Positions 1 to 64,000 of a DNA stretch of 64,000 nucleotides are shown here, one piece after another (the stretch's first letter is position 1; every line of letters begins with the position of its first letter). The DNA comes from Cycloclasticus sp. (GTDB lineage: Bacteria; Pseudomonadota; Gammaproteobacteria; Methylococcales; Cycloclasticaceae): positions 248,001 through 312,000 of the forward strand of contig PADC01000006.1 of NCBI GenBank assembly GCA_002700385.1, written 5' to 3'. The notes below the pieces were generated by a model. That model was not told where the DNA came from. It was given only the letters and a program-made list of their open reading frames with translations, and searched no databases. The translations under genes and the position numbers were made by a program.

Positions 1-589
<589 letters not shown>

Positions 590-639
590 AGCTAAGCAAC
601 TTGCTCTTAAACCAGGCCCTTCATTTTTTTTCTCTTCAC

Positions 640-1674
640 TCAGGCTTCATCACCCTGTACATCGGCGTTCGTGGCAGCTTCTTTTTTAGGTAACAAAGCA
701 ACCCTGATATTGGCCTCTAATTCAGCGGCTTTATCCGGGTTTTCTTTGAAGAAGCCCTTTGCATTATCTTTACCTTGACCTATTTTGGAGCCTTCATAGC
801 TATACCAAGAGCCCGCTTTTTCAACCAAATCCAAACTCACCCCAAGATCAATTAATTCTCCTTCACGAGAAATCCCTTCGCCATATAAAATTTCAAACAT
901 GGCTTGCTTAAAGGGCGGAGCGACTTTGTTTTTCACGACCTTTACGCGTGTATCATTCCCCAAAATTTCATCGCCTTTTTTAATCGCTCCCGTACGACGA
1001 ATATCGAGACGTACAGACGAATAGAATTTCAGCGCATTGCCCCCCGTTGTTGTTTCCGGGTTACCAAACATGACACCAATTTTCATTCGAATTTGGTTAA
1101 TGAAAACAACCAACGTATTAGACCGCTTAATATTACCGGTTAATTTCCTTAATGCCTGAGACATTAAACGTGCTTGAAGACCGACATGGTGATCGCCCAT
1201 TTCCCCCTCAATTTCAGCTTTTGGCGTTAGTGCAGCCACTGAATCAACCACTACCATATCAACAGCACCTGAACGTACCAACATATCAACGATTTCCAGC
1301 GCTTGTTCACCTGTATCGGGTTGAGAAACCAATAATTCATCCATATTGACGCCAATTTTATCCGCATAAATGGGATCTAAAGCATGTTCCGCATCAACAA
1401 ACGCGGCCGTACCGCCTGCTTTTTGACATTGCGCAATAGTTTCTAATGTCAACGTCGTTTTACCAGAGGATTCTGGGCCGTATATTTCAACAATGCGCCC
1501 ACGCGGCAAACCGCCGACACCTAACGCAACATCCAAGGCAATAGAGCCAGTTGAATACGCTTCAATATCAGGAATACTTGAACCATCGCCCATACGCATC
1601 ACCGAGCCTTTGCCAAATTGCTTCTCGATTTGTAATAACGCTGCGCTTAATGCTTTTTTCTTGTTTTCATCCAT
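640..1674 (-). CDS. recA: Recombinase RecA
   Basis: RecA is the 344-residue ATP-dependent strand-exchange protein and the co-protease that triggers the SOS response. The Walker A motif GPESSGKT lies at residues 66-73. The core shows the VDAEHALD and [21 protein letters not shown] segments and loop L2 ([10 protein letters not shown]). The short acidic tail ends in GDEA. A good ribosome-binding site (AGAGGA) precedes the ATG at 1674. recX follows at once. I could not find a standard enterobacterial LexA box (CTG-N10-CAG) in the 115 bases between recA and pncC. Length and sequence are entirely typical. Confidence 0.99.
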
Positions 1675-1788
1675 TTTTTATCCTCTCAAATGCCTCTACT
1701 CCCTGTAAAAGCGGGTTATCGTCAATAATCCCAAATTATCACACATACTCGGGATAAGCACATAATGAAATCACTGTTTTATGACTGC

Positions 1789-2289
1789 TTATTTTTCCAA
1801 ATTATCAATCAAGAGTTCAAGCGCTGTGAGCAAGGCCTGTTGTCTGACTTGCTGCCGACTACCTGTATAGGTTTTCGTCATCGACACGACATCACCTTTG
1901 AGTGTTGTAACCGCAAACCACACTAGGCCCACCGGTTTATCAACCGTACCACCCGATGGCCCCGCAATGCCAGTTATTGAAACCGAAATTGATGAGTTAA
2001 ACGCTTTTTTCACCCCATCGGCCATTTGCTCGGCCACTTCTTGACTAACCGCACCAAACTGCTCCAGACAAGCTTTTTTTACATGAAGCACATTGCGTTT
2101 AGCATCATTGCTGTAACTGACCACGCCACCTAAAAACCAAGTGCTACTACCCGATAAATCCGTCAATATTTTTGCTAGCCAGCCACCGGTACAAGATTCA
2201 GCAACTGCCACCGTTTTACCTTGATTTATTAGCAAACCTGCCAAGCTTTGTGCTAACAAGCTAATCTCTTTATCGATTGATTCGTTCAT
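1789..2289 (-). CDS. pncC: Nicotinamide-nucleotide amidohydrolase PncC (CinA C-terminal family)
   Basis: This 166-residue protein is a stand-alone CinA C-terminal domain. PncC deamidates NMN to nicotinate mononucleotide in the pyridine nucleotide cycle. Visible family motifs are AVAESCTGG (about residues 28-36), the GGVVSYSNDAKRNVL stretch, and the SVSITGIAGPSGGT nucleotide-binding segment. In gammaproteobacteria this gene usually lies directly upstream of recA, as here, and diverges from mutS. Function follows from the family; the amidase activity is not shown by the sequence alone. Confidence 0.92.
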   Translation of the reverse strand: MNESIDKEISLLAQSLAGLLINQGKTVAVAESCTGGWLAKILTDLSGSSTWFLGGVVSYSNDAKRNVLHVKKACLEQFGAVSQEVAEQMADGVKKAFNSSISVSITGIAGPSGGTVDKPVGLVWFAVTTLKGDVVSMTKTYTGSRQQVRQQALLTALELLIDNLEK

Positions 2290-2353
2290 TCATCAGCCTC
2301 TTAATATATGAATAAATTTTACCGAAAACCAGTCAGGTTGTTAAACTAACCGA

Positions 2354-4924
2354 ATGCCAAAAAACGTCGTTATAAAACCCACAACAACTCCCATGATGCA
2401 GCAATACCTGCGCATCAAAGAAGAGCACCCGGACACCCTTTTATTCTACCGCATGGGAGATTTTTATGAGCTGTTTCTTGAGGATGCCATTAAAGCCTCT
2501 TCTATATTAGGGATTACATTAACCAGTCGCGGCCAAATTGATGGTAAGCCTGTTCAGATGGCCGGCATCCCCCACCATGCAGCGGATGGTTACTTAGCTA
2601 AACTGCTGAAAGCCAACGAATCAATTGCTATCTGTGAACAAATTGGCGACCCGGCCACATCAAAAGGCCCCGTCGAACGCAAAGTTGTGCGCGTTATTAC
2701 ACCCGGCACATTAACTGAAGATGCTTTGCTGGATGCACATAGCGATAGCTTATTGTGCGCAGTCTTCCAACAAAAAAATCAATTTGGACTGGCGACTATT
2801 GATCTGGCCAGTGGACGTTTTTTACTTCAAGAAATGGATAAGGCATCGACCTTACAAACTGAATTGGCTCGCATTAATCCCGCAGAAACACTGGTCAGTG
2901 AAGATAGCCAACTTTCTTCATTGTTGAACACACAAAAAAGTCTTTATTTATTAGCCGATTGGCACTTTGACTACCAAACAGCCACTCGACTTTTAAACAA
3001 ACAATTTGGAACAAAAGACCTTCAAGGTTTTGGCTGCCAGCATATGCTGCTGGCGATCAGCGCTGCAGGCGCATTATTACATTATCTTAAGGATACACAT
3101 CAGTCTGCGCTGCCTCATTTACAATCCATTAAAGTCGTTCAACAAGCCGATTATATTTCACTTAATGCTGCCACCAGGCAACACCTTGAACTGGATTATC
3201 ACCCCTCAGGGAACATTAACTATACCTTATTTGGCTTACTCAATCGCTGCAAGACAACGATGGGAACACGGCTACTGAAACGTTGGATTCATTTGCCCTT
3301 ACAACGCCAGGAAATCATCAAACACCGTTACCTTGCCATTGAGCAGCTACAATCACCCAGTGTTACTGAGGCTCTACAAACGGCACTCAAATCAGTCGGC
3401 GATATTGAACGCATCACCAGTCGAATGGCTCTTTTAACCGCAAGACCACGTGATCTTATTGTTTTGCGAGACACGCTTTACGCACTTCCTTCCATTCAAT
3501 CTATCCTTGTTAATTTAAATGCGCCTCGTTTAAAGACATTACGACTGCAAACTGGCGAACATCAGCCCTTGGCTCACTTATTAACTAAGGCAATTATTGA
3601 TAACCCGCCTGTTTTAATTCGCGATGGGGGTGTCATTGCGAGTGGTTATAGCGAAAAATTAGATGCGCTAAAAAGCATTAGCAGTAATGCCGATCAATTC
3701 TTATTAGACCTTGAGGAAAAAGAGCGCGAGACCAGCCAGATTAATACCTTAAAACTTAATTACAACCGGGTACACGGCTACTACATTGAAGTTCCTCGTT
3801 CTCAAGCTGATAAGGTACCTCATTACTTCATTAGAAAACAGACATTAAAAAATGTTGAACGTTACATCACTCCCGAACTAAAAGAGTTTGAAGAAAAAGT
3901 TCTCCATGCCAGAGAACAGGCGTTAGCCTATGAAAAAGAATTGTATAACGAACTCCTTTTAGGTTTTGCGCCTCACATCAGCTCACTTCAATCTTGTGCT
4001 GAAGCGCTGGCCGAAATCGATCTGTTGACAAATTTTGCTGAACGCGCGAACACGCTTAACTTTAATCAGCCAACGTTAAGTGACAATAAAGAAATAACCA
4101 TCCAGCAAGGCCGCCACCCCATTGTGGAAAACGCCAGTGATACCCCTTTTGTAGCTAACGATATTACGCTTAATGCCACTCAGAAAATGTTGATTATCAC
4201 CGGCCCCAATATGGGTGGAAAATCAACGTATATGCGGCAAATCGCCTTATTAACATTGATGGCTCACATTGGGTGCTACATTCCCGCATCCGAGGCAAGC
4301 TTCGGGCCTATTGACCAGATATTTACCCGTATTGGCGCCTCAGACGATTTAGCCAGTGGGCGTTCAACCTTTATGGTGGAAATGTCTGAAACAGCCAATA
4401 TTTTGCATAATGCCAGCGATAAAAGCCTCGTTCTCATGGACGAAATCGGTCGGGGAACCAGTACCTTTGATGGCCTTTCATTGGCCTGGGCAACTGCTGA
4501 GTACCTTGCTAATAAAACTCAAGCCTTTACCTTGTTTGCCACTCACTACTTCGAAATGACCTCTTTGCCAGAGTACGCAAGCAACGTAAAAAACGTGCAT
4601 CTGGAGGCTATTGAACACGGTGATCAAATTATTTTTTTACATGCCGTTAAAGAAGGCGCCGCTAATCAAAGTTATGGCCTACAGGTCGCTGCTTTAGCAG
4701 GCGTGCCCAAAGAGGTTATTAGAAAAGCCCGTTCAAAGCTGGCCACATTAGAAAACCCATCCAGCCAACTAGGCCATAGTAACAATAGCCATCCCCAGTT
4801 TGATATTTTTAGCACACCTGTTAATCAAGACATTTCAGATTTTATAGAACAGTTAACGCCCGATGACTTAAGCCCCAAAGAAGCCCTTGAGGCCTTATAT
4901 CAATTAAAGTCCTTAGCCAGCTGA
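2354..4924 (+). CDS. mutS: DNA mismatch repair protein MutS
   Basis: MutS recognises mismatches and recruits MutL. The 856 residues show the mismatch-binding N-terminal F-x-E segment ([10 protein letters not shown], about residues 32-41), the central clamp, and the C-terminal ATPase. Walker A is GPNMGGKS at residues 617-624. Walker B lies in [12 protein letters not shown], followed by the FATHYFEMT motif. The C-terminus carries the dimerisation helix ending in [16 protein letters not shown]. The gene diverges from pncC and ends exactly where the convergent dsbC ends, with no intergenic base between the two stop codons. Length is normal for the family. Confidence 0.99.
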
Positions 4925-5626
4925 TCACCAGCCCACGTGTTGAATAAGTTCTTTAGCCGGCACAAAACCGGGAATCATGACGCCATTATCTGCAATAATA
5001 GCCGGTGTTCCAGCAACACCGAAAACTTGCCCTAATGCCATGTGATCATCAACCGGATTTTCACAGGTTTTATTAATCACCTTATTATTCAATTTCGCAT
5101 CGGTTAATGCTTGGTTACGGTCTTCAGCACACCACACAGATACCGCCTTTATGTACGATTCTGTCTCTGGGCCAGTACGTGGAAACAACAGATAACGAAC
5201 GGTGATACCCGCATCCGTATAATCGTTAATCTGCGCATGTAATTTACGGCAATACCCACAATCAATATCTGAAAATATGGTGATTTTATGTTTCTCATTC
5301 TTCGCTGGGAAAATAATCATCGATTTTTCATCAATTTTAGCTAACTCACGCTGACGAGTCGTGTTTAACGCCTGCTCCGTCATGTTTTTACGATTCACTA
5401 AATCCACCATTTCACCTTGGATAATGTATCGCCCATCCTCTGAAGCATAAATCACTCTGGCACCGACCAACACTTGATACAGGCCAGTGATTGGCGTTTT
5501 CGAAACGCTATCTTTTGAAATATTCGGAATAACAGCAGATAAACCAAGGGCGACAGAGGCCTCATCAGCCAATGCCGTCGTACTAAAAACCGTTATGAAC
5601 AACCAACTGAGTAAACACTTTTTCAT
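4925..5626 (-). CDS. dsbC: Thiol:disulfide interchange protein DsbC
   Basis: This is a periplasmic disulfide isomerase of 233 residues. A signal peptide covers about residues 1-20 (MKK, then a hydrophobic core ending in TALA). An N-terminal dimerisation domain follows, then a thioredoxin-fold domain with the CGYC active site at residues 123-126 and the cis-Pro loop VAGTPAII. A second cysteine pair (WCAEDRN and KTCENP) matches DsbC. It lies downstream of xerD on the same strand, the same order as xerD-dsbC in E. coli. The stop codon abuts the mutS stop from the other strand. Confidence 0.95.
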   Translation of the reverse strand: MKKCLLSWLFITVFSTTALADEASVALGLSAVIPNISKDSVSKTPITGLYQVLVGARVIYASEDGRYIIQGEMVDLVNRKNMTEQALNTTRQRELAKIDEKSMIIFPAKNEKHKITIFSDIDCGYCRKLHAQINDYTDAGITVRYLLFPRTGPETESYIKAVSVWCAEDRNQALTDAKLNNKVINKTCENPVDDHMALGQVFGVAGTPAIIADNGVMIPGFVPAKELIQHVGW

Positions 5627-5701
5627 TAATAAACCTTCTTTGAATTATTTAGTGTGTTATTAGACACGTTTGGGATTAAAAAACATACAAACTATTTTCT
5701 T

Positions 5702-6592
5702 TTAGCCCCTCGGGTGAAATTTTTCATGAATGTCTTTCAAACGTTCTTTAGCAATGTGGGTATAAATTTGTGTAGTGGATAAGTCACTGTGTCCAAGCAA
5801 TAATTGAACAACCCTCAAATCAGCCCCGTTATTTAGCAAATGTGTTGCAAAAGCATGACGCAGGACATGAGGAGAAACCTCTTTATTAATACCTGAATGA
5901 GTGGCATACCGTTTAATAATGTACCAAAAACCTTGCCGAGTCATCCCTGCGCCTCGGTTTGTTGGAAAAACAACCTCTGTTTTTTTATCGCCCAAAATTT
6001 CAAGACGCCATTGCTCAATAAAGGTTTTTAACCAAATAATGGCTTCTTCACCAATCGGCACCAAACGATCCTTGTTCCCTTTCCCCATAACTCTCAACAA
6101 GCCTTGTCGAAAGTTTATTTCAGAAAGTTTTAAACCAACCAACTCACTTACTCTAAGACCACTAGCGTATAGCACCTCCAGCATGGCTCTATCTCTGTAC
6201 CCCAGAGCTGTCGATGTATCGGGAGCGGCTAATAAATCATCAACATCCGTTTCGGACAAGGTCGCTGGTAAACTTCGACCCAGTTTCGGTGCTGCGATTG
6301 ATACTGTCGGGTCTTCGCTGAGTCTCCCTTCGCGTATTAAAAAGAGATAAAAGCGCTTTAAACTGGATAACAAGCGTGCTGATGAACGCGCTGAAATACC
6401 TTCGCCTAAGCGATCCGCTAAATATAACGAAACATCAGATGGCTCAACAGATAATAAGTTTTTGTGACGCTTTTTCAGCCATTTTGAAAATAAGTTAATG
6501 TCCGTTTTATAGGCAGCCAACGTGTTGTCGCTTAAGCCACTCTCGACCCATAAACTATCTAAAAATAGGCGTATGTATTCGTTATCGCTCAA
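5702..6592 (-). CDS. xerD: Site-specific tyrosine recombinase XerD
   Basis: XerD works with XerC at the dif site to resolve chromosome dimers. The 296 residues contain the SAM-like N-terminal DNA-binding domain and the catalytic domain with a complete active-site set: Arg147, Lys171, His242, Arg245, His268 and the nucleophile Tyr277. The HVLRHAFATHLLNNGADLRVVQ segment and the short C-terminus ending near FHPRG are characteristic of XerD rather than XerC. It is followed by dsbC, as in other gammaproteobacteria, so it is a core gene and not an integrase of a mobile element. Confidence 0.95.
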   Translation of the reverse strand: MSDNEYIRLFLDSLWVESGLSDNTLAAYKTDINLFSKWLKKRHKNLLSVEPSDVSLYLADRLGEGISARSSARLLSSLKRFYLFLIREGRLSEDPTVSIAAPKLGRSLPATLSETDVDDLLAAPDTSTALGYRDRAMLEVLYASGLRVSELVGLKLSEINFRQGLLRVMGKGNKDRLVPIGEEAIIWLKTFIEQWRLEILGDKKTEVVFPTNRGAGMTRQGFWYIIKRYATHSGINKEVSPHVLRHAFATHLLNNGADLRVVQLLLGHSDLSTTQIYTHIAKERLKDIHEKFHPRG

Positions 6593-6676
6593 GTGCTGTG
6601 TCTTTTGATCAGTATTAACGCATTATAGTCAGAAATGACCAACTCATTGAGGCACCAACTAAAAAATTCGGTATAC

Positions 6677-6698
6677 AAAAAAAGCCGGATAAACCGGC
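6677..6698 (-). terminator. Rho-independent terminator of the rpsP-rplS operon
   Basis: Read on the minus strand the site has a 5-bp GC stem (GCCGG/CCGGC) with a TTTAT loop and a run of seven T. It lies about 80 bases after the rplS stop codon. An A-run on the far side means it could also act weakly in the other direction, but no rightward gene precedes it. Confidence 0.8.
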
Positions 6699-6776
6699 CT
6701 TTTTAAATTTCCTCACCAATCCCTGCATTAAACGCGATATGCTTTTAATCATGCAGTGACTGAATTGGGTGCGGGA

Positions 6777-7121
6777 TTATAGCTTTTCTTTAATTCGAGC
6801 GGCTTTACCACGTAATTCACGAAGGTAGTAAAGTTTTGCACGTCTAACCGAACCCCGTCTTTTAACTTCAACACCGGCAATTAATTTACTGTGCGTTTGA
6901 AATACACGTTCAACACCTTCACCATGTGAAATTTTACGGACTGTAAATGCTGAATTAAGGCCGCGGTTACGTTTTGCAATCACCACACCTTCAAAAGCTT
7001 GAATACGTTCAGTATTTCCTTCTTTCACTTTTACCTTAACAACGACTGTATCGCCTGCGCTAAACGCAGGTAATTCATTTGTCATTTGCTCTGCTTCAAT
7101 TTGTGCAATTATATCACTCAT
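6777..7121 (-). CDS. rplS: 50S ribosomal protein L19
   Basis: L19 lies at the 30S-50S interface of the ribosome. The 114 residues match the family in length and in the conserved segments [48 protein letters not shown] and the basic C-terminus [20 protein letters not shown]. It is the last gene of the rpsP-rimM-trmD-rplS operon, 27 bases behind trmD, and is followed by a terminator. Confidence 0.99.
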
Positions 7122-7148
7122 CTTTTTATTCCTTCGTTTTACTCTTTA

Positions 7149-7892
7149 TTAATTGTTTAATTCAGTTATGAACTCATCAAGAAGCAACTGCTGATGTTTA
7201 GTGAGTTCAATTTTTTTTAATAAATCCGGTCGCTTTTGCCAGGTTTTACCTAATCGTTGTTTTTCTCGCCATAAGGCAATCTTTTTATGATCACCACTTA
7301 ATAACACATCGGGTGCTTCCACTCCATCAAACACATCAGGCCGCGTGTAATGAGGATGATCCAGCAAGCCTTCAACAAACGAGTCTTCAAGGGCAGAACA
7401 TTCATGCCCCAACACATCTGGTAATGTCCTCGAGACCGCATCTATCATTACTAGAGCGGGCAACTCACCACCACTCAGTACAAAATCGCCTATCGACCAT
7501 TCTTCATCCACATGCGATTCCAGCACTCTTTCATCAACACCTTCATACCGCCCAGCCAACAGCACTAAACGTGAGCACTTGGCCAAGTATTCAACACCTT
7601 GTTGATCTAGTTTTCGCCCTTGCGGACTTAAATAAATCACTTTAGCCGGCTCGTCACTATCATTAACGGCCGACTGTATGGCTTTTCCAAGCGGCTCTAC
7701 TTTCATCACCATGCCTGGGCCACCACCAAAAGGCCGATCATCAACTGTCCGATGTACATCGGTCGTGAAATCCCGCGGATTCCATGTGTTTAACTGAATC
7801 CTGTCAGAAGAAATCGCTCTTCCGACAACACCCATCGATGCAGCTTGTTCGAATAACTCAGGGAACAGCGTTATAACATCAAAACGCATCAC
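7149..7892 (-). CDS. trmD: tRNA (guanine-N1)-methyltransferase TrmD
   Basis: TrmD methylates G37 of tRNAs with a G at position 36, using S-adenosylmethionine, and prevents +1 frameshifting. The 247-residue protein has the SPOUT trefoil-knot signatures [22 protein letters not shown] and [23 protein letters not shown], plus the N-terminal [11 protein letters not shown] start. It follows rimM with a gap of two bases, so the two are probably translationally coupled. Confidence 0.98.
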
Positions 7893-7894
7893 TG

Positions 7895-8431
7895 TTAAAA
7901 GTCCGCACCCCAGTCAACAATCATTTTATTCTCTTTCAGGTCAACCGCTTTTACAACCTGGCCAGTTACATAGGGAATTAATCGCTCTCTATCCCCTTTA
8001 ACAACAATCACATCATTAGCGCCGGTTTCAAGCAGGTGATCAATAACACCAAAATCATCCCCTTCTACAGAAACGACCTTTAAACCAATGAGATCAGACC
8101 AATAGTACTCATCTTCATTTAATTCGGGAAGCTGATCTGATCTGATGTATATGTCCGATCCAACCCAAAGTTCAGCCTCATTTCTATCATCTACTCCCTC
8201 TAAGTGAGCGATGATTGTTTTACCGTGTGGCTTACCCGCTTTCAACTTAACGGCCTGGCGCACTTTGTTACGCTCTATATACCAGGGCTGATAAGCCAGT
8301 ATATTTTCTTTTTTTTCAGTATTCGCGTAGACCTTTAGCCAGCCCTTAACACCGAATACTCCAGATATATTCCCCAGCTTAAGCCAAGTACTTTCGTTCT
8401 CTATCTGTGTTGACGGATTTTCTTTCGTCAC
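7895..8431 (-). CDS. rimM: 16S rRNA maturation factor RimM
   Basis: RimM assists maturation of the 30S head and binds S19. The 178 residues hold an N-terminal RimM domain ([21 protein letters not shown]) and a C-terminal PRC-barrel ([35 protein letters not shown]). The gene lies two bases behind rpsP and two bases before trmD in the standard operon. Length is typical. Confidence 0.97.
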
Positions 8432-8433
8432 CC

Positions 8434-8685
8434 TTAAGCGGCGGCTTCAACAGCCTCTTTGACGAGTTTAGAAACACGTTCAGACGTTTGAGCACCTTGA
8501 GCCACCCAATGGTCCACACGAGCTGTATCCAGCGTCAAACGAGCCTCTCCACCTGTCGCTCTTGGATTGTAGTAACCTACTTTTTCAATATAACGACCAT
8601 CGCGACTTCTACGGCTATCCGCAACTACAACGTGATAGAAAGGGCGTTTTTTTGCACCCGTTCTTGAAAGACGTATCTTTACCAT
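8434..8685 (-). CDS. rpsP: 30S ribosomal protein S16
   Basis: S16 is an early-assembly protein of the 30S subunit. The 83 residues carry the family start [25 protein letters not shown] and the [14 protein letters not shown] segment. The gene opens the rpsP-rimM-trmD-rplS operon. A purine-rich ribosome-binding site (AAAGGAAA) precedes the ATG, and a promoter is visible about 55-80 bases upstream. Confidence 0.99.
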
Positions 8686-8736
8686 TTATTTTCCTTTGAA
8701 TTCTATATTTAAAAAACTTGATTGCTTAACTCGTTA

Positions 8737-8765
8737 ATTTTACGCGAATTATTTGTTTTGGTGAA
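8737..8765 (-). promoter_or_regulatory. Sigma-70-type promoter of the rpsP operon
   Basis: On the minus strand a -35 element TTCACC (8760-8765) and a -10 element TAAAAT (8737-8742) are separated by exactly 17 bases. They lie 52 bases before the rpsP start. Both elements are good but not perfect, so the call is an inference from consensus and position. Confidence 0.55.
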
Positions 8766-8816
8766 GTTTTTTCTTCTTTCCAACCCTAATATATTAAACG
8801 CAACCTGTTCTTTACC

Positions 8817-10184
8817 TTATTGAAAAGGAAAACCTTGACCCTGACCCATTTGCCCTTTAAACCCACGCATCATTTTAGCCATGCCGCCTTTTGACATTTT
8901 TTTCATCATTTTTTGTGCTTGCTTGAATTGCTTCATCAATTTATTAACATCTTGAACCTGCAGGCCTGCGCCAGCCGCAATTCGTTTACGCCGCGAACCA
9001 TTGATTAAATTTGGAAACACCCTTTCCTTTTGCGTCATCGAATTAATCAACGCAATCTGCCGTGTAAAGTCCTTGTCATTGACTTGACTTTTGATATTTT
9101 GTGGAACATTAGACATGCCAGGAATTTTATCCATCATGGCACTCATACCACCCATTTCCAGCATTTGGCTCAGCTGATCTTTATAATCATCTAAATCAAA
9201 CCCTTTGCCTTTTTGAATTTTTTTGGCCAGTTTTTCAGCTTTTTCCTTATCAACTTTACGCTCAATTTCTTCAACAAGACTTAAGGCATCGCCCATACCC
9301 AGCAATCGTGACGTAACTCGTTCGGGGTGAAAAGGCTCCAAGGCGTCTGTTTTTTCACCAACACCTAAAAACTTAATCGGTTTTCCGGTAATTTGCCGAA
9401 TAGATAACGCCGCACCACCTCTGGCATCACCATCAGTTTTAGTCAAGACAACACCCGTTAAAGGCAACACATCGTTAAACGCTTTTGCTGTATTCGCAGC
9501 ATCTTGCCCCGTCATACTATCAACAACAAAGAGGGTTTCAGCCGGTTTTGCAGCCAGATGTACTTGACGAATTTCATCCATCATTTCGTCATCGACATGC
9601 AAACGGCCTGCGGTATCGATAATTAAAACATCGCTGAATTCTTTCTTAGCCTGAGCCAGTGCACGATTAACGATAGTTACAGGTTGTTGTTCTGACTGAC
9701 TGGGAAAAAAGGTTGCACCAACTTCTTTAGCCAAAGTTTCCAACTGATCTATTGCCGCCGGACGATACACATCGGCACTGACCACCATAACTGACTTTTT
9801 TTGACGTTCTATCAGGTGACGAGATAGCTTAGCCACCGTTGTGGTTTTACCAGAACCTTGCAACCCCGCCATCAAAATAACGACCGGTGGAGCCGCCGAT
9901 AAATTCAACGATTCATTTGCCTCACCCATCGTGTTGATTAATTCATCGTTAACGATTTTGAGCATTGCCTGACCCGGTGACAGGCTTTGCATCACCTCTT
10001 GACCCAAGGCTCGCTGTTTAACAGTCTCTGTAAATTCTTTAACGACAGGCAAAGCCACATCTGCTTCCAACAAGGCCATTCGGACCTCGCGCATTGTTTC
10101 TTTAATATTGTCTTCTGTTAATCGCCCTTGCCCCCTGATATTTTTAAACGTGGCTTGCAAGCGACCGGTTAAATTGTCAAACAT
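8817..10184 (-). CDS. ffh: Signal recognition particle protein Ffh
   Basis: Ffh is the GTPase of the bacterial signal recognition particle, binding 4.5S RNA and signal sequences of inner-membrane proteins. The 455 residues have the NG domain with G1 GLQGSGKT at residues 107-114, the DTAGRLH motif and the TKTDGDARGGAALS segment. The methionine-rich M domain follows (residues about 300-455, ending MGQGQGFPFQ). It lies upstream of rpsP on the same strand and diverges from a cytochrome-assembly gene, the arrangement seen in E. coli with ypjD. Confidence 0.98.
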   Translation of the reverse strand: MFDNLTGRLQATFKNIRGQGRLTEDNIKETMREVRMALLEADVALPVVKEFTETVKQRALGQEVMQSLSPGQAMLKIVNDELINTMGEANESLNLSAAPPVVILMAGLQGSGKTTTVAKLSRHLIERQKKSVMVVSADVYRPAAIDQLETLAKEVGATFFPSQSEQQPVTIVNRALAQAKKEFSDVLIIDTAGRLHVDDEMMDEIRQVHLAAKPAETLFVVDSMTGQDAANTAKAFNDVLPLTGVVLTKTDGDARGGAALSIRQITGKPIKFLGVGEKTDALEPFHPERVTSRLLGMGDALSLVEEIERKVDKEKAEKLAKKIQKGKGFDLDDYKDQLSQMLEMGGMSAMMDKIPGMSNVPQNIKSQVNDKDFTRQIALINSMTQKERVFPNLINGSRRKRIAAGAGLQVQDVNKLMKQFKQAQKMMKKMSKGGMAKMMRGFKGQMGQGQGFPFQ

Positions 10185-10330
10185 AGCTATTATCCTAAAA
10201 AGTTAACGCCCGTATTTTCGCACGTCTTGACCTCTGTTGCAGTTGATTTTTTAAACTTGAAGATAAAGCAGGCACATAATATTGAACGTCAGCACTTCTA
10301 CCAAACCGCCCTTTATGACACACTATAGAC

Positions 10331-11155
10331 ATGCTTTTTTCCTTAACAGTTTTTAATACGCTAACAATTGCTTGCGCCATTCTCTACGGCATCAGCGCCT
10401 GCCTTGTCGCGCGACCTGTCGTACGCAACACCCAGATTAATCGTCAACGCCTTTGGGTACTGCTAAGCGCTATAACGGCCGTGGGGCTTCATGCCTTGCT
10501 CGTTTTTCATAGCTACAATGTAAACCAGGTGATTGCAAATGATTTTTTTAATATGCTTTCCTTGGTTTTTCTTGTGATCAGTGGTTTGTTCATCCTCTCC
10601 GCGTTTAGTCAACCGATTGAAACACTTGCGATTATTATTTTTCCTTTTTCAGCAATCACTGTTTTATTGAACTTAAATAATGCCTTTCCATCCATTCCTT
10701 CAGCACAACTCAATAGCGAGCTTCAAATCCACATTATTTTATCGATTTTATCTTATAGCTTGTTAACTGTGGCCGCTTTTCAGGCGATTCTGCTCTCTCT
10801 TCAAGAAAAACAATTACATAACCGTCACCCCAGTCGATTTATAAATTGTTTGCCGCCAATGCAGCTAATGGAAGTTTTATTATTTAGAATCCTGTTTTCA
10901 GGCCTTCTATTATTAACCTTTGCCCTAACGACTGGTTTTATTTTCCTGGATGATATTTTTGCTCAACACCTTGTCCATAAAACCATCTTGTCCATCATCG
11001 CCTGGCTTTTATTTACAACGTTATTATGTGGGCGACATTTTTTAGGTTGGCGGGGACAAAAAGCTGTGAAGTGGACTTATGGTGGCTATTTTGCGCTGAT
11101 GCTGGCTTATTTCGGCAGTAAATTTGTTTTACAACTGATCCTAAATCAACACTAA
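10331..11155 (+). CDS. CcsA/YpjD-type cytochrome c assembly membrane protein
   Basis: The 274 residues form an almost entirely hydrophobic protein with about eight predicted membrane spans. It matches the CcsA/HemX-like YpjD family: the first span begins FNTLTIACAILYGI, and the later GRHFLGWRGQKAVKWTYGGYF segment resembles the conserved tryptophan-rich C-terminal loop. The family is related to haem-handling proteins, but YpjD itself has no proven haem-delivery role, so the function is only suggested. It is divergent from ffh, as in many gammaproteobacteria. Its last four bases overlap the convergent phosphatase gene. Confidence 0.8.
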   Translation: MLFSLTVFNTLTIACAILYGISACLVARPVVRNTQINRQRLWVLLSAITAVGLHALLVFHSYNVNQVIANDFFNMLSLVFLVISGLFILSAFSQPIETLAIIIFPFSAITVLLNLNNAFPSIPSAQLNSELQIHIILSILSYSLLTVAAFQAILLSLQEKQLHNRHPSRFINCLPPMQLMEVLLFRILFSGLLLLTFALTTGFIFLDDIFAQHLVHKTILSIIAWLLFTTLLCGRHFLGWRGQKAVKWTYGGYFALMLAYFGSKFVLQLILNQH

Positions 11156-11628
11156 GATTTTAGTTCTTTTTCCAATTCGGTCATTAAGCCGGCACACGCA
11201 TCCTCCACAAGGTCAAAGACGCGTTCAAAACCATTACCCTGTCCATAATAAGGATCAGGCACTTCTTTCAATGTGGTCCGCGTCGCAAAATCCAATATAA
11301 ATTTAACTTTATGTCGATGTTCTGTTGGGCAATTTTCCAATGTCAGGTAATGGTTATCTTGATCCGCGACCAGTAGATAATCAAATTCTTCAAAATCATA
11401 ATCATCCAGCTGCCTGGCCATTAAATCACGTATATCCACATGCCGGGATAAAGCCGTTTGTATTGACCTTTCATCAGGCTTTTTACCCACGTGGTAGGCA
11501 TGAGTACCCGCAGAATCAACAGCAATTGAATCTTGCAATCCCTTTTCTTTTATCATCTGGCGAAAAATCCCGTGTGCTGTTGGCGATCGGCAAATATTAC
11601 CCATACAGATAAACAATACATTAATCAT
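11152..11628 (-). CDS. Low-molecular-weight protein-tyrosine-phosphatase
   Basis: This 158-residue cytoplasmic phosphatase has the P-loop CMGNICRS at residues 8-15 (Cys8 nucleophile, Arg14) and the general-acid loop VPDPYYGQG near residue 120, both diagnostic of the LMW-PTP family. It overlaps the end of kdsB by four bases, so it belongs to the lpxK-ycaR-kdsB unit. The same order, with a PtpA-like gene behind kdsB, is known in Pseudomonas. The physiological substrate cannot be read from the sequence. Confidence 0.93.
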   Translation of the reverse strand: MINVLFICMGNICRSPTAHGIFRQMIKEKGLQDSIAVDSAGTHAYHVGKKPDERSIQTALSRHVDIRDLMARQLDDYDFEEFDYLLVADQDNHYLTLENCPTEHRHKVKFILDFATRTTLKEVPDPYYGQGNGFERVFDLVEDACAGLMTELEKELKS

Positions 11629-12383
11629 TGTGTTAACACCTTATTAATTCGGTCAAGATCATCTTGAGTATCAACACCTGCTGCCGGTATTTCAGCAACA
11701 GATGGCACATATATTTTTTCACCCATTGACAAGATTCGAAGTTGCTCCAATGATTCAATTTGCTCTAGCTGGCTGACTGGCCACGCGACATATCGACGTA
11801 AAAAGCCTGCGGTATAACTATAAATACCGATATGTCGAAAATGATTCATCGACTCAATAACGGGGTTGTCTGGAAATGCTTCTCGGTCCCAAGGGATAGG
11901 TGCTCGACTAAAATACAACGCATAATCCTTCACATCTCTCACCACTTTGACGGCATTCGGGTTAAAAATTTCCGCCTCATCAAGAACCGGGGCACACAAA
12001 CTGGCAACTTGCGCTATTTTTTGTTCCATTAAAGCAGTGGCGGCTTTTTTTATAAGCGCGGGAGGAATCAATGGTTCATCACCCTGGCAATTAACAATAA
12101 CCGTCTCATCAGGCCACGATAAGGTATCAGCCACCTCTGTTAACCTCTCAGTGCCGCTCGTATGGGTTGCTGACGTCATCACAGCACTAAAACCCGACTG
12201 CTTCACACAGCTTAATATTCGTTCATCATCTGTGGCCACCACGACTTCTTGCGCTCCTGCCAACGAGGCTTTTTCACAGACGTGCAAAACCATTTCTTTT
12301 CCTGCTATCTTAAGCAAAGGTTTGCCCGGCAGTCTTGATGATGCATAACGCGCGGGAATAACGACTTTAAACACTTTATCCAT
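11625..12383 (-). CDS. kdsB: 3-deoxy-manno-octulosonate cytidylyltransferase
   Basis: KdsB activates KDO as CMP-KDO for lipopolysaccharide inner-core synthesis. The 252 residues show the nucleotidyltransferase start VVIPARYASSRLPGKPL, the VATDDERI segment, the TSGTERLTEV motif and the metal-binding NCQGDEPLIPP. It overlaps the upstream ycaR-like gene by eight bases and the downstream phosphatase by four, so the genes are tightly coupled. Confidence 0.98.
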   Translation of the reverse strand: MDKVFKVVIPARYASSRLPGKPLLKIAGKEMVLHVCEKASLAGAQEVVVATDDERILSCVKQSGFSAVMTSATHTSGTERLTEVADTLSWPDETVIVNCQGDEPLIPPALIKKAATALMEQKIAQVASLCAPVLDEAEIFNPNAVKVVRDVKDYALYFSRAPIPWDREAFPDNPVIESMNHFRHIGIYSYTAGFLRRYVAWPVSQLEQIESLEQLRILSMGEKIYVPSVAEIPAAGVDTQDDLDRINKVLTQ

Positions 12384-12576
12384 TGTGTGTTCTAAGTGCT
12401 TCAGCCTCGTCAGCAGTCAGCTGCCTTGCTTCATTGATGAGCATAATAGGAATATCATCCTTAATTTCATACGCCAAACGACAAGGAATACACACCAGTT
12501 CTTGCTCTTGTTTTAAATATTTCAAACTTGATTTGCAAGCAGGGCAAGCCAAAATTTCCAACAATTTCTTATCCAT
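12376..12576 (-). CDS. Trm112/YcaR family small zinc-ribbon protein
   Basis: A 66-residue protein with two cysteine pairs, CPAC near residue 11 and CIPC near residue 29, which form a likely zinc site, followed by the conserved LAYEIKDDIPIML segment. It belongs to the UPF0434/Trm112 family found between lpxK and kdsB in most gammaproteobacteria. Eukaryotic Trm112 activates methyltransferases; the bacterial role is unproven. It overlaps lpxK and kdsB by eight bases each. Confidence 0.92.
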   Translation of the reverse strand: MDKKLLEILACPACKSSLKYLKQEQELVCIPCRLAYEIKDDIPIMLINEARQLTADEAEALRTHNG

Positions 12577-13567
12577 TAGTTATCTCTTTTATCTGTGACA
12601 GTAATGCCAAACCAAATTTTTCCGTCATTTTCGCTTTGATAGGTACATACCAGTGCCTTTCATTGGCCATAAACGTGCACTTAACCGCATCTTTTTCGGT
12701 CATCAAAACCGGTTTTTCATCGTTAAAGTTTATATCGCTTTGCGTGTATTTAAAATGATCAGGGAAAATATGCGCCTCAACAGACAAGCCAAATTTCTTT
12801 AGATGTGAAAAAAAACGGGATGGGTTGCCCAAACCAGCTAGCGCGTGGCAAGGCGTTGATGATAAATCAGTCAACTCTACTCGCTGCGACTCATCAATTA
12901 ATTTAATCGCCTCTTTTCCCTCTACTTTCAACGGGTATTCATTTGTATTAGCCAACCCATTACAGACAATGAAGTCAACGGTTTCCAGACGACTTACTGG
13001 CTCACGCAATGGACCGGCTGGCAAAAGATAACGGTTACCATAACGGCGCTCTCCATCCACTAATGCAATCTCAATATCGCGTTGTAACGCATAATGCTGT
13101 AGACCATCATCTGAAATGATAATATCGCATTGATGACGGTCAATCAGTGCTTGAGCACTTTCCACGCGATTGGGGCCTACTGCCACAGGACAATCAGTGC
13201 GCCTTGCTAATATTTTAGCCTCATCTCCCACGACCCGAGAATCACTGTCCTCACGAACCTGTTGCGGCCAGTTTGACGCAATACCACCATACCCTCGGCT
13301 AACAATACCCGGCGAATAGCCTGCAGACCTTAAAAGCTCGGCTACCCAAATAACAACCGGGGTCTTGCCTGTTCCACCCACTGTAATATTACCAACGATG
13401 ATAACAGGCACACTAAGGCGAGTAGAGGTCAGCCACCCCTTGCCATAAAATAACGCTCTCAATTTAACAACTAGACCAAACAGCCAAGAAAATGGAATAA
13501 AAAGCAACGCAATCGGACGCTGCCCATACCACATACTATCGAAAAATCGACTGATTTTATGGCTCAT
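12569..13567 (-). CDS. lpxK: Tetraacyldisaccharide 4'-kinase
   Basis: LpxK phosphorylates the 4' position of the lipid A disaccharide at the inner membrane. The 332 residues carry an N-terminal membrane-association segment (residues about 15-40), the Walker A loop GNITVGGTGKTP (59-70), the SRGYGG motif and the IISDDGLQHYAL segment. It is preceded by exbD and exbB and followed by ycaR and kdsB, the usual lipid A/KDO cluster. Confidence 0.97.
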   Translation of the reverse strand: MSHKISRFFDSMWYGQRPIALLFIPFSWLFGLVVKLRALFYGKGWLTSTRLSVPVIIVGNITVGGTGKTPVVIWVAELLRSAGYSPGIVSRGYGGIASNWPQQVREDSDSRVVGDEAKILARRTDCPVAVGPNRVESAQALIDRHQCDIIISDDGLQHYALQRDIEIALVDGERRYGNRYLLPAGPLREPVSRLETVDFIVCNGLANTNEYPLKVEGKEAIKLIDESQRVELTDLSSTPCHALAGLGNPSRFFSHLKKFGLSVEAHIFPDHFKYTQSDINFNDEKPVLMTEKDAVKCTFMANERHWYVPIKAKMTEKFGLALLSQIKEITNG

Positions 13568-13585
13568 AACGCGACAAGACTTAAT

Positions 13586-14005
13586 TTATTTTTCAGGCTT
13601 TGGCTCATTTGCCGCAAACGTAATATTAACAAAACCCAATTGAGCTGCTGCATCCAGCACCGTAATAACAGATTGATGCGTCGCTTGACCATCTGCACTG
13701 ATTAATAAAGGTGGGTTTTTACGTTCGCCTGCTGCTTGTTTCAACGCTTTTTTAATTGTTTCCAAACCGGAATTTACCACCTCTTTTTGATTAATAAAGA
13801 AACGGTTTTTCATGTCGACACTGATTTCCAGCGTCTCCGTTGCTGTTTTACGCTCACCCGATGCTTGAGGTAGCTCAATTTTTAGCTGTGTTTCGCGATC
13901 GAACGTTGTCGTTACCATGAAGAAAATAAGCAGCAAAAAAACCACATCTATTAACGGTGTTAAATTGAGATCAAACTCTTCAGTTTTTCTACGTTTAAAA
14001 TTCAT
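13586..14005 (-). CDS. exbD: ExbD/TolR family biopolymer transport protein
   Basis: This 139-residue inner-membrane protein has one transmembrane helix (about residues 18-36) that contains the essential aspartate, Asp20, in the LTPLIDVVFLLLIFF motif, followed by a periplasmic domain. With the neighbouring ExbB it would form a proton-driven motor that energises TonB-dependent outer-membrane transport or a related process. The exbB-exbD-lpxK order is common in gammaproteobacteria, where the exact partner of this copy is often unknown. Confidence 0.9.
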   Translation of the reverse strand: MNFKRRKTEEFDLNLTPLIDVVFLLLIFFMVTTTFDRETQLKIELPQASGERKTATETLEISVDMKNRFFINQKEVVNSGLETIKKALKQAAGERKNPPLLISADGQATHQSVITVLDAAAQLGFVNITFAANEPKPEK

Positions 14006-14010
14006 GTAGG

Positions 14011-14619
14011 TTACTCACGCTCTCCATGCATCATTTCAACGAGTTTGAGTGCTTCACTTTCCATGTTGATCACCAGCTCGTCTACCTTGCCTCTAAAATA
14101 GCGATAGAACATCAATGAAGGAATGGCAACTGACATGCCTGACGCTGTCGTAATAAGGGCTTGCGATATGCCTTCTGCTAAAACAGCCGGATCTCCAACT
14201 CCATGTGCCGTAATGGCAGCAAAAACTTTAATCATGCCAATCACCGTTCCCAGCAAACCCAATAACGGGGTAATGGAAGCTATGGTACCGAGCGAGTTCA
14301 AAAACTTTTCTAACTCATGTGCCACCTGGCGACCCACTTCTTCAATACTTTCTCGCATGATTTCACGGCCATGAGACTGGTTGACAATGCCAGCAGCCAA
14401 TACACGGCCCAGCGGCGAACTCAACGATAAACTTTGTATTTTACTTTTATCTAATTGGTTCGCTTTGTGCAATTTCCAAACGGAAGAGACCAAATCACTC
14501 GGAAGAATTTTTTTACTGCTCAGTGACCAAAATCGCTCTCCAATGATTGCCAACGAAATAATTGAACAGACAATAATCGGGACCATTAACCAGCCACCCT
14601 TTATTAAAATTTCTAGCAC
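14011..14619 (-). CDS. exbB: MotA/TolQ/ExbB family proton channel protein
   Basis: The 202 residues contain three membrane helices: near residues 8-27 (GGWLMVPIIVCSIISLAII), then two in the conserved MotA/TolQ/ExbB block (about residues 105-170) with the GLLGTVIGMIKVFAAI and GISQALITTASGMSVAIPSL motifs. It sits five bases before exbD and would be its motor partner. The family can serve TonB, Tol or other systems; no tonB gene is adjacent. Confidence 0.9.
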   Translation of the reverse strand: MLEILIKGGWLMVPIIVCSIISLAIIGERFWSLSSKKILPSDLVSSVWKLHKANQLDKSKIQSLSLSSPLGRVLAAGIVNQSHGREIMRESIEEVGRQVAHELEKFLNSLGTIASITPLLGLLGTVIGMIKVFAAITAHGVGDPAVLAEGISQALITTASGMSVAIPSLMFYRYFRGKVDELVINMESEALKLVEMMHGERE

Positions 14620-14686
14620 AATGTCCTCTAACTAAAATTAATAAATCATTTCTCCATATTACTGTATTTTTCTTTCTTAGGCATCT

Positions 14687-17005
14687 TTAGTCTTGATCAA
14701 AGCTTGCTTTAGTCGTCCAATTCCAGAACTTAAAAGCCTCTTCACGAAAACTCTTTAACTCTATCGGCTTATTGTTAACAAAGTGTGCTGTGATGGCCCC
14801 TTGTTCAGCCGTATTAAATGTTTTAATACCGAGCGTTTTATATCGCTTAACAACCGTTTTCTTTGGAAAACCAAATCGGTTTTTATAACCCGCAGAAAAT
14901 AAGACAAACTCTGGATCAGCGGCTTTAATAAAATCGATCGTAGACGAAGATGTACTGCCATGGTGTGGCGCAATCAAGACATCATTTTTTAATTTTTCAG
15001 ACTGAGACCTCACCAGTGAAGACTCCACATGTTTCTCAATATCGCCCGTTAATAAAACACGACCATTGCTTGAACTGACTTTGAGTACACACGAGGCATT
15101 GTTCCCATCAAACAGATGATCGACAGCGGGACTCAGAAACTCAAAGCTCACCCCATCTGATTTCCAGCCCATACCGACCTCGCATAAGACGGGGCTATCC
15201 TTTGGAAACATTTCCGGAACACTGGTCAGTACCTGCTTTACAGGCAAACTGGATAAAACGGTTTGCGCACCTCCTGCATGATCATTATCCCCATGACTGA
15301 TGATTAATTGATCCACTTTCTTAACCCCTTCACCCAGTAAATAAGGAATAATCACGGTCGACGCCACATCAGTTTTTTCACTGTATTTAGCTCCCGTATC
15401 AAACACAACCGTGTGCTCGGCCGTATGAATGATGGCCGATAAGCCTTGACCCACATCTAAAAGCACCAACTTAAATTCCTCTTGTTCTAATTCGTCAGCC
15501 TGAATCGGGAAAAATAGAGGTAAAAAAAGAAAACACGCTAACGGTTTTGGCAGCACACATTTAGGCATTAATATAAAAGCAACCCCCATGACAGCCAGCA
15601 CACAGGCAAGCAATGAAATAGGCGACCAGAGTAAAGTCGAAAACTCAAGAGAAGCCAATTCATTCAATAAAAACCACAAAAGGTCAAAAAGAAACGCACA
15701 CCAATTTAATAAAAGCACACCGAGAGAATAATCAATGACGGATAAAAGCAAAGCAAAAATCAACAGCGGCACAACCACAAAGCTTATAAACGGTACCGCA
15801 ACCAAATTTGCCAGCGGCCCGACTAATGACACTTGTTGGAAAAAAAATACGGTCAAAGGCATCAAACCGATAGAAACCCACCATTGAACCCGAACTAATT
15901 GCCGTGCAAACCCTGTTTTCTTCACGCGCCCCACTACACCGTACAAAATGACCAAAACAGCCCCAAATGACAACCAAAAACCGGGCGACATTGGCGCCAA
16001 TGGGTCATACACAAGCACCGCGAGCAAGGCCACCGAGATAATGTGAAAAGGCTTGTAATGCCGTTGCCATAATACACCACACAACACCACTGACAGCATA
16101 ATGAGGGCCCGCTGAGTCGGCAACGAAAAACCAGCCAGTGCGGCATAAAAAGTTGCAGAGATTATCGCCGCTACTATCGCATAGCGGTTTGCAAATCGAC
16201 TGATAAGGGGCGTTCTCAAGACAAGCCAGCGAATGAGTCCGAACATTAACGCACTCACTAGACCAATATGCAAACCTGAAATCGCAATCAGATGCGAAGT
16301 TCCTGTCTTACGAAAAACACCCCATTCGTTAGCACTAATGTCACTGCGATCCCCTAATACCAACGCCTTAATCACCCCTAGGTGCGCATACCCTTCAAGC
16401 GAATGATCTAAATAGCGTTGCAACGCCTCGCGCCAAGCCCCTATATGCCTTACATCGGCTTCAGCTATTCTTATATTAATATTAAGATCGGCTTGGCGAA
16501 CATAACCTGTTGCGCCTATGCCTTGATGAAACAACCATTTTTCGTAATCAAACCCATGCGGGTTAAACAGTCCATGTGGCCTTTTTAACTTAACTAATAA
16601 TTGCCATTTTTCACCTGAGTACACATTTTTATCTTGACCATACCATCTCAGTTGAATTTTTTTTGGGAAGGCAAGATCGTGTTCAGGCATCACAACTTTA
16701 TCAACGTTGAATAGAAATTTAATCGACCCCGGTTCTCTAACTGGAAGATCCGTTACCTGACCAACAATAAGAATTTCCTGAGACTCGAGTGATGCTGGTA
16801 AATAATGGCTTTGAACAAAGAGAGAATAACCTGCAGACAGGATAAAACCGAATAGTGTGAAACTAAACCAATCAGTCCATTTATAGACACCTAAAGCCAA
16901 AGCACCACCGAACAGTAAAAACCATATCGATGGCAAGGTCGGTAACAGTTGCACAGATAGAACACCTGTGAAAAAAAACACCGTCATTTTTTGAAAATTA
17001 TCCAT
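14687..17005 (-). CDS. comEC: DNA internalization-related competence protein ComEC/Rec2
   Basis: ComEC forms the inner-membrane channel for single-stranded DNA during natural transformation. The 772 residues have an N-terminal OB-like periplasmic region, a central multi-span competence domain (residues about 210-480, starting near VIKALVLGDRS and SHLIAISGLHIGL), and a C-terminal metallo-beta-lactamase-like domain with the ISHGDNDHAGG metal motif and a later APHHGS motif. It is full length and intact. The gene lies between exbB and a divergent DUF2062 gene, as in Pseudomonas. Competence itself needs further genes not seen here. Confidence 0.93.
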   Translation of the reverse strand: MDNFQKMTVFFFTGVLSVQLLPTLPSIWFLLFGGALALGVYKWTDWFSFTLFGFILSAGYSLFVQSHYLPASLESQEILIVGQVTDLPVREPGSIKFLFNVDKVVMPEHDLAFPKKIQLRWYGQDKNVYSGEKWQLLVKLKRPHGLFNPHGFDYEKWLFHQGIGATGYVRQADLNINIRIAEADVRHIGAWREALQRYLDHSLEGYAHLGVIKALVLGDRSDISANEWGVFRKTGTSHLIAISGLHIGLVSALMFGLIRWLVLRTPLISRFANRYAIVAAIISATFYAALAGFSLPTQRALIMLSVVLCGVLWQRHYKPFHIISVALLAVLVYDPLAPMSPGFWLSFGAVLVILYGVVGRVKKTGFARQLVRVQWWVSIGLMPLTVFFFQQVSLVGPLANLVAVPFISFVVVPLLIFALLLSVIDYSLGVLLLNWCAFLFDLLWFLLNELASLEFSTLLWSPISLLACVLAVMGVAFILMPKCVLPKPLACFLFLPLFFPIQADELEQEEFKLVLLDVGQGLSAIIHTAEHTVVFDTGAKYSEKTDVASTVIIPYLLGEGVKKVDQLIISHGDNDHAGGAQTVLSSLPVKQVLTSVPEMFPKDSPVLCEVGMGWKSDGVSFEFLSPAVDHLFDGNNASCVLKVSSSNGRVLLTGDIEKHVESSLVRSQSEKLKNDVLIAPHHGSTSSSTIDFIKAADPEFVLFSAGYKNRFGFPKKTVVKRYKTLGIKTFNTAEQGAITAHFVNNKPIELKSFREEAFKFWNWTTKASFDQD

Positions 17006-17148
17006 TTAGCCGCATCCATGCTCTGCTACACTTAAAACAAGTTTATTACATTAAATGAGTAACCCTGTAAAATTGCAAGAAGCTATAATGCCTCGGTGTC
17101 TACGTCCATCAAACGACACTATTTCAATTAACCTGTGACTCCGGTGTT

Positions 17149-17652
17149 ATGCCAAAAAGATTTATTAAAAAATACTACCCTGATCATAAAAAAATTAAGG
17201 AAATTAAATGCCTAAAAGTCTTTGGCCCGTTAATTCATAATCAAAACGTCTGGCACTTGAACCGTCGCTCATTTGCCGGCGCAATTTCAGTAGGCCTGTT
17301 TATTGCCTTTATTCCCTTACCAGCACAAATGCTAATTGCTGCTGCTGCTGCCATTGCGTTACACGTTAACTTACCTGTTGCAGTTGCTACCGTTTGGGTC
17401 AGCAACCCCATTACCATGCCGCCTTTGTTTTATGCCGCCTACAGAGTCGGTGCTTCTTTGATGGAAATTCCTGCCAGTGCAGAAGGCATTGATTTCTCCT
17501 TCACCATGTTACTCGATACATTAGGCGCTAGTTGGAAACCCTTCTTACTGGGTTGTTTTGTGCTGGGCTCTTCATTATCCGCCATTGGTTATGTCCTGGC
17601 TCGTGGCATATGGAGATGGTTTATCATAAGAAAGTGGCTAGCTCGTCAATAA
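17149..17652 (+). CDS. DUF2062 membrane protein
   Basis: A 167-residue protein of the DUF2062 family, with a basic N-terminus (about 40 residues) followed by hydrophobic segments near residues 57-80 and 130-155. The conserved [20 protein letters not shown] and [13 protein letters not shown] motifs are clear. The family has no established function. It is divergent from comEC and its 3' end overlaps the convergent lolD end by 15 bases. The same neighbourhood occurs in Pseudomonas. Confidence 0.85.
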
Positions 17653-18318
17653 ACCATCATCCAGCATGAACACCTTGTCCATTTTATTGGCCAATTCACT
17701 GTCGTGTGTTACAAGTAATAAACTGACGTTGAGGCGCTGGTTTAATTCCAACATTAATTGATAAACCTGCTCAGCCGTTTTTCTATCCAAATTACCTGTT
17801 GGCTCATCAGCAAGAACACATGCAGGTTGCACAACTAACGCACGAGCAATAGCAACTCGTTGCCTCTCGCCACCTGAAAGCTCGCCATAACGGTGCCCAA
17901 CTCTTTTTTCCAAGCCCACTTGTTGCAACATTTGAAAGGCGAGCTGCTTTGCTGACTCAACAGGTTCTCCACCGATCAGTAGCGGCATAGCAACATTTTC
18001 CAACGCACTGAACTCGGCTAATAAATGGTGGAATTGATAGACAAAACCTAACTGCTTATTTCTTAATGAAGCACGTTCAGCTTCTCGCAAGCCATTAATG
18101 TCCTTACCATTAATCCTGACAGTGCCTGAGCTTGGCTGATCCAAACCACCTAACAAGTGCAATAAGGTGCTTTTTCCAGAACCTGAGGTCCCCATAATGG
18201 CAATACATTCACCGCGATACAGCTGTAAATCAATGCCTTTCAGCACAGGCACAACAAGGTCTTTTTCACCAAAGGTTTTCGTTAACGCAGTACAACTTAA
18301 AAAAGGTTTATCACTCAT
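17638..18318 (-). CDS. lolD: Lipoprotein-releasing system ATP-binding protein LolD
   Basis: LolD powers release of outer-membrane lipoproteins from the inner membrane to LolA. The 226 residues have Walker [10 protein letters not shown], the ABC signature [15 protein letters not shown] and Walker B in [13 protein letters not shown]. The start at 18318 (MSDKPFL) is preferred: its ATG lies within the end of the upstream permease gene (overlap ATGAGTGA), and the longer frame to 18381 adds 21 residues with no family match. The overlap implies translational coupling with the permease. Confidence 0.96.
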
Positions 18319-19558
18319 AACGCAACGCCTCCGCTGGATTAACGCGCGAGGCTTGCCAAGCAGGGTAAAGGGTTGAAACAAAGGAGAGTAAAAAAGAATA
18401 AGACGCTATCGTTGTTACATCTGACCAAATGAGTTTTGAGGGCAAATCGCTGATGTAGTAAATATCAGCAGGTAAAAATTGAACTTGAAAAAATTGCTCT
18501 ATGCTCTGCACAATCGTTTCCACGTTAATGGCTAAAGCGACACCTGCAATGACACCAATGGCGGTTCCGATTAACCCAATCAATGTGCCTTGAACCATAA
18601 AAACACTCATGATAGAACGCGGTGTAAACCCTAATGTTCTTAGGATAGCAATTTCTGATTGCTTATCAGTCACCACCATCACCAAGGTAGACACAATATT
18701 AAAGGCAGCCACAGCCACTATCAGCATTAAAATAATGAACATAACCCGCTTTTCCGTTTTAATCGCTCTAAAAAAGTTACTATGCTCCATTGTCCAGTTT
18801 GAGATACGGTAATTTGATGTTAACACCTTTGCTATGGAATGCGTGACATAGGGCGCTTGAAATAAATCTTTTAACTTTAACCGGATACCCGTTACGCCGC
18901 CATTTAAACGCATTAATTTTGACCCATCTGTTAAATGAATCAACGCTAAATTACGGTCATATTCATACATCCCCACCTCAAAAAAACCAGCGACAGTAAA
19001 ACGGCGAAGTCTGGGTAATATGCCGGCCGGCGTTGGCGTGACCTGTGGCGTAATAACAGTGACTTTATCACCAACACCCACTTGTAAATAACGGGCCAAT
19101 TCTGACCCCAAAACGATACTAAAATCACTCGGTGTTAACTGCTCTAAATTACCCTCAATCATTTTCTCTGCAATATCAGAAACCTCGCCTTCTTTCTCTG
19201 GCAAAACGCCTCTTAATAAGCTACCGCTCACCCGCCCATTCGCACTTAACATGACTTCTGCTCTAACAAAAGGCGCCCAACCTATTATCTCTTCATTGCC
19301 GATTAAGTCGCCGCCCAGTTGTTGCCAGGTGTCCAATGCATTTCGGTGTTCAGAAACAGTGACATGAGAGGCCATTCCCAAAATTTTTTCGCGAAGCTGA
19401 GCTTCAAACCCATTCATAACCGATAGTACGGTAATAAGCGCCATAACCCCCAGGGCCACACCCAGCATAGAGGTCATACTAATAAAGGAAATAAAACCCG
19501 AGCGCTGCTTAGCTCGCGTGTATCGTAAGCCTATAAAAATTTCGATTGGTTTAAACAT
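18311..19558 (-). CDS. lolC: Lipoprotein-releasing ABC transporter permease (LolC/LolE family)
   Basis: A 415-residue FtsX-like permease with an N-terminal helix (about residues 25-50), a large periplasmic domain and three C-terminal helices (about residues 270-400) containing the [20 protein letters not shown] cytoplasmic loop. It ends in NPAEALRYE, the conserved C-terminus of the family. There is only one permease gene next to lolD, so this species may use a homodimeric LolF-type transporter in place of separate LolC and LolE. That is inferred from this window only; a second copy could lie elsewhere. Confidence 0.9.
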
Positions 19559-19601
19559 AGCTGCGAATTAGATCATAAAATTGTATTTTAAGTGTGGTTA
19601 C

Positions 19602-19643
19602 TCTATAGAGAATTATCAATATTTTCTCTATAGATGCTATATT
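19602..19643 (+). promoter_or_regulatory. Inverted repeat and -10 element before the small secreted protein
   Basis: Two perfect 11-base arms (19602-19612 and 19624-19634, core TCTATAGA) are separated by an 11-base AT-rich spacer. Four bases later comes a -10-like TATATT (19638-19643). The repeat therefore covers the place where a -35 element would sit, which looks like an operator. The regulator is unknown. Confidence 0.5.
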
Positions 19644-19672
19644 AGGACTAGAAATCACATAGGGACATCAAC

Positions 19673-19975
19673 ATGACTTTAAAGAAAATCATTTTCGCTG
19701 GCATTATTTTCATGACATCGATAGCAACCCATGCTGACGTGTTACTGCTGGACGTTATCAACAAAGAACCTGAAAACTCTATTGAGGGTTTGCTTAGACC
19801 CAAAAATGGACAAACAATGGACAAAGTCAGGTCGCAGTTCGGTGAACCGCTTAAAGTATATCCTGCGGTTGGCGAACCCCCTATTACACGTTGGAACTAC
19901 GAAGAATACGCCGTATATTTTGAACATAATTTAGTTATTCACAGCGTCGTTAACAAACCCAAAAAAGCGCCTTAG
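19673..19975 (+). CDS. Small secreted protein of unknown function
   Basis: The 100-residue product has a clear signal peptide (about residues 1-21, cleavage after ATHA). The mature part is about 79 residues, with a segment TMDKVRSQFGEP followed by PPITRWNYEEYAVYFEHNLVIHSV. The pattern of helix, then a W-x-Y strand and a strand repeat is reminiscent of small BamE/SmpA-like periplasmic domains, but I do not recognise a named family. It is flanked by a palindromic operator-like site upstream and a hairpin at its stop codon. Probably monocistronic. Confidence 0.75.
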   Translation: MTLKKIIFAGIIFMTSIATHADVLLLDVINKEPENSIEGLLRPKNGQTMDKVRSQFGEPLKVYPAVGEPPITRWNYEEYAVYFEHNLVIHSVVNKPKKAP

Positions 19976-19994
19976 TGCGAAAAGAAGGCGTTTT
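19968..19994 (+). terminator. Possible terminator overlapping the stop codon of the secreted protein gene
   Basis: A 6-bp stem (CGCCTT 19968-19973 / AAGGCG 19985-19990) with an 11-base loop is followed by four T. It covers the TAG stop codon at 19973. The T-run is short, so termination would be partial. Confidence 0.45.
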
Positions 19995-20111
19995 GATTAA
20001 GCTCACCCTGTGGGCAACAGGCCGCTCATCGTTAAATCAATTTTAGATAACACCCGGCTAACAAAACATCGGATTAAGCTTGCCTGAGCCCACACTGCTC
20101 AGGCTTTTTTT
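19995..20111 (+). ncRNA. Possible structured RNA or 3' UTR ending in a strong terminator
   Basis: The 117 bases between the hairpin at the secreted-protein stop codon and the terminator at 20111 contain a short hairpin (CCTGT/ACAGG near 20008-20022) and two copies of the motif GATTAAGCT (near 19995 and 20072). They contain no ORF. This could be a small RNA, or just the 3' UTR of the secreted-protein gene. No known RNA family is recognised. Confidence 0.25.
20082..20111 (+). terminator. Rho-independent terminator
   Basis: A perfect 8-bp stem (GCCTGAGC 20082-20089 / GCTCAGGC 20097-20104) with a 7-base loop is followed by seven T. It ends transcription entering from the left, about 80 bases before mfd. 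Confidence 0.9.
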
Positions 20112-20193
20112 CATTCAAATGGAACACATTCAACGTTTTGTTTATGAGAAAATGACGCCTTATTTTTACCCCATTTGTTAAACACTTTCAGTT

Positions 20194-23100
20194 ATGTTAG
20201 AACTCCCAAAAAAATCCACACAACCCCTTTCCTGGGGTGCATTTGATGGATGCGCTGATGCATTAACCATCGCCAACGCGGGCTTGGAGTCTGAACAACT
20301 ATTACTCATTATTTGTTCAGATACACAATCGGCCCTTAGATTAGAACGTGAAATTCCCTTTTTCCTTACCAAGGAGCTACCTGTTATTTATTTTCCCGAT
20401 TGGGAAGTTCTGCCATATGACAGCTTTTCCCCTCTGGGCGAAATCATTTCTGAACGTTTGGCAACGTTATACCATTTACAACAGTTAAATAGAGGCATCC
20501 TGATTGTTACCACGGCCTGCCTACTTCAGCGTTTGGCGCCTCGGGAGCAATTACTCAGCGAATGTTTTTCACTCTCAACAAATGACACCTTTAATATTGA
20601 AAAAACCTGCTTAAATTTAGATAAATTAGGTTATCAGAACGTACATTCCGTTCAAAATTATGGCGAATATTCAGTTCGCGGCTCAATCTTAGATCTCTTC
20701 CCAATGGGCAGTAAAAAGCCCTACCGTATCGACCTATTTGACAACGAAGTAGAATCTATTCGGACCTTTGACACAGAAACTCAACGTTCCATCGAAAAAG
20801 TTGACTCTATTCGATTGTTTCCTGCTCGTGAATTCCCGATAAATGACAACAGCATTCAGTTATTTCGCCAACAATTTAGAGAACACTTCCCTGATATCTC
20901 TGATAAAAACACCCTGTATCAACAGGTGTCTAAAGGCCATATTCCTAATGGTATAGAAAACTATCTCCCCTTATTTGTGGAGCATACAGAATCATTCTTT
21001 GACTACCTCCCAACGGCGACTTTACTGTTACACGGTGACATTAAAGCCGCTGGGGAAACATTTGCTTCGCAAGTCATTGAACGGTTTGAGCACAGACAAT
21101 GCGATATTGATCGCCCCGCTTTACGTCCCGAACTCTTATTCCACGATTTAGAAAGCGTTCATAAACGCATAGAAGATTACCCTCGCGTTTCATTACAAAG
21201 CGACCTTCATGAAACCGAAAAAAGCGCTTTAATTCATCCTGATGAAAAGATTGCTGCACAGCCTTTATTAAGCCTCCTTAACCAAAGCAACCAAAAAACA
21301 TTATTTATTGCCGAATCAGCGGGCCACAGAGAATCTATGCTCAGGCAATTACAAAAATTTAATATCCGCCCATCCGTTATTGATGACTGGTCCAGTTTCA
21401 TTAAAAATGACCTGTCGCCCTGTATTGTTGTCGCGCCCATCGATGAAGGCCATCGTTCGTCACACATCAACATCATCACAGAAAATAATTTACTCGGTAC
21501 CCGAGTTCAACAGCGAAGACGCAGACGTTCTTCTTCAAGCCAACGACTTGAAAATGTGTTCAACAGCTTGGCAGATCTCGAAATCGGTTCGGCTGTCGTG
21601 CACCAAGAGCATGGTGTGGGCCGATATCTCGGCTTAAAACACCTTGTTGTTGACTCAATTGAAACTGAGTTTTTAACCCTGGAGTATGCCAACAGCGACA
21701 AACTCTACGTCCCCGTTTCATCACTGAATTTAATTGGGCGATATATGGGCACGCAAGGTGATACGGCACCGTTGCACCGCTTAGGAAGTGATCAATGGGA
21801 GAAAGCACGCAAAAAAGCCCTCAAGCGTGCACGCGACGTTGCCGCTGAACTGCTGGATATTCATGCCAGAAGAGCGGCTAAACCGGGGCGTTCAATGGTC
21901 GTTGATTCGCCAGAATATGATCACTTTGCGCGGGCATTTCCTTTTGAAGAAACAGAAGATCAAGCTATCGCCATAGAACAAACCTTACACGATATGTCAC
22001 TTGATAAGCCCATGGACCGTGTCGTCTGCGGCGATGTTGGTTTTGGCAAAACAGAAGTCGCCATGCGCGCCGCCTTTACCTCGGCGAGCAATCACTACCA
22101 AACCGCTGTTTTGGTGCCAACAACGCTGTTGGCACAGCAACATTACCAAAATTTTTCTGATCGTTTTGCTGATTGGCCTATTCGAATTGAAGTTCTTTCT
22201 CGATTTGTTAGCACAAAAAAACAACATCAAATTATTGCAGATACAGCCGAAGGGAAAGTAGACATTTTAATTGGCACCCATAAATTATTACAAAAATCGC
22301 TGGTCTATAAGAATCTGGGTCTGGTGATTATTGATGAAGAACAACGCTTTGGTGTGCGCCATAAAGAGCACCTCAAATCAATGCGTTCTGAAGTTGATAT
22401 GCTCACACTCACCGCCACGCCCATACCACGAACCTTAAACCAAGCGATGTCCGGTCTGCGAGATATCTCCATTATCGCTACGCCACCCCCCAATCGACAC
22501 GCCATTGAAACTTTTGTCTCTGAGTGGAACAGCGGCCTGATTCAAGAAGCCTGTCAACGCGAAATTAGGCGCGGAGGACAACTGTTTGTTCTGCATAACG
22601 ATATTTCAAGTATGGACAGGGTAATGAGAGATATCGAAGAACTGGTCCCCGATGCAAAAATTCAAAAAGCACACGGACAAATGCGTGAGAGTGAGTTGGA
22701 GCAAATAATGCTCGATTTTTACCATGCCCGTTTTAACGTGTTGGTATCGACCACCATCATTGAAAATGGTATTGATCTACCCAATGCCAACACCATCATC
22801 ATTAATCGTGCCGATAAGCTGGGTTTATCCCAATTACATCAATTACGCGGCCGTGTTGGGCGCTCACACCACAGAGCCTATGCCTATATGATCATCCCGC
22901 CTGAGGGGATGATGACTAAAGATGCTAAAAAGCGTATTGAAGCCATCCAGAGCAGCGCAGACTTAGGTGCTGGGTTTAGCTTATCCACACACGATATGGA
23001 AATTCGTGGTGCAGGCGAATTACTCGGTGATAGTCAAAGTGGTGAAATCCAAGAAATTGGTTTTACCCTTTACACAGAATTACTGGATAATGCGGTCGCC

Positions 23101-23589
23101 GCCATTAAATCAGGTAAACAACCCGAGTTAGAACAGCCTATTGATACCGGCCCCGAAATTGATCTACAGGCCAGTGCTTTAATACCAGACGATTATTTAC
23201 CCGATGTCCACACACGACTCGTCCTATACAAGCGCATAGCCAGTGCTGATAATGCTGAAGAATTACGTGATTTACAAATCGAAATGATCGATCGCTTTGG
23301 CCTTCTGCCTGACAGCACTAAATGTTTATTTGGCATCAGCGAGATCAAACTACAAGCAAAACAGGCAGGCATCGATAAAATCGATTATGCTCAATCTAAT
23401 GGTCGCCTTCAGTTTTCAAATGAACCGGCCATTGATCCTGCTAAAATCATTGAACTTATCCAAACACAACCTCAGGTTTTTAAGCTGGAGGGGCCACAAA
23501 AACTGCGTTTTAGTAAAAAACTTGACAGTACCGAAGAGAAAGTTGATTTTATACTCGAGCTTATTAACTCAATCGCACTGGATGAATAA
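20194..23589 (+). CDS. mfd: Transcription-repair coupling factor Mfd
   Basis: Mfd removes RNA polymerase stalled at DNA lesions and recruits UvrA. The 1131 residues show the UvrB-like N-terminal modules, the RNA-polymerase-interacting domain (residues about 455-540, starting EIGSAVVHQEHGVGRYLGL), and the RecG-like translocase with Walker A GDVGFGKTE, the DEEQ box in VIIDEEQRFGVRHKE and the RGRVGRS motif VI, followed by the TRCF C-terminal domain. The length is close to the family norm. csiV follows five bases later, as in Pseudomonas. Confidence 0.98.
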   Translation: MLELPKKSTQPLSWGAFDGCADALTIANAGLESEQLLLIICSDTQSALRLEREIPFFLTKELPVIYFPDWEVLPYDSFSPLGEIISERLATLYHLQQLNRGILIVTTACLLQRLAPREQLLSECFSLSTNDTFNIEKTCLNLDKLGYQNVHSVQNYGEYSVRGSILDLFPMGSKKPYRIDLFDNEVESIRTFDTETQRSIEKVDSIRLFPAREFPINDNSIQLFRQQFREHFPDISDKNTLYQQVSKGHIPNGIENYLPLFVEHTESFFDYLPTATLLLHGDIKAAGETFASQVIERFEHRQCDIDRPALRPELLFHDLESVHKRIEDYPRVSLQSDLHETEKSALIHPDEKIAAQPLLSLLNQSNQKTLFIAESAGHRESMLRQLQKFNIRPSVIDDWSSFIKNDLSPCIVVAPIDEGHRSSHINIITENNLLGTRVQQRRRRRSSSSQRLENVFNSLADLEIGSAVVHQEHGVGRYLGLKHLVVDSIETEFLTLEYANSDKLYVPVSSLNLIGRYMGTQGDTAPLHRLGSDQWEKARKKALKRARDVAAELLDIHARRAAKPGRSMVVDSPEYDHFARAFPFEETEDQAIAIEQTLHDMSLDKPMDRVVCGDVGFGKTEVAMRAAFTSASNHYQTAVLVPTTLLAQQHYQNFSDRFADWPIRIEVLSRFVSTKKQHQIIADTAEGKVDILIGTHKLLQKSLVYKNLGLVIIDEEQRFGVRHKEHLKSMRSEVDMLTLTATPIPRTLNQAMSGLRDISIIATPPPNRHAIETFVSEWNSGLIQEACQREIRRGGQLFVLHNDISSMDRVMRDIEELVPDAKIQKAHGQMRESELEQIMLDFYHARFNVLVSTTIIENGIDLPNANTIIINRADKLGLSQLHQLRGRVGRSHHRAYAYMIIPPEGMMTKDAKKRIEAIQSSADLGAGFSLSTHDMEIRGAGELLGDSQSGEIQEIGFTLYTELLDNAVAAIKSGKQPELEQPIDTGPEIDLQASALIPDDYLPDVHTRLVLYKRIASADNAEELRDLQIEMIDRFGLLPDSTKCLFGISEIKLQAKQAGIDKIDYAQSNGRLQFSNEPAIDPAKIIELIQTQPQVFKLEGPQKLRFSKKLDSTEEKVDFILELINSIALDE

Positions 23590-23594
23590 AAAAC

Positions 23595-24302
23595 ATGATA
23601 ATCACTAAAAGGTTTTACTTATTAACGCTTCTGTTACTTTCTATACATACGGTGGGGTTTGCCAATGAAGCTGACTGGTACAGCATTGAATACATCGTTT
23701 TTGAACATACCCCCTTAAGCAATCAATCTTTAGAGCCTTGGGAAAAAGAGCCCTTGGCCTTACCAAGCAACGCCGTGTCATTAAATAGCCTGCCCAATAC
23801 GAAAGCTTTTAACTCACTAAGCAGCAACCAAAAACAACTGCATGGTATATACAACCGCCTGACGAAACTTTCCTCATACAAACCCATCTTACATGGCGGC
23901 TGGTTTCAACCCCTAAAATCAAAAGAAAAGCTTAAGCCAGTTCAAATTATTCATCACAGCAGTAACCGACAACTTGAAGGAACGCTGACTTTTCATCGAG
24001 GACGCTTTTTACACTTAAACATTGACTTGCAGTTAAGTGAATCACCCCTTCCAGCAGATCATGCCATTCATTTATCAACAACGGGGCGACAAGCAAACAC
24101 TCTCTATCGACTTAAAGAAACAAGGCAAATTAAAACAAGCAATACACATTATTTTGATCACCCGCGTTTTGGTGTTTTAGCCATCGTAGAGAAAATTGAC
24201 TCCCCTGAAAAACCAATCTCTATGCCTAAAACTATTGAACAAGACAAACCGCTTGAAAACAAAGATCGGAATGAGTCAGCCCAATCAACGCAGCCTAGTT
24301 AG
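23595..24302 (+). CDS. CsiV family periplasmic protein
   Basis: A 235-residue protein with a signal peptide (about residues 1-23) and the family start ADWYSIEYIVFEH. The region HGGWFQPL and the later GTLTFHRGRFLHLNIDLQL segment match CsiV, a peptidoglycan-binding partner known from Vibrio as an activator of cell-wall growth under D-amino acid stress. It follows mfd by five bases, a conserved pairing in gammaproteobacteria. Its C-terminus is a low-complexity, charged tail. The stop overlaps the convergent DUF3581 gene by eight bases. Confidence 0.82.
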   Translation: MIITKRFYLLTLLLLSIHTVGFANEADWYSIEYIVFEHTPLSNQSLEPWEKEPLALPSNAVSLNSLPNTKAFNSLSSNQKQLHGIYNRLTKLSSYKPILHGGWFQPLKSKEKLKPVQIIHHSSNRQLEGTLTFHRGRFLHLNIDLQLSESPLPADHAIHLSTTGRQANTLYRLKETRQIKTSNTHYFDHPRFGVLAIVEKIDSPEKPISMPKTIEQDKPLENKDRNESAQSTQPS

Positions 24303-25011
24303 CACTAAGCTGATAAGTCGCTTTGGTCGCATTGTACTCATCCACAATGATATCAATTGCAGATTGCTCGTACGGCCTTAAACCACTCACAACCATATCT
24401 TTTGTTCCATGCCCAATCACTCGCCCTTCAACAAATAGATCAAACCCTAATTTTACATTCCCTTTTTTGCCATCAACTGTCATTGACGCCTCGGAAAATT
24501 CAAGCTCGACTGAACCTTCGGGAAATTGATCAATTTCTATAACCATGTCTTTATAGATAATCAATGGGCGCGATGGGTTGATCATGACGTTATTTTTTTT
24601 CATCAAATCAATCAGCATCTCCGGAAAAGTTCGCCCTGAAAATTGAACGTATTGTTCAATCAGACTGGCAACAAAAAACGCATTTTTAGTGCTCTTACCC
24701 GAACGTTGAATCGTCATGACCGGTTTGTCATTCTGATCTAACAAACTGAATTTATTCGTTAGTTTTTCTGGCAAGGAAACAACTGTTTTTTCAGTCACCA
24801 TGCTTTCAAAATCAAAACGCATCGACTGGCTAACGCCTAATTCTGTGAGCGCAATGGCAAATAATAAATCCCCAGGCACACAAAAGCGCTTTGTTTCCAC
24901 ATCATGAAGCGGATTAAAATCACCGGCAACAGATTTCGCAAATAAACTGGCTTGTTCACGAGTGAAACCAACTTTTTGCTCTTCTATACTATAAAAATTT
25001 CTTACATCCAT
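24295..25011 (-). CDS. DUF3581 family protein
   Basis: A 238-residue soluble protein of the DUF3581 family, recognised from the N-terminus (FTREQASLFAKSVAGDFNPLHD), which resembles the hotdog-fold MaoC-like acyl hydratase signature with its D-F-N-P-x-H motif. The second half repeats a similar strand-rich pattern. It may therefore be a double-hotdog protein acting on an acyl thioester, but this is inference. No signal peptide. It lies convergent with csiV and upstream of no obvious operon partner. Confidence 0.75.
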   Translation of the reverse strand: MDVRNFYSIEEQKVGFTREQASLFAKSVAGDFNPLHDVETKRFCVPGDLLFAIALTELGVSQSMRFDFESMVTEKTVVSLPEKLTNKFSLLDQNDKPVMTIQRSGKSTKNAFFVASLIEQYVQFSGRTFPEMLIDLMKKNNVMINPSRPLIIYKDMVIEIDQFPEGSVELEFSEASMTVDGKKGNVKLGFDLFVEGRVIGHGTKDMVVSGLRPYEQSAIDIIVDEYNATKATYQLSAN

Positions 25012-25050
25012 TTTTTTTTGTTATCTCCCGACAGAAACGTAAATTATACG

Positions 25051-25809
25051 TTATTCGTCCGCTTCTATTTGTATTTCAGTAACAAGCACTTTTAGCAAAC
25101 GTTCTACTTTAACCATACCGTTAGCCGCATAACCGTCTATATCCTGCATGCTGATTCCTCCCTCTTCAAGACCGGCTGCCCAATTAACCACCACCGCACA
25201 ACACGCATAATTTAGCCCAAGCTCTTTTGCTAAAGCCGTTTCGGGCATTCCTGTCATCCCCACCAAATCGCACCCGTCACGTGCTAACTTTTTAACCTCT
25301 GCTGCCGTCTCCAGCCTCGGGCCCTGTGTACACCCGTACACAGCTGTATCTAAAACGTCGATACCTGTCCGGTTCATCGCGCTTTTTAATTTTTGTCTAA
25401 GTTCCCTTGAATAAGGACAAGTAAAATCGATGTGGGTGACTTGTTCTAAGTCATCTTCAAAATACGTGGAACGTCTTCCCCATGTGTAATCAATCAACTG
25501 ATCCGGCAACACCAAACTAGCCGGCGGCATAGACCGATTGATACTGCCCACAGCGGCAACTGCTGTGACATCTGTTACACCTACTTCCTTTAATGCCCAA
25601 ATATTGGCGCGGTAGTTTATCCGATGAGGTGGAATATTATGTCCATAGCCATGCCGCGCTAAAAACACAACATCAACACCATTGAGCTGGCCAAATGTCA
25701 ACGGCGATGATGGCTCCCCATAAGGGGTTTTAATAACGCGCTTATGGATATTTTCTAAGTTGACCAGTTTACTTAGACCCGTTCCACCGATAATGGCTAA
25801 TCTTGACAT
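25051..25809 (-). CDS. S-methyl-5'-thioinosine phosphorylase (MTAP/PNP family)
   Basis: This 252-residue nucleoside phosphorylase has the family motifs IIGGTGLSKL, FLARHGYGHNIPPHRINYRAN and the MTGMPETALAKELGLNYACCAVVVNWAAG substrate-site segment. Its place beside hpt and nagZ matches the Pseudomonas aeruginosa enzyme that cleaves 5'-methylthioinosine to hypoxanthine, which the neighbouring transferase could then salvage. The start at 25809 is preferred: AGGAG lies six bases before it, and it overlaps the end of hpt by 13 bases. MTA specificity cannot be fully excluded. Confidence 0.88.
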   Translation of the reverse strand: MSRLAIIGGTGLSKLVNLENIHKRVIKTPYGEPSSPLTFGQLNGVDVVFLARHGYGHNIPPHRINYRANIWALKEVGVTDVTAVAAVGSINRSMPPASLVLPDQLIDYTWGRRSTYFEDDLEQVTHIDFTCPYSRELRQKLKSAMNRTGIDVLDTAVYGCTQGPRLETAAEVKKLARDGCDLVGMTGMPETALAKELGLNYACCAVVVNWAAGLEEGGISMQDIDGYAANGMVKVERLLKVLVTEIQIEADE

Positions 25810-26381
25810 ACTAGCTCCTGTATATTTTCCGCGCATGCATATAAGCCTTTTACGTTGCGTAGGTACCCCTTATAATCCATGCCTAAACCATACAAATATT
25901 GATCGCCTGTCTGAAACCCAACAAAATCCGCTTGAACAGGTTTATCTTTTTTAAGCTTTTTATCGACCAGTACCACGGTATAACAACGCGCTGCTCCCTG
26001 CTCTTGGCAATAAGCTTTTAACTTTGCCATTGTAATTCCTGCATCTAGCACATCGTCGACAATAATAACTGTTCGGTTCACCAACTCAGTTGTCGGTAAT
26101 TGTTTCCATTCTAATTCCCCACCGGATATCTCACCCTGATAGCGTGTCGCATGTATGTAGTCGAGTTCGAGTGGAAAATTTAACCTAGGCAATAAAGCGC
26201 CTACTGCCATAAGCGCCCCATTCATAACACAAAGAACAACCGGGTTTTTGTGTTCACATTCAATAGTAATATCAGCCGCTAGTTTTTCGTACATTGCCTC
26301 AACGGCAGATTCATCTAATAAGCAAATACTATTTTTTTGCACACACTCAATTTCAGCCAATGAAACTGTCATATTAAGCAT
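25797..26381 (-). CDS. hpt: Hypoxanthine-guanine phosphoribosyltransferase
   Basis: This cytoplasmic enzyme converts hypoxanthine or guanine and PRPP to IMP or GMP. The 194 residues contain the PRPP-binding motif VIIVDDVLDAGITM and the catalytic region with the DKKLKKDKPVQADFVGF segment. The gene overlaps nagZ at its start by eight bases and the nucleoside phosphorylase at its end by 13, so salvage of hypoxanthine from methylthioinosine is a natural joint function. An alternative start three codons downstream (MTVSL) is possible. Confidence 0.92.
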   Translation of the reverse strand: MLNMTVSLAEIECVQKNSICLLDESAVEAMYEKLAADITIECEHKNPVVLCVMNGALMAVGALLPRLNFPLELDYIHATRYQGEISGGELEWKQLPTTELVNRTVIIVDDVLDAGITMAKLKAYCQEQGAARCYTVVLVDKKLKKDKPVQADFVGFQTGDQYLYGLGMDYKGYLRNVKGLYACAENIQELVCQD

Positions 26382-27408
26382 ACCTCTCTATTGTATTACG
26401 GCATTGCTGCCATTGTTGTGACTCTTGAATTGCCCCTAAGAAATGAGGGGGTATTGGACGCATTTTTTTCAATCGCTCAACCGACTTGAAATTAATAGTA
26501 TAACCTTTAAGCCGATCGATCACCTGTTCTGCAGCAGAACGATCATTACAAACCAATGCCATGTCGGCACCCGCTTTTAGAGTTTGTCTAGACCTTTGTT
26601 CGAAGTCACCCACCACACTGGCGCCTTGCATGCTAAGGTCATCACTGAAGATCGCGCCGCCAAAACCCAGCTGTTGACGCAAAACCTGTTTTAACCAGAA
26701 TTCAGAAAAACCGGCCGGCACTGAATCAGCGTGTTGATAGATAACATGTGCAGGCATCATGCCTTTCATGCCCGATTGAATCAGCTGTTTAAAAGGGTAA
26801 ACATCGTTTTGCATAATCTCCTCTAGCGGTCGCTCGTCAATGGGAATGGCAACATGCGAATCGGGAGCCACTGCACCGTGCCCGGGAAAATGCTTACCAA
26901 TACTTGCCATACCAGCCTCTGTTAGCCCTCGTTGGAATGCAATGGCGAGCGCTGATACAATTTCTTTATCCGTCGAAAAAGCACGATCGCCAATAATTTC
27001 ACTGCAACCGTAATCAAGATCAAGTACCGGTGCGAAACTAAAATCCACCCCCACTTGCCTCAATTCCATTGCCATTAACCAAGCCGTTTGCTGCGCATAC
27101 TCATGCCCAAGCGTTGGATTATCGATGTATACCTTACCTAGCGATTGCATACTTGGAATTTGTGTAAACCCATCTTTAAAACGCTGTACACGACCACCCT
27201 CATGATCAACCGCTATCAGCAAAGGCTCGTCTCGTAGTTTATGCACTGCTTCACAAAGAAGCGACACCTGTTCCACGGACTCATAGTTTCTTGAAAATAA
27301 GATCAACCCACCCACTAACGGGTGTTTAAGAACCTCTCGATCAACAGAAGATAATTCCACACCGTCAATATCAATCATTAAAGGCCCTAAGGGCATAGGC
27401 GATTTCAT
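26374..27408 (-). CDS. nagZ: Beta-N-acetylhexosaminidase NagZ
   Basis: NagZ removes GlcNAc from anhydro-muropeptides in the cytoplasmic peptidoglycan recycling pathway. The 344 residues are a glycoside hydrolase family 3 barrel with LLIAVDHEGGRVQRF, the DFSFAPVLDLD segment, and the catalytic His/Asp loop KHFPGHGAVAPDSHVAIP, ending with the aspartate nucleophile region IFSDDLSMQGA. No signal peptide, as expected. First gene of the nagZ-hpt-phosphorylase unit. Confidence 0.96.
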   Translation of the reverse strand: MKSPMPLGPLMIDIDGVELSSVDREVLKHPLVGGLILFSRNYESVEQVSLLCEAVHKLRDEPLLIAVDHEGGRVQRFKDGFTQIPSMQSLGKVYIDNPTLGHEYAQQTAWLMAMELRQVGVDFSFAPVLDLDYGCSEIIGDRAFSTDKEIVSALAIAFQRGLTEAGMASIGKHFPGHGAVAPDSHVAIPIDERPLEEIMQNDVYPFKQLIQSGMKGMMPAHVIYQHADSVPAGFSEFWLKQVLRQQLGFGGAIFSDDLSMQGASVVGDFEQRSRQTLKAGADMALVCNDRSAAEQVIDRLKGYTINFKSVERLKKMRPIPPHFLGAIQESQQWQQCRNTIERYA

Positions 27409-27475
27409 TTTTATAGTCTATCCTTGTCAATAATATTATTTAGTTTACTCACAAGCGCTAACGCCGGAGAAAATA

Positions 27476-27868
27476 ATGCGTTTTATTAGTTTACTTTGTG
27501 GCCTCTTGCTTTTTACGCCTTTCGTTTATGCCGAAGAAAGTGATAGCACCCAAGAAGAGGTTATTTATTTACCGCTAAGCCCTCAATTTACCGTTAACTT
27601 ATTAGGTGATAAACATTATTTGCGCACCAGCATTCAACTGCAACTGAAAAATGACGACGTAAAAGAGGCGATAGAAGCCAATAATCCCGCCATCCGGCAT
27701 GCACTTATTGTATTGCTTAGTGATAATTATGTGGAAAATATTTCTAGCGGCACTGGCAAAATAGAACTGCAAAACAAAGCTCTCGACGCCTTAAATAAAA
27801 CCTTAAAAAAATATGCTAAAACAGAAGGCGTAGAAGCTGTTTTCTTTACAGAATTTGTTTCCCAATAA
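27476..27868 (+). CDS. FliL-like secreted or anchored protein
   Basis: The 130 residues start with a hydrophobic signal or anchor (about residues 1-19, ending VYAEE). The remainder matches the FliL fold: YLPLSPQFTVNL, then an HYLRTSIQLQL strand, a PAIRHALIVLLSD helix and a C-terminal VEAVFFTEFVSQ strand. Flagellar FliL stabilises stators, but this copy is not near flagellar genes and belongs to the group of stand-alone FliL-like proteins seen beside nagZ in related genomes. It is divergent from nagZ. Confidence 0.8.
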   Translation: MRFISLLCGLLLFTPFVYAEESDSTQEEVIYLPLSPQFTVNLLGDKHYLRTSIQLQLKNDDVKEAIEANNPAIRHALIVLLSDNYVENISSGTGKIELQNKALDALNKTLKKYAKTEGVEAVFFTEFVSQ

Positions 27869-27869
27869 A

Positions 27870-28361
27870 TTATTCGACGATGGATACTCTTGTTCCTACC
27901 GCAATAAGCTCAAAGAGTTCGATCACATCCTCATTAAACATTCGAATACAACCATGTGACGACGGTGTTTTTCTAACCAGTTCGTCAGGAGCACCGTGTA
28001 TATAAATATAACGTCGCATCGTATCGACTGAGCCTGAGCGATTTTTACCTTTTTCCAAACCCGACAGCCATAAAATTCTAGTTAAAATCCAATCCCTGTC
28101 TGACTGTTTTTTTAAATCGTCTATTTGATAAATTTCACCTGTTGAACGACGGCCTACAAAGACCCTACCTAAGGGCTCTCTGTCTCCAATTTTTGCTCGA
28201 ATAACATGAGCTCCTCTCGGCGTACATTCACTTCCCATTTGTTCGCCGACGCCATTTTTTGCCGTACAAACAGCATATGACTTTAATAAGTCTTTATCAT
28301 CATATACGTTCAACAACTGTTCATTGATGTGAACAACGATATTGAGATTTGAAGCCGTCAT
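27870..28361 (-). CDS. L,D-transpeptidase catalytic domain protein (YkuD family)
   Basis: The 163 residues are one YkuD domain. The catalytic motif is visible as IYIHGAPDE, then SSHGCIRMFNEDVIEL with the active-site Cys in SHGCIR. These enzymes form 3-3 cross-links in peptidoglycan or attach lipoproteins to it. I see no signal peptide or membrane segment at the N-terminus (MTASNLNIVVHINEQ), unusual for an enzyme that should act in the periplasm. It is adjacent to rlmD, and its end nearly touches the FliL-like gene. Confidence 0.88.
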   Translation of the reverse strand: MTASNLNIVVHINEQLLNVYDDKDLLKSYAVCTAKNGVGEQMGSECTPRGAHVIRAKIGDREPLGRVFVGRRSTGEIYQIDDLKKQSDRDWILTRILWLSGLEKGKNRSGSVDTMRRYIYIHGAPDELVRKTPSSHGCIRMFNEDVIELFELIAVGTRVSIVE

Positions 28362-29690
28362 CTACTTTTCAAATAACGCCATCGACTCAACGTGAGATGT
28401 CTGTGGAAACATATCCATCACCCCCGCTTTTTTTAGTTTATAGCCTAATTCATTGACTAATATCGCTGAATCACGCGCTAAAGTAGACGGATTACATGAC
28501 ACATAAAGCACCTGTTCGGCGCCCCATTTTGGGAGATAATGCAGCATCTCTTTGGCACCTAAACGGGGCGGGTCAATTAACACCTTATTATATTTTTTCT
28601 TCACCCAAGGCTCGTCATCCACGGCTTCCATTAAATTAGCCGTATAAAAATCAACATTCAGAAGATCGTTTTTCTCAGCGTTTACCTGTGCTCGCTTTAT
28701 CAGGTCATCACTGCCTTCAACCCCTGTTACATGGCCGGCAACACGCGCCATAGGTAACGTAAAGTTGCCAAGCCCGCAGAATAAATCCAATACATTATCG
28801 TTGCTGTTCAGTTCTAATGTGTCTAATGCTCTATGAATCATCGATCGATTGATCTCAACGTTCACTTGCACAAAATCACTTGGGCCAAAGTATAAAACAA
28901 CCTCATTGGGCAACTGATAACTCAATGGCGCTTTTTCACCGCTGAGAGCTGCGATCGTATCAGGCCCTTTTGATTGAGTATAAATATCGACATCGGCAGA
29001 TGTTTCAAATTGCTTTAATGTCACTTCATCCTGCGCACTCAAGGGCGCTAGAATTCTGAACACCAAAGCCGTTCGATGATCGCAAATCGAGACTTCAATC
29101 TGAGGAACCTTGTCTTTTATAGATAATTGACCAACCAACGCTGATAAATCCATTAACCGTTGGCCTACTGAAGGGTGTAGCACCTCACATTGCTCTATTT
29201 CCGCTAAAAAAGGGCTGGCTTTTTCTCTAAAACCCACCAGAACGCGGCCTTTTTTTACCACATCTTTCACGCCTAAACGCGCTCTATGACGGTAACCCCA
29301 ATAAGGCCCAGTCAACGCCGGCCAAAGCTCAACATCTTCTATTTTTGCAATGTGCTTAAACTGATCAATTAAAATCTTTTGTTTAGCCAATATCTGCTTT
29401 TGCGGGTCAAGGTGTTGAAAGCTACAGCCTCCACAAATAGTATAGTGTTGACAACCCGGTTCAACACGGTCATCCGAGGCCTTTATAATGTCTTTTACTC
29501 GCCCCTCATCATAATCTTTTTTCTTTTTAACGTATTCAAAAATGACCTCTTCACCCGGTAAAGCCTCGGTAATGAAAACGGTTTTATCGTTTAAGTGTGC
29601 AACACCACGGCCATCATGAGCCAAAGATTCTATTGTTGCTTTTGCCGTCTCGGGAGGAAGGTTCTTTCTTCTATTTCTACGTCTTGCCAT
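28362..29690 (-). CDS. rlmD: 23S rRNA (uracil(1939)-C(5))-methyltransferase RlmD
   Basis: RlmD makes m5U1939 of 23S rRNA. The 442 residues begin with a TRAM domain (about residues 15-70), followed by the [4Fe-4S] cluster motif CQHYTICGGCSFQ (C-x5-C-x2-C) and a fourth Cys at CEVLHP. The SAM-binding motif NVLDLFCGLGNFTLPMA and the nucleophile Cys in LYVSCNPSTLARD complete the set. The ATG lies in a basic MARRRNRRKN start. It is followed directly by the transpeptidase gene. Confidence 0.95.
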   Translation of the reverse strand: MARRRNRRKNLPPETAKATIESLAHDGRGVAHLNDKTVFITEALPGEEVIFEYVKKKKDYDEGRVKDIIKASDDRVEPGCQHYTICGGCSFQHLDPQKQILAKQKILIDQFKHIAKIEDVELWPALTGPYWGYRHRARLGVKDVVKKGRVLVGFREKASPFLAEIEQCEVLHPSVGQRLMDLSALVGQLSIKDKVPQIEVSICDHRTALVFRILAPLSAQDEVTLKQFETSADVDIYTQSKGPDTIAALSGEKAPLSYQLPNEVVLYFGPSDFVQVNVEINRSMIHRALDTLELNSNDNVLDLFCGLGNFTLPMARVAGHVTGVEGSDDLIKRAQVNAEKNDLLNVDFYTANLMEAVDDEPWVKKKYNKVLIDPPRLGAKEMLHYLPKWGAEQVLYVSCNPSTLARDSAILVNELGYKLKKAGVMDMFPQTSHVESMALFEK

Positions 29691-29751
29691 GTTGCTTATA
29701 AAACCATCTGTTTACTGTTTGATGGGTTGCATTTTAAACGTTAAAACAAAT

Positions 29752-30639
29752 TTAATCTGGAAAAACGCCGGTAGAAATATAACGGTCACCTCGGTCACAA
29801 ATAATCACAACGAGAGTGGCATGACTTAATCGCTTAGAAAGCTCTAACGCAACGTATGTAGCACCACCGGATGATACGCCGCAAAAAATACCTTCTTTTT
29901 CTGCTAAGGCTCGCATGGTGTTTTCAGCTTGCTGTTGATTAACGTCTATGATTTCATCAACGCGTGTACGATCGTAAATTTTAGGTAAATACTCTTTGGG
30001 CCAACGACGAATTCCAGGAATTTTGGACTCCCCTTCTGGTTGCACCCCTACGATGTGTATCGATGGGTTTTTTTCCTTTAAAAACATTGATGTCCCCATG
30101 ATCGTCCCTGTAGTTCCCATTGAACTCACAAAATGAGTCACTTCTCCGGCAGTGTCACGCCAAATTTCTGGCCCTGTTCCCTTATAGTGAGCTAAAGGAT
30201 TATCAGGGTTTGCAAATTGATCTAAAATCAGACCTTTACCGTCTGATTGCATTTTTCTAGCTAAGTCAATGGCCGCCTCCATGCTGCCTGCAGCTGGCGT
30301 TAAGATAATATCCGCACCATAGGCTTTCATTGATGCTCGACGTTCAGCGCTCATGTTGTCGGGCATAATCAGCGTCAATTGATACCCTTTAATCGCGGCC
30401 GCCATCGCCAAGGCAATGCCCGTATTTCCACTGGTAGCTTCAATCAAACGGTCACCCGGCTTAATATCACCGCGTAATTCCGCTTGTTGAATCATATTAA
30501 TAGCCGGTCTGTCCTTCACTGAACCCGCCGGATTATTACCTTCTAATTTAAGTAAAATATTATTGGATGTTGAATCCATCCGCTGTAATCGTACAAGCGG
30601 TGTGTTTCCCACAAAGTCTTCGATAGTTGGATAAGTCAT
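29752..30639 (-). CDS. cysM: Cysteine synthase B (O-acetylserine sulfhydrylase)
   Basis: This PLP enzyme makes cysteine from O-acetylserine and sulfide or thiosulfate. The 295 residues show the PLP lysine in NPAGSVKDRPA (about residues 36-46), the TSGNTGIALA loop and the SSMGTTGTIMGTS phosphate-binding loop. The length and the GVQPEGESKIPGIRRWP segment resemble CysM rather than CysK. It stands alone, with promoter space shared with the divergent TonB-dependent receptor. Confidence 0.93.
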   Translation of the reverse strand: MTYPTIEDFVGNTPLVRLQRMDSTSNNILLKLEGNNPAGSVKDRPAINMIQQAELRGDIKPGDRLIEATSGNTGIALAMAAAIKGYQLTLIMPDNMSAERRASMKAYGADIILTPAAGSMEAAIDLARKMQSDGKGLILDQFANPDNPLAHYKGTGPEIWRDTAGEVTHFVSSMGTTGTIMGTSMFLKEKNPSIHIVGVQPEGESKIPGIRRWPKEYLPKIYDRTRVDEIIDVNQQQAENTMRALAEKEGIFCGVSSGGATYVALELSKRLSHATLVVIICDRGDRYISTGVFPD

Positions 30640-30710
30640 TTAATCACTTTAGAAAAAATTTGAAAGGCAGGTTATCACACCTTGCTAAGCATCTTAATAG
30701 TTTTAGGTTA

Positions 30711-30740
30711 TGTACTTAGTACAACCGACTTATGATAAAC
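30711..30740 (+). promoter_or_regulatory. Palindrome and -10 element upstream of the TonB-dependent receptor
   Basis: A perfect 13-base palindrome TGTACTTAGTACA (30711-30723) sits just upstream of a -10-like TATGAT near 30731. Its position between the expected -35 and -10 elements suggests a repressor or activator site. The regulator is not identified. Confidence 0.4.
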
Positions 30741-30769
30741 TTTTTGAAAAAAGAACATCATATTGATCA

Positions 30770-32833
30770 ATGAACCCCGTTAAAAATTCGCCACTAAACA
30801 AGTATCACCCACTATCGTGTTTTTTCATTTTCTTTTTCTGTCAAACCCTCTTAGCGAAGGAGTTTGAGGAACTGGTTTTTTTTGATACTGACATCCCCGT
30901 TGTTTTATCAGCTACGCGCTTAGCACAACCGCAAACAGAAGCTCCTGCCTCAATCACTATTATCGATCGAGAAATGATCAAACTATCGGGAGCCAAAGCC
31001 ATCCCCGAACTTTTTAGACTCGTACCCGGCATGCATGTTAGTCATTTTCGTGGTAATAAACCGGTGGTCGGCTATCAAGGGCTCAGCAGCGAATACCCAC
31101 AAGGAGTGCAAGTGTTAATTGATGGCCGCTCAGTATATAGCCCTCTATTCGGTGGCGTTGACTGGTCAAATATCCCACTTGTGCTGGAAGATATTGAAAG
31201 AATTGAGATTATCCGTGGCGCTAACGGCTCATCCTTCGGGTCTAATGCCTTTCAAGCCGTTATCAATATAACAACGTCTCACGCTGTACAAACCGATGGT
31301 CTTCAAGTCAAAAGTACGCTGGGTGAGAGGGGATATCAACGAACACTCTTCAGAGGTGGATTTTCTTTTGGCGACCTTGATATTCGACTCACTGGATCTC
31401 ATCTTGATGATAATGGGTATGCTAATAACGACGATGATTCTCGCCAAGACTTATTAACCGGGCGGGTCGACTACCAGATAACCCATCAAGATAATTTACA
31501 GCTAAATTTCGGTGTTGTTAATACACTAAAAGAAACTCACACACCGGGTACTTTGCTAGACCCTTTCGACCCGCCCAGACACATTGATGAATCAAACCAT
31601 TCACTTCATGCTCGATGGGAACATTCAACAATGGATAATCAACTGTTTATTACTCAGGCGTCTTATACCCGGCATTTGAGCAAAGATAAATTTTCATCAT
31701 TTTACGATGCAGCTAACCTGGGTATAGGATTGCTTGGAAACACTGTATCTCACCTTGATTACACCGGCCACTATGATCGTTACGATATTGAATTTGAACA
31801 TCAACGCCATCTTAATGAACAAGTTCGTCTCTCCTGGGGCCTGGGCCTCAGGAATGACCGCGTTTATTTGCCCGGTCTACTGTCTTCAGAAAAAAAGTTT
31901 AATCATTCCCTTCAACGACTTTTCAGCAATGTCGAATGGCGCCCAACTGATAAGTTAATCATCAATGCGGGTGCGCTATGGGAGCATAGCCAACTATCCG
32001 GAGATAGTTTATCACCCAGATTAGCTCTCAACTACTTGCTTACACCCACTCAAAGTCTAAGGGCTTCAGCTTTACACGCTGTCAGATCACCGGTTATTGT
32101 TGAAAACAACATACTCACTGACATCCCTTTAGAATCCCTTACAACACCTGGGCTTGTGTTGACTCAGCCCTTTCTAAGAAGTCAATCGGGGCTTGACCCG
32201 GAAACCGTAGATTCTATTGAGGTTGGCTACCATGGGCTATTTATTGACAACGCACTCACCTTAGACATCAAGTTATTTAGAAATGAATATGACAAACTGA
32301 TTGATACCACAGACCAAAACACGGCCGCCAACCTCACCCTGTTTGGAGCACCCCTTGGTAATGTCAACCTTGGCTTAGATCTCCATACAATTGACAATCT
32401 CTTTTATGCAAACGTTAATGGCTATGAAATCGAAATAAACTATCGGCCCGATAGAAACAATATGGTACATATAGGTTATGCCTATAATCACACCAACGTG
32501 GGCCATGTCAGCAATAACAGTCTTAAAAACCTTCTTTTCTCTGTACCGACGGATGTTTTTAATATTCTGGCCTCTCATACCTTTAAAAATAAGATATGGA
32601 GCAGCGTTGCTTTTTATTACACCGGTAGTATGGAATATTTAAACTCTGGTAACCCGCAAGGCCCTATGAGGCGTTTAGATTTTAATGCTGGAAAAACTGT
32701 CAACCTGTCACCCCATCAGGAGCTTGAGCTCAGTTTCCATTTACAATTGGCACTTGATAAAAACACAGACTTCCTACGGGAATTTAACCTTGATAATCGA
32801 GCCTTTTTCGAAATTAGCTATGCCTACAATTAA
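30770..32833 (+). CDS. TonB-dependent outer-membrane receptor
   Basis: The 687 residues carry a signal peptide (about residues 1-29, ending LLAKEF), a plug domain (about residues 45-165; SATRLAQPQTEAPASITIIDREMI, VQVLIDGRSVYSPLF, IERIEIIRGANGSSFGSNAFQAVINI) and a beta-barrel with alternating strands ending in FFEISYAYN. The substrate is not evident; the plug resembles receptors of the BtuB/FepA type but lacks a clear ligand hint. It begins an apparent operon with a solitary periplasmic binding protein and a hybrid histidine kinase. That context suggests a sensing role or substrate-linked signalling. Confidence 0.85.
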   Translation: MNPVKNSPLNKYHPLSCFFIFFFCQTLLAKEFEELVFFDTDIPVVLSATRLAQPQTEAPASITIIDREMIKLSGAKAIPELFRLVPGMHVSHFRGNKPVVGYQGLSSEYPQGVQVLIDGRSVYSPLFGGVDWSNIPLVLEDIERIEIIRGANGSSFGSNAFQAVINITTSHAVQTDGLQVKSTLGERGYQRTLFRGGFSFGDLDIRLTGSHLDDNGYANNDDDSRQDLLTGRVDYQITHQDNLQLNFGVVNTLKETHTPGTLLDPFDPPRHIDESNHSLHARWEHSTMDNQLFITQASYTRHLSKDKFSSFYDAANLGIGLLGNTVSHLDYTGHYDRYDIEFEHQRHLNEQVRLSWGLGLRNDRVYLPGLLSSEKKFNHSLQRLFSNVEWRPTDKLIINAGALWEHSQLSGDSLSPRLALNYLLTPTQSLRASALHAVRSPVIVENNILTDIPLESLTTPGLVLTQPFLRSQSGLDPETVDSIEVGYHGLFIDNALTLDIKLFRNEYDKLIDTTDQNTAANLTLFGAPLGNVNLGLDLHTIDNLFYANVNGYEIEINYRPDRNNMVHIGYAYNHTNVGHVSNNSLKNLLFSVPTDVFNILASHTFKNKIWSSVAFYYTGSMEYLNSGNPQGPMRRLDFNAGKTVNLSPHQELELSFHLQLALDKNTDFLREFNLDNRAFFEISYAYN

Positions 32834-32854
32834 AGACCAACGGTAATACCTGTT

Positions 32855-33799
32855 TTGTATTCCGAAATAAAATCATGTCTCGTAAGGCTCCTGCTATTTG
32901 CAGCGATTCTAATTCCAACAGCATCATTCGGCCAACATGTCACCATTATTTATGATAAAAATAATCAATATCAAAGTCGCTTCCTAAAACTGCTCTCGGC
33001 ACAACTTGTATCTAAGAAAAGTTTAACGTTAACAACTCTGTCAACCGATAAATTACCCATCCCTCATCTTAAAAAGGCGCCGATAGACTTAATCGTTAAT
33101 CTTGATAACGAAACAACCCAATCACTGATTTCATCCAACGTAGAAACAACCTTCTTTCACGCCTTAACCACTTTATCACGAACCAAGAAGTTTGTTTCTT
33201 GCTTACCCAACTGTAAAAACAAACACCCAAATCATTATTTTTTCGTCTTAGACCAACCAGCTTTTCGGCAACTCAAATTAATACAACTGATTAACCCGAA
33301 CTATCGAAAAATTGGAGTACTCGCGACACCTCAATCTAAAGACCTGATCACGAAAATAAAACGTATTGCCTCACTCAACAAACTCATAATTAACGACTAC
33401 GTCAGTAACACCACAGACGTTCGTTACCAAATAGATGACGTTTCAAAATCATCGGATATCATTTTGGCCACAGCCGACACGGGTATCTATAACACAGCAT
33501 CACTTTCTCAAATTTTACTGACCAGTTATCGATACAAAACACCTATTATCGGTTTTTCTAAGGGCTTCATTAAAGCCGGCGCTCTTGCTGGTTCGGTGAG
33601 TAACATTGAACAACTGGCTCAGCACTTAGCTGAACAGATATTACAGTTTAAAACGGCGAATGACTTTTTATTTGACAGCATCATTTATCCACGATATTTC
33701 GATGTCCTAAGCAATAGGAATGTTGCTAAAAGTTTAAATTTGCATTTTCCTGATGATGTTGTCTTAAAAGCACAATTAATGGCTGATGAATCTTCTTGA
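32855..33799 (+). CDS. ABC-type substrate-binding-like periplasmic protein
   Basis: The 314 residues have a signal peptide (about residues 8-26, ending ASFG) and two lobes resembling the ABC_sub_bind family: HVTIIYDKNNQYQSRFLKLL in lobe 1, and NPNYRKIGVLATPQSKDLITKIKRIA then TPIIGFSKGFIKAGALAGSVSNIEQLAQHLA in lobe 2. No permease or ATPase gene is near, so it is probably not part of a transporter. The start used is a TTG at 32855. The 3' end overlaps the kinase gene by 14 bases, so it may deliver ligand to the kinase. Confidence 0.75.
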   Translation: MYSEIKSCLVRLLLFAAILIPTASFGQHVTIIYDKNNQYQSRFLKLLSAQLVSKKSLTLTTLSTDKLPIPHLKKAPIDLIVNLDNETTQSLISSNVETTFFHALTTLSRTKKFVSCLPNCKNKHPNHYFFVLDQPAFRQLKLIQLINPNYRKIGVLATPQSKDLITKIKRIASLNKLIINDYVSNTTDVRYQIDDVSKSSDIILATADTGIYNTASLSQILLTSYRYKTPIIGFSKGFIKAGALAGSVSNIEQLAQHLAEQILQFKTANDFLFDSIIYPRYFDVLSNRNVAKSLNLHFPDDVVLKAQLMADESS

Positions 33800-36125
33800 C
33801 CGATTGCAACTAAAAGATAAGCTGCTTCTTTTAGGGCTGCTTCCCGCTGCAGGACTCGCAATTATTTTAGCGGCGTACCTTACCTCAACGCGCTTAAATG
33901 ATATGTATGAACTACTGCATAAAACGAATGAAAATTTATCCAATTCAATTGCCCAATCCAGTGTCAATGGCGTTTTTTCAGGTGACACTGAAGCACTCGA
34001 TGCCTTGCTTCAAAAAGTTATCCGGGAACCTGATCTCATTTCCATTAAGATCACAGACAAGAATGGAACCGTTTTATCCAGAGCAACCAACCAACTGGCG
34101 TCCCCTTCTGCACTGCACGAGCATTCAAAAACAATCATTCAGCCCATTAAAGTAAAATCAATCGCCGAAACAAATGAAGTGGATAATTTACTGGTTGCAC
34201 CCCCGGTTAAAACCTCCGAAACAATTGGTTATGTCACGCTGAATCTTTCATATGCTGCCATACAACAACGACAGAGAAAAATATTAGCGAATACAATTTA
34301 TATAACTTTATCTCTATTTTTTGCCATTGCGCTGATTGCAAAATATTTCAGCAACGCAATACGCCGCCCCATTCTTCAATTAACCACCGATGTCAGGAAT
34401 ATTTCTGAAGGAAATTACTCTCCTCCAAGTCTTATTAGACGTAGAAAAAGCAAAGATGAAATTGCAATCCTCTCTAATGGTGTCCACGACATGGCTCGAC
34501 AAATCAGTGACCATCAGAAAGTTTTACAAGAGAAAATTGATGAAGCAACACAAGAGTTACGTTTACAAAATGATAAGTTGTTTTCAGCTCAAGAAGAAAT
34601 CGTTAAATCCGCAGACGCTAAATCACGGTTTATTTCACATATCAGCCACGAAATACGCACGCCGCTAAATGGCATCATTGGTTTCCTTGAAATGATCCAA
34701 CAAACCAAACTCGATAGTGAACAAATAAAACTCCTTAATGCTTCCTACTTATCGTCAAAAAATCTGCTCACTATAGTCAATGAAGTACTCGATTTTGCTC
34801 AACTTGAAGCGGGCAAAGTTCTCATCAATAAAACAAACTTTGAGCTCAAAAAAGCAGTTCAGGACTCCTTATTGCTTTTATCTAGTCAAGCCAAGGCAAA
34901 TGAAGTGACGATTAATTATCACCAAGACCCTGATGTTCCAAAACATATACACCAAGATGCTGTGAAATTTGGTCAGATACTCATTAATCTTGTCAGCAAT
35001 GCCATCAAATACTCTCATCGTTCCACTGTCACCGTTCAAATAAAAGTTAATGCCCAGAAAAAAAATGCCATCGATGTTAGCGTGATCGATCATGGTATCG
35101 GTATTAATGAAGAAGATATCAAACAACTTTTCAAAGAATATTCTCAACTTGACGGCGCAACCAGTGATCAGGGAAGCGGCTTAGGTTTAGTCATTACAAA
35201 ACAATTACTAAACGCTTTACATGGCACCATCGAAGTAAACAGCGCCTTAGGCAAAGGCTCAACATTCACATTCACTTTGCCATTTACAGCAGTAAAAGAC
35301 AGTTATATTCAACTCAAAGCCGAAACAGAAGACACGTTGCCCGATTTAACGTCATTGAATGTATTAGTAGCCGATGATAATGAAATTAATCGCTTATTAC
35401 TCGGCACCTTATTGGAAAGGCAACAGGCTACCGTCACCTGCGTTAACGATGGCCAACAAGCGATTGAAAAGGCTAGTCAACAACCTTTTGATCTCATGTT
35501 GTTCGATTTAAGAATGCCTATCAAAATGGGGAACGAAGCATTATTTGAAATTCGTAACCAGCCGGATAACCCCAATTATAAAACACCAGCCATTGCCATT
35601 ACTGCCCACATTACGTCTGGCGAAGAAAAAGCACAGCATATCAACTCATTTGATGGCTACCTTATAAAGCCCATTGATCAAACGGAATTTTTTATTCTGG
35701 TTGAGCAGCTTCTAAAAGAACATGATTATGCTATACAACCTTTTGTTTTACCCAAAAAAAACGATCCATCAGACACTGAAAATAATTTTTTTGATTATGA
35801 TTTAGCGAAGCGGAGTATGAACTCTGATCCCGCCTTTATGCTTGTGATGCTGGAAAAGTTCTTCTCTGAACTCCCTAAACAAAATGAAAAAATCCAAGCC
35901 TTAATCAAACAAGAGGAATTTATTGAAGCCGCTGAAATAACACATAAAGTCCATGGATCGGCGGCCTATTGCGGGACACCCGCGTTAAAAAAATCGGCCA
36001 AACAGCTTGAAATTGCCCTAAGAGAAAAAGATGAGGAAAAAATTCGCTTATCTCATAAGAGATTTTATCTTGATATAAAAACATTACTGATACATAGAAA
36101 AAACATTCTAACGCCACTGAAATAA
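33786..36125 (+). CDS. BarA-type hybrid sensor histidine kinase
   Basis: The 779 residues contain two membrane helices (about 12-32 and 167-187) around a periplasmic loop of about 135 residues. A HAMP domain follows (187-245), then HisKA with the phospho-His288 in SHISHEIRTPLNG, HATPase_c (N, G1 and G2 boxes; NLVSNAIKYS, DHGIGI, SGLGLVI), a receiver domain with Asp574, and a C-terminal Hpt domain with His720 in THKVHGS. This is the domain order of BarA/GacS-like kinases. It would pass phosphate to a separate response regulator not found here. The adjacent binding protein and receptor may supply its signal. Confidence 0.92.
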   Translation: MNLLDRLQLKDKLLLLGLLPAAGLAIILAAYLTSTRLNDMYELLHKTNENLSNSIAQSSVNGVFSGDTEALDALLQKVIREPDLISIKITDKNGTVLSRATNQLASPSALHEHSKTIIQPIKVKSIAETNEVDNLLVAPPVKTSETIGYVTLNLSYAAIQQRQRKILANTIYITLSLFFAIALIAKYFSNAIRRPILQLTTDVRNISEGNYSPPSLIRRRKSKDEIAILSNGVHDMARQISDHQKVLQEKIDEATQELRLQNDKLFSAQEEIVKSADAKSRFISHISHEIRTPLNGIIGFLEMIQQTKLDSEQIKLLNASYLSSKNLLTIVNEVLDFAQLEAGKVLINKTNFELKKAVQDSLLLLSSQAKANEVTINYHQDPDVPKHIHQDAVKFGQILINLVSNAIKYSHRSTVTVQIKVNAQKKNAIDVSVIDHGIGINEEDIKQLFKEYSQLDGATSDQGSGLGLVITKQLLNALHGTIEVNSALGKGSTFTFTLPFTAVKDSYIQLKAETEDTLPDLTSLNVLVADDNEINRLLLGTLLERQQATVTCVNDGQQAIEKASQQPFDLMLFDLRMPIKMGNEALFEIRNQPDNPNYKTPAIAITAHITSGEEKAQHINSFDGYLIKPIDQTEFFILVEQLLKEHDYAIQPFVLPKKNDPSDTENNFFDYDLAKRSMNSDPAFMLVMLEKFFSELPKQNEKIQALIKQEEFIEAAEITHKVHGSAAYCGTPALKKSAKQLEIALREKDEEKIRLSHKRFYLDIKTLLIHRKNILTPLK

Positions 36126-36152
36126 CTGTTTAAAACCGGCTCTTTAGGTATT

Positions 36153-37910
36153 TCATTTATTAGATACAACGGCGCCCCAAGAATCAAAAAAGTACAACGG
36201 TTCACAAACTGCCTGCATAGCTGGGCTTCTCCAATCACCTAAGAGCAGCCCATGCAAGCGAAGACCTTGACTGCTTTTTAACTCATTTATTTGCTCAATG
36301 ACATGGTCTTGCATGGGAAAACGCCCATCACTGATCAGTAAAATATCTGTTTTATTCCATACTTTTTGCTTCTGTTTCCGTATTGCCTTAAGCAAAGGAG
36401 CCACCACATAGGTCCCCCCATGAAAAGAGGTTTTGAGAACCGTTAATAAATCACTTAGGTCCGCTTTAGCAAGATCTAATTCATATTCAACAACGTCGTC
36501 AGGACCTGAAAACATATACAGATAACACGGGCGTTGCTCCTTCGATGCCATAAACAGGATTTCCAGCACAAGCGACTTAGCAAGACTCTCGGGCTTTCCC
36601 TGCATAGAAGCCGATGTATCTAAACAAATAATAATGGGGCCCTTACCCATTATTTCCTGCTTCTCAGGGTTGATGTCTTCTTCACTATTAACCGCTTGTC
36701 GGCCGTTTTTGTTAAACCGTAAGCCTTGATACTGATAACAAAGGAGCTGCCTTTCTGCATAGCGAGCAAGCCATAGGGACTTTAGGGCGTGATACCCTAA
36801 TTTTGCATATTCAACCGGCAACATCCGACTGATCTCATTGCTCCTTTCCAACCCCCCTGTTTCCATAACAACTCGAGGCACACCTTGCCTCCTCCGTTTT
36901 CGTTTTTTCGACCGAACCGTGTGATCAGTGCCCTTCTCTTCAAGTGTTTCTTTTCGCCCCAGTCGACGGATGAGTGCTTTCAGTTCCGGTAGTGGTTGAA
37001 TCAGTTGTCGATAATACAGAATTTCTTGCCAATCTTGAGTTGCTAATTGTCCGCGCGTTAGATCCCATCCTCTTCCTGATAAACCAACAGAATCAGAAAA
37101 AGAACGGGAAAACTCACCCCAATGACTGATTAAATCTTGCCACTTTTTGCCTGGGTCAACCTCAATACTAGACGCTGATGTGTTTTTTTTTAATGAACTT
37201 ACGTTCTTAACCTCTCCTGGTGCCCATGCGTTTGTTTCATCCTTAGTCGGCAATAACGGGGCGGCTTTACCCTCCTCATCCAAATCGATAGAAGGCTCTG
37301 ATTTATCAAGTCTCGTGTTATCAGTTGGCGTCCGATGTTCATCTGGCGTGAAAGCATCAGAGTGTTTATCTTTAGCCAATGTATTGACCGGATTAGATCG
37401 TTCTTGTTGTTCTTGTTGTTCTTGTTGTTCTTGTTGTTCTTGTTGTTCTTGTTGTTCTTGTTGTTCTTGTTGTTCTTGTTGCTTTGAGCCCTGCGCGTCG
37501 CCATCATCCGGGTTTTTAAAATCAGATTCCCGTTCACGCTTAGTTTGCTGCTGAGTTAATTTATCAATAAAGCCATCCGGTTTTATTTTGAAATATTCTT
37601 CTGCGGTGACGACCCCTTCACAAATATCAAGCAACACTTGATCTGTTAACGCTTCTTGATCACGGCAATAACTGGCGATATTCACTGCCTCCAGCCTTTT
37701 AAGTAACGTTATTTTAATTCGATGTTCTGGCCAACACAGCGCGTCATGACGGGGAAGATCACCCTTAAGTAAGGCTTCACGCCATTGTAAAACGCCGTTC
37801 ACTCGCTCTAATAAATCACCATGCGGCAATGAAATAACGATGCTGTACAGTGAATCAGGCAATTGATCAAGAACTTGGTAACGCTGTTCAATTAACCCCA
37901 AGTCCTTCAT
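36153..37910 (-). CDS. viaA: VWA domain protein ViaA
   Basis: ViaA is the von Willebrand A partner of the MoxR-type AAA protein RavA. In E. coli the pair interacts with respiratory complexes. The 585 residues end in a VWA domain with the MIDAS motif DTSASMQG (in IICLDTSASMQGKP) and the later LLISDGRFPM segment. The middle is a low-complexity, charged linker with a perfect 9-fold (QQE) run encoded by nine 9-base units at 37401-37481. The protein is longer than the E. coli one (about 483 residues), mainly because of this linker. It follows ravA by 15 bases at the end of the nitrate operon. Confidence 0.85.
   Translation of the reverse strand: MKDLGLIEQRYQVLDQLPDSLYSIVISLPHGDLLERVNGVLQWREALLKGDLPRHDALCWPEHRIKITLLKRLEAVNIASYCRDQEALTDQVLLDICEGVVTAEEYFKIKPDGFIDKLTQQQTKRERESDFKNPDDGDAQGSKQQEQQEQQEQQEQQEQQEQQEQQEQQERSNPVNTLAKDKHSDAFTPDEHRTPTDNTRLDKSEPSIDLDEEGKAAPLLPTKDETNAWAPGEVKNVSSLKKNTSASSIEVDPGKKWQDLISHWGEFSRSFSDSVGLSGRGWDLTRGQLATQDWQEILYYRQLIQPLPELKALIRRLGRKETLEEKGTDHTVRSKKRKRRRQGVPRVVMETGGLERSNEISRMLPVEYAKLGYHALKSLWLARYAERQLLCYQYQGLRFNKNGRQAVNSEEDINPEKQEIMGKGPIIICLDTSASMQGKPESLAKSLVLEILFMASKEQRPCYLYMFSGPDDVVEYELDLAKADLSDLLTVLKTSFHGGTYVVAPLLKAIRKQKQKVWNKTDILLISDGRFPMQDHVIEQINELKSSQGLRLHGLLLGDWRSPAMQAVCEPLYFFDSWGAVVSNK
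37401..37481. repeat. Nine perfect 9-base tandem repeats inside viaA
   Basis: The unit TTCTTGTTG is repeated exactly nine times without change. On the coding strand it reads CAACAAGAA and encodes (QQE)9. Because the unit is a multiple of three, length changes keep the frame and only alter the linker. Confidence 0.95.
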
Positions 37911-37925
37911 ATCAGCCTGGTTAAT

Positions 37926-39455
37926 TTACTCATCCGTTGTGGGTAAGCTTTTGTAACGATCTAATAAACCACTCAACCGGTTCAATAAACTCTCCACCTG
38001 TTCTATCGATTTTTCCAAACTATTAGTTGCCGTTATGATAAAAGCAGGGTCTAACCAAAGGTGTTCGCCGATATCTGTCTGCAAATTGCATTGCTGAGCA
38101 ATGAGTTTTTCTTTAAATTGCTCAATATCCTGCTTTAAATGGGATAACTCACGTACTCGGCCTTCAATAAATCCGCGTTCATGTTGTTTAAATTCCATAC
38201 AAGGCGAATTAAACACTTCGGTGATCAGCACATTATCCGGATCGGCGACATATTCATCTATATGACGCCATTTACCCTTGATGTGGGTTTGTTGATAACG
38301 ATCATCAAAAAACTGTTCTAACAACTCTTTATAAGTGTAACCTTGATCAGCCAGGCGTCTATCAGCTTGGCCCGGCGGAGCTAAATACAAGGGTAAGCCG
38401 TTGCGCTCACGGCGTTGCATGAATGAGGCTTGAGCGGTCTGCTCACCAAGAGCATTCAGATACAAGGGTTGACCTTTCTCATTTAATACAGCCACTTCTG
38501 TTGTTGAATCTTTATGTAGTACCGTTTCCCAAGTCGACACTAATTTATCTAGTCGCTCAAAATTAAATCCACTGCTGCCCAAACTTAAATGCGTTTCAAA
38601 CCAATTGGCGATGATCTCCCTTTGTTCTGGCTCATCCCACAAACAATGTTGAAGTAACCAACACTCCCATACACCAACCGATTCACTTCCGTTGGTAAAA
38701 GCAGCCACTTTTAAAAGCTTTACAGCCTTACGCCAACGCCTATCAGATATATACAAAGAAATCGTTTCAGCATGCAGCCTGAAGGCCTGCAATAAATCCA
38801 TCACATCATCTGTTATTGTAATGTCGGTTATTTTTTGCTGAATGCGGTGTACTTCTTCCAGCGTCAGCTGGTCCGCTTTATCAGGTGCTTGAAAATCTTC
38901 ATCCGTTAACCTTAAAAGGTGATGAAATTGTTCAGATGAAACACTGTCAACTTGAAACCGACATAAAAAACGATCATAAAGAGCTGCCAAACCGGCCTCA
39001 TCGGGTAATTCATTACTTGCGGCAACAACTGATATGAGAGGTATCGTATAACGCTTATCGCCATTATCAAACTGGCGCTCATTTAATATGGTGAGCAACG
39101 CGTTAAGAATGGCACTGTTCGCTTTAAAAATTTCGTCAATGAACGAGATGGTGGATGAAGGGAGGTAATTTTCAGTCAACCGCCGGTACTGATCATTTTC
39201 CAATGACTTAATGGATAAGGGGCCAAACAGTTCTTCTGGAACTGAAAAACGCGTTAATAAACGCTCAAAATAATCACCCTCTTTAAAAGCCCAATGCAAT
39301 CGCTCTGCCAAGACACTTTTCGCAGTACCATGGGGACCAAGCAGCAGGCTGTTTTCACCAGCAAGCGCCGATAACACAATCAACTTTAACGGCGTTTCTC
39401 GTTCTATTAACCCTTGATTAAGTGTCTCGAGAAGGCGTTGAAGCCTTATTTTCAT
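37926..39455 (-). CDS. ravA: MoxR-family AAA ATPase RavA
   Basis: RavA is a hexameric MoxR-type ATPase that works with ViaA. The 509 residues show the Walker A GPHGTAKS (about residues 39-46), Walker B in STISFIDEIFKAN, the sensor 1 stretch VVAASNELPD, and the lid region. The C-terminal part with coiled-coil segments resembles the LARA/ATPase-associated domain of RavA. In E. coli the pair modulates respiratory complexes and Fe-S enzymes. Here it is directly downstream of the Fe-S membrane subunit of a nitrate reductase, with no gap, so it is likely a dedicated chaperone. Confidence 0.88.
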   Translation of the reverse strand: MKIRLQRLLETLNQGLIERETPLKLIVLSALAGENSLLLGPHGTAKSVLAERLHWAFKEGDYFERLLTRFSVPEELFGPLSIKSLENDQYRRLTENYLPSSTISFIDEIFKANSAILNALLTILNERQFDNGDKRYTIPLISVVAASNELPDEAGLAALYDRFLCRFQVDSVSSEQFHHLLRLTDEDFQAPDKADQLTLEEVHRIQQKITDITITDDVMDLLQAFRLHAETISLYISDRRWRKAVKLLKVAAFTNGSESVGVWECWLLQHCLWDEPEQREIIANWFETHLSLGSSGFNFERLDKLVSTWETVLHKDSTTEVAVLNEKGQPLYLNALGEQTAQASFMQRRERNGLPLYLAPPGQADRRLADQGYTYKELLEQFFDDRYQQTHIKGKWRHIDEYVADPDNVLITEVFNSPCMEFKQHERGFIEGRVRELSHLKQDIEQFKEKLIAQQCNLQTDIGEHLWLDPAFIITATNSLEKSIEQVESLLNRLSGLLDRYKSLPTTDE

Positions 39456-41339
39456 TTAGGTATTTTTCCAAATAAAAATTGACTTCAACTGCGTTTGGGC
39501 GTCTTTTAAGGACGTTTCCTTTATTGTTTTAATAAGCTCGCTCACGTTAAAGACTCGATGGGCTTCGTATTCAACACCCACTTGCGGCATTTTTGCTAAG
39601 CCAGTTTCTTTAGCATGCTCTTGGAATCCTTGATTTTTCCAGAAAAAAGCGCCGGGCATTGTAGTGGGAATAACTAAGGCAAAGAATAGCGATCGCTTGA
39701 TCACCGCGGACCCTAAATAAGCCAATAAAAGTACGACCCAAGTAAAGACACTTGGATCCAATATATTGAGAAAAGCCGCTATAATAGCAACCACTAAAAG
39801 CCCTTGGCTAATATAAAAAGGCCATGCAAACGTTGTCGTCTGTTCATACCAGGACGCCTGAGCTTCACCTTCCCCTGTCTGTAGGTAACGGGCATGAAAC
39901 AGGTGCCCTACCGTGTCAATCACTAAGCCTGCCAGTACCACAGTGGCCAGCGTTTTGAATACCGTGACAGACGGCTCTGCCACCACCAATAAAAATAGCG
40001 CAATAATTAATGCACTAAAGCTTAAGCAGGTCCCTATCAAGCTGGTGGCTGTTTGCCAGTGATCCCAATAAGGGCGAGCCTTAATACGATAAAGTTTATA
40101 CATGTAGTACAAGCCAATGGGGCCACTCATCACCCCCAGCACCGCACAAACGTTGGCGAGGAAATTAAAATCCATGCTATGGAAAAAAGTAAACCCTAAC
40201 AGGCTAGCAAAAAACAAACTAACACCCGCGATTTCACGGCTAACGGGAGAATGTCTTAAGTTATAAAATCCACGATAGAAGCGATGAGGTTTACCCAAAT
40301 GCATATTCAGTTTGTATAAACCAAATGACATGATGACTGAGAACACAACTAACAGCGGTGTTAGGTTAGTTGATGAACTAATGGTTTTAAACGCATTAAT
40401 ACCAAACAAATTGCCTAGTACAAGCAATAAAAAGCCACCAACCGCTGCTTGTGTTACCAGTGTAAAAGCAACATGAGAACTTTCATGACTTAACAACAAT
40501 TTAGCCCAGTTCCATTCCTTTTTCTGACCTTTTTTAGGGTCTAAGGCTGACTTATAAAGCCCCACTTTTTCATCTTTATGGTATTTAAGCGGCATTGAAT
40601 CGGTACGCGTCATATCACGTTTATTTTGCCGTGTTTGCTGGAAGCGGATATTCGGGTTTGTTATATCGGTACGGGGAAAGCCGGGTATCTCTGTTTTACT
40701 CTGTTCACGATTTTCAGGCACATTTTCAATAACGCCAAAATCCAAAGCATTTCCCAAACAAGCCGAAACACAAGCGGGTTTCAAGCCCACTTCCAAACGA
40801 TCAACACACATATTACATTTACTCACCTGGCCCTTAACAGGGTCAAGCTGCGGCGCGTTATAAGGACACACCCATGTGCAGTAACCACACCCGAAACAAA
40901 TATCAGGGTCTTGAAGCACGGCACCGTATTCTACATATTTAGTGTAAGCACGTGTCGGGCAACCTTTTAGGCAAACTGGATCATCACAATGGTTACAAGC
41001 CATTGAAATATTTAACCGTTGGTACGCTGGGTAGCTTCCACCTTCTACAAAACCAACTGACCGGAATGCGATATGCGCTGGGTTATCATTTTTTTCACTG
41101 CAAGCGGCTTCACATGCATGACATCCGATGCAATTATCGGCATTAAAGTAAAAACCATGTTGTTTATAACGGTTGGGGTTGTCTCCTATACTGCAATCAC
41201 CATTAATGTTGAGACTAACGCCGTGTAACTCATCACCCTCTTTCGCCAAGTCGATGGGTTTACCGTACCGATTCGTCTCCTTTGTCTCTTTATCCCACAA
41301 AAAAGCATATTTTGGTTCATCACTTCTCACATTAAACAT
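39456..41339 (-). CDS. DmsB-DmsC fusion: four-[4Fe-4S] subunit joined to quinol-oxidising membrane anchor
   Basis: The 627 residues join two proteins that are usually separate. Residues about 60-210 have four ferredoxin-type clusters: CIGCHACEAACSEKN, CNHCDDPVCLKGCP, CFGCGYCTWVCP and CNMCVDRLEVGLKPACVSACLG. Residues about 290-620 form an anchor with roughly eight membrane helices of the DmsC/YnfH type. DmsC-like anchors oxidise menaquinol or ubiquinol and pass electrons through DmsB to a molybdenum subunit. Lying between the nitrate reductase catalytic gene and ravA, it is the likely electron donor of that reductase. Confidence 0.85.
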   Translation of the reverse strand: MFNVRSDEPKYAFLWDKETKETNRYGKPIDLAKEGDELHGVSLNINGDCSIGDNPNRYKQHGFYFNADNCIGCHACEAACSEKNDNPAHIAFRSVGFVEGGSYPAYQRLNISMACNHCDDPVCLKGCPTRAYTKYVEYGAVLQDPDICFGCGYCTWVCPYNAPQLDPVKGQVSKCNMCVDRLEVGLKPACVSACLGNALDFGVIENVPENREQSKTEIPGFPRTDITNPNIRFQQTRQNKRDMTRTDSMPLKYHKDEKVGLYKSALDPKKGQKKEWNWAKLLLSHESSHVAFTLVTQAAVGGFLLLVLGNLFGINAFKTISSSTNLTPLLVVFSVIMSFGLYKLNMHLGKPHRFYRGFYNLRHSPVSREIAGVSLFFASLLGFTFFHSMDFNFLANVCAVLGVMSGPIGLYYMYKLYRIKARPYWDHWQTATSLIGTCLSFSALIIALFLLVVAEPSVTVFKTLATVVLAGLVIDTVGHLFHARYLQTGEGEAQASWYEQTTTFAWPFYISQGLLVVAIIAAFLNILDPSVFTWVVLLLAYLGSAVIKRSLFFALVIPTTMPGAFFWKNQGFQEHAKETGLAKMPQVGVEYEAHRVFNVSELIKTIKETSLKDAQTQLKSIFIWKNT

Positions 41340-41353
41340 AACTTAGGTACCCA

Positions 41354-43558
41354 TTAAAAATTACGCATTTCTTTACTTAATTGTGCAGCCTCTTGCTGAT
41401 TAGCTAAAACCTCTATTCGAATAGCAGACTGCTTATAGGCTGGCTGACGTGAATGTGGGTCTAGCAAACCCAGTGTCAATCGATTAACACAATCAAAGAA
41501 ATGGAATGGAATAAACACCATATTTCGAGGCACGCGTTGCGTTAACATGGCCATCACCACTGCATCGCCACGACGAGAAACGCAGCGAACATATTCACCT
41601 TGAGTGATGCCCATCTCACGGGCAGCATCTGGGTTAATTTCCATGAAAGGGATAGGGCTATATTTGTTTGTATTACCCAATTTACCTGTTTTCGTACGCG
41701 TATGAAAATGCTCAACTAAGCGGCCGGTATTGAGCCAAAAAGGGTATTTTTCATCCGGAACTTCATTATTATCTATAAAGGGAAGCGGGATTAATTTTGC
41801 CATTCCATCTGCATGACGAAAGGTACCATTTTCCGTATACAAACGTTTGCCTCCTTTGGGTGGCTCTTCGCCATTAACCGCTTGTTCTTCTGTATAAGGC
41901 CATTGAATACCTCGCTTTTGTTCTATCAAATCATGGTTCATTCCTGAAATATCAACCAAACGGCCTTTGGATAACACTTTCATTTCTTCAAAAGCCTCTG
42001 CTGGTTTATCTGGGAAATTCATTTTTTCACTTCCGGCAAAATGCTTTGCGATTAAATTAAAAATATCAAAATCGGACTTTGAATCGCCAGGCGCATCGGC
42101 TGCTTTGCGAACAATATTGACTCGTCGCTCTGTGTTGGTAAATACCCCTTCTTTTTCCGCCCATGTGGCCGCAGGAAGATACAGATGTGCGTATTGCGTT
42201 GTTTCTACATCGGCATAACTGTCTTGCACCACAAGAAAATCCAGCTTTTCAAGTATTTTACGAGTCCGTTCTGTGTTTGGCATCGACGTCATTGGATTCG
42301 TAGCAATAAGCCATAACCCTTTTATTTGCCCCGTTTCGATGGCTGGAAAAATATCAGTTTGCGCTAATCCTCGTTTTTTTGGGAAAAACTCAGGGTCTAC
42401 ATTCCAAAATTTGCCGATTTCTTCACGGTCCTTTGCGTTTTCAAGTGCACGGTAACCCGGTAATCCGGAACAAGAAGACCATTCACGGGTTCCCATGGCA
42501 TTGCATTGCCCGGTAATCGATAAGCTTGTTCCCCCTTCTTTACCAATATTGCCCGTTATTAAATTTAGATTATTAATACCGACTACACCATCGGAGCCAT
42601 GTGTACTTTGATTAATACCCATTGTCCAAATACTCATTGCCGAATCAGCCTTGGCATAGAGTCGCGCCACATTTCTTATCGTGTCTTCATCAATACCACA
42701 AATAGCCGATGCAGTTGTTGGATCATACTTCTGCACTTCCATTTCTAACTGTTCTAGACCAACAGTATTGGCGTCAATATATTCTCTATCTTCTAACCCT
42801 TCATTCAAAATCACGTACATCAGGGCATTTTGAAGGACAACATCTGTACCGGGTGTTATCGCTAAGTGTATGTCTGCCTTTTGCGCCAACATCGTCACGC
42901 GTGGATCGACAACAATCAGAGGGAAATCGCGTTGTTCCCGTGCTTCTTGTAAACGCCAATAAATAATAGGATGCTGTTCCGGTAGATTAGATCCCCAGGC
43001 CATGAGGCATTCCGTATGCTCAAAGTCTTCATAACACCCCGGGGGGCCATCCGAACCAAATGATCTTTTATAGCCCGATACGGCGGATGCCATACAAAGC
43101 GTTGTATTGCCGTCGTAATTATTTGTTCCAATCACACCCCGTGTTAGCTTGCCTAAGGTGTAAAACTCTTCTGTTAATAATTGGCCTGTTGATACAACTG
43201 CAAATGAATCTCTGCCGTGGGTTTCTTGAATCCGCCTGATTTCACCCACCATGGTACTAGCCGCTTCATCCCAGGTGATTTCGGAATATCCTTCGTGAAT
43301 TGATTGACGTATTAAAGGTTTATCCCCACGGCCTGATGATGAAAATAATTCGTGCTCAAAAATCCCTTTTACGCACAATTTACCCCGATTAACATCTGCA
43401 CCACCAACACCTCTTGAGCCAACCACTTTGCCTTCTGCATCTGTTCCAATCTCAATTGAGCAGCCCACTGAACAGTAGCCACAAGTCGCATAAGTCCACT
43501 TTTCATTTTTTTTATCGACCATTTTGATCGCATTTTTCTTGTCACGCCCAAATAGCAT
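41354..43558 (-). CDS. Nitrate reductase catalytic subunit (Nas/Nap-like molybdopterin oxidoreductase)
   Basis: The 734 residues are a Mo-bis-MGD oxidoreductase. The N-terminal [4Fe-4S] cluster motif is TCGYCSVGCS with a fourth Cys in GKLCVKG (about residues 25-65). The Mo ligand Cys lies in NTTLCMASAV. Later MGD-binding segments include MSIWTMGINQSTHG, GLWLIATNPMTSMPN and the C-terminal FHFFDCVNRLT. There is no Tat signal, so it should be cytoplasmic, like assimilatory Nas enzymes. It follows nirD and precedes the DmsBC fusion. Whether it is assimilatory or respiratory is inferred: nirBD beside it and nitrogen-type promoter signals favour assimilation. Confidence 0.88.
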   Translation of the reverse strand: MLFGRDKKNAIKMVDKKNEKWTYATCGYCSVGCSIEIGTDAEGKVVGSRGVGGADVNRGKLCVKGIFEHELFSSSGRGDKPLIRQSIHEGYSEITWDEAASTMVGEIRRIQETHGRDSFAVVSTGQLLTEEFYTLGKLTRGVIGTNNYDGNTTLCMASAVSGYKRSFGSDGPPGCYEDFEHTECLMAWGSNLPEQHPIIYWRLQEAREQRDFPLIVVDPRVTMLAQKADIHLAITPGTDVVLQNALMYVILNEGLEDREYIDANTVGLEQLEMEVQKYDPTTASAICGIDEDTIRNVARLYAKADSAMSIWTMGINQSTHGSDGVVGINNLNLITGNIGKEGGTSLSITGQCNAMGTREWSSCSGLPGYRALENAKDREEIGKFWNVDPEFFPKKRGLAQTDIFPAIETGQIKGLWLIATNPMTSMPNTERTRKILEKLDFLVVQDSYADVETTQYAHLYLPAATWAEKEGVFTNTERRVNIVRKAADAPGDSKSDFDIFNLIAKHFAGSEKMNFPDKPAEAFEEMKVLSKGRLVDISGMNHDLIEQKRGIQWPYTEEQAVNGEEPPKGGKRLYTENGTFRHADGMAKLIPLPFIDNNEVPDEKYPFWLNTGRLVEHFHTRTKTGKLGNTNKYSPIPFMEINPDAAREMGITQGEYVRCVSRRGDAVVMAMLTQRVPRNMVFIPFHFFDCVNRLTLGLLDPHSRQPAYKQSAIRIEVLANQQEAAQLSKEMRNF

Positions 43559-43617
43559 ACCGATCTCTCACTTAATTGATCATCAATTTTTTTTTGCTCA
43601 CTAACACCGGGTCGACG

Positions 43618-43977
43618 CTACGCGCAAGGATCCATAACAACGACTCGGCCCTGTACTATTTTCGTTGGATACACTGCAATAGAGACCTTCTCATCCTCTA
43701 CACATTGCCCTGTGACCAGGTTGAAATGTTGTTTATAGATGGGGGATGCCACGACGAGCTGTTCTCCAAGGCTCCCTATAATGCCTCTTGATAGGACATT
43801 CGCCTCGCTAAAAGGATCGTAGTTGCTGATTGCCAAAACCTGATCCAGTTTTTTTATATAAAACAACGCAATCTGCATATCATTAACGAGGGCTGCAGTG
43901 CCAGCATCTTCAATAATATCTGTAAGGGCACAAACATCGACCTCGCCGCTCAGCTCATTTACCATTTGTGTCTTCAT
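43618..43977 (-). CDS. nirD: Nitrite reductase (NADH) small subunit
   Basis: The 119 residues have the Rieske-like fold of NirD, with AALVNDMQIALFYIKKLDQVLAISNYDPFSEANVLSRGIIGSLGEQLVVASPIYKQHF and a C-terminal IVQGRVVVM strand. NirD lacks the Rieske cysteine-histidine ligands, as here. It follows nirB by 14 bases. With NirB it forms the cytoplasmic NADH-dependent nitrite reductase that makes ammonium. Confidence 0.95.
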   Translation of the reverse strand: MKTQMVNELSGEVDVCALTDIIEDAGTAALVNDMQIALFYIKKLDQVLAISNYDPFSEANVLSRGIIGSLGEQLVVASPIYKQHFNLVTGQCVEDEKVSIAVYPTKIVQGRVVVMDPCA

Positions 43978-43991
43978 CTGTTTGTTATGAC

Positions 43992-46520
43992 CTAATTAAG
44001 TTTTGCTAAAATTTCTTCTTTATTGGCTGGACGTAATTGACCTCGTTCAGGAACAAAAACAATTTGACTATCCCCTTTATCTGAATTGACAAACGCCTTA
44101 AACGACTTTGATCTCTCTTCGTTTTCAACGGTTGTTTTCCATTCACATTGATAGTTATCAACAACGGTTTGCATTTCTTTTTCAAAGGTGTCTGCCAAAC
44201 CCAGAGAATCATCAATCACCACGTCTCTTAAATAATCAACACCGCCTTCTAAATTCATCATCCAGGTTGATGTTCGTTGTAAACGGTCTGCTGTTTTTAC
44301 ATAAAACATCAAGAAGCGGTCGATGTATTTAACCAATGTTTCATAGTCAAGATCTGTCGCAAATAAATCGGCATGCCTTGGTTTCATGCCACCATTACCA
44401 CAAAGGTATAAATTCCAGCCATTTTCAGTAGCAATAACGCCGACATCTTTACTTTGTGCTTCTGCACACTCTCGAGTACAACCAGAAACAGCAAATTTAA
44501 TTTTATGTGGCGCTCGCAATCCTTTATAACGGTTTTCTAAATTAATGGCCGCCGTGACACTGTCATCCACACCGTAACGGCACCATGTGCTGCCGACACA
44601 GGATTTAACCGTCCTCAACGCCTTTCCATACGCATGGCCTGTCTCAAAACCCGCATCAATCAATTCTTTCCAAATAACGGGTAACATCTCTTTTTTCGCG
44701 CCAAACAAATCAACCCGCTGACCGCCTGTAATTTTGGTATAAAGCTGATGTTTTTTCGCCACCTCACCTATGGCAATTAACTTTTCGGGTGTAATTTCTC
44801 CACCTGGAATACGAGGAACGACCGAATAGGTGCCATTTTTTTGAATGTTCGCAAGAAAACGGTCATTCGTGTCTTGCAAGCCAACATGTGGTTTTTCCAG
44901 CACATAATCATTCCAACAAGAAGCCAAAATAGAGCCAATAGCGGGCTTACAGAGATCGCAACCATACCCTTTGCCGTACTTTTCCAACATTTCATCAAAC
45001 GTTTTAATCTCATTAACACGAATGAGGTTGTATAAATCTTGGCGTGTATAAGCAAAATGTTCACACAAATCAGTGTTTACATCCATGCCCAGTTTTTCTA
45101 GTTCTTTATTTAACACTTGCCCTACCAACGCTGTACAGCCACCACAACCTGTTGTTGCACTTGTGCATTCTTTGAGCGCTGCCATTGTTGTGGCACCGTC
45201 CGCTACAGCTTGGCAAAGCGCCCCTTTTGAAACGTCATAACAAGAACAGATTTGCGCCGTATCTGGTAAGGCTTCAACACCAAGCCCAGTTGAACCTGAG
45301 CCATCACGTTGTGGCAAAATTAACGAATCAGGGTGCTCGGGCAGGGCAATATCGTTGAGTTTCATTTGAAGCAGATTACCGTAATCTACCGCATCGCCGA
45401 TCAGCACAGCCCCTAGCAAATGTTTTTTATCTTCACTGACAACTATTTTTTTGTAGACTTCGTCAGAGCCGTTAACGTACGTATAAACTTTTGAATTTTC
45501 TGTCACGGCATGTGCATCACCGATACTCGCAACATCAACGCCCATTAGTTTCAACTTCGTACTCATATCTGCACCGGTAAAGCTGTTTTCTTTTGCCGAC
45601 AATTGGTCAGCAACAACTTGCGCCATTTGATAGCCCGGTGCCACTAAACCAAATATTTTTCCATCCCATAGAGCACACTCACCAATCGCATAAATGTCTT
45701 CATCGGATGTTTGGCAATGGTCATTAATGACCACACCACCGCGTTCGCCGAGTGTTAAACCGCAATCACGAGCGATATCATCTCGTGGTCGAATGCCTGC
45801 AGAAAATAAAATCACATCTGTTTCAATGAACGTACCATCAGCAAAGTTCATACGGTGAAGACATTGCTCACCATCAACAATCGCTTGTGTATTTTTTTGC
45901 GTATGAACACTGACTCCCAAATCTTCAATTTTCTTACGAAGGACCTCACCCGCTCCATCATCAATTTGAACTGCCATTAAGCGGGGTGCAAATTCAACCA
46001 CATGCGTTTTTAATCCAAGGTCTTTTAAGGCTTTAGCTGCTTCTAAACCAAGCAAGCCTCCACCGATAACCACGCCAACTTTTGATTTTTCGCCCGCTTT
46101 TTTTATATCAATCAGGTCATCAATTGTTCGATACACAAAACAATTCTCTCGCTCATGACCGGGTATGGGCGGAACGAACGGAAAAGAGCCTGTTGCTAAA
46201 ACCAGCTTGTCGTAAGGAATGCTCTGCCCATTATTCGAAAGAACCTTTTTTGCTTCGCGGTCAATGCTGGAGGCGCGATCACCCACATGAACAGTGATAT
46301 TATTTTTCTCAAAAAAACCGGGTTCTACTAAAGATAAATCCTCTTCAGATTGACCACTAAAATACGATGACAATTGAACACGATCGTAGGCAAGTCGCGT
46401 CTCCTCACAAAACGTCGTCACCTCATAGTCTTGTAGCGCTTCATTGTTCACCATAGATTGGAGAAATTTATGCCCAACCATGCCATTGCCAATAACAACT
46501 AATTTTTTTTTGTCACTCAT
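43992..46520 (-). CDS. nirB: Nitrite reductase (NADH) large subunit
   Basis: The 842 residues have an N-terminal FAD/NAD-binding oxidoreductase domain (GNGMVGHKFLQ; IGGGLLGLEAAKAL), a BFD-type [2Fe-2S] domain (CSCYDVSKGALCQAV, CTSATTGCGGC), and a C-terminal sirohaem/[4Fe-4S] sulfite-nitrite reductase half-repeat with CVGSTWCRYG and the cluster motif GCTRECAEAQ. It reduces nitrite to ammonium with NADH. It is the first gene of the unit that also carries nirD, the nitrate reductase, the DmsBC fusion, ravA and viaA. Transcription probably starts at the sigma-54 promoter immediately upstream. Confidence 0.97.
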   Translation of the reverse strand: MSDKKKLVVIGNGMVGHKFLQSMVNNEALQDYEVTTFCEETRLAYDRVQLSSYFSGQSEEDLSLVEPGFFEKNNITVHVGDRASSIDREAKKVLSNNGQSIPYDKLVLATGSFPFVPPIPGHERENCFVYRTIDDLIDIKKAGEKSKVGVVIGGGLLGLEAAKALKDLGLKTHVVEFAPRLMAVQIDDGAGEVLRKKIEDLGVSVHTQKNTQAIVDGEQCLHRMNFADGTFIETDVILFSAGIRPRDDIARDCGLTLGERGGVVINDHCQTSDEDIYAIGECALWDGKIFGLVAPGYQMAQVVADQLSAKENSFTGADMSTKLKLMGVDVASIGDAHAVTENSKVYTYVNGSDEVYKKIVVSEDKKHLLGAVLIGDAVDYGNLLQMKLNDIALPEHPDSLILPQRDGSGSTGLGVEALPDTAQICSCYDVSKGALCQAVADGATTMAALKECTSATTGCGGCTALVGQVLNKELEKLGMDVNTDLCEHFAYTRQDLYNLIRVNEIKTFDEMLEKYGKGYGCDLCKPAIGSILASCWNDYVLEKPHVGLQDTNDRFLANIQKNGTYSVVPRIPGGEITPEKLIAIGEVAKKHQLYTKITGGQRVDLFGAKKEMLPVIWKELIDAGFETGHAYGKALRTVKSCVGSTWCRYGVDDSVTAAINLENRYKGLRAPHKIKFAVSGCTRECAEAQSKDVGVIATENGWNLYLCGNGGMKPRHADLFATDLDYETLVKYIDRFLMFYVKTADRLQRTSTWMMNLEGGVDYLRDVVIDDSLGLADTFEKEMQTVVDNYQCEWKTTVENEERSKSFKAFVNSDKGDSQIVFVPERGQLRPANKEEILAKLN

Positions 46521-46561
46521 CTTGTTTTTTTCAACGAAATTGATCTTATTAAGGCTGCCAA

Positions 46562-46577
46562 AGCACTTTGTATGCCA
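46562..46577 (-). promoter_or_regulatory. Sigma-54 (-24/-12) promoter of the nirB operon
   Basis: Read on the minus strand, TGGCATACAAAGTGCT has the invariant GG-N10-GC spacing and matches the consensus TGGCACRNNNNTTGCW at most positions. The start site would be near 46551, about 30 bases before the nirB ATG. This implies RpoN-dependent transcription. Confidence 0.7.
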
Positions 46578-46659
46578 ATCTTTTTTATAAAACTAACGTA
46601 CTGATATGTAAGCCAATAATTTATATTATTAAAAAGAACGATCATCATCACGGCCCTTC

Positions 46660-46707
46660 TGCATTATTCCGGTGCGCTGCAGGCATTAACTGTTATAAAT
46701 TGGTGCA
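46660..46707. promoter_or_regulatory. Two NtrC-like binding sites
   Basis: Site 1 (46660-46676) has TGCA, a 7-base gap and GGTGC, close to the NtrC dyad. Site 2 (46691-46707) has a perfect right half TTGGTGCA and a weak left half. Their centres are 31 bases apart, three helical turns, and lie about 117 and 148 bases upstream of the predicted start site, similar to the paired enhancer sites of glnA. Confidence 0.55.
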
Positions 46708-46946
46708 TAATTTCGTGTGCAACTAAATTGACTCAAAGAATCTCAATATAAAATGAGTAGTCTCTTAGCAGGGCGGCTGACCCTTGAATTATTCCCCGAA
46801 GATTGATCTAAAACATGTAAAAAGAAAATAAAACGGCCTATGATTTAAAAAAGCAGGGAGCCAAAATCTGCCTAAGATGTCTTTTAAAAAAATACCGGGC
46901 AGCATCACAGGGTGCCTGCAATGAATACTAACTGGAGAACCTCTCA

Positions 46947-47621
46947 ATGAACTCACTCATCGCTGCCTGCCTTTTATTCCTTGGAATGCACTGGATTGTG
47001 TCTGGCAGTCCTCTACGTGGTTATATCGTAAAGTATGTTGATGAAACCTTATTTAAGGTTTTATTTTCCCTCATTATTTTTGCTTCATTAACGTGGATGG
47101 CCTTGGCTTTCTCAACAGCCCCCTACATCCCTACATGGGGAACTGCAGAGAACCTTAAGCCGGTCAGCCTTGTTCTGATGTTTATTTCATTCTTGCTACT
47201 CTCCATGAGTATCTTTGACAAAAACCCTACCCTAATGGGGCTTGTTCCGCCGGATCAAGTCACCCCACGGGGTATCGTACGCATAACTCGACATGCTGGA
47301 CTCATCGGCCTTGGCTTATGGGGTTTAGCTCATTTTATCGTTAATGGTGACTGGGCTTCGCATCTGTTATTTGGCACCATCGCATTCGAAGGCCTTGTTG
47401 CCCCCATGAATCTAGATCGAAAGTACCGTGCTCGTTATGGTAAATCATGGAATCACTTCACCGCCCAAACTTCATATATCCCTTTTGCAGCCATTATTGC
47501 CGGACGGAATACACTCAAACTAAATGAACTTAATCTATGGGGCGCACTGATCGGTTTAGGTCTATTTATTGCCAGCCTGTATTACCACTCTACTTGGTTT
47601 GGCGTTTATCCACTGCCATAA
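46947..47621 (+). CDS. NnrU family membrane protein
   Basis: The 224 residues form a membrane protein with about six helices and the NnrU family features GMHWIVSGSPLRGYI, TPRGIVRITRHAGLIGLGLWGLAHFIVNGD and ENLKP. NnrU is linked to nitric-oxide metabolism in denitrifiers, and the family is related to NnrU/MddA-like isoprenylcysteine methyltransferases. The function here is unknown. It diverges from nirB and shares the regulatory region, so coordinated expression with nitrogen metabolism is possible. Confidence 0.8.
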   Translation: MNSLIAACLLFLGMHWIVSGSPLRGYIVKYVDETLFKVLFSLIIFASLTWMALAFSTAPYIPTWGTAENLKPVSLVLMFISFLLLSMSIFDKNPTLMGLVPPDQVTPRGIVRITRHAGLIGLGLWGLAHFIVNGDWASHLLFGTIAFEGLVAPMNLDRKYRARYGKSWNHFTAQTSYIPFAAIIAGRNTLKLNELNLWGALIGLGLFIASLYYHSTWFGVYPLP

Positions 47622-47672
47622 TACAAAAAAGAACCGAAGCAATTAAAGCCTGAAGGCCGGGGGAATAACTCA

Positions 47673-47751
<79 letters not shown>

Positions 47752-47768
47752 ATAATAATATGATGAGT

Positions 47769-48122
47769 TTATTTTAAGATTTCTAAAATTTCTTCTAACT
47801 CAGCTCTAATTTGCTGAATTTCAATTTTTGTTTGTGATGTGTCTTTCTGCGTAGCTTCGCCCGATAAATGTGAACGAGCGCCACCAATGGTATACCCATC
47901 ATCATAAAGCAAACCACGTATTTGCCTTATTAACACAACATCCTGACGTTGGTAGTAACGCCTGTTTCCTCGGCGTTTAACGGGCTCTAGCTGGGTAAAC
48001 TCTTGCTCCCAATACCTTAACACATGCGGTTTGACAGAACATAACTCACTCACTTCACCAATAGTGAAATAGCGTTTTGCCGGAATTGCTGGCAATTCTT
48101 TATTATGGCTGGCTTCCAGCAT
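47769..48122 (-). CDS. MerR family transcriptional regulator
   Basis: The 117 residues have the MerR winged-helix DNA-binding domain: [26 protein letters not shown] (about residues 17-42) followed by [30 protein letters not shown]. The C-terminus is a short coiled coil with no metal-binding cysteine, so it is not a metal-sensing MerR. A MerR-type gene directly behind ihfA and before tRNA-Pro is conserved in gammaproteobacteria. The effector is unknown. It overlaps ihfA by 20 bases. Confidence 0.9.
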
Positions 48123-48402
48123 AGGCTTCTACTCTATCTTTTAATTTTTGGCCTGCTCTAAGTGTCACGACCCTTCTCGCTGAAATGGAGACATCCTCAC
48201 CAGTTTTTGGATTACGCCCTGGTCTTGCTTCTTTGTCTTTTAATTCAAAGTTACCAAACCCTGATATTTTCACCTGTTCACCTTTTTCAAGTGACTCTTT
48301 TATTGCTTCAAACATTTGTTCAACGATCTCTTTTGCTTCTCGTTTATTGAGGCCGAGTTCATCGAATAATTGCTCTGTTAAATCAGCTTTTGTTAGTGAC
48401 AT
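48103..48402 (-). CDS. ihfA: Integration host factor subunit alpha
   Basis: IHF bends DNA and acts in transcription, recombination and replication. The 99 residues have the DNABII signatures [25 protein letters not shown] and the beta-arm [22 protein letters not shown]. It follows pheT by four bases, the standard gammaproteobacterial order pheS-pheT-ihfA. Partner ihfB is not in the window. Confidence 0.98.
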
Positions 48403-48406
48403 CTTT

Positions 48407-50785
48407 TTATTCTCTTAGCCGAGCGTTAAATAAATTGTCAAGTTTATTAAGCAAATCTTCAATCAACTGCTCAACGTCTTGTTCAACTAGTGTCTTAGAT
48501 TTATCCTGTAAAATCAAGCCTAAGGCAACACTTTTTCTACCACTTTCTACCCCTTTGCCTTGATAAATATCAAACACAATAACCTCGTTCACAAGGCTGT
48601 ATTGCTTACTAATATAGTCAACAATTTCATTTACATGTGATTTTTCATCCAAAATGAGGGCAAGATCACGTCTAACTGACGGATATTTTGATATTCCCTG
48701 ATATTCAGGTATGTCTTTTATTTGTATTAGTGATTGTTTTAATTCCACTAAATAAACCGGTTTTTTTATATCAAATTCACCTTCTAAAGCGGGGTGAAGC
48801 AACCCAATAAAACCCACTTGCTCACCTTCTTTGTTAACCAGTTCAGCCGTTTGGCCAGGGTGAAGTGCGTCGTGCTTTGCCGGTTTAAATTCATAGTCTG
48901 AGAGCACCCCATTTAACGATAAAATGGCTTCTATGTCATTTTTAACATCGTAAAAGTCTATCTCTCGCGCTGTCTCGCCCCATTGTTCTGGATAGGCTTG
49001 CCCTGTTGCTAATAATGACAACATTTGTTGTTGTTCTAGTTGCCCATCTTTAACGGTGAATGTTAAGCCGCTTTCAAAGAAGCGAATTGTCTCTTCATTA
49101 CGTTTAATGTTGGCATCCATGGCTTTCAGTAAGCCTGCCCATAGGGTTGTTCGCATCACCGACATATCTGAAGAGATGGGGTTTTGTAACCTATAAACCT
49201 CATCATTAGGAGTTAGTAGATCCAGTGCCTTTTGCTCAACAAAGCTATAGGTCACCGCTTCTTGGTATCCTAGATCGACTAATAAATCCTTTATTCTATC
49301 CAAGGGCTGGACTTTTTCCTCAACCTTTGCCAAAGACCCTGAGACGTTCAGGCTATTTTGCGGCAAATTATCATAGCCATACAGGCGGGCTATTTCTTCT
49401 ATCAAATCCGCCTCGATGGCTATATCAAAACGGTAGCTCGGCGCTGTAACAAACCACGCAGATGAGGACTTTTCTACCTGCATACCAAGGTTCTTAAAGC
49501 AGGATTCAACTGTGTTCTCATCAAGGCTAATTCCTAAAACACGTTGAATTCTTTCAAATCGAAATTTCACTGGGTTGTTAGTTGGCAACGATTTAACTGA
49601 CGTGACATCAGTGAGTGGGCCAACCTGACCACCAGCAATATCGGTTAATAGCTCAATCGCACGATCTAAAGCGCGGTAACAAAGATCAGGATCAACACCT
49701 CGTTCAAAACGATGTGATGAATCCGTATGTAACCCAAATTGTCTTGATTTTCCGGCAATGGCGGTGGGGGTGAAAAACGCGCACTCTAAAAAAATGTCTG
49801 TCGTATCATCATGAACAGCCGACGCCTCTCCACCCATAATACCTGCAAGAGCTAATGCTTTATCCTGATCGGCAATAACCAACACAGTCTCATCAAGTTC
49901 AATCGCCTGCTCATTCAACAAGATTAATGACTCGTTATTTTTTGCACGCCTGACCTTTACGTCGCCCTTGATTTGATTAAGGTCAAACGCATGAAGTGGT
50001 TGGCCCAACTCTAATAAAACATAATTTGTTACATCGACAAGAGGGCCTAAGCTGCGTTGACCACAGCGTCTCAATTTTTCCTGCATCCATATCGGTGTAG
50101 AGGCGGTTCGGTCTAGACCTTTAATCACTCTGCCTAAATAACGAGGGCAGTCTTCAGCGGCTTCAACGTATACTGTCTGCTTCTCATCAATCGTCACCTC
50201 AATTTGTGACGTTTGTTTGGCATGGAAAGGTTGTTCAGAAAAACAAGCAATTTCACGAGCAACGCCTTCTATACTTAAACAATCAGCACGATTGGGCGTT
50301 AAATCAACTTCAATAATCATATCGTCAAGCTGAAGGTAATCTCGAATATCTGCCCCTACCGGCGCATCATTTGGCAATTCCATTAAACCGTCAGCAGCCT
50401 CGGCAAGCCCTAACTCTTGTTCAGAGCACAGCATTCCATTCGAGGATTCGCCACGTAGTTTCGAAGGCTTTATCTTAAAGTTACTGGGTAAAACAGCGCC
50501 AATTGTTGCGACCGGCACGCGCAAACCTGTTCTTACGTTACTGGCACCACACACTATATCCAATGGCTCAACATCGCCAATAGACACCTTACAAAGGCGC
50601 AGCTTATCTGCATTTGGGTGTGGCTCAACTGAAAGCACTTCACCGACGAGCACTCCCGTGAAGTCAGCAGCGGCGGTTGTGACTGAATCTACTTCCAAAC
50701 CAGCCATTGTCAATTTATCAGTTAATTGATGTGTTGGAATTGAATAATCTACAAATTCCTTAAGCCATGCTTCATTTACTAACAT
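48407..50785 (-). CDS. pheT: Phenylalanine--tRNA ligase subunit beta
   Basis: The 792 residues show the N-terminal tRNA-binding OB domain (residues about 40-150, [24 protein letters not shown]), the B5 domain, the editing B3/B4 region and the C-terminal FDX-ACB anticodon-binding domain ([24 protein letters not shown]). It forms an alpha2-beta2 synthetase with PheS, 19 bases upstream. Length is normal. Confidence 0.98.
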
Positions 50786-50804
50786 TGATGAGTCCTTATT
50801 TAGC

Positions 50805-51881
<1,077 letters not shown>

Positions 51882-51956
51882 TCACGACTAACTATCAGCT
51901 TTGTAATTGCCTTGGCAAGTACACGAGTAACGCGAATTACCCAGCCACTGTTGATT

Positions 51957-52310
51957 CTACAAACTTGATTTCGCAGTCGCTACCAGTTGCGAAAACGCAT
52001 CTTTATCAAACACCGCAAGATCAGCGAGTACTTTTCTATCTAAACCGATCGATGCTTTTTTAAGGCCATTCATAAAGCGACTGTATGACAGCCCATTACT
52101 ACGGGCACCGGCATTAATTCGCGCAATCCATAAGGCACGAAATTGGCGCTTTCTTTGACGACGATCTCGGTATGCGTATTGACCCGCTTTAATAACAGCT
52201 TGTTTAGCAACTCGATAGATCCGGCTACGTGCTCCGTAATAGCCTTTTGCTTGCTTTAATACTTTTTTGTGCCTTGCTCTTGCAACAACACCACGTTTTA
52301 CTCTTGGCAT
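51957..52310 (-). CDS. rplT: 50S ribosomal protein L20
   Basis: The 117 residues match L20: [67 protein letters not shown]20 binds 23S rRNA early in assembly and in E. coli represses the rpmI-rplT leader. It follows rpmI by 24 bases. Confidence 0.99.
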
Positions 52311-52334
52311 TTTTAGTCCTCGAAAATCTTAAAA

Positions 52335-52532
52335 TTAACTGTAAGGCAACATACGTGTCACGCTTTTCATATCTGAAGCGTGAATCAATGAGGCTTTACG
52401 TAGTTGACGTTTACGTTTAGTCGTTTTTTTTGTCAAAATGTGGCGCAAATGAGCTTGCTTACATTTAAAGGCACCTGTCCCTGTTTTTTTAAAGCGTTTT
52501 GATGCTCCGCTGTTTGACTTCATCTTAGGCAT
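52335..52532 (-). CDS. rpmI: 50S ribosomal protein L35
   Basis: The 65 residues match L35, with [45 protein letters not shown]. It lies between infC (16 bases upstream) and rplT (24 bases downstream), the canonical infC-rpmI-rplT order. Confidence 0.99.
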
Positions 52533-52548
52533 TTCTGTACTCCGTTAA

Positions 52549-53064
52549 TTAATTTTTTTTCGGCGCCATCACCATCACCATCTGGCGGCCTTCAAACTTT
52601 GGCCGTTGTTCAACCATTGCTAATTCTTCTAAATCTTTTTCTACACGGTTCAACAGCTCCATTCCCAACTCTCTATGGGCCATTTCTCGACCACGAAACC
52701 TGACTGTAATCTTGGTTTTATCACCGTTCTCTAAAAATGAACGCAGATTACGCAGTTTAACGTTGTAATCTCCAATATCTGTCCCGGGTCTAAATTTTAT
52801 TTCTTTTACCTGAACATTTTTTTGCTTCTTTTTTGAAGCCTGCAATTTTTTATTGGCTTCAAACTTATACTTACCGTAATCCATTATTTTACAAACAGGC
52901 GGTTTAGCTGTTGGCGACACTTCAACTAAATCTAAATCGGCCTCGGATGCCAAGCTCAATGCTTGTTCTAATGGGACAATCCCTACTTTCTCGCCATCTT
53001 GGTCGATAAGCCTTACACTTGGAATCGTAATCTCTTCGTTTATTCTTACTTTTTTTGTTGCGAT
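52549..53064 (-). CDS. infC: Translation initiation factor IF-3
   Basis: IF-3 prevents premature subunit joining and checks start codons. With an ATC start at 53064 the product is 171 residues, beginning [21 protein letters not shown] and containing the N-domain [35 protein letters not shown] and the C-domain [47 protein letters not shown] lies nine bases before the ATC. No ATG, GTG or TTG exists in frame in this part; the first ATG (52959) would cut off the N-domain. This fits the known rare-start autoregulation of infC. ATT at 53073 is an alternative. Confidence 0.93.
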
Positions 53065-53154
53065 CTTAACAATCTCCGAAAATATTTAACGCTAAACTTA
53101 AGACTTTTTTTTCTTTAATCTAGCTGGATATATAAAGCTGTCTTGTATAAAAAC

Positions 53155-55074
53155 TTAAGATTCCAATGCATGACGCTCAGTAACATTTTTTGTTACCAAC
53201 GAAGCAAAGTCATCAGGAGTGAAGTTACCCATGTTTTTTCCACTTAACGAACGTACTGCCAATTCGTTATTTTCCATTTCTTTATCACCAATGACGACAA
53301 GATATGGAATACGCTTTAAAGTGTGCTCGCGAATTTTAAAGCCGATCTTCTCATTTCTCAAGTCTATTTTAACTCTGATGCCTTGTTTTTGAAGGATTTT
53401 TGCAATTGAAGACGCATATTCGTCATTTTTATCCGTAATTGACATTAAAACAACTTGAGTTGGTGCTAACCATACTGGAAATTTACCCGCATATTCTTCA
53501 ATCAAAATGCCAATAAATCTTTCCAATGACCCTAAAATTGCTCGGTGAAGCATGACCGGGGACTGTCTCGAGCCATCTTCAGCAATAAATTGTGCATCCA
53601 ACCGGTTTGGCATGGAAAAATCCACTTGCATTGTTCCGCATTGCCAGACACGCTCCAGGCAATCTTTCAGTGAGAATTCAATTTTTGGCCCGTAAAAAGC
53701 GCCTTCCCCTGGTTGCAATTCCCAGTCTAAATTTTTTGCATTCAATGCATCCTCGAGTGCTTTTTCAGATCGATCCCAAACAGCATCACTTCCTACGCGT
53801 TTTTCAGGGCGCGTCGATAGCTTGATAATAATATCGGTGAAACCAAAATCCGCATACACACTAAAAAGCAAATCAATAAAAGCAGACACTTCTGCTTGAA
53901 CTTGATCTTCTGTGCAAAAAATATGCGCATCATCTTGAATGAAGTTTCGCAAACGCATTAAACCGTGTAATGTTCCGGAGGGTTCATTACGATGACATGA
54001 TCCAAACTCTGCCATACGGAGAGGTAAATCTCGATAACTCTTGATGCCTTGATTATAGATTTGCACATGACACGGGCAATTCATTGGCTTAACCGCATAT
54101 TCATGATTATCAGAGTCAACAGTGAACATATCATCACGGAACTTTTCCCAATGACCTGATTTTTCCCACAACGTTTTATCCACCAGCTGAGGGGTTCTTA
54201 CTTCAACATAATTATGTTCTTGAAGTTTTGTTCTAATGTACTGCTCAATCGTTCGGTAAATACTTAAACCAGCATCATGCCAAAAAACCATACCAGGCGC
54301 TTCTTCTTGAATATGAAAAAGGTCTAGGTTTTTAGAAATTTTACGGTGATCACGCTTTTCAGCTTCTTCAATACGGTGCAGGTATTTTTTTAGCGCTTTT
54401 TTATCGCCCCAAGCTGTACCATATACGCGCTGAAGCATTTCATTGTTTGAGTCACCTCGCCAGTATGCACCTGCTAGCTTTGTAAGTTTAAAGGCTTTTA
54501 AAAAAGCTGTGTTAGGCACATGGGGGCCTCTGCACAAATCTGTGAAGTCACCTTGCTTATACAAAGACAACACCTCATCTTTTGGAATGTCTTCTATAAT
54601 TTGCGCCTTATATTCTTCACCTTTCTCTCTGAAAAAAGCAACCGCCTCATCACGTGACAATTCAAAACGTTCTACAGGAATCGCCTGCTCAGCCAACGCT
54701 GACATTTTATTTTCGATTTTTTCGAGATCATCCGGCGTGAATGAGCGCTCAAACGCAAAGTCATAGAAAAAACCATTGTCAATAACCGGCCCAATGGTCA
54801 CTTGGGCTGTTGGAAACAACTCTTTAACGGCTTGTGCTAGCAAATGCGCCGTGGAATGACGAATAGTGTCAATACCCTCTTCATCTCTTGCCGTGACAAT
54901 GGCTAATGAAGCGTCGTTTTCGATAACAAACGCGCTATCCACTAAAACATCATTAACTTTTCCCGCTAAAGTAGCCTTAGCCAGCCCAGTGCCTATATCA
55001 GCAGCCACATCAAGAACGCTGACGGGTTGCGAAAATTCGCGCTGGCTTCCATCGGGTAGTGTAATAACTGGCAC
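53155..55074 (-). CDS. thrS: Threonine--tRNA ligase
   Basis: ThrRS charges tRNA-Thr and edits Ser-tRNA-Thr. Starting at GTG 55074 the 639 residues begin [14 protein letters not shown], matching the E. coli N-terminus. A TGS domain, the editing domain ([16 protein letters not shown]), the class II catalytic motifs and a C-terminal anticodon-binding domain follow. The longer frame to 55128 would add 18 unmatched residues and start five bases from a tRNA gene. It opens the translation cluster that runs to the MerR gene. Confidence 0.96.
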
Positions 55075-55129
55075 GTTAGAACCTATAGTAGTTGCAGTGA
55101 AGAGTATTATTCGTTTGGTTTTAGACAAT

Positions 55130-55206
55130 TGGTAGGCACGAGTGGATTCGAACCACCGACCTCATCCATGTCAAGGATGCGCTCTAACCAACTGAGCTAC
55201 GCGCCT
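55130..55206 (-). tRNA. tRNA-Val (GAC)
   Basis: The 77-nt gene includes an encoded CCA. The acceptor stem AGGCGCG pairs with CGTGCCT (one G-T pair), the anticodon stem CATCC/GGATG encloses loop TTGACAT with anticodon GAC, and the T-loop is TTCGAAT. It lies 55 bases upstream of the thrS start on the same strand and may share its transcript. Confidence 0.97.
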
Positions 55207-55231
55207 GCAGTCAATTATCTAAAAGCCGGAT

Positions 55232-55260
55232 ATTGTACTTAATATTATCCAGATAGTGAA
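55232..55260 (-). promoter_or_regulatory. Promoter of tRNA-Val and the thrS cluster
   Basis: On the minus strand a -35-like TTCACT (55255-55260) and a -10-like TACAAT (55232-55237) are 17 bases apart. The start site would lie about 18 bases before the mature tRNA. Placement fits; the -35 is weak. Confidence 0.5.
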
Positions 55261-55286
55261 GTAACCGGTGACTTTTAATTGTTAAT

Positions 55287-57287
55287 TCAAGCTTTTAAAC
55301 CCAGCTGATCGCGTAGATTATTGACCTCATCTCGAACTTTTGCTGCCTCTTCAAACTCCAAATCTTTGGCGTGTTGATACATTTTTGTTTCTAACTGGGT
55401 AATTTTCTTTGCCATCTGTGTCGGCGTTAATGCCTGATATTTCGATGCTTCTTCAGCCACTTTCTTCATCGCACTCCGTTGCGAGCGCTTTGAGCCTTCC
55501 ATAATATCGGTGACTTTCTTAACGATACCCTTGGGTGTTAAACCATTATCTTCATTAAATTTCTGTTGTGTCGTGCGACGACGATTTGTTTCATCCATGG
55601 CTTTCTGCATTGACCCGGTTATTTTATCTGCATATAAAATAGCCATGCCTTTTACATTTCTAGCTGCGCGCCCAATCGTTTGAATCATGGAGACTTCCGA
55701 CCTTAAAAACCCTTCTTTATCCGCATCTAAAATAGCAACAAGTGAGACTTCCGGAATATCCAAGCCTTCACGCAATAAGTTGATACCAATGAGCACATCA
55801 AACACCCCTAATCGAAGATCACGAATAATTTCTACCCGTTCCACCGTTTCAATATCAGAATGTAAATAACGGACTTTCACTCCATGATCCATCAGGTAAT
55901 CAGTCAAATCTTCGGACATTCTTTTTGTCAGCGTCGTCACTAAAACACGCTCTTCCAGCTTTACACGCTTATTAATTTCAGACAATAAATCATCCACCTG
56001 GGTCAGTGCCGGCCTCACTTCAATGATCGGGTCAAGCAAGCCGGTTGGCCGGACAACTTGCTCTATCACGGCGCCGGAACGCTCAATTTCATAATGTGCT
56101 GGCGTCGCTGAAATATATATCGTCTGCGGTGCTTTTGCTTCAAATTCTTCAAATCGCATGGGGCGGTTGTCAAGTGCCGATGGCAATCTAAAACCATATT
56201 CAACCAATGTTTCTTTACGTGAACGATCACCTTTATACATCGCGCCTAATTGGGGAACCGTAACGTGCGACTCATCAATAAACAAAAGCGCATTATCGGG
56301 CAAATAATCAAACAACGTGGGCGGCGCTTCACCATCTCCTCGTCCTGACAAATAACGTGAATAATTTTCAATGCCCGAGCAATAACCAATTTCACGCATC
56401 ATTTCTATATCAAATTTTGTGCGTTCTTCCAGACGCTGAGCTTCCACCAATTTATTCAGTGAGCGTAATTGTTCCAATCGAACAGCTAATTCCGCTTTAA
56501 TTTTTTCAATCGCTTCAAGAATAGTTTCGCGAGGTGTGACGTAATGCGAGATAGGGAAAATGGTATAACGTGGAATACGCTGAACAATTTCACCCGTTAA
56601 AGGATCGAACAGCGATAACCGCTCAATTTCATCATCAAATAATTCAACGCGGAGTGCGTCCTGATCCGACTCAGCGGGGAAAATATCAATAACATCACCC
56701 CTCACACGGTAGGTTGCGCGCAATAATTCAACATCATTGCGTTTATATTGCATATCAGTTAATTGACGAATAATGTCCCGCTGGCTTACTCGCTCGCCAC
56801 GCGATAAATGCAAAATCATACTAAAATATAACTCAGGATCGCCTAAGCCATAAATACACGAAACACTTGCAACAATCACAGCATCTTCACGCTCCATTAA
56901 CGCTTTAGTAGCGGATAAGCGCATTTGCTGAATATGCTCGTTCAATGAAGCATCCTTATCAATAAAGGTGTCCGAAGCTGGCACATAAGCTTCTGGTTGG
57001 TAATAATCATAATATGACACAAAATACTCAACCGCATTGTCGGGCAGAAACTCTCTTAACTCCCCATATAACTGCGCTGCCAACGTTTTATTATGAACCA
57101 GCACCAATGCTGGACGTTGTAACCGGGCAATCGTGTGCACCATCGTAAACGTCTTACCCGATCCTGTTACTCCTAATAATGTTTGATTTGCTTCCCCGTG
57201 CTCAACTCCTTCAACCAATGCCTGAATGGCTTTTGGCTGATCACCCGCGGGCTTAAAAGATGAATGAATATGGAATTTTTTCTTCAT
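55287..57287 (-). CDS. uvrB: UvrABC system protein B
   Basis: UvrB is the damage-verifying helicase of nucleotide excision repair. From the ATG at 57287 ([18 protein letters not shown]) it has 666 residues: Walker [11 protein letters not shown], the beta-hairpin [21 protein letters not shown], the [23 protein letters not shown] motif II region, and a C-terminal UVR motif ([23 protein letters not shown]). An upstream ATG at 57311 would add eight unmatched residues. It diverges from the aminotransferase gene. Confidence 0.98.
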
Positions 57288-57414
57288 AGGGATTATGTGT
57301 GAACGCAGCATCTAGTAGAATGCAGCCCATAGGGCCAAGTAATTTTTAATTTTATTCTAAAAAGAACAACACCGCCCCCTTAAGCTGAATTTTATTTATA
57401 GAGACAATAAAACA

Positions 57415-58599
57415 ATGAGCATTACATTATCACAACGCGTTCAACGCATTAAACCGTCCCCAACGTTAGCCGTCACATCAAGAGCTGCAGCATTACGCGC
57501 AGCAGGGCAAGATATTATTGGCCTAGGTGCTGGCGAACCCGATTTTGATACACCAGAACATATCAAACTTGCGGCTAAAGAAGCCATCAATTCCGGTAAA
57601 ACAAAATACACAGCCGTCGATGGAACTGCCGAGCTTAAAAATGCCATTATTAATAAATTAAAACGTGATAACCAACTTAACTACCAAGCCGATCAAATTC
57701 TCGTTTCTTGTGGCGGCAAACAAAGCTTTTTCAACTTAGCGCAGGCGTTATTAGACGATGGTGATGAAGTCATCATTCCTGCGCCCTATTGGGTTTCTTA
57801 TCCTGATATGAGCTTATTAGCGGGCGGCGTCCCCGTTATTATCCAAGGTAACCAAGATCAAGCATTTAAAATAACACCTGAGCAACTTGAAGCAGCTATC
57901 ACCGAAAAAACAAAACTCGTGGTCATCAACAGTCCATCTAACCCCAGTGGCAAGGCCTACACAAGAGCTGAACTGGCCGCTCTTGGTAACGTCCTTTTAA
58001 AACACCCAAACATTCTAATCGCTACCGATGATATGTACGAACACATTCTTTGGAGTGATGAACCTTTCAGCAATATCGTCATGACCTGCCCTGAACTCTA
58101 TAAACAAACCATTGTCCTCAATGGGGTATCAAAAGCTTATTCTATGACAGGCTGGCGAATTGGTTATGCTGCTGGGCCAGCTGAGTTGATAAAAGCCATG
58201 AAGAAAATTCAATCACAAAGCACTTCGAACCCTACCTCCATTTCACAATATGCGGCTCAGGCTGCTTTAGAAGGCGATCAATCTTGTATCGGCGAAATGC
58301 TTGTTGCGTTTAAAGAACGCCACGACTATGTTGTTGAAAGACTGAATGAAATTGAGGGCATTAGCTGCATCGCATCCGATGGAACGTTCTATTGCTTTCC
58401 TGATTTCAATGCCATTCTTGACCGTATGGACGAAATTGATAACGACGTGGATTTAGCTGAATATATACTCGAAAAGGCGGGTGTTGCGCTGGTTCCAGGA
58501 TCCGCCTTTGGTCTTGATGGTCATATGCGCATTTCAATTGCAACCAGTATGGAAAATTTGGTTAACGCAATTGATAGAATTGCCAAATTATTAAAGTAG
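57415..58599 (+). CDS. Aspartate aminotransferase (class I, subgroup Ib type)
   Basis: This 394-residue PLP enzyme transfers the amino group between aspartate and 2-oxoglutarate. The start SITLSQRVQRIKPSPTLAVTSRAAALRAAGQDIIGLGAGEPDFDTPEHI, the PLP lysine in NGVSKAYSMTGWRIGYAAGP and the C-terminal RISIATS arginine are typical of the bacterial AspC/AatA subgroup related to thermophilic enzymes. It is divergent from uvrB, as in Pseudomonas. Prephenate activity is possible in this subgroup and cannot be excluded. Confidence 0.93.
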   Translation: MSITLSQRVQRIKPSPTLAVTSRAAALRAAGQDIIGLGAGEPDFDTPEHIKLAAKEAINSGKTKYTAVDGTAELKNAIINKLKRDNQLNYQADQILVSCGGKQSFFNLAQALLDDGDEVIIPAPYWVSYPDMSLLAGGVPVIIQGNQDQAFKITPEQLEAAITEKTKLVVINSPSNPSGKAYTRAELAALGNVLLKHPNILIATDDMYEHILWSDEPFSNIVMTCPELYKQTIVLNGVSKAYSMTGWRIGYAAGPAELIKAMKKIQSQSTSNPTSISQYAAQAALEGDQSCIGEMLVAFKERHDYVVERLNEIEGISCIASDGTFYCFPDFNAILDRMDEIDNDVDLAEYILEKAGVALVPGSAFGLDGHMRISIATSMENLVNAIDRIAKLLK

Positions 58600-58618
58600 A
58601 ATTAAACATCATTTACTA

Positions 58619-58647
58619 TTGACCAAAACAACCGCTTTTCGTAAGAT
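58619..58647 (+). promoter_or_regulatory. Promoter of tRNA-Asn
   Basis: A -35 TTGACC (58619-58624) and a -10 TAAGAT (58642-58647) are exactly 17 bases apart. A GC-rich discriminator (CGCGGCC) follows, typical of stringently controlled stable RNA promoters. The predicted start is about nine bases before the tRNA. Confidence 0.8.
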
Positions 58648-58662
58648 ACGCGGCCTAACAAT

Positions 58663-58738
58663 TCCTCTGTAGCTCAGTTGGTAGAGCAAATGACTGTTAA
58701 TCATTGGGTCACTGGTTCGAGTCCAGTCGGAGGAGCCA
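58663..58738 (+). tRNA. tRNA-Asn (GTT)
   Basis: The 76-nt gene includes an encoded CCA. The acceptor stem TCCTCTG pairs with CGGAGGA, the anticodon loop CTGTTAA carries GTT, and the T-loop is TTCGAGT. It is the last core gene before the accessory region. Confidence 0.97.
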
Positions 58739-58748
58739 ATAAAATCAA

Positions 58749-58778
58749 AGACCTAGCGTAAAAACTAGGTCTTTTTTT
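58749..58778 (+). terminator. Rho-independent terminator of tRNA-Asn
   Basis: A perfect 8-bp stem AGACCTAG/CTAGGTCT (58749-58756 and 58665+100 = 58765-58772) with an 8-base loop is followed by a T-run to 58778. It lies ten bases after the tRNA. Confidence 0.93.
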
Positions 58779-58838
58779 ATGCCTGAAATTAGACAGTGTG
58801 ACTCAGGTGTAACTTTACAAAATGAAACGGAGCATTTA

Positions 58839-59711
58839 ATGACACCTAAGGATGAGAAAGAGTGTTTGAAGTTACCAATCTGGCTAAAAGCCTTAGTTAC
58901 GCTATCCATTTTGATCGCCATTGCAGCCCTCTACTTGTACACTGATAAATTTGGTTCTGAGTTATCAAGCAATCAAGAAATGTGGGGGCAGTTCGGCGAC
59001 TATATTGGCGGAACACTAAACCCTCTTTTTGCGTTTACAGCGCTACTTGCTTTGCTATATACAATAAAGTTGCAAAGTAAAGAGCTTCGTAACTCTGCAA
59101 AACAACTAAAAAAATCTGCAATAGCATTGGAAAGTCAGAACTCAGTACTTGAAAAACAAAACTTTGAAGCGACATTTTTTCAGTTACTTCGACTTTACAA
59201 TGACATTGTAAAAGAACTCCACATCAATGAAACAGTAAGAACGACAGCAGTAGAAACAGGAACAGGATTAGGAATAGGATTAAAATCAAAAACAGTTAAA
59301 CACGAAGACCGCCAATGTATTGAGGCATTACACAACAAGCTTATTAATAATCACTTAAATAAAGTAGCTAGAGGGGATATTCTTAAGCCAAATCAAGAAG
59401 CGATTAATGAAGCGTACCAAGAGTTTTATTCAGAGTTCGGCAACTTGATAGGTCATTATTTTAGAATAATATACAACATAATTAAATTTGTTGATAACAG
59501 TCATATTAAACCTGAACAAAAAAACACCTACACAAACCTCCTTCGCGCTCAATTATCCAAACATGAGCTCGGGCTACTTTTATACAATTGCCTTAGCAAA
59601 TACGGCAGTGAAAAGATGCTTCCGTTGGTTGCCAAATACAAAATCTTAAAGCATATCGAAGCAGACGTTATGTTAAGCCCAGATGACCTCGATATGATAG
59701 ATAAGCACTAA
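58839..59711 (+). CDS. Putative phage abortive infection membrane protein
   Basis: From an ATG at 58839 the product has 290 residues. A GGAG lies eight bases upstream, and the earlier ATG at 58779 directly follows the terminator T-run, so it is rejected. Two membrane helices lie near residues 11-36 and 50-75, with the family hallmark MWGQFGDYIGGTLNPLFAF and ALLYTIKLQ. A coiled-coil segment (about 75-110) and a soluble C-terminal domain follow, with NFEATFFQLLRLYNDIVK. This matches the putative abortive-infection (putAbiC) family. The activity is unproven and no partner gene is adjacent. Confidence 0.8.
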   Translation: MTPKDEKECLKLPIWLKALVTLSILIAIAALYLYTDKFGSELSSNQEMWGQFGDYIGGTLNPLFAFTALLALLYTIKLQSKELRNSAKQLKKSAIALESQNSVLEKQNFEATFFQLLRLYNDIVKELHINETVRTTAVETGTGLGIGLKSKTVKHEDRQCIEALHNKLINNHLNKVARGDILKPNQEAINEAYQEFYSEFGNLIGHYFRIIYNIIKFVDNSHIKPEQKNTYTNLLRAQLSKHELGLLLYNCLSKYGSEKMLPLVAKYKILKHIEADVMLSPDDLDMIDKH

Positions 59712-59858
59712 CAATGCAAGTTCAGTTGACCATCAAAAGCGCCAGTCCTTCGTTGCTCTGCTTTTACCTCCAATGATTTACAATGAGCTGTTTCAAGCAT
59801 CCCCCCCCCTACTCAAACTTCTAGGTGTTATCGAATAGTGACGAATAAAGAGCATGGA

Positions 59859-60029
59859 ATGTTAGTTCTAACTAGAAAGGCAGAAGAAAAGATCATCATT
59901 GGTGATGTTGTTGTGATGATTACTGGTATTAAAGGCAGCCAAGTAAAAATAGGTATTGATGCGCCAAAAGAGACATCTATTCGCCTTGAACAACAATTCG
60001 ACACATCTAAATACTTAAATGACAAATAA
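59859..60029 (+). CDS. CsrA-like RNA-binding protein, divergent copy
   Basis: The 56 residues starting [16 protein letters not shown] and containing [14 protein letters not shown] match CsrA, a dimeric regulator of mRNA translation that binds ANGGA motifs. Leu4 is kept. Aligned by the IGI(D)APKE block, this copy is one residue shorter and reads SIRLEQQ where E. coli has SVHREEI, so the RNA-binding Arg44 is replaced by Leu with an Arg two positions earlier. The start at 59859 is preferred over a GTG at 59838, which would add seven unmatched residues. It lies in an accessory region, so it is probably a second copy. Confidence 0.82.
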
Positions 60030-60451
60030 CAAAACTAGCTAACATCAAAAATCATTTCCTTTAGGGACAGTAAAAACTCTTTTATAAGCTCGGAAAACCT
60101 TTTAACTACCCCTTTAGGGAGGGTAAAAACCCTTTTAGTTATCGGTTTGTTTTCCTTGCCTCAGAATCGTGCAACTGACTGTATAAAAATTAATTGGGGG
60201 CATGGGTTGTGATGTTTGAAGCTGTAGAGATTTAATCCTCCCCCTCTCACCTAGCTCCTTCTAGACAATTACAATTTTGGCACTAACTAGCAGTGATAGG
60301 TAATTATGCTAATTAGCAGATACTAGTTGTTTGAATAACATCTTGAAATGAAGGTGTTCTTGAGCAGTCATTATGTTTAACGCATTATTAGACTTTATCG
60401 ATTTAGGGTGTTAGCTTATTAGACTACTCATAGCGTTCAAAGGATTGATAG
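60030..60451. other. Intergenic region with imperfect direct repeats
   Basis: No ORF is supported in these 422 bases. Two imperfect copies of about 27 bases (60058-60084 and 60111-60137; core CCTTTAGGGA then GTAAAAAC and CTTTTA) lie 53 bases apart and carry GGA motifs. The second copy can fold as a short GGGT/ACCC hairpin followed by TTTT, a possible weak terminator for the csrA-like gene. The rest shows nothing I can name. Confidence 0.5.
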
Positions 60452-60720
60452 GTGATTAAAAAAATTGATTGTGGCAAAACAAACCTCTCCGAACTCCATA
60501 ATATTTTTAAACTTAGCTCTCCTATAGAGCTAGACAAAAAGAAAGCAAGACTATTCCCCTCAGGGAATACTGACTTAGAAGTCGCAACTACATCGATATT
60601 TTTAGCCTCACTTTGTGCTGCAAAAGAATACAGGGAAGACCTTCTTTTAGCGCTTGGTGTTAATAAGATAAAAACTAGAAATGTTAATTTACACGCCTTT
60701 ACGGAGTTATCAAATGAAGC
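60452..60720 (+). pseudogene. N-terminal fragment of an unknown protein, truncated by the IS
   Basis: A GTG at 60452 opens a frame of 90 native codons that then runs into the left inverted repeat of the IS and ends 12 codons later at 60757. The fragment reads KKIDCGKTNLSELHNIF, then FPSGNTDLEVATTSIFLASL and NKIKTRNVNLHAFTELS. I do not recognise it with confidence. The arrangement faintly recalls the N-terminus of some PD-(D/E)XK nuclease-like proteins, but the catalytic part would be missing. Confidence 0.55.
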
Positions 60721-60800
60721 GGTTCCGCTCATTAGGACAGTAAAAGCCGTTAGTTAAGGAGTTATTTTCTGTATTATTATTTAAATAGAGGACACAGAAG

Positions 60801-61082
60801 ATGAGCAGAAAAAGACGTAACCATTCACCAGAATTTAAATCAAAAGTAGCATTAGCCGCATTAAAAGGCGACCAAACACTGTCTGAATTATCCCAGCGGT
60901 ACGGGATTAATAGCAACTTAATTGTTAAGTGGAAGAAACTACTATTAACACAAAGCAGTGAAGTCTTTGCTTCAGGTAAAGGTTTAGCGCCAGATAGAGA
61001 AGCTGAAATACAAAGTCTACAGGCTAAGATAGGCCAGTTGACAATGGAGAATGATTTTTTGTCCAAAGCGCTCGATCATTAG
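60801..61082 (+). CDS. IS3-family transposase OrfA
   Basis: The 93 residues have an N-terminal helix-turn-helix (RRNHSPEFKSKVALAALKGDQTLSELSQRYGI) that binds the inverted repeats, and a C-terminal leucine-zipper-like helix (EIQSLQAKIGQLTMENDFLSKAL). A slippery heptamer TTTTTTG near its end (61055-61061) should move ribosomes into the orfB frame by -1. Confidence 0.93.
   Translation: MSRKRRNHSPEFKSKVALAALKGDQTLSELSQRYGINSNLIVKWKKLLLTQSSEVFASGKGLAPDREAEIQSLQAKIGQLTMENDFLSKALDH
61055..61061 (+). promoter_or_regulatory. Programmed -1 frameshift heptamer of the IS
   Basis: The heptamer T TTT TTG is in the correct frame relative to orfA (the codons GAT TTT TTG). A -1 slip leads to an open frame that joins the frame of orfB, giving the OrfAB transposase. 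No stop lies between. This is the usual expression mode of IS3-family elements. Confidence 0.7.
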
Positions 61083-61102
61083 ACCGGGCGCACAGAAAGG
61101 TC

Positions 61103-61927
61103 ATGATTAATCCAAACTCCGTGTTGTCACGTACCCGGCAATGCCAACTACTCAATATTCATCGATCAAGTACGTATTACCGTGCAAAGCCCATCTCAGA
61201 CGATGATCAGGCGACGATGAGGAAAATTGATAAGCTTCATCTGGATAAACCATTTTTAGGCTCACGAAGGCTTACCGACACCCTAAAAGAAGGTGGTGAT
61301 CGTATTGGGCGTAACCGTGTTATTCGTTTGATGCAGTTAATGGGTATTCAAGCAGTTTATCCAAAACCACGAACCACTAAACGTAACCCTGACCATAAAG
61401 TCTACCCATACTTGCTCAGAAACATGAGTATTAACCAACCTAATCAAGTTTGGGCAACGGACATCACCTACATTCCGATGGATAAAGGGTTTAGCTACCT
61501 CACAGTGATCATGGACTGGCACAGCCGAAAGGTATTAAGCTGGCGACTATCAAACAGTATGGACGTGAGTTTTTGTATAGATGCCCTTGAAGAAGCCATT
61601 CACCACTATGGTTGCCCTGATATCTTTAATTCAGATCAAGGCAGCCAGTACACCAGTGGTGAATTTACACAGGTGTTAAAACACCACCAAATTAGAATCA
61701 GTATGGATGGTAAAGGCGCTTGGCGCGATAATGTGTTTGTTGAACGTTTATGGCGTAGCGTGAAATATGAAGATGTGTATCTCAATGCATATGAGTCGAT
61801 GACGCATGCCAGATCATCATTAGGAAAATGGGTAAATTACTACAATCAACAACGCAAACACCAAACTTTAAAGGCAACACCCGATCAGGTATATTATGAA
61901 ACCATCATGCCGTTAATCGCGGCATGA
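61103..61927 (+). CDS. IS3-family transposase OrfB (DDE integrase)
   Basis: The 274 residues counted from the ATG at 61103 hold an integrase core with the DDE triad visible in VWATDITYI, FNSDQGSQYTSGEF and WRDNVFVERLWRSVKYEDVYL. The frame is open upstream to the slippery site, so the active protein is probably the OrfAB fusion. No damage is visible in the catalytic domain. Confidence 0.93.
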   Translation: MINPNSVLSRTRQCQLLNIHRSSTYYRAKPISDDDQATMRKIDKLHLDKPFLGSRRLTDTLKEGGDRIGRNRVIRLMQLMGIQAVYPKPRTTKRNPDHKVYPYLLRNMSINQPNQVWATDITYIPMDKGFSYLTVIMDWHSRKVLSWRLSNSMDVSFCIDALEEAIHHYGCPDIFNSDQGSQYTSGEFTQVLKHHQIRISMDGKGAWRDNVFVERLWRSVKYEDVYLNAYESMTHARSSLGKWVNYYNQQRKHQTLKATPDQVYYETIMPLIAA

Positions 61928-61960
61928 TTAACTGGGAAAATAACTCCTAAGCAGGTTGTC

Positions 61961-62962
61961 CTAATTAGTGGAACCACTTCTATCTAAGGGTCTAAAGGTG
62001 CGAATAAGCGTCGCCATTTGGTCCAGCAAATGTAAATTAGGGTAGATAGATAGATTACGAAACACACCGGTCATCCAATGAGCTCTGTCTTCTCCGTACG
62101 CTTTACTTAGTTCAGCCAAATGCTTATAAGCCGGTCTGTCTTCAGGGTTTGGAAAATTAAACCAAATGCCAGTATGGCCATTACCAAAAGCCCACTGCCC
62201 ACCAACTTGCTCATACATTTTTGAAACCTGCATGGTCTGAACTGCAGTGCTTCTTTGCAATTTTCGATCGGCTACTTTTAATAGCGAGCTGTGTGCATAA
62301 TCTGGGTGTAATCCATCACCACCGCCATTTTCAAGCATCAGTTTCCAATTACCCTTATAAACACAACTCGAACTGCCCTTTAACACTTCTAGCCCGTTCG
62401 GCGCCTGGTCAACCAACATATCGATATAAGCCTTACCCCCCAATAAATGCTGATCTAAGGTAGGAACATCTGCAGATAGGCTTGCAAAGATAAAGCCACG
62501 ATAACTTTCTACTTTCTCAACATGTTTTAGGCCGACGTCATTCTTATGGTCAAGCAGCTCGGGATAGCCCTCTTCTTCTCGCTGAATCCATTTTGCTTCA
62601 CCATCACTAGCAAATGCCCAACCATGATAGGTGCATATAAAGCTTTTCGTATTACCCCGTTCTGTTCTACATAAACGTGCGCCCCGATGTGGGCAAGCAT
62701 TGATGAAACCATTAATTTGCCCATTCATATCGCGGTTAATAATGACAGGCTGTCTACCCATGGTGACTGTAACAAAGTCCCCTTTATTCGGTAGTTGGCT
62801 TTCATGCGCGACATATATCCAAGACCCTTCAAAAATACTCTCCAACTCCCGCTCGTAAAGAGCGGGGTCGTTATATACACGTCGGTTAACCTTGTAGATA
62901 CCGTCGTCGGGGCGCCTATCAAACAGTTCGTCTAAAGCATCATATTGAGTGTGATCATTTGA
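61961..62962 (-). pseudogene. Ring-hydroxylating dioxygenase alpha subunit, disrupted at both ends
   Basis: The frame encodes an aromatic dioxygenase large subunit. It has the Rieske [2Fe-2S] site (CPHRGARL, then CTYHGW) and the D-x2-H-x4-H iron ligands in GDGLHPDYAH. The 3' end is cut by the IS at RPLDRS, so about 140 C-terminal residues are gone, including the Asp that would complete the iron site in this family. At the 5' end the family-like segment DALDELFDRRPDDGIYKVNRRVYNDPALYE is in frame, but no ATG, GTG or TTG precedes it. The frame is closed by TGA at 62965. A GTG (GTGATCAAATG) is out of frame by one base. It cannot give a working enzyme. Confidence 0.85.
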
Positions 62963-62970
62963 TCACCCAG

Positions 62971-64000
62971 TTATAAATCTTCTAGTGTTTGGACACCGCG
63001 ATTTGCTTCACTGGCTAACTGTCTCCACAAGACTATACTTCCATCATGCTCAAATAACTGTTCTTTAATCCAACCCCAGTCATCCTTGTAAAACTCTTCC
63101 ATCGCTTCACGGGCCCAAATATCATCATCATTAAAGCCACGTAGCGCCCAGTCTTCCCACTTTTCATTAAAATCTTTTTCAAACTCTAGCTCTTCAGCTT
63201 CATTAGCCACTTCTTTACCAAGCGTTTGAATATACCAATGTGAGTTTTCATCTCTTGGCACATACCATTCAAATTGAATCAATGAAGGGTCTGGAAAGGG
63301 GTCTACTTTAAGGGCGCCTGGCATCCATATTGAGACTTGGTTGAGTAATTGCTTTTCACCACCAATAACCGGACGAAGAACTGTTTCACCATCTACTTTA
63401 CCCTCAACGACGGGAACCGCATGCTGGGGGAGATTCTCGTAAACACCCTTAGGTCCGTCTTCGTTATTAACTACTTCCCAATAGGTGCCTTTTGCTACTT
63501 CTTCACGATCTGTCTCAAACCCTAATGGAATAACGGTCTCATTGTTTAGTATGAACTTACTGTCTTTATGAATAAAAACATGTGTTGCATCAAAACCATT
63601 TTCAGCAGCAATTCTCCAGTTTGACCCAACTTCTCGTTTAATGCCTCTAATCGCACGCCCTTCATCTAAAAACCCAGGTGGTACGTCATTAATCAGAGGG
63701 GTAGGTTCAATATCGCCGAGAAAAATAAATACAAGCCCTTTTGCTTCTTGCACAGTGTACGTTTTAAGACGATGCTTACCAATCATATCGCTTTTAGGGT
63801 CCGTCATAATGTCGCATAATGACCCATCGTCCCATCGATACGTCCAAGCATGATACCAACAGGTAATGGTTTCTTTTGTATAACACTCAGGCTTTTTAGA
63901 AAAGGCAACACCTCGGTGTAAACACCTGTCTTTGATGGCATAAACTTTTCCATCAATTCGGTTGAGTAATAGGTTTTCACCACATAACATCGCCTTAACA
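62971..64000 (-). CDS. Carbazole 1,9a-dioxygenase-like terminal oxygenase (CarAa family), cut by window edge
   Basis: At least 343 residues are present; the N-terminus lies beyond the right edge. The frame is open upstream of the ATG at 63990 (VKAMLCGENLLLNRIDGKVYA) and continues to the edge. The Rieske site is CLHRGV then CWYHAW, and the iron ligands are D-x2-H-x4-H in NGFDATHVFIH. The segments TITCWYHAWTYRWDDGSLCDI and NDDDIWAREAMEEFYKDDWGWI match the CarAa terminal oxygenase, which acts as a homotrimer without a beta subunit. It needs a separate ferredoxin and reductase, not seen in the window. The substrate is an inference. Confidence 0.85.
   Translation of the reverse strand, partial: VKAMLCGENLLLNRIDGKVYAIKDRCLHRGVAFSKKPECYTKETITCWYHAWTYRWDDGSLCDIMTDPKSDMIGKHRLKTYTVQEAKGLVFIFLGDIEPTPLINDVPPGFLDEGRAIRGIKREVGSNWRIAAENGFDATHVFIHKDSKFILNNETVIPLGFETDREEVAKGTYWEVVNNEDGPKGVYENLPQHAVPVVEGKVDGETVLRPVIGGEKQLLNQVSIWMPGALKVDPFPDPSLIQFEWYVPRDENSHWYIQTLGKEVANEAEELEFEKDFNEKWEDWALRGFNDDDIWAREAMEEFYKDDWGWIKEQLFEHDGSIVLWRQLASEANRGVQTLEDL

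Follow-up and report, generated by a model that had tools for sequence, protein, structure and literature searches.

Why does a nitrate operon carry at its end a gene pair resembling ravA and viaA, and is this pair dedicated to the enzyme that it follows? The question is raised by a stretch of 64,000 nucleotides (hereafter the window) from Cycloclasticus sp., a marine, oil-degrading bacterium (contig PADC01000006.1, positions 248,001 to 312,000), for which an initial annotation had proposed the gene order nirB-nirD-nitrate reductase-DmsBC fusion-ravA-viaA, with small gaps and with ravA directly abutting the Fe-S subunit gene. Coordinates, junction DNA and protein domains confirmed all of these points.

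Layout of the nitrate operon

All six genes lie on the minus strand. The gene for the large subunit of NADH nitrite reductase, nirB (43992..46520, 842 aa; TIGR02374 at 1141.5 bits, cut-off 578), is followed by nirD for the small subunit (43618..43977, 119 aa; TIGR02378 at 105 bits, cut-off 75, and PF13806), by the gene for a cytoplasmic NapA/NasA-type nitrate reductase catalytic subunit (41354..43558, 734 aa; PF04879, PF00384 and PF01568) and by dmsBC (39456..41339, 627 aa), a fusion of a ferredoxin-type Fe-S part (PF13247, residues 112-203) with a DmsC-type membrane anchor (PF04976, residues 285-555). The last two genes encode a RavA-like MoxR AAA+ ATPase (37926..39455, 509 aa; PF20030, PF07728 and PF17868) and a ViaA-like VWA protein (36153..37910, 585 aa). 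From nirB to viaA, the intergenic gaps measure 14, 59, 14, 0 and 15 bp: at the dmsBC|ravA junction (...ACC TAA ATG AAA...) the stop codon directly abuts the start codon, and at the ravA|viaA junction (...GAG TAA attaaccaggctgat ATG...) 15 bp lie between the two. By consensus scan we counted 14 promoter-like sites against 22.3 expected and 14 terminator-like sites against 10.3 expected, with neither kind in the gaps from dmsBC through ravA to viaA. Within the 3' part of dmsBC, the same scan did place sites on the minus strand, promoter-like at 39839-39781 and terminator-like at 39758-39735 and 39705-39688, and a promoter may lie inside this gene. Judged from coordinates and sequence, the operon promoter would most naturally lie in the intergenic region 46521..46946, which separates the divergent genes nirB and NnrU, and the pair looks as if it were expressed from the nitrate reductase operon.

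The active-site motif LCMASAVSGY of the catalytic subunit aligns with LCMASAVGGY of the periplasmic nitrate reductase 2jim, the LCM position being occupied by ICH or LCH in the two formate dehydrogenases compared. We take Cys-Met versus Cys-His at this Mo-ligand motif to discriminate nitrate reductases from formate dehydrogenases, and the window enzyme combines Cys-Met with the N-terminal 4Fe-4S domain (PF04879) of the NapA/NasA type. It scores under every NCBIfam equivalog cut-off (Fdh-alpha, 561 of 666; NasC, 504 of 1100), and its top two PDB matches are formate dehydrogenases. No twin-arginine motif was present in its first 40 residues. DmsBC displays Cys motifs at residues 70, 115 and 148, and its peaks in hydrophobicity fall within residues 290 to 553. 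By its sequence, the operon is a predicted quinol-linked, cytoplasmic nitrate-to-ammonium pathway; we found no description of a quinol-linked cytoplasmic nitrate reductase of such architecture in the open-licence PMC literature.

A pair distant from E. coli RavA-ViaA

In E. coli too, the gene for a MoxR AAA+ ATPase is followed by that for a VWA protein, there between asnA and kup, whereas the window pair lies in the nitrate operon. The window ATPase shares 45.8% identity with E. coli RavA over its residues 4-282 and contains a MoxR AAA+ core with AAA_lid_8 (PF20030, 193 bits; PF07728, 83; PF17868, 71). Residues G40, G43, K46, S47, D107, E108 and N148, presumably the Walker A/B and sensor residues, are invariant in 40 aligned RavA members. 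Its AF2 model (pLDDT 89.9) finds E. coli RavA 3nbx as best PDB match (Z 41.4, 364 residues, rmsd 3.3). However, it reaches 282 bits against the NCBIfam RavA equivalog cut-off of 681 (E. coli RavA, 993), and profile searches at E<=0.001 detected the LARA (PF20265) and RavA C-terminal (PF12592) domains in 0/40 members including the window protein, whereas E. coli RavA matched them at 135 and 83 bits. A strand-containing domain (residues 320-422) sits between long helices at the place of LARA in the model and may be its diverged equivalent. E. coli-type RavA forms a cage with the lysine decarboxylase LdcI.

The ViaA-like protein aligns with E. coli ViaA at 29.7% identity (window 258-577 versus E. 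coli 160-471) and scores 178 bits over residues 273-576 with the NCBIfam ViaA profile NF008230, against a cut-off of 500 and 879 bits for E. coli ViaA. Its C-terminal VWA domain is recognized over cut-off by PF05762 (27.8 bits) and PF13519 (28.4 bits), and the MIDAS residues D431, S433, S435, T500 and D528 are invariant in 29 aligned ViaA members. By model pLDDT, the protein consists of a helical N-domain (about 1-128), a low-confidence linker, a middle region and the VWA domain (about 423-580). A perfect 9-bp tandem repeat of 9.1 copies (37400..37481, minus strand; TRF, 100% matches) encodes a QEQ run in the linker, at about residues 145-168. With an overall pLDDT of 67.9, a fully folded protein was rejected, and only the N-domain, the VWA domain and a few helices of the model are usable; the 50 PDB matches listed for it are mostly VWA-type domains. 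Within the N-terminal VAN domain (E. coli construct 1-191), sequence comparison aligned nothing significantly ahead of E. coli residue 160. The basic C-terminal lipid-binding helix (R476 and R479) is unmatched: the alignment goes no further than E. coli 471, and beyond its own last aligned residue, 577, the window protein continues for eight residues. The name RavA-ViaA given in the initial annotation thus holds at the family level and fails for orthology with the E. coli proteins, and sequence comparison places the pair in a separate branch of the family, distant from that of E. coli.

Recurrence behind nitrate reductase and DmsBC

A survey of genomes for co-occurrence of ravA-viaA with nitrate reductase and DmsBC, as proposed in the initial annotation, was conducted on order, class and genus samples, which overlap. 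Among the 121 genomes of the order, 26 encode full-length nitrate reductase and DmsBC and eight a RavA homologue (E<1e-150), downstream of DmsBC in 8/8 (hypergeometric 1.7e-6, kinship ignored); in the class, whose 369 genomes include the window's own, the counts are 60 for DmsBC and 10 for full-length RavA, downstream of DmsBC in 10/10 (hypergeometric 6.6e-9, kinship again ignored), and in the genus full-length RavA is downstream in 5/5. These counts support the claimed dedication to nitrate reductase and reject a plain operon accident. Since no second copy of the branch is listed in the RavA-bearing genomes of the three samples and full-length RavA always lies behind DmsBC, the finding that had been named beforehand as speaking against dedication, ravA-viaA elsewhere in close relatives, did not appear.

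Thirty distinct loci, 8 duplicate records having been left out, hold both dmsBC and ravA. The two genes are co-directional with ravA downstream in 30/30, an arrangement more frequent than chance; they lie within 20 bp of each other or overlap in 18, overlapping in 12, and viaA comes next after ravA in 27. Where the gap is wider, another predicted gene can separate dmsBC and ravA (L081, L145 and L146), and at L140 and L141 RavA has no adjacent viaA. The nitrate reductase is visible in 28 of the 30, the remaining two stretches starting in or just before dmsBC. Because nirBD is unlabelled in some stretches with RavA behind nitrate reductase-DmsBC (such as L165 and L166), the link is to nitrate reductase-DmsBC and one to nitrite reductase was rejected. 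Among named RavA loci (the best 80 of at least 236), DmsBC stands beside RavA in 21 of the 31 closest and in 0 of the 49 others, four of which have less than 1.2 kb of upstream DNA. Adjacency to nitrate reductase requires 2 changes on the RavA tree versus a shuffled mean of 24.4, and nitrate-linked RavAs form nearly one branch. RavA distances correlate with those of nitrate reductase (rho 0.79), DmsBC (0.70) and ViaA (0.81), kinship being uncontrolled. Three branch members away from nitrate reductase follow two peptidase-U32-type genes, and at Beggiatoa-type loci DmsBC is not seen upstream in three of five, the other two offering too little DNA to judge. Assembly G391, in which DmsBC was not detected, has viaA and a fragment of RavA at a contig start. 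Recurrence in many bacteria suggests a dedicated helper for nitrate reductase. We found no placement of RavA-ViaA in a nitrate operon in the titles and abstract starts of the open-licence PMC literature; PMC11278965 and PMC11237726 name RavA and ViaA in the reference list only.

The pair is absent from many DmsBC-bearing genomes (18/26 in the order, 50/60 in the class and 10/15 in the genus), and the order and class counts mean that it cannot be a general requirement for the nitrate reductase. Decay in place was rejected: after dmsBC, the 18 pair-free order genomes held no ravA-viaA remnant (only matches with E 2.4-7.3), the contig ending within 3 kb in 4 of the 18 and within 1.3 kb in 3 of those. 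A need for the pair imposed by a special DmsBC sequence was also rejected, as alignment columns (58 rows, 3 left out) separate pair-bearing from pair-free proteins poorly, with a best mutual information of 0.34 and a maximum of 0.29 in 40 shuffles. Nor is there a clear substitution for the NarJ/TorD chaperone: PF02613 is absent from 17/18 genus genomes, the window's included, regardless of the pair, and the sole genome with it (G023) lacks the pair but has a second nitrate reductase-like protein.

Possible roles of the pair

Several MoxR/VWA pairs are encoded with their client, CbbQ-CbbO and CoxD-CoxE among them. NorQ-NorD of Paracoccus and relatives likewise joins an AAA+ to a VWA protein next to the gene of a presumed client, and the window-type pair stands beside its own presumed client across many lineages, as the 30 co-directional loci, 27 with viaA next, attest. 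The plan described for NorD in excerpts of PMC13036017, an N-domain joined by a long flexible linker to a VWA domain, resembles that of the ViaA-like model; in the model proposed there, metal insertion by NorQD proceeds through a pull on the linker between the NorD N-domain and VWA domain. The window pair differs in that the best profile of its ATPase is RavA, that its presumed client is an Fe-S/Mo nitrate reductase and that it is optional, whereas iron insertion into NOR is reported to require NorQD (PMC9976466, in part). CoxD, a MoxR ATPase serving the molybdenum enzyme CO dehydrogenase (excerpts of PMC11278965), would be the nearest precedent for a molybdenum nitrate reductase with a MoxR/VWA machine of its own.

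That a RavA-ViaA-like pair serves to mature or insert a molybdenum nitrate reductase, as the initial annotation had it, is plausible. The reading that we favour, at slightly better than even chances, is that of a client-dedicated MoxR AAA+/VWA pair which, in the style of NorQ-NorD, matures or maintains the quinol-linked cytoplasmic nitrate reductase in an accessory capacity, most likely through its Fe-S/membrane subunit. A hexameric RavA-like ring would be coupled to the ViaA-like protein, with the client held at the MIDAS face of the latter and anchorage provided by its N-domain and flexible linker; ATP turnover would then remodel the client and thereby complete or repair its cofactors or its assembly in the membrane. 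The likeliest client would be DmsBC, or else the step in which it docks with the catalytic subunit, since ravA follows dmsBC in all observed loci that have both and overlaps it in 12/30. As a precedent, E. coli RavA-ViaA contacts Nuo and Frd subunits and has genetic links to Fe-S assembly and nap-ccm (excerpts of PMC3893208 and PMC10585395); on the other side, excerpts of PMC9973319 describe no gentamicin sensitisation by it under nitrate respiration. The optional occurrence of the pair in relatives argues against a strict dependence of the nitrate reductase on it, and the pair may rather be a losable accessory that improves yield or robustness in certain circumstances.

Could the pair instead be a post-translational regulator, holding the nitrate reductase down or releasing it? 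Its optional occurrence would be more readily understood for a regulator than for an assembly factor, and E. coli RavA-ViaA is reported by the authors of PMC10585395 (in part) to lower Frd activity in vitro through a ViaA-FrdA contact. This effect is disputed (PMC10585395), however, and the best-known client-encoded MoxR/VWA pairs, NorQD and CbbQO, activate their client (PMC13036017, in part); regulation strikes us as rather unlikely. A general membrane or stress factor of the E. coli kind, merely carried along as the tail of a mobile nitrate cassette, would fit the distant RavAs of several phyla, with no cassette in view in 49/49 loci (among the best 80 of at least 236) and viaA in 48, as well as the DmsBC tree, in which rows of different orders lie close together, hinting at transfer. 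Against it, members of the branch occur almost only at one site, behind one gene, in many families, and the part of E. coli ViaA with the lipid-binding arginines has no counterpart within an alignment ending at residue 471; we regard this origin as distinctly unlikely.

Free-standing relatives raise the question of a conflict (defence or stress-response) module captured by the operon, MoxR-vWA conflict systems having been proposed (PMC7159879, in part). In six of them (Motiliproteus, Aliivibrio, Marinobacterium, Shewanella, Marinomonas and Vibrio), both proteins are homologous to the window pair (RavA at 40-43% identity) but nitrate reductase-DmsBC is not in the fetched stretch, and there is an additional small gene, belonging to one cluster in all six, which is a RiboL-PSP-HEPN gene (PF18735) in 3/3 tested; the Thiomargarita pair has an MkoA-like helicase and a PLD/DrmC-like protein as neighbours. 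The HEPN-cluster gene is however not labelled beside the nitrate-linked pairs of the named loci, neighbours elsewhere being only partly identified, and the absence of a PADLOC-DB match for both window proteins led us to reject a defence system; capture of a conflict module is very improbable. Returning to the accessory maturation pair, we propose tentatively that a pull on the low-complexity, repeat-variable linker of ViaA lets the machine load or repair either the Fe-S/membrane subunit or the Mo site, and that some free-standing relatives of the branch carry the HEPN gene instead, one engine serving both maturation and a conflict-type system.

In E. coli, the function and client of RavA-ViaA are unsettled among lysine decarboxylase, Nuo, Frd, lipids and aminoglycoside uptake. 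The finding brings into view the quinol-linked cytoplasmic nitrate reductase predicted above, and the coexistence of pair-bearing and pair-free versions within one genus allows a clean comparison of what the pair contributes to an Fe-S membrane oxidoreductase. For the RavA branch described here, evolution singles out one client, as the branch is bound to one enzyme combination, nitrate reductase-DmsBC.

Operon structure and the nitrate reductase

The six genes that the initial annotation had described as one nitrate operon, nirB-nirD-nitrate reductase-dmsBC-ravA-viaA, are indeed tightly packed on the minus strand, flanked on one side by a gene of the NnrU family (window 46947-47621) divergent from nirB, at a place where many relatives carry NarK, and on the other by a convergent gene for a BarA-like hybrid kinase. 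Pfam and NCBIfam profiles bear out nirB and nirD, and identify the catalytic subunit as a molybdopterin oxidoreductase, DmsBC as a ferredoxin/DmsC fusion, RavA as a MoxR AAA+ ATPase and ViaA as a VWA protein. In the window DNA ravA starts at the base directly after the dmsBC stop codon; a separate promoter may lie inside dmsBC, which would be a contrary case for the operon reading.

Whole-protein scores alone did not separate the window catalytic subunit as nitrate reductase or formate dehydrogenase. Its molybdenum-site motif is LCMASAV, the same as in the NapA chain 2jim, whereas Cys-His stands at this place in both formate dehydrogenases shown, a difference that we take to be diagnostic of the two enzymes. 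No twin-arginine start was found in this subunit. Because the genome holds just one further PF00384 match, the operon enzyme is its likeliest nitrate reductase. A close NarK could not be detected in the window genome (best match 19 bits), and a protein strongly matching PF13379 (NrtA-type) is encoded elsewhere in it.

Linkage of RavA to nitrate reductase and DmsBC

Among 121 genomes of the order, RavA was detected at E < 1e-150 in eight, in each case downstream of DmsBC, the other RavA matches, among those listed, being generic MoxR proteins of 22-28% identity. Full-length DmsBC of the window type occurs in 26 of the 121 genomes, nitrate reductase (E ≤ 1e-140) in the same 26, and 21 more DmsBC matches span the Fe-S part only. 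Eighteen DmsBC-bearing genomes are without RavA; in three of them a contig end lies within 1.3 kb of dmsBC, and among the matches listed no RavA of the nitrate branch was found elsewhere in the 18 assemblies. The class sample was searched with RavA and DmsBC, nitrate reductase being read only beside full-length RavA. RavA matches (E ≤ 1e-30) were obtained in 19 of 369 genomes and DmsBC in 60. Ten of the 19 are full-length and all ten lie downstream of DmsBC, with nitrate reductase visible beside nine; in the tenth (G306) the contig stops within dmsBC. Eight others match part of the RavA query only, and no DmsBC of the window type was found in these genomes. The last, G391, carries a RavA fragment at a contig start followed by viaA, DmsBC was not found in its assembly, and it is either a misfit to the linkage or an assembly gap. 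Hypergeometric values, which ignore kinship, are 1.7e-6 (order) and 6.6e-9 (class). In 18 genomes of the genus, overlapping with the order sample, RavA was found in five and DmsBC in 15, including all five with RavA.

From a RavA-profile scan the best 80 of 236 loci were kept. DmsBC adjoins RavA in 21 of the 31 closest, among others in Cycloclasticus, Methylococcaceae MAGs, Candidatus Marithrix and MAGs named Cellvibrionales, Pseudomonadales and Chromatiales. The other ten comprise L180 and L183, which begin at a contig end, five Beggiatoa-type loci (L176, L177, L179, L181, L186; two with less than 1 kb upstream) and three loci (L172 by Pfam, L173 and L178 by protein cluster) where two peptidase-U32-type genes, presumably UbiU/UbiV of oxygen-independent ubiquinone synthesis, precede a RavA of the nitrate branch, with neither viaA nor nitrate reductase adjacent. 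In L176 (Thiomargarita) RavA-ViaA adjoins an MkoA-like helicase and a PLD/DrmC-like protein, defence-like surroundings. Among the 49 more distant loci, four with less than 1.2 kb upstream, ViaA was matched in 48 and the DmsBC fusion in none of the stretches covered. Six of the scanned loci from marine gammaproteobacteria (L190, L192, L193, L194, L196, L203) carry a free-standing RavA-ViaA with a third gene behind it, 177-192 aa long and RiboL-PSP-HEPN (PF18735) in 3/3 tested. This looks like a three-gene AAA+/VWA/HEPN unit; none of the three proteins of L192 matched PADLOC.

Most order relatives with nirBD show nirB-nirD-PhzF-family gene-nitrate reductase-dmsBC; in many cases NarK and a PP2C/Ser-Thr kinase run divergently from nirB. 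The window operon has no copy of the PhzF-family gene (L077 5235-6149, with equivalents in most related operons), and L138 and L139 have it behind viaA instead. Wherever ravA and dmsBC co-occur, ravA is the downstream one. In G023, a relative without the pair, the next genes after dmsBC are BarA, ABC_sub_bind and TonB as in the window, with 0.8 kb replacing ravA-viaA. In two loci a gene of 123 aa (L145 10538-10909; L146 10692-11063) separates ravA from dmsBC, the L145 product being DsrC-like, a sulfur-relay type unexpected within a nitrate operon. In L140 and L141 ravA overlaps dmsBC, and two methyltransferase-like genes come after ravA in place of viaA.

In a RavA tree of 85 rows, 29 of them adjacent to nitrate reductase (fragments, fused or odd-length rows and duplicates removed), the adjacency label changes twice, against 24.4 times in shuffles. 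This tree, in which several deep forks are weak, suggests a near single origin of the adjacent RavA and one move away, into the U32 neighbourhood. In the DmsBC tree (61 rows, 30 with RavA, using 13 of 50 pair-free class genomes) RavA presence changes 10 times versus 20.7 in shuffles, a pattern indicating repeated loss or gain. RavA pairwise distances correlate with those of nitrate reductase, DmsBC and ViaA (rho 0.79, 0.70 and 0.81; 27, 27 and 22 loci), species kinship being uncontrolled.

Architecture of the RavA-like and ViaA-like proteins

The window RavA shares 45.8% identity with E. coli RavA over 4-282, with no significant alignment past residue 282, and the LARA and RavA_C profiles, both matched by the E. 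coli protein, match none of 40 members. Its AF2 model (pLDDT 89.9) places a strand-containing domain at 320-422 between long helices, resembling the E. coli arrangement described in PMC10585395. Its match to 3nbx has Z 41.4 and covers 364 residues (rmsd 3.3). Given this layout and match, and despite the silent profiles, the modelled protein looks RavA-like in architecture, with a strongly diverged third domain.

Homology of the window ViaA to E. coli ViaA spans E. coli residues 160-471. It thus takes in the middle domain that activates RavA (192-311) and the greater part of the VWA region (312-483), with domain limits as given in PMC10585395. The arginines of the E. coli lipid-binding tail, reported in PMC9489729, have no counterpart in the alignment. 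Residues 1-128 are helical, found no sequence match in the alignment to E. coli ViaA, and precede a low-confidence linker containing a QEQ run, which is coded by a perfect 9-bp repeat in 9.1 copies (window 37400-37481). Three other Cycloclasticus genomes (G013, G031, G053) have contigs that stop inside viaA, so the repeat length may differ between strains.

Possible role of the pair

The nearest worked model is NorQ-NorD. According to PMC13036017, a finger of the VWA domain goes into the pore of the AAA+ protein, and the proposal is that ATP turnover stretches and twists the linker between the N-domain and VWA domain of NorD, so that the client opens up and metal can be inserted. The layout of the window ViaA is comparable to that of NorD. 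Since ravA overlaps dmsBC in 12 of 30 loci, and overlaps it or lies within 20 bp in 18 (start codons picked by script), the Fe-S/membrane subunit would be the first client. The initial annotation had suggested that the pair is dedicated to maturation or insertion of the molybdenum nitrate reductase. This view is partly supported. The recurrent, nearly exclusive linkage agrees with it; PMC9973319 presents a contrary case. The pair is optional, and it differs from the actual E. coli system: it belongs to a branch of its own among RavA-ViaA-like pairs, one tied to nitrate reductase. Since most DmsBC-bearing genomes are without it, the pair would act as an aid under particular conditions or in quality control and would not be an obligatory maturase.
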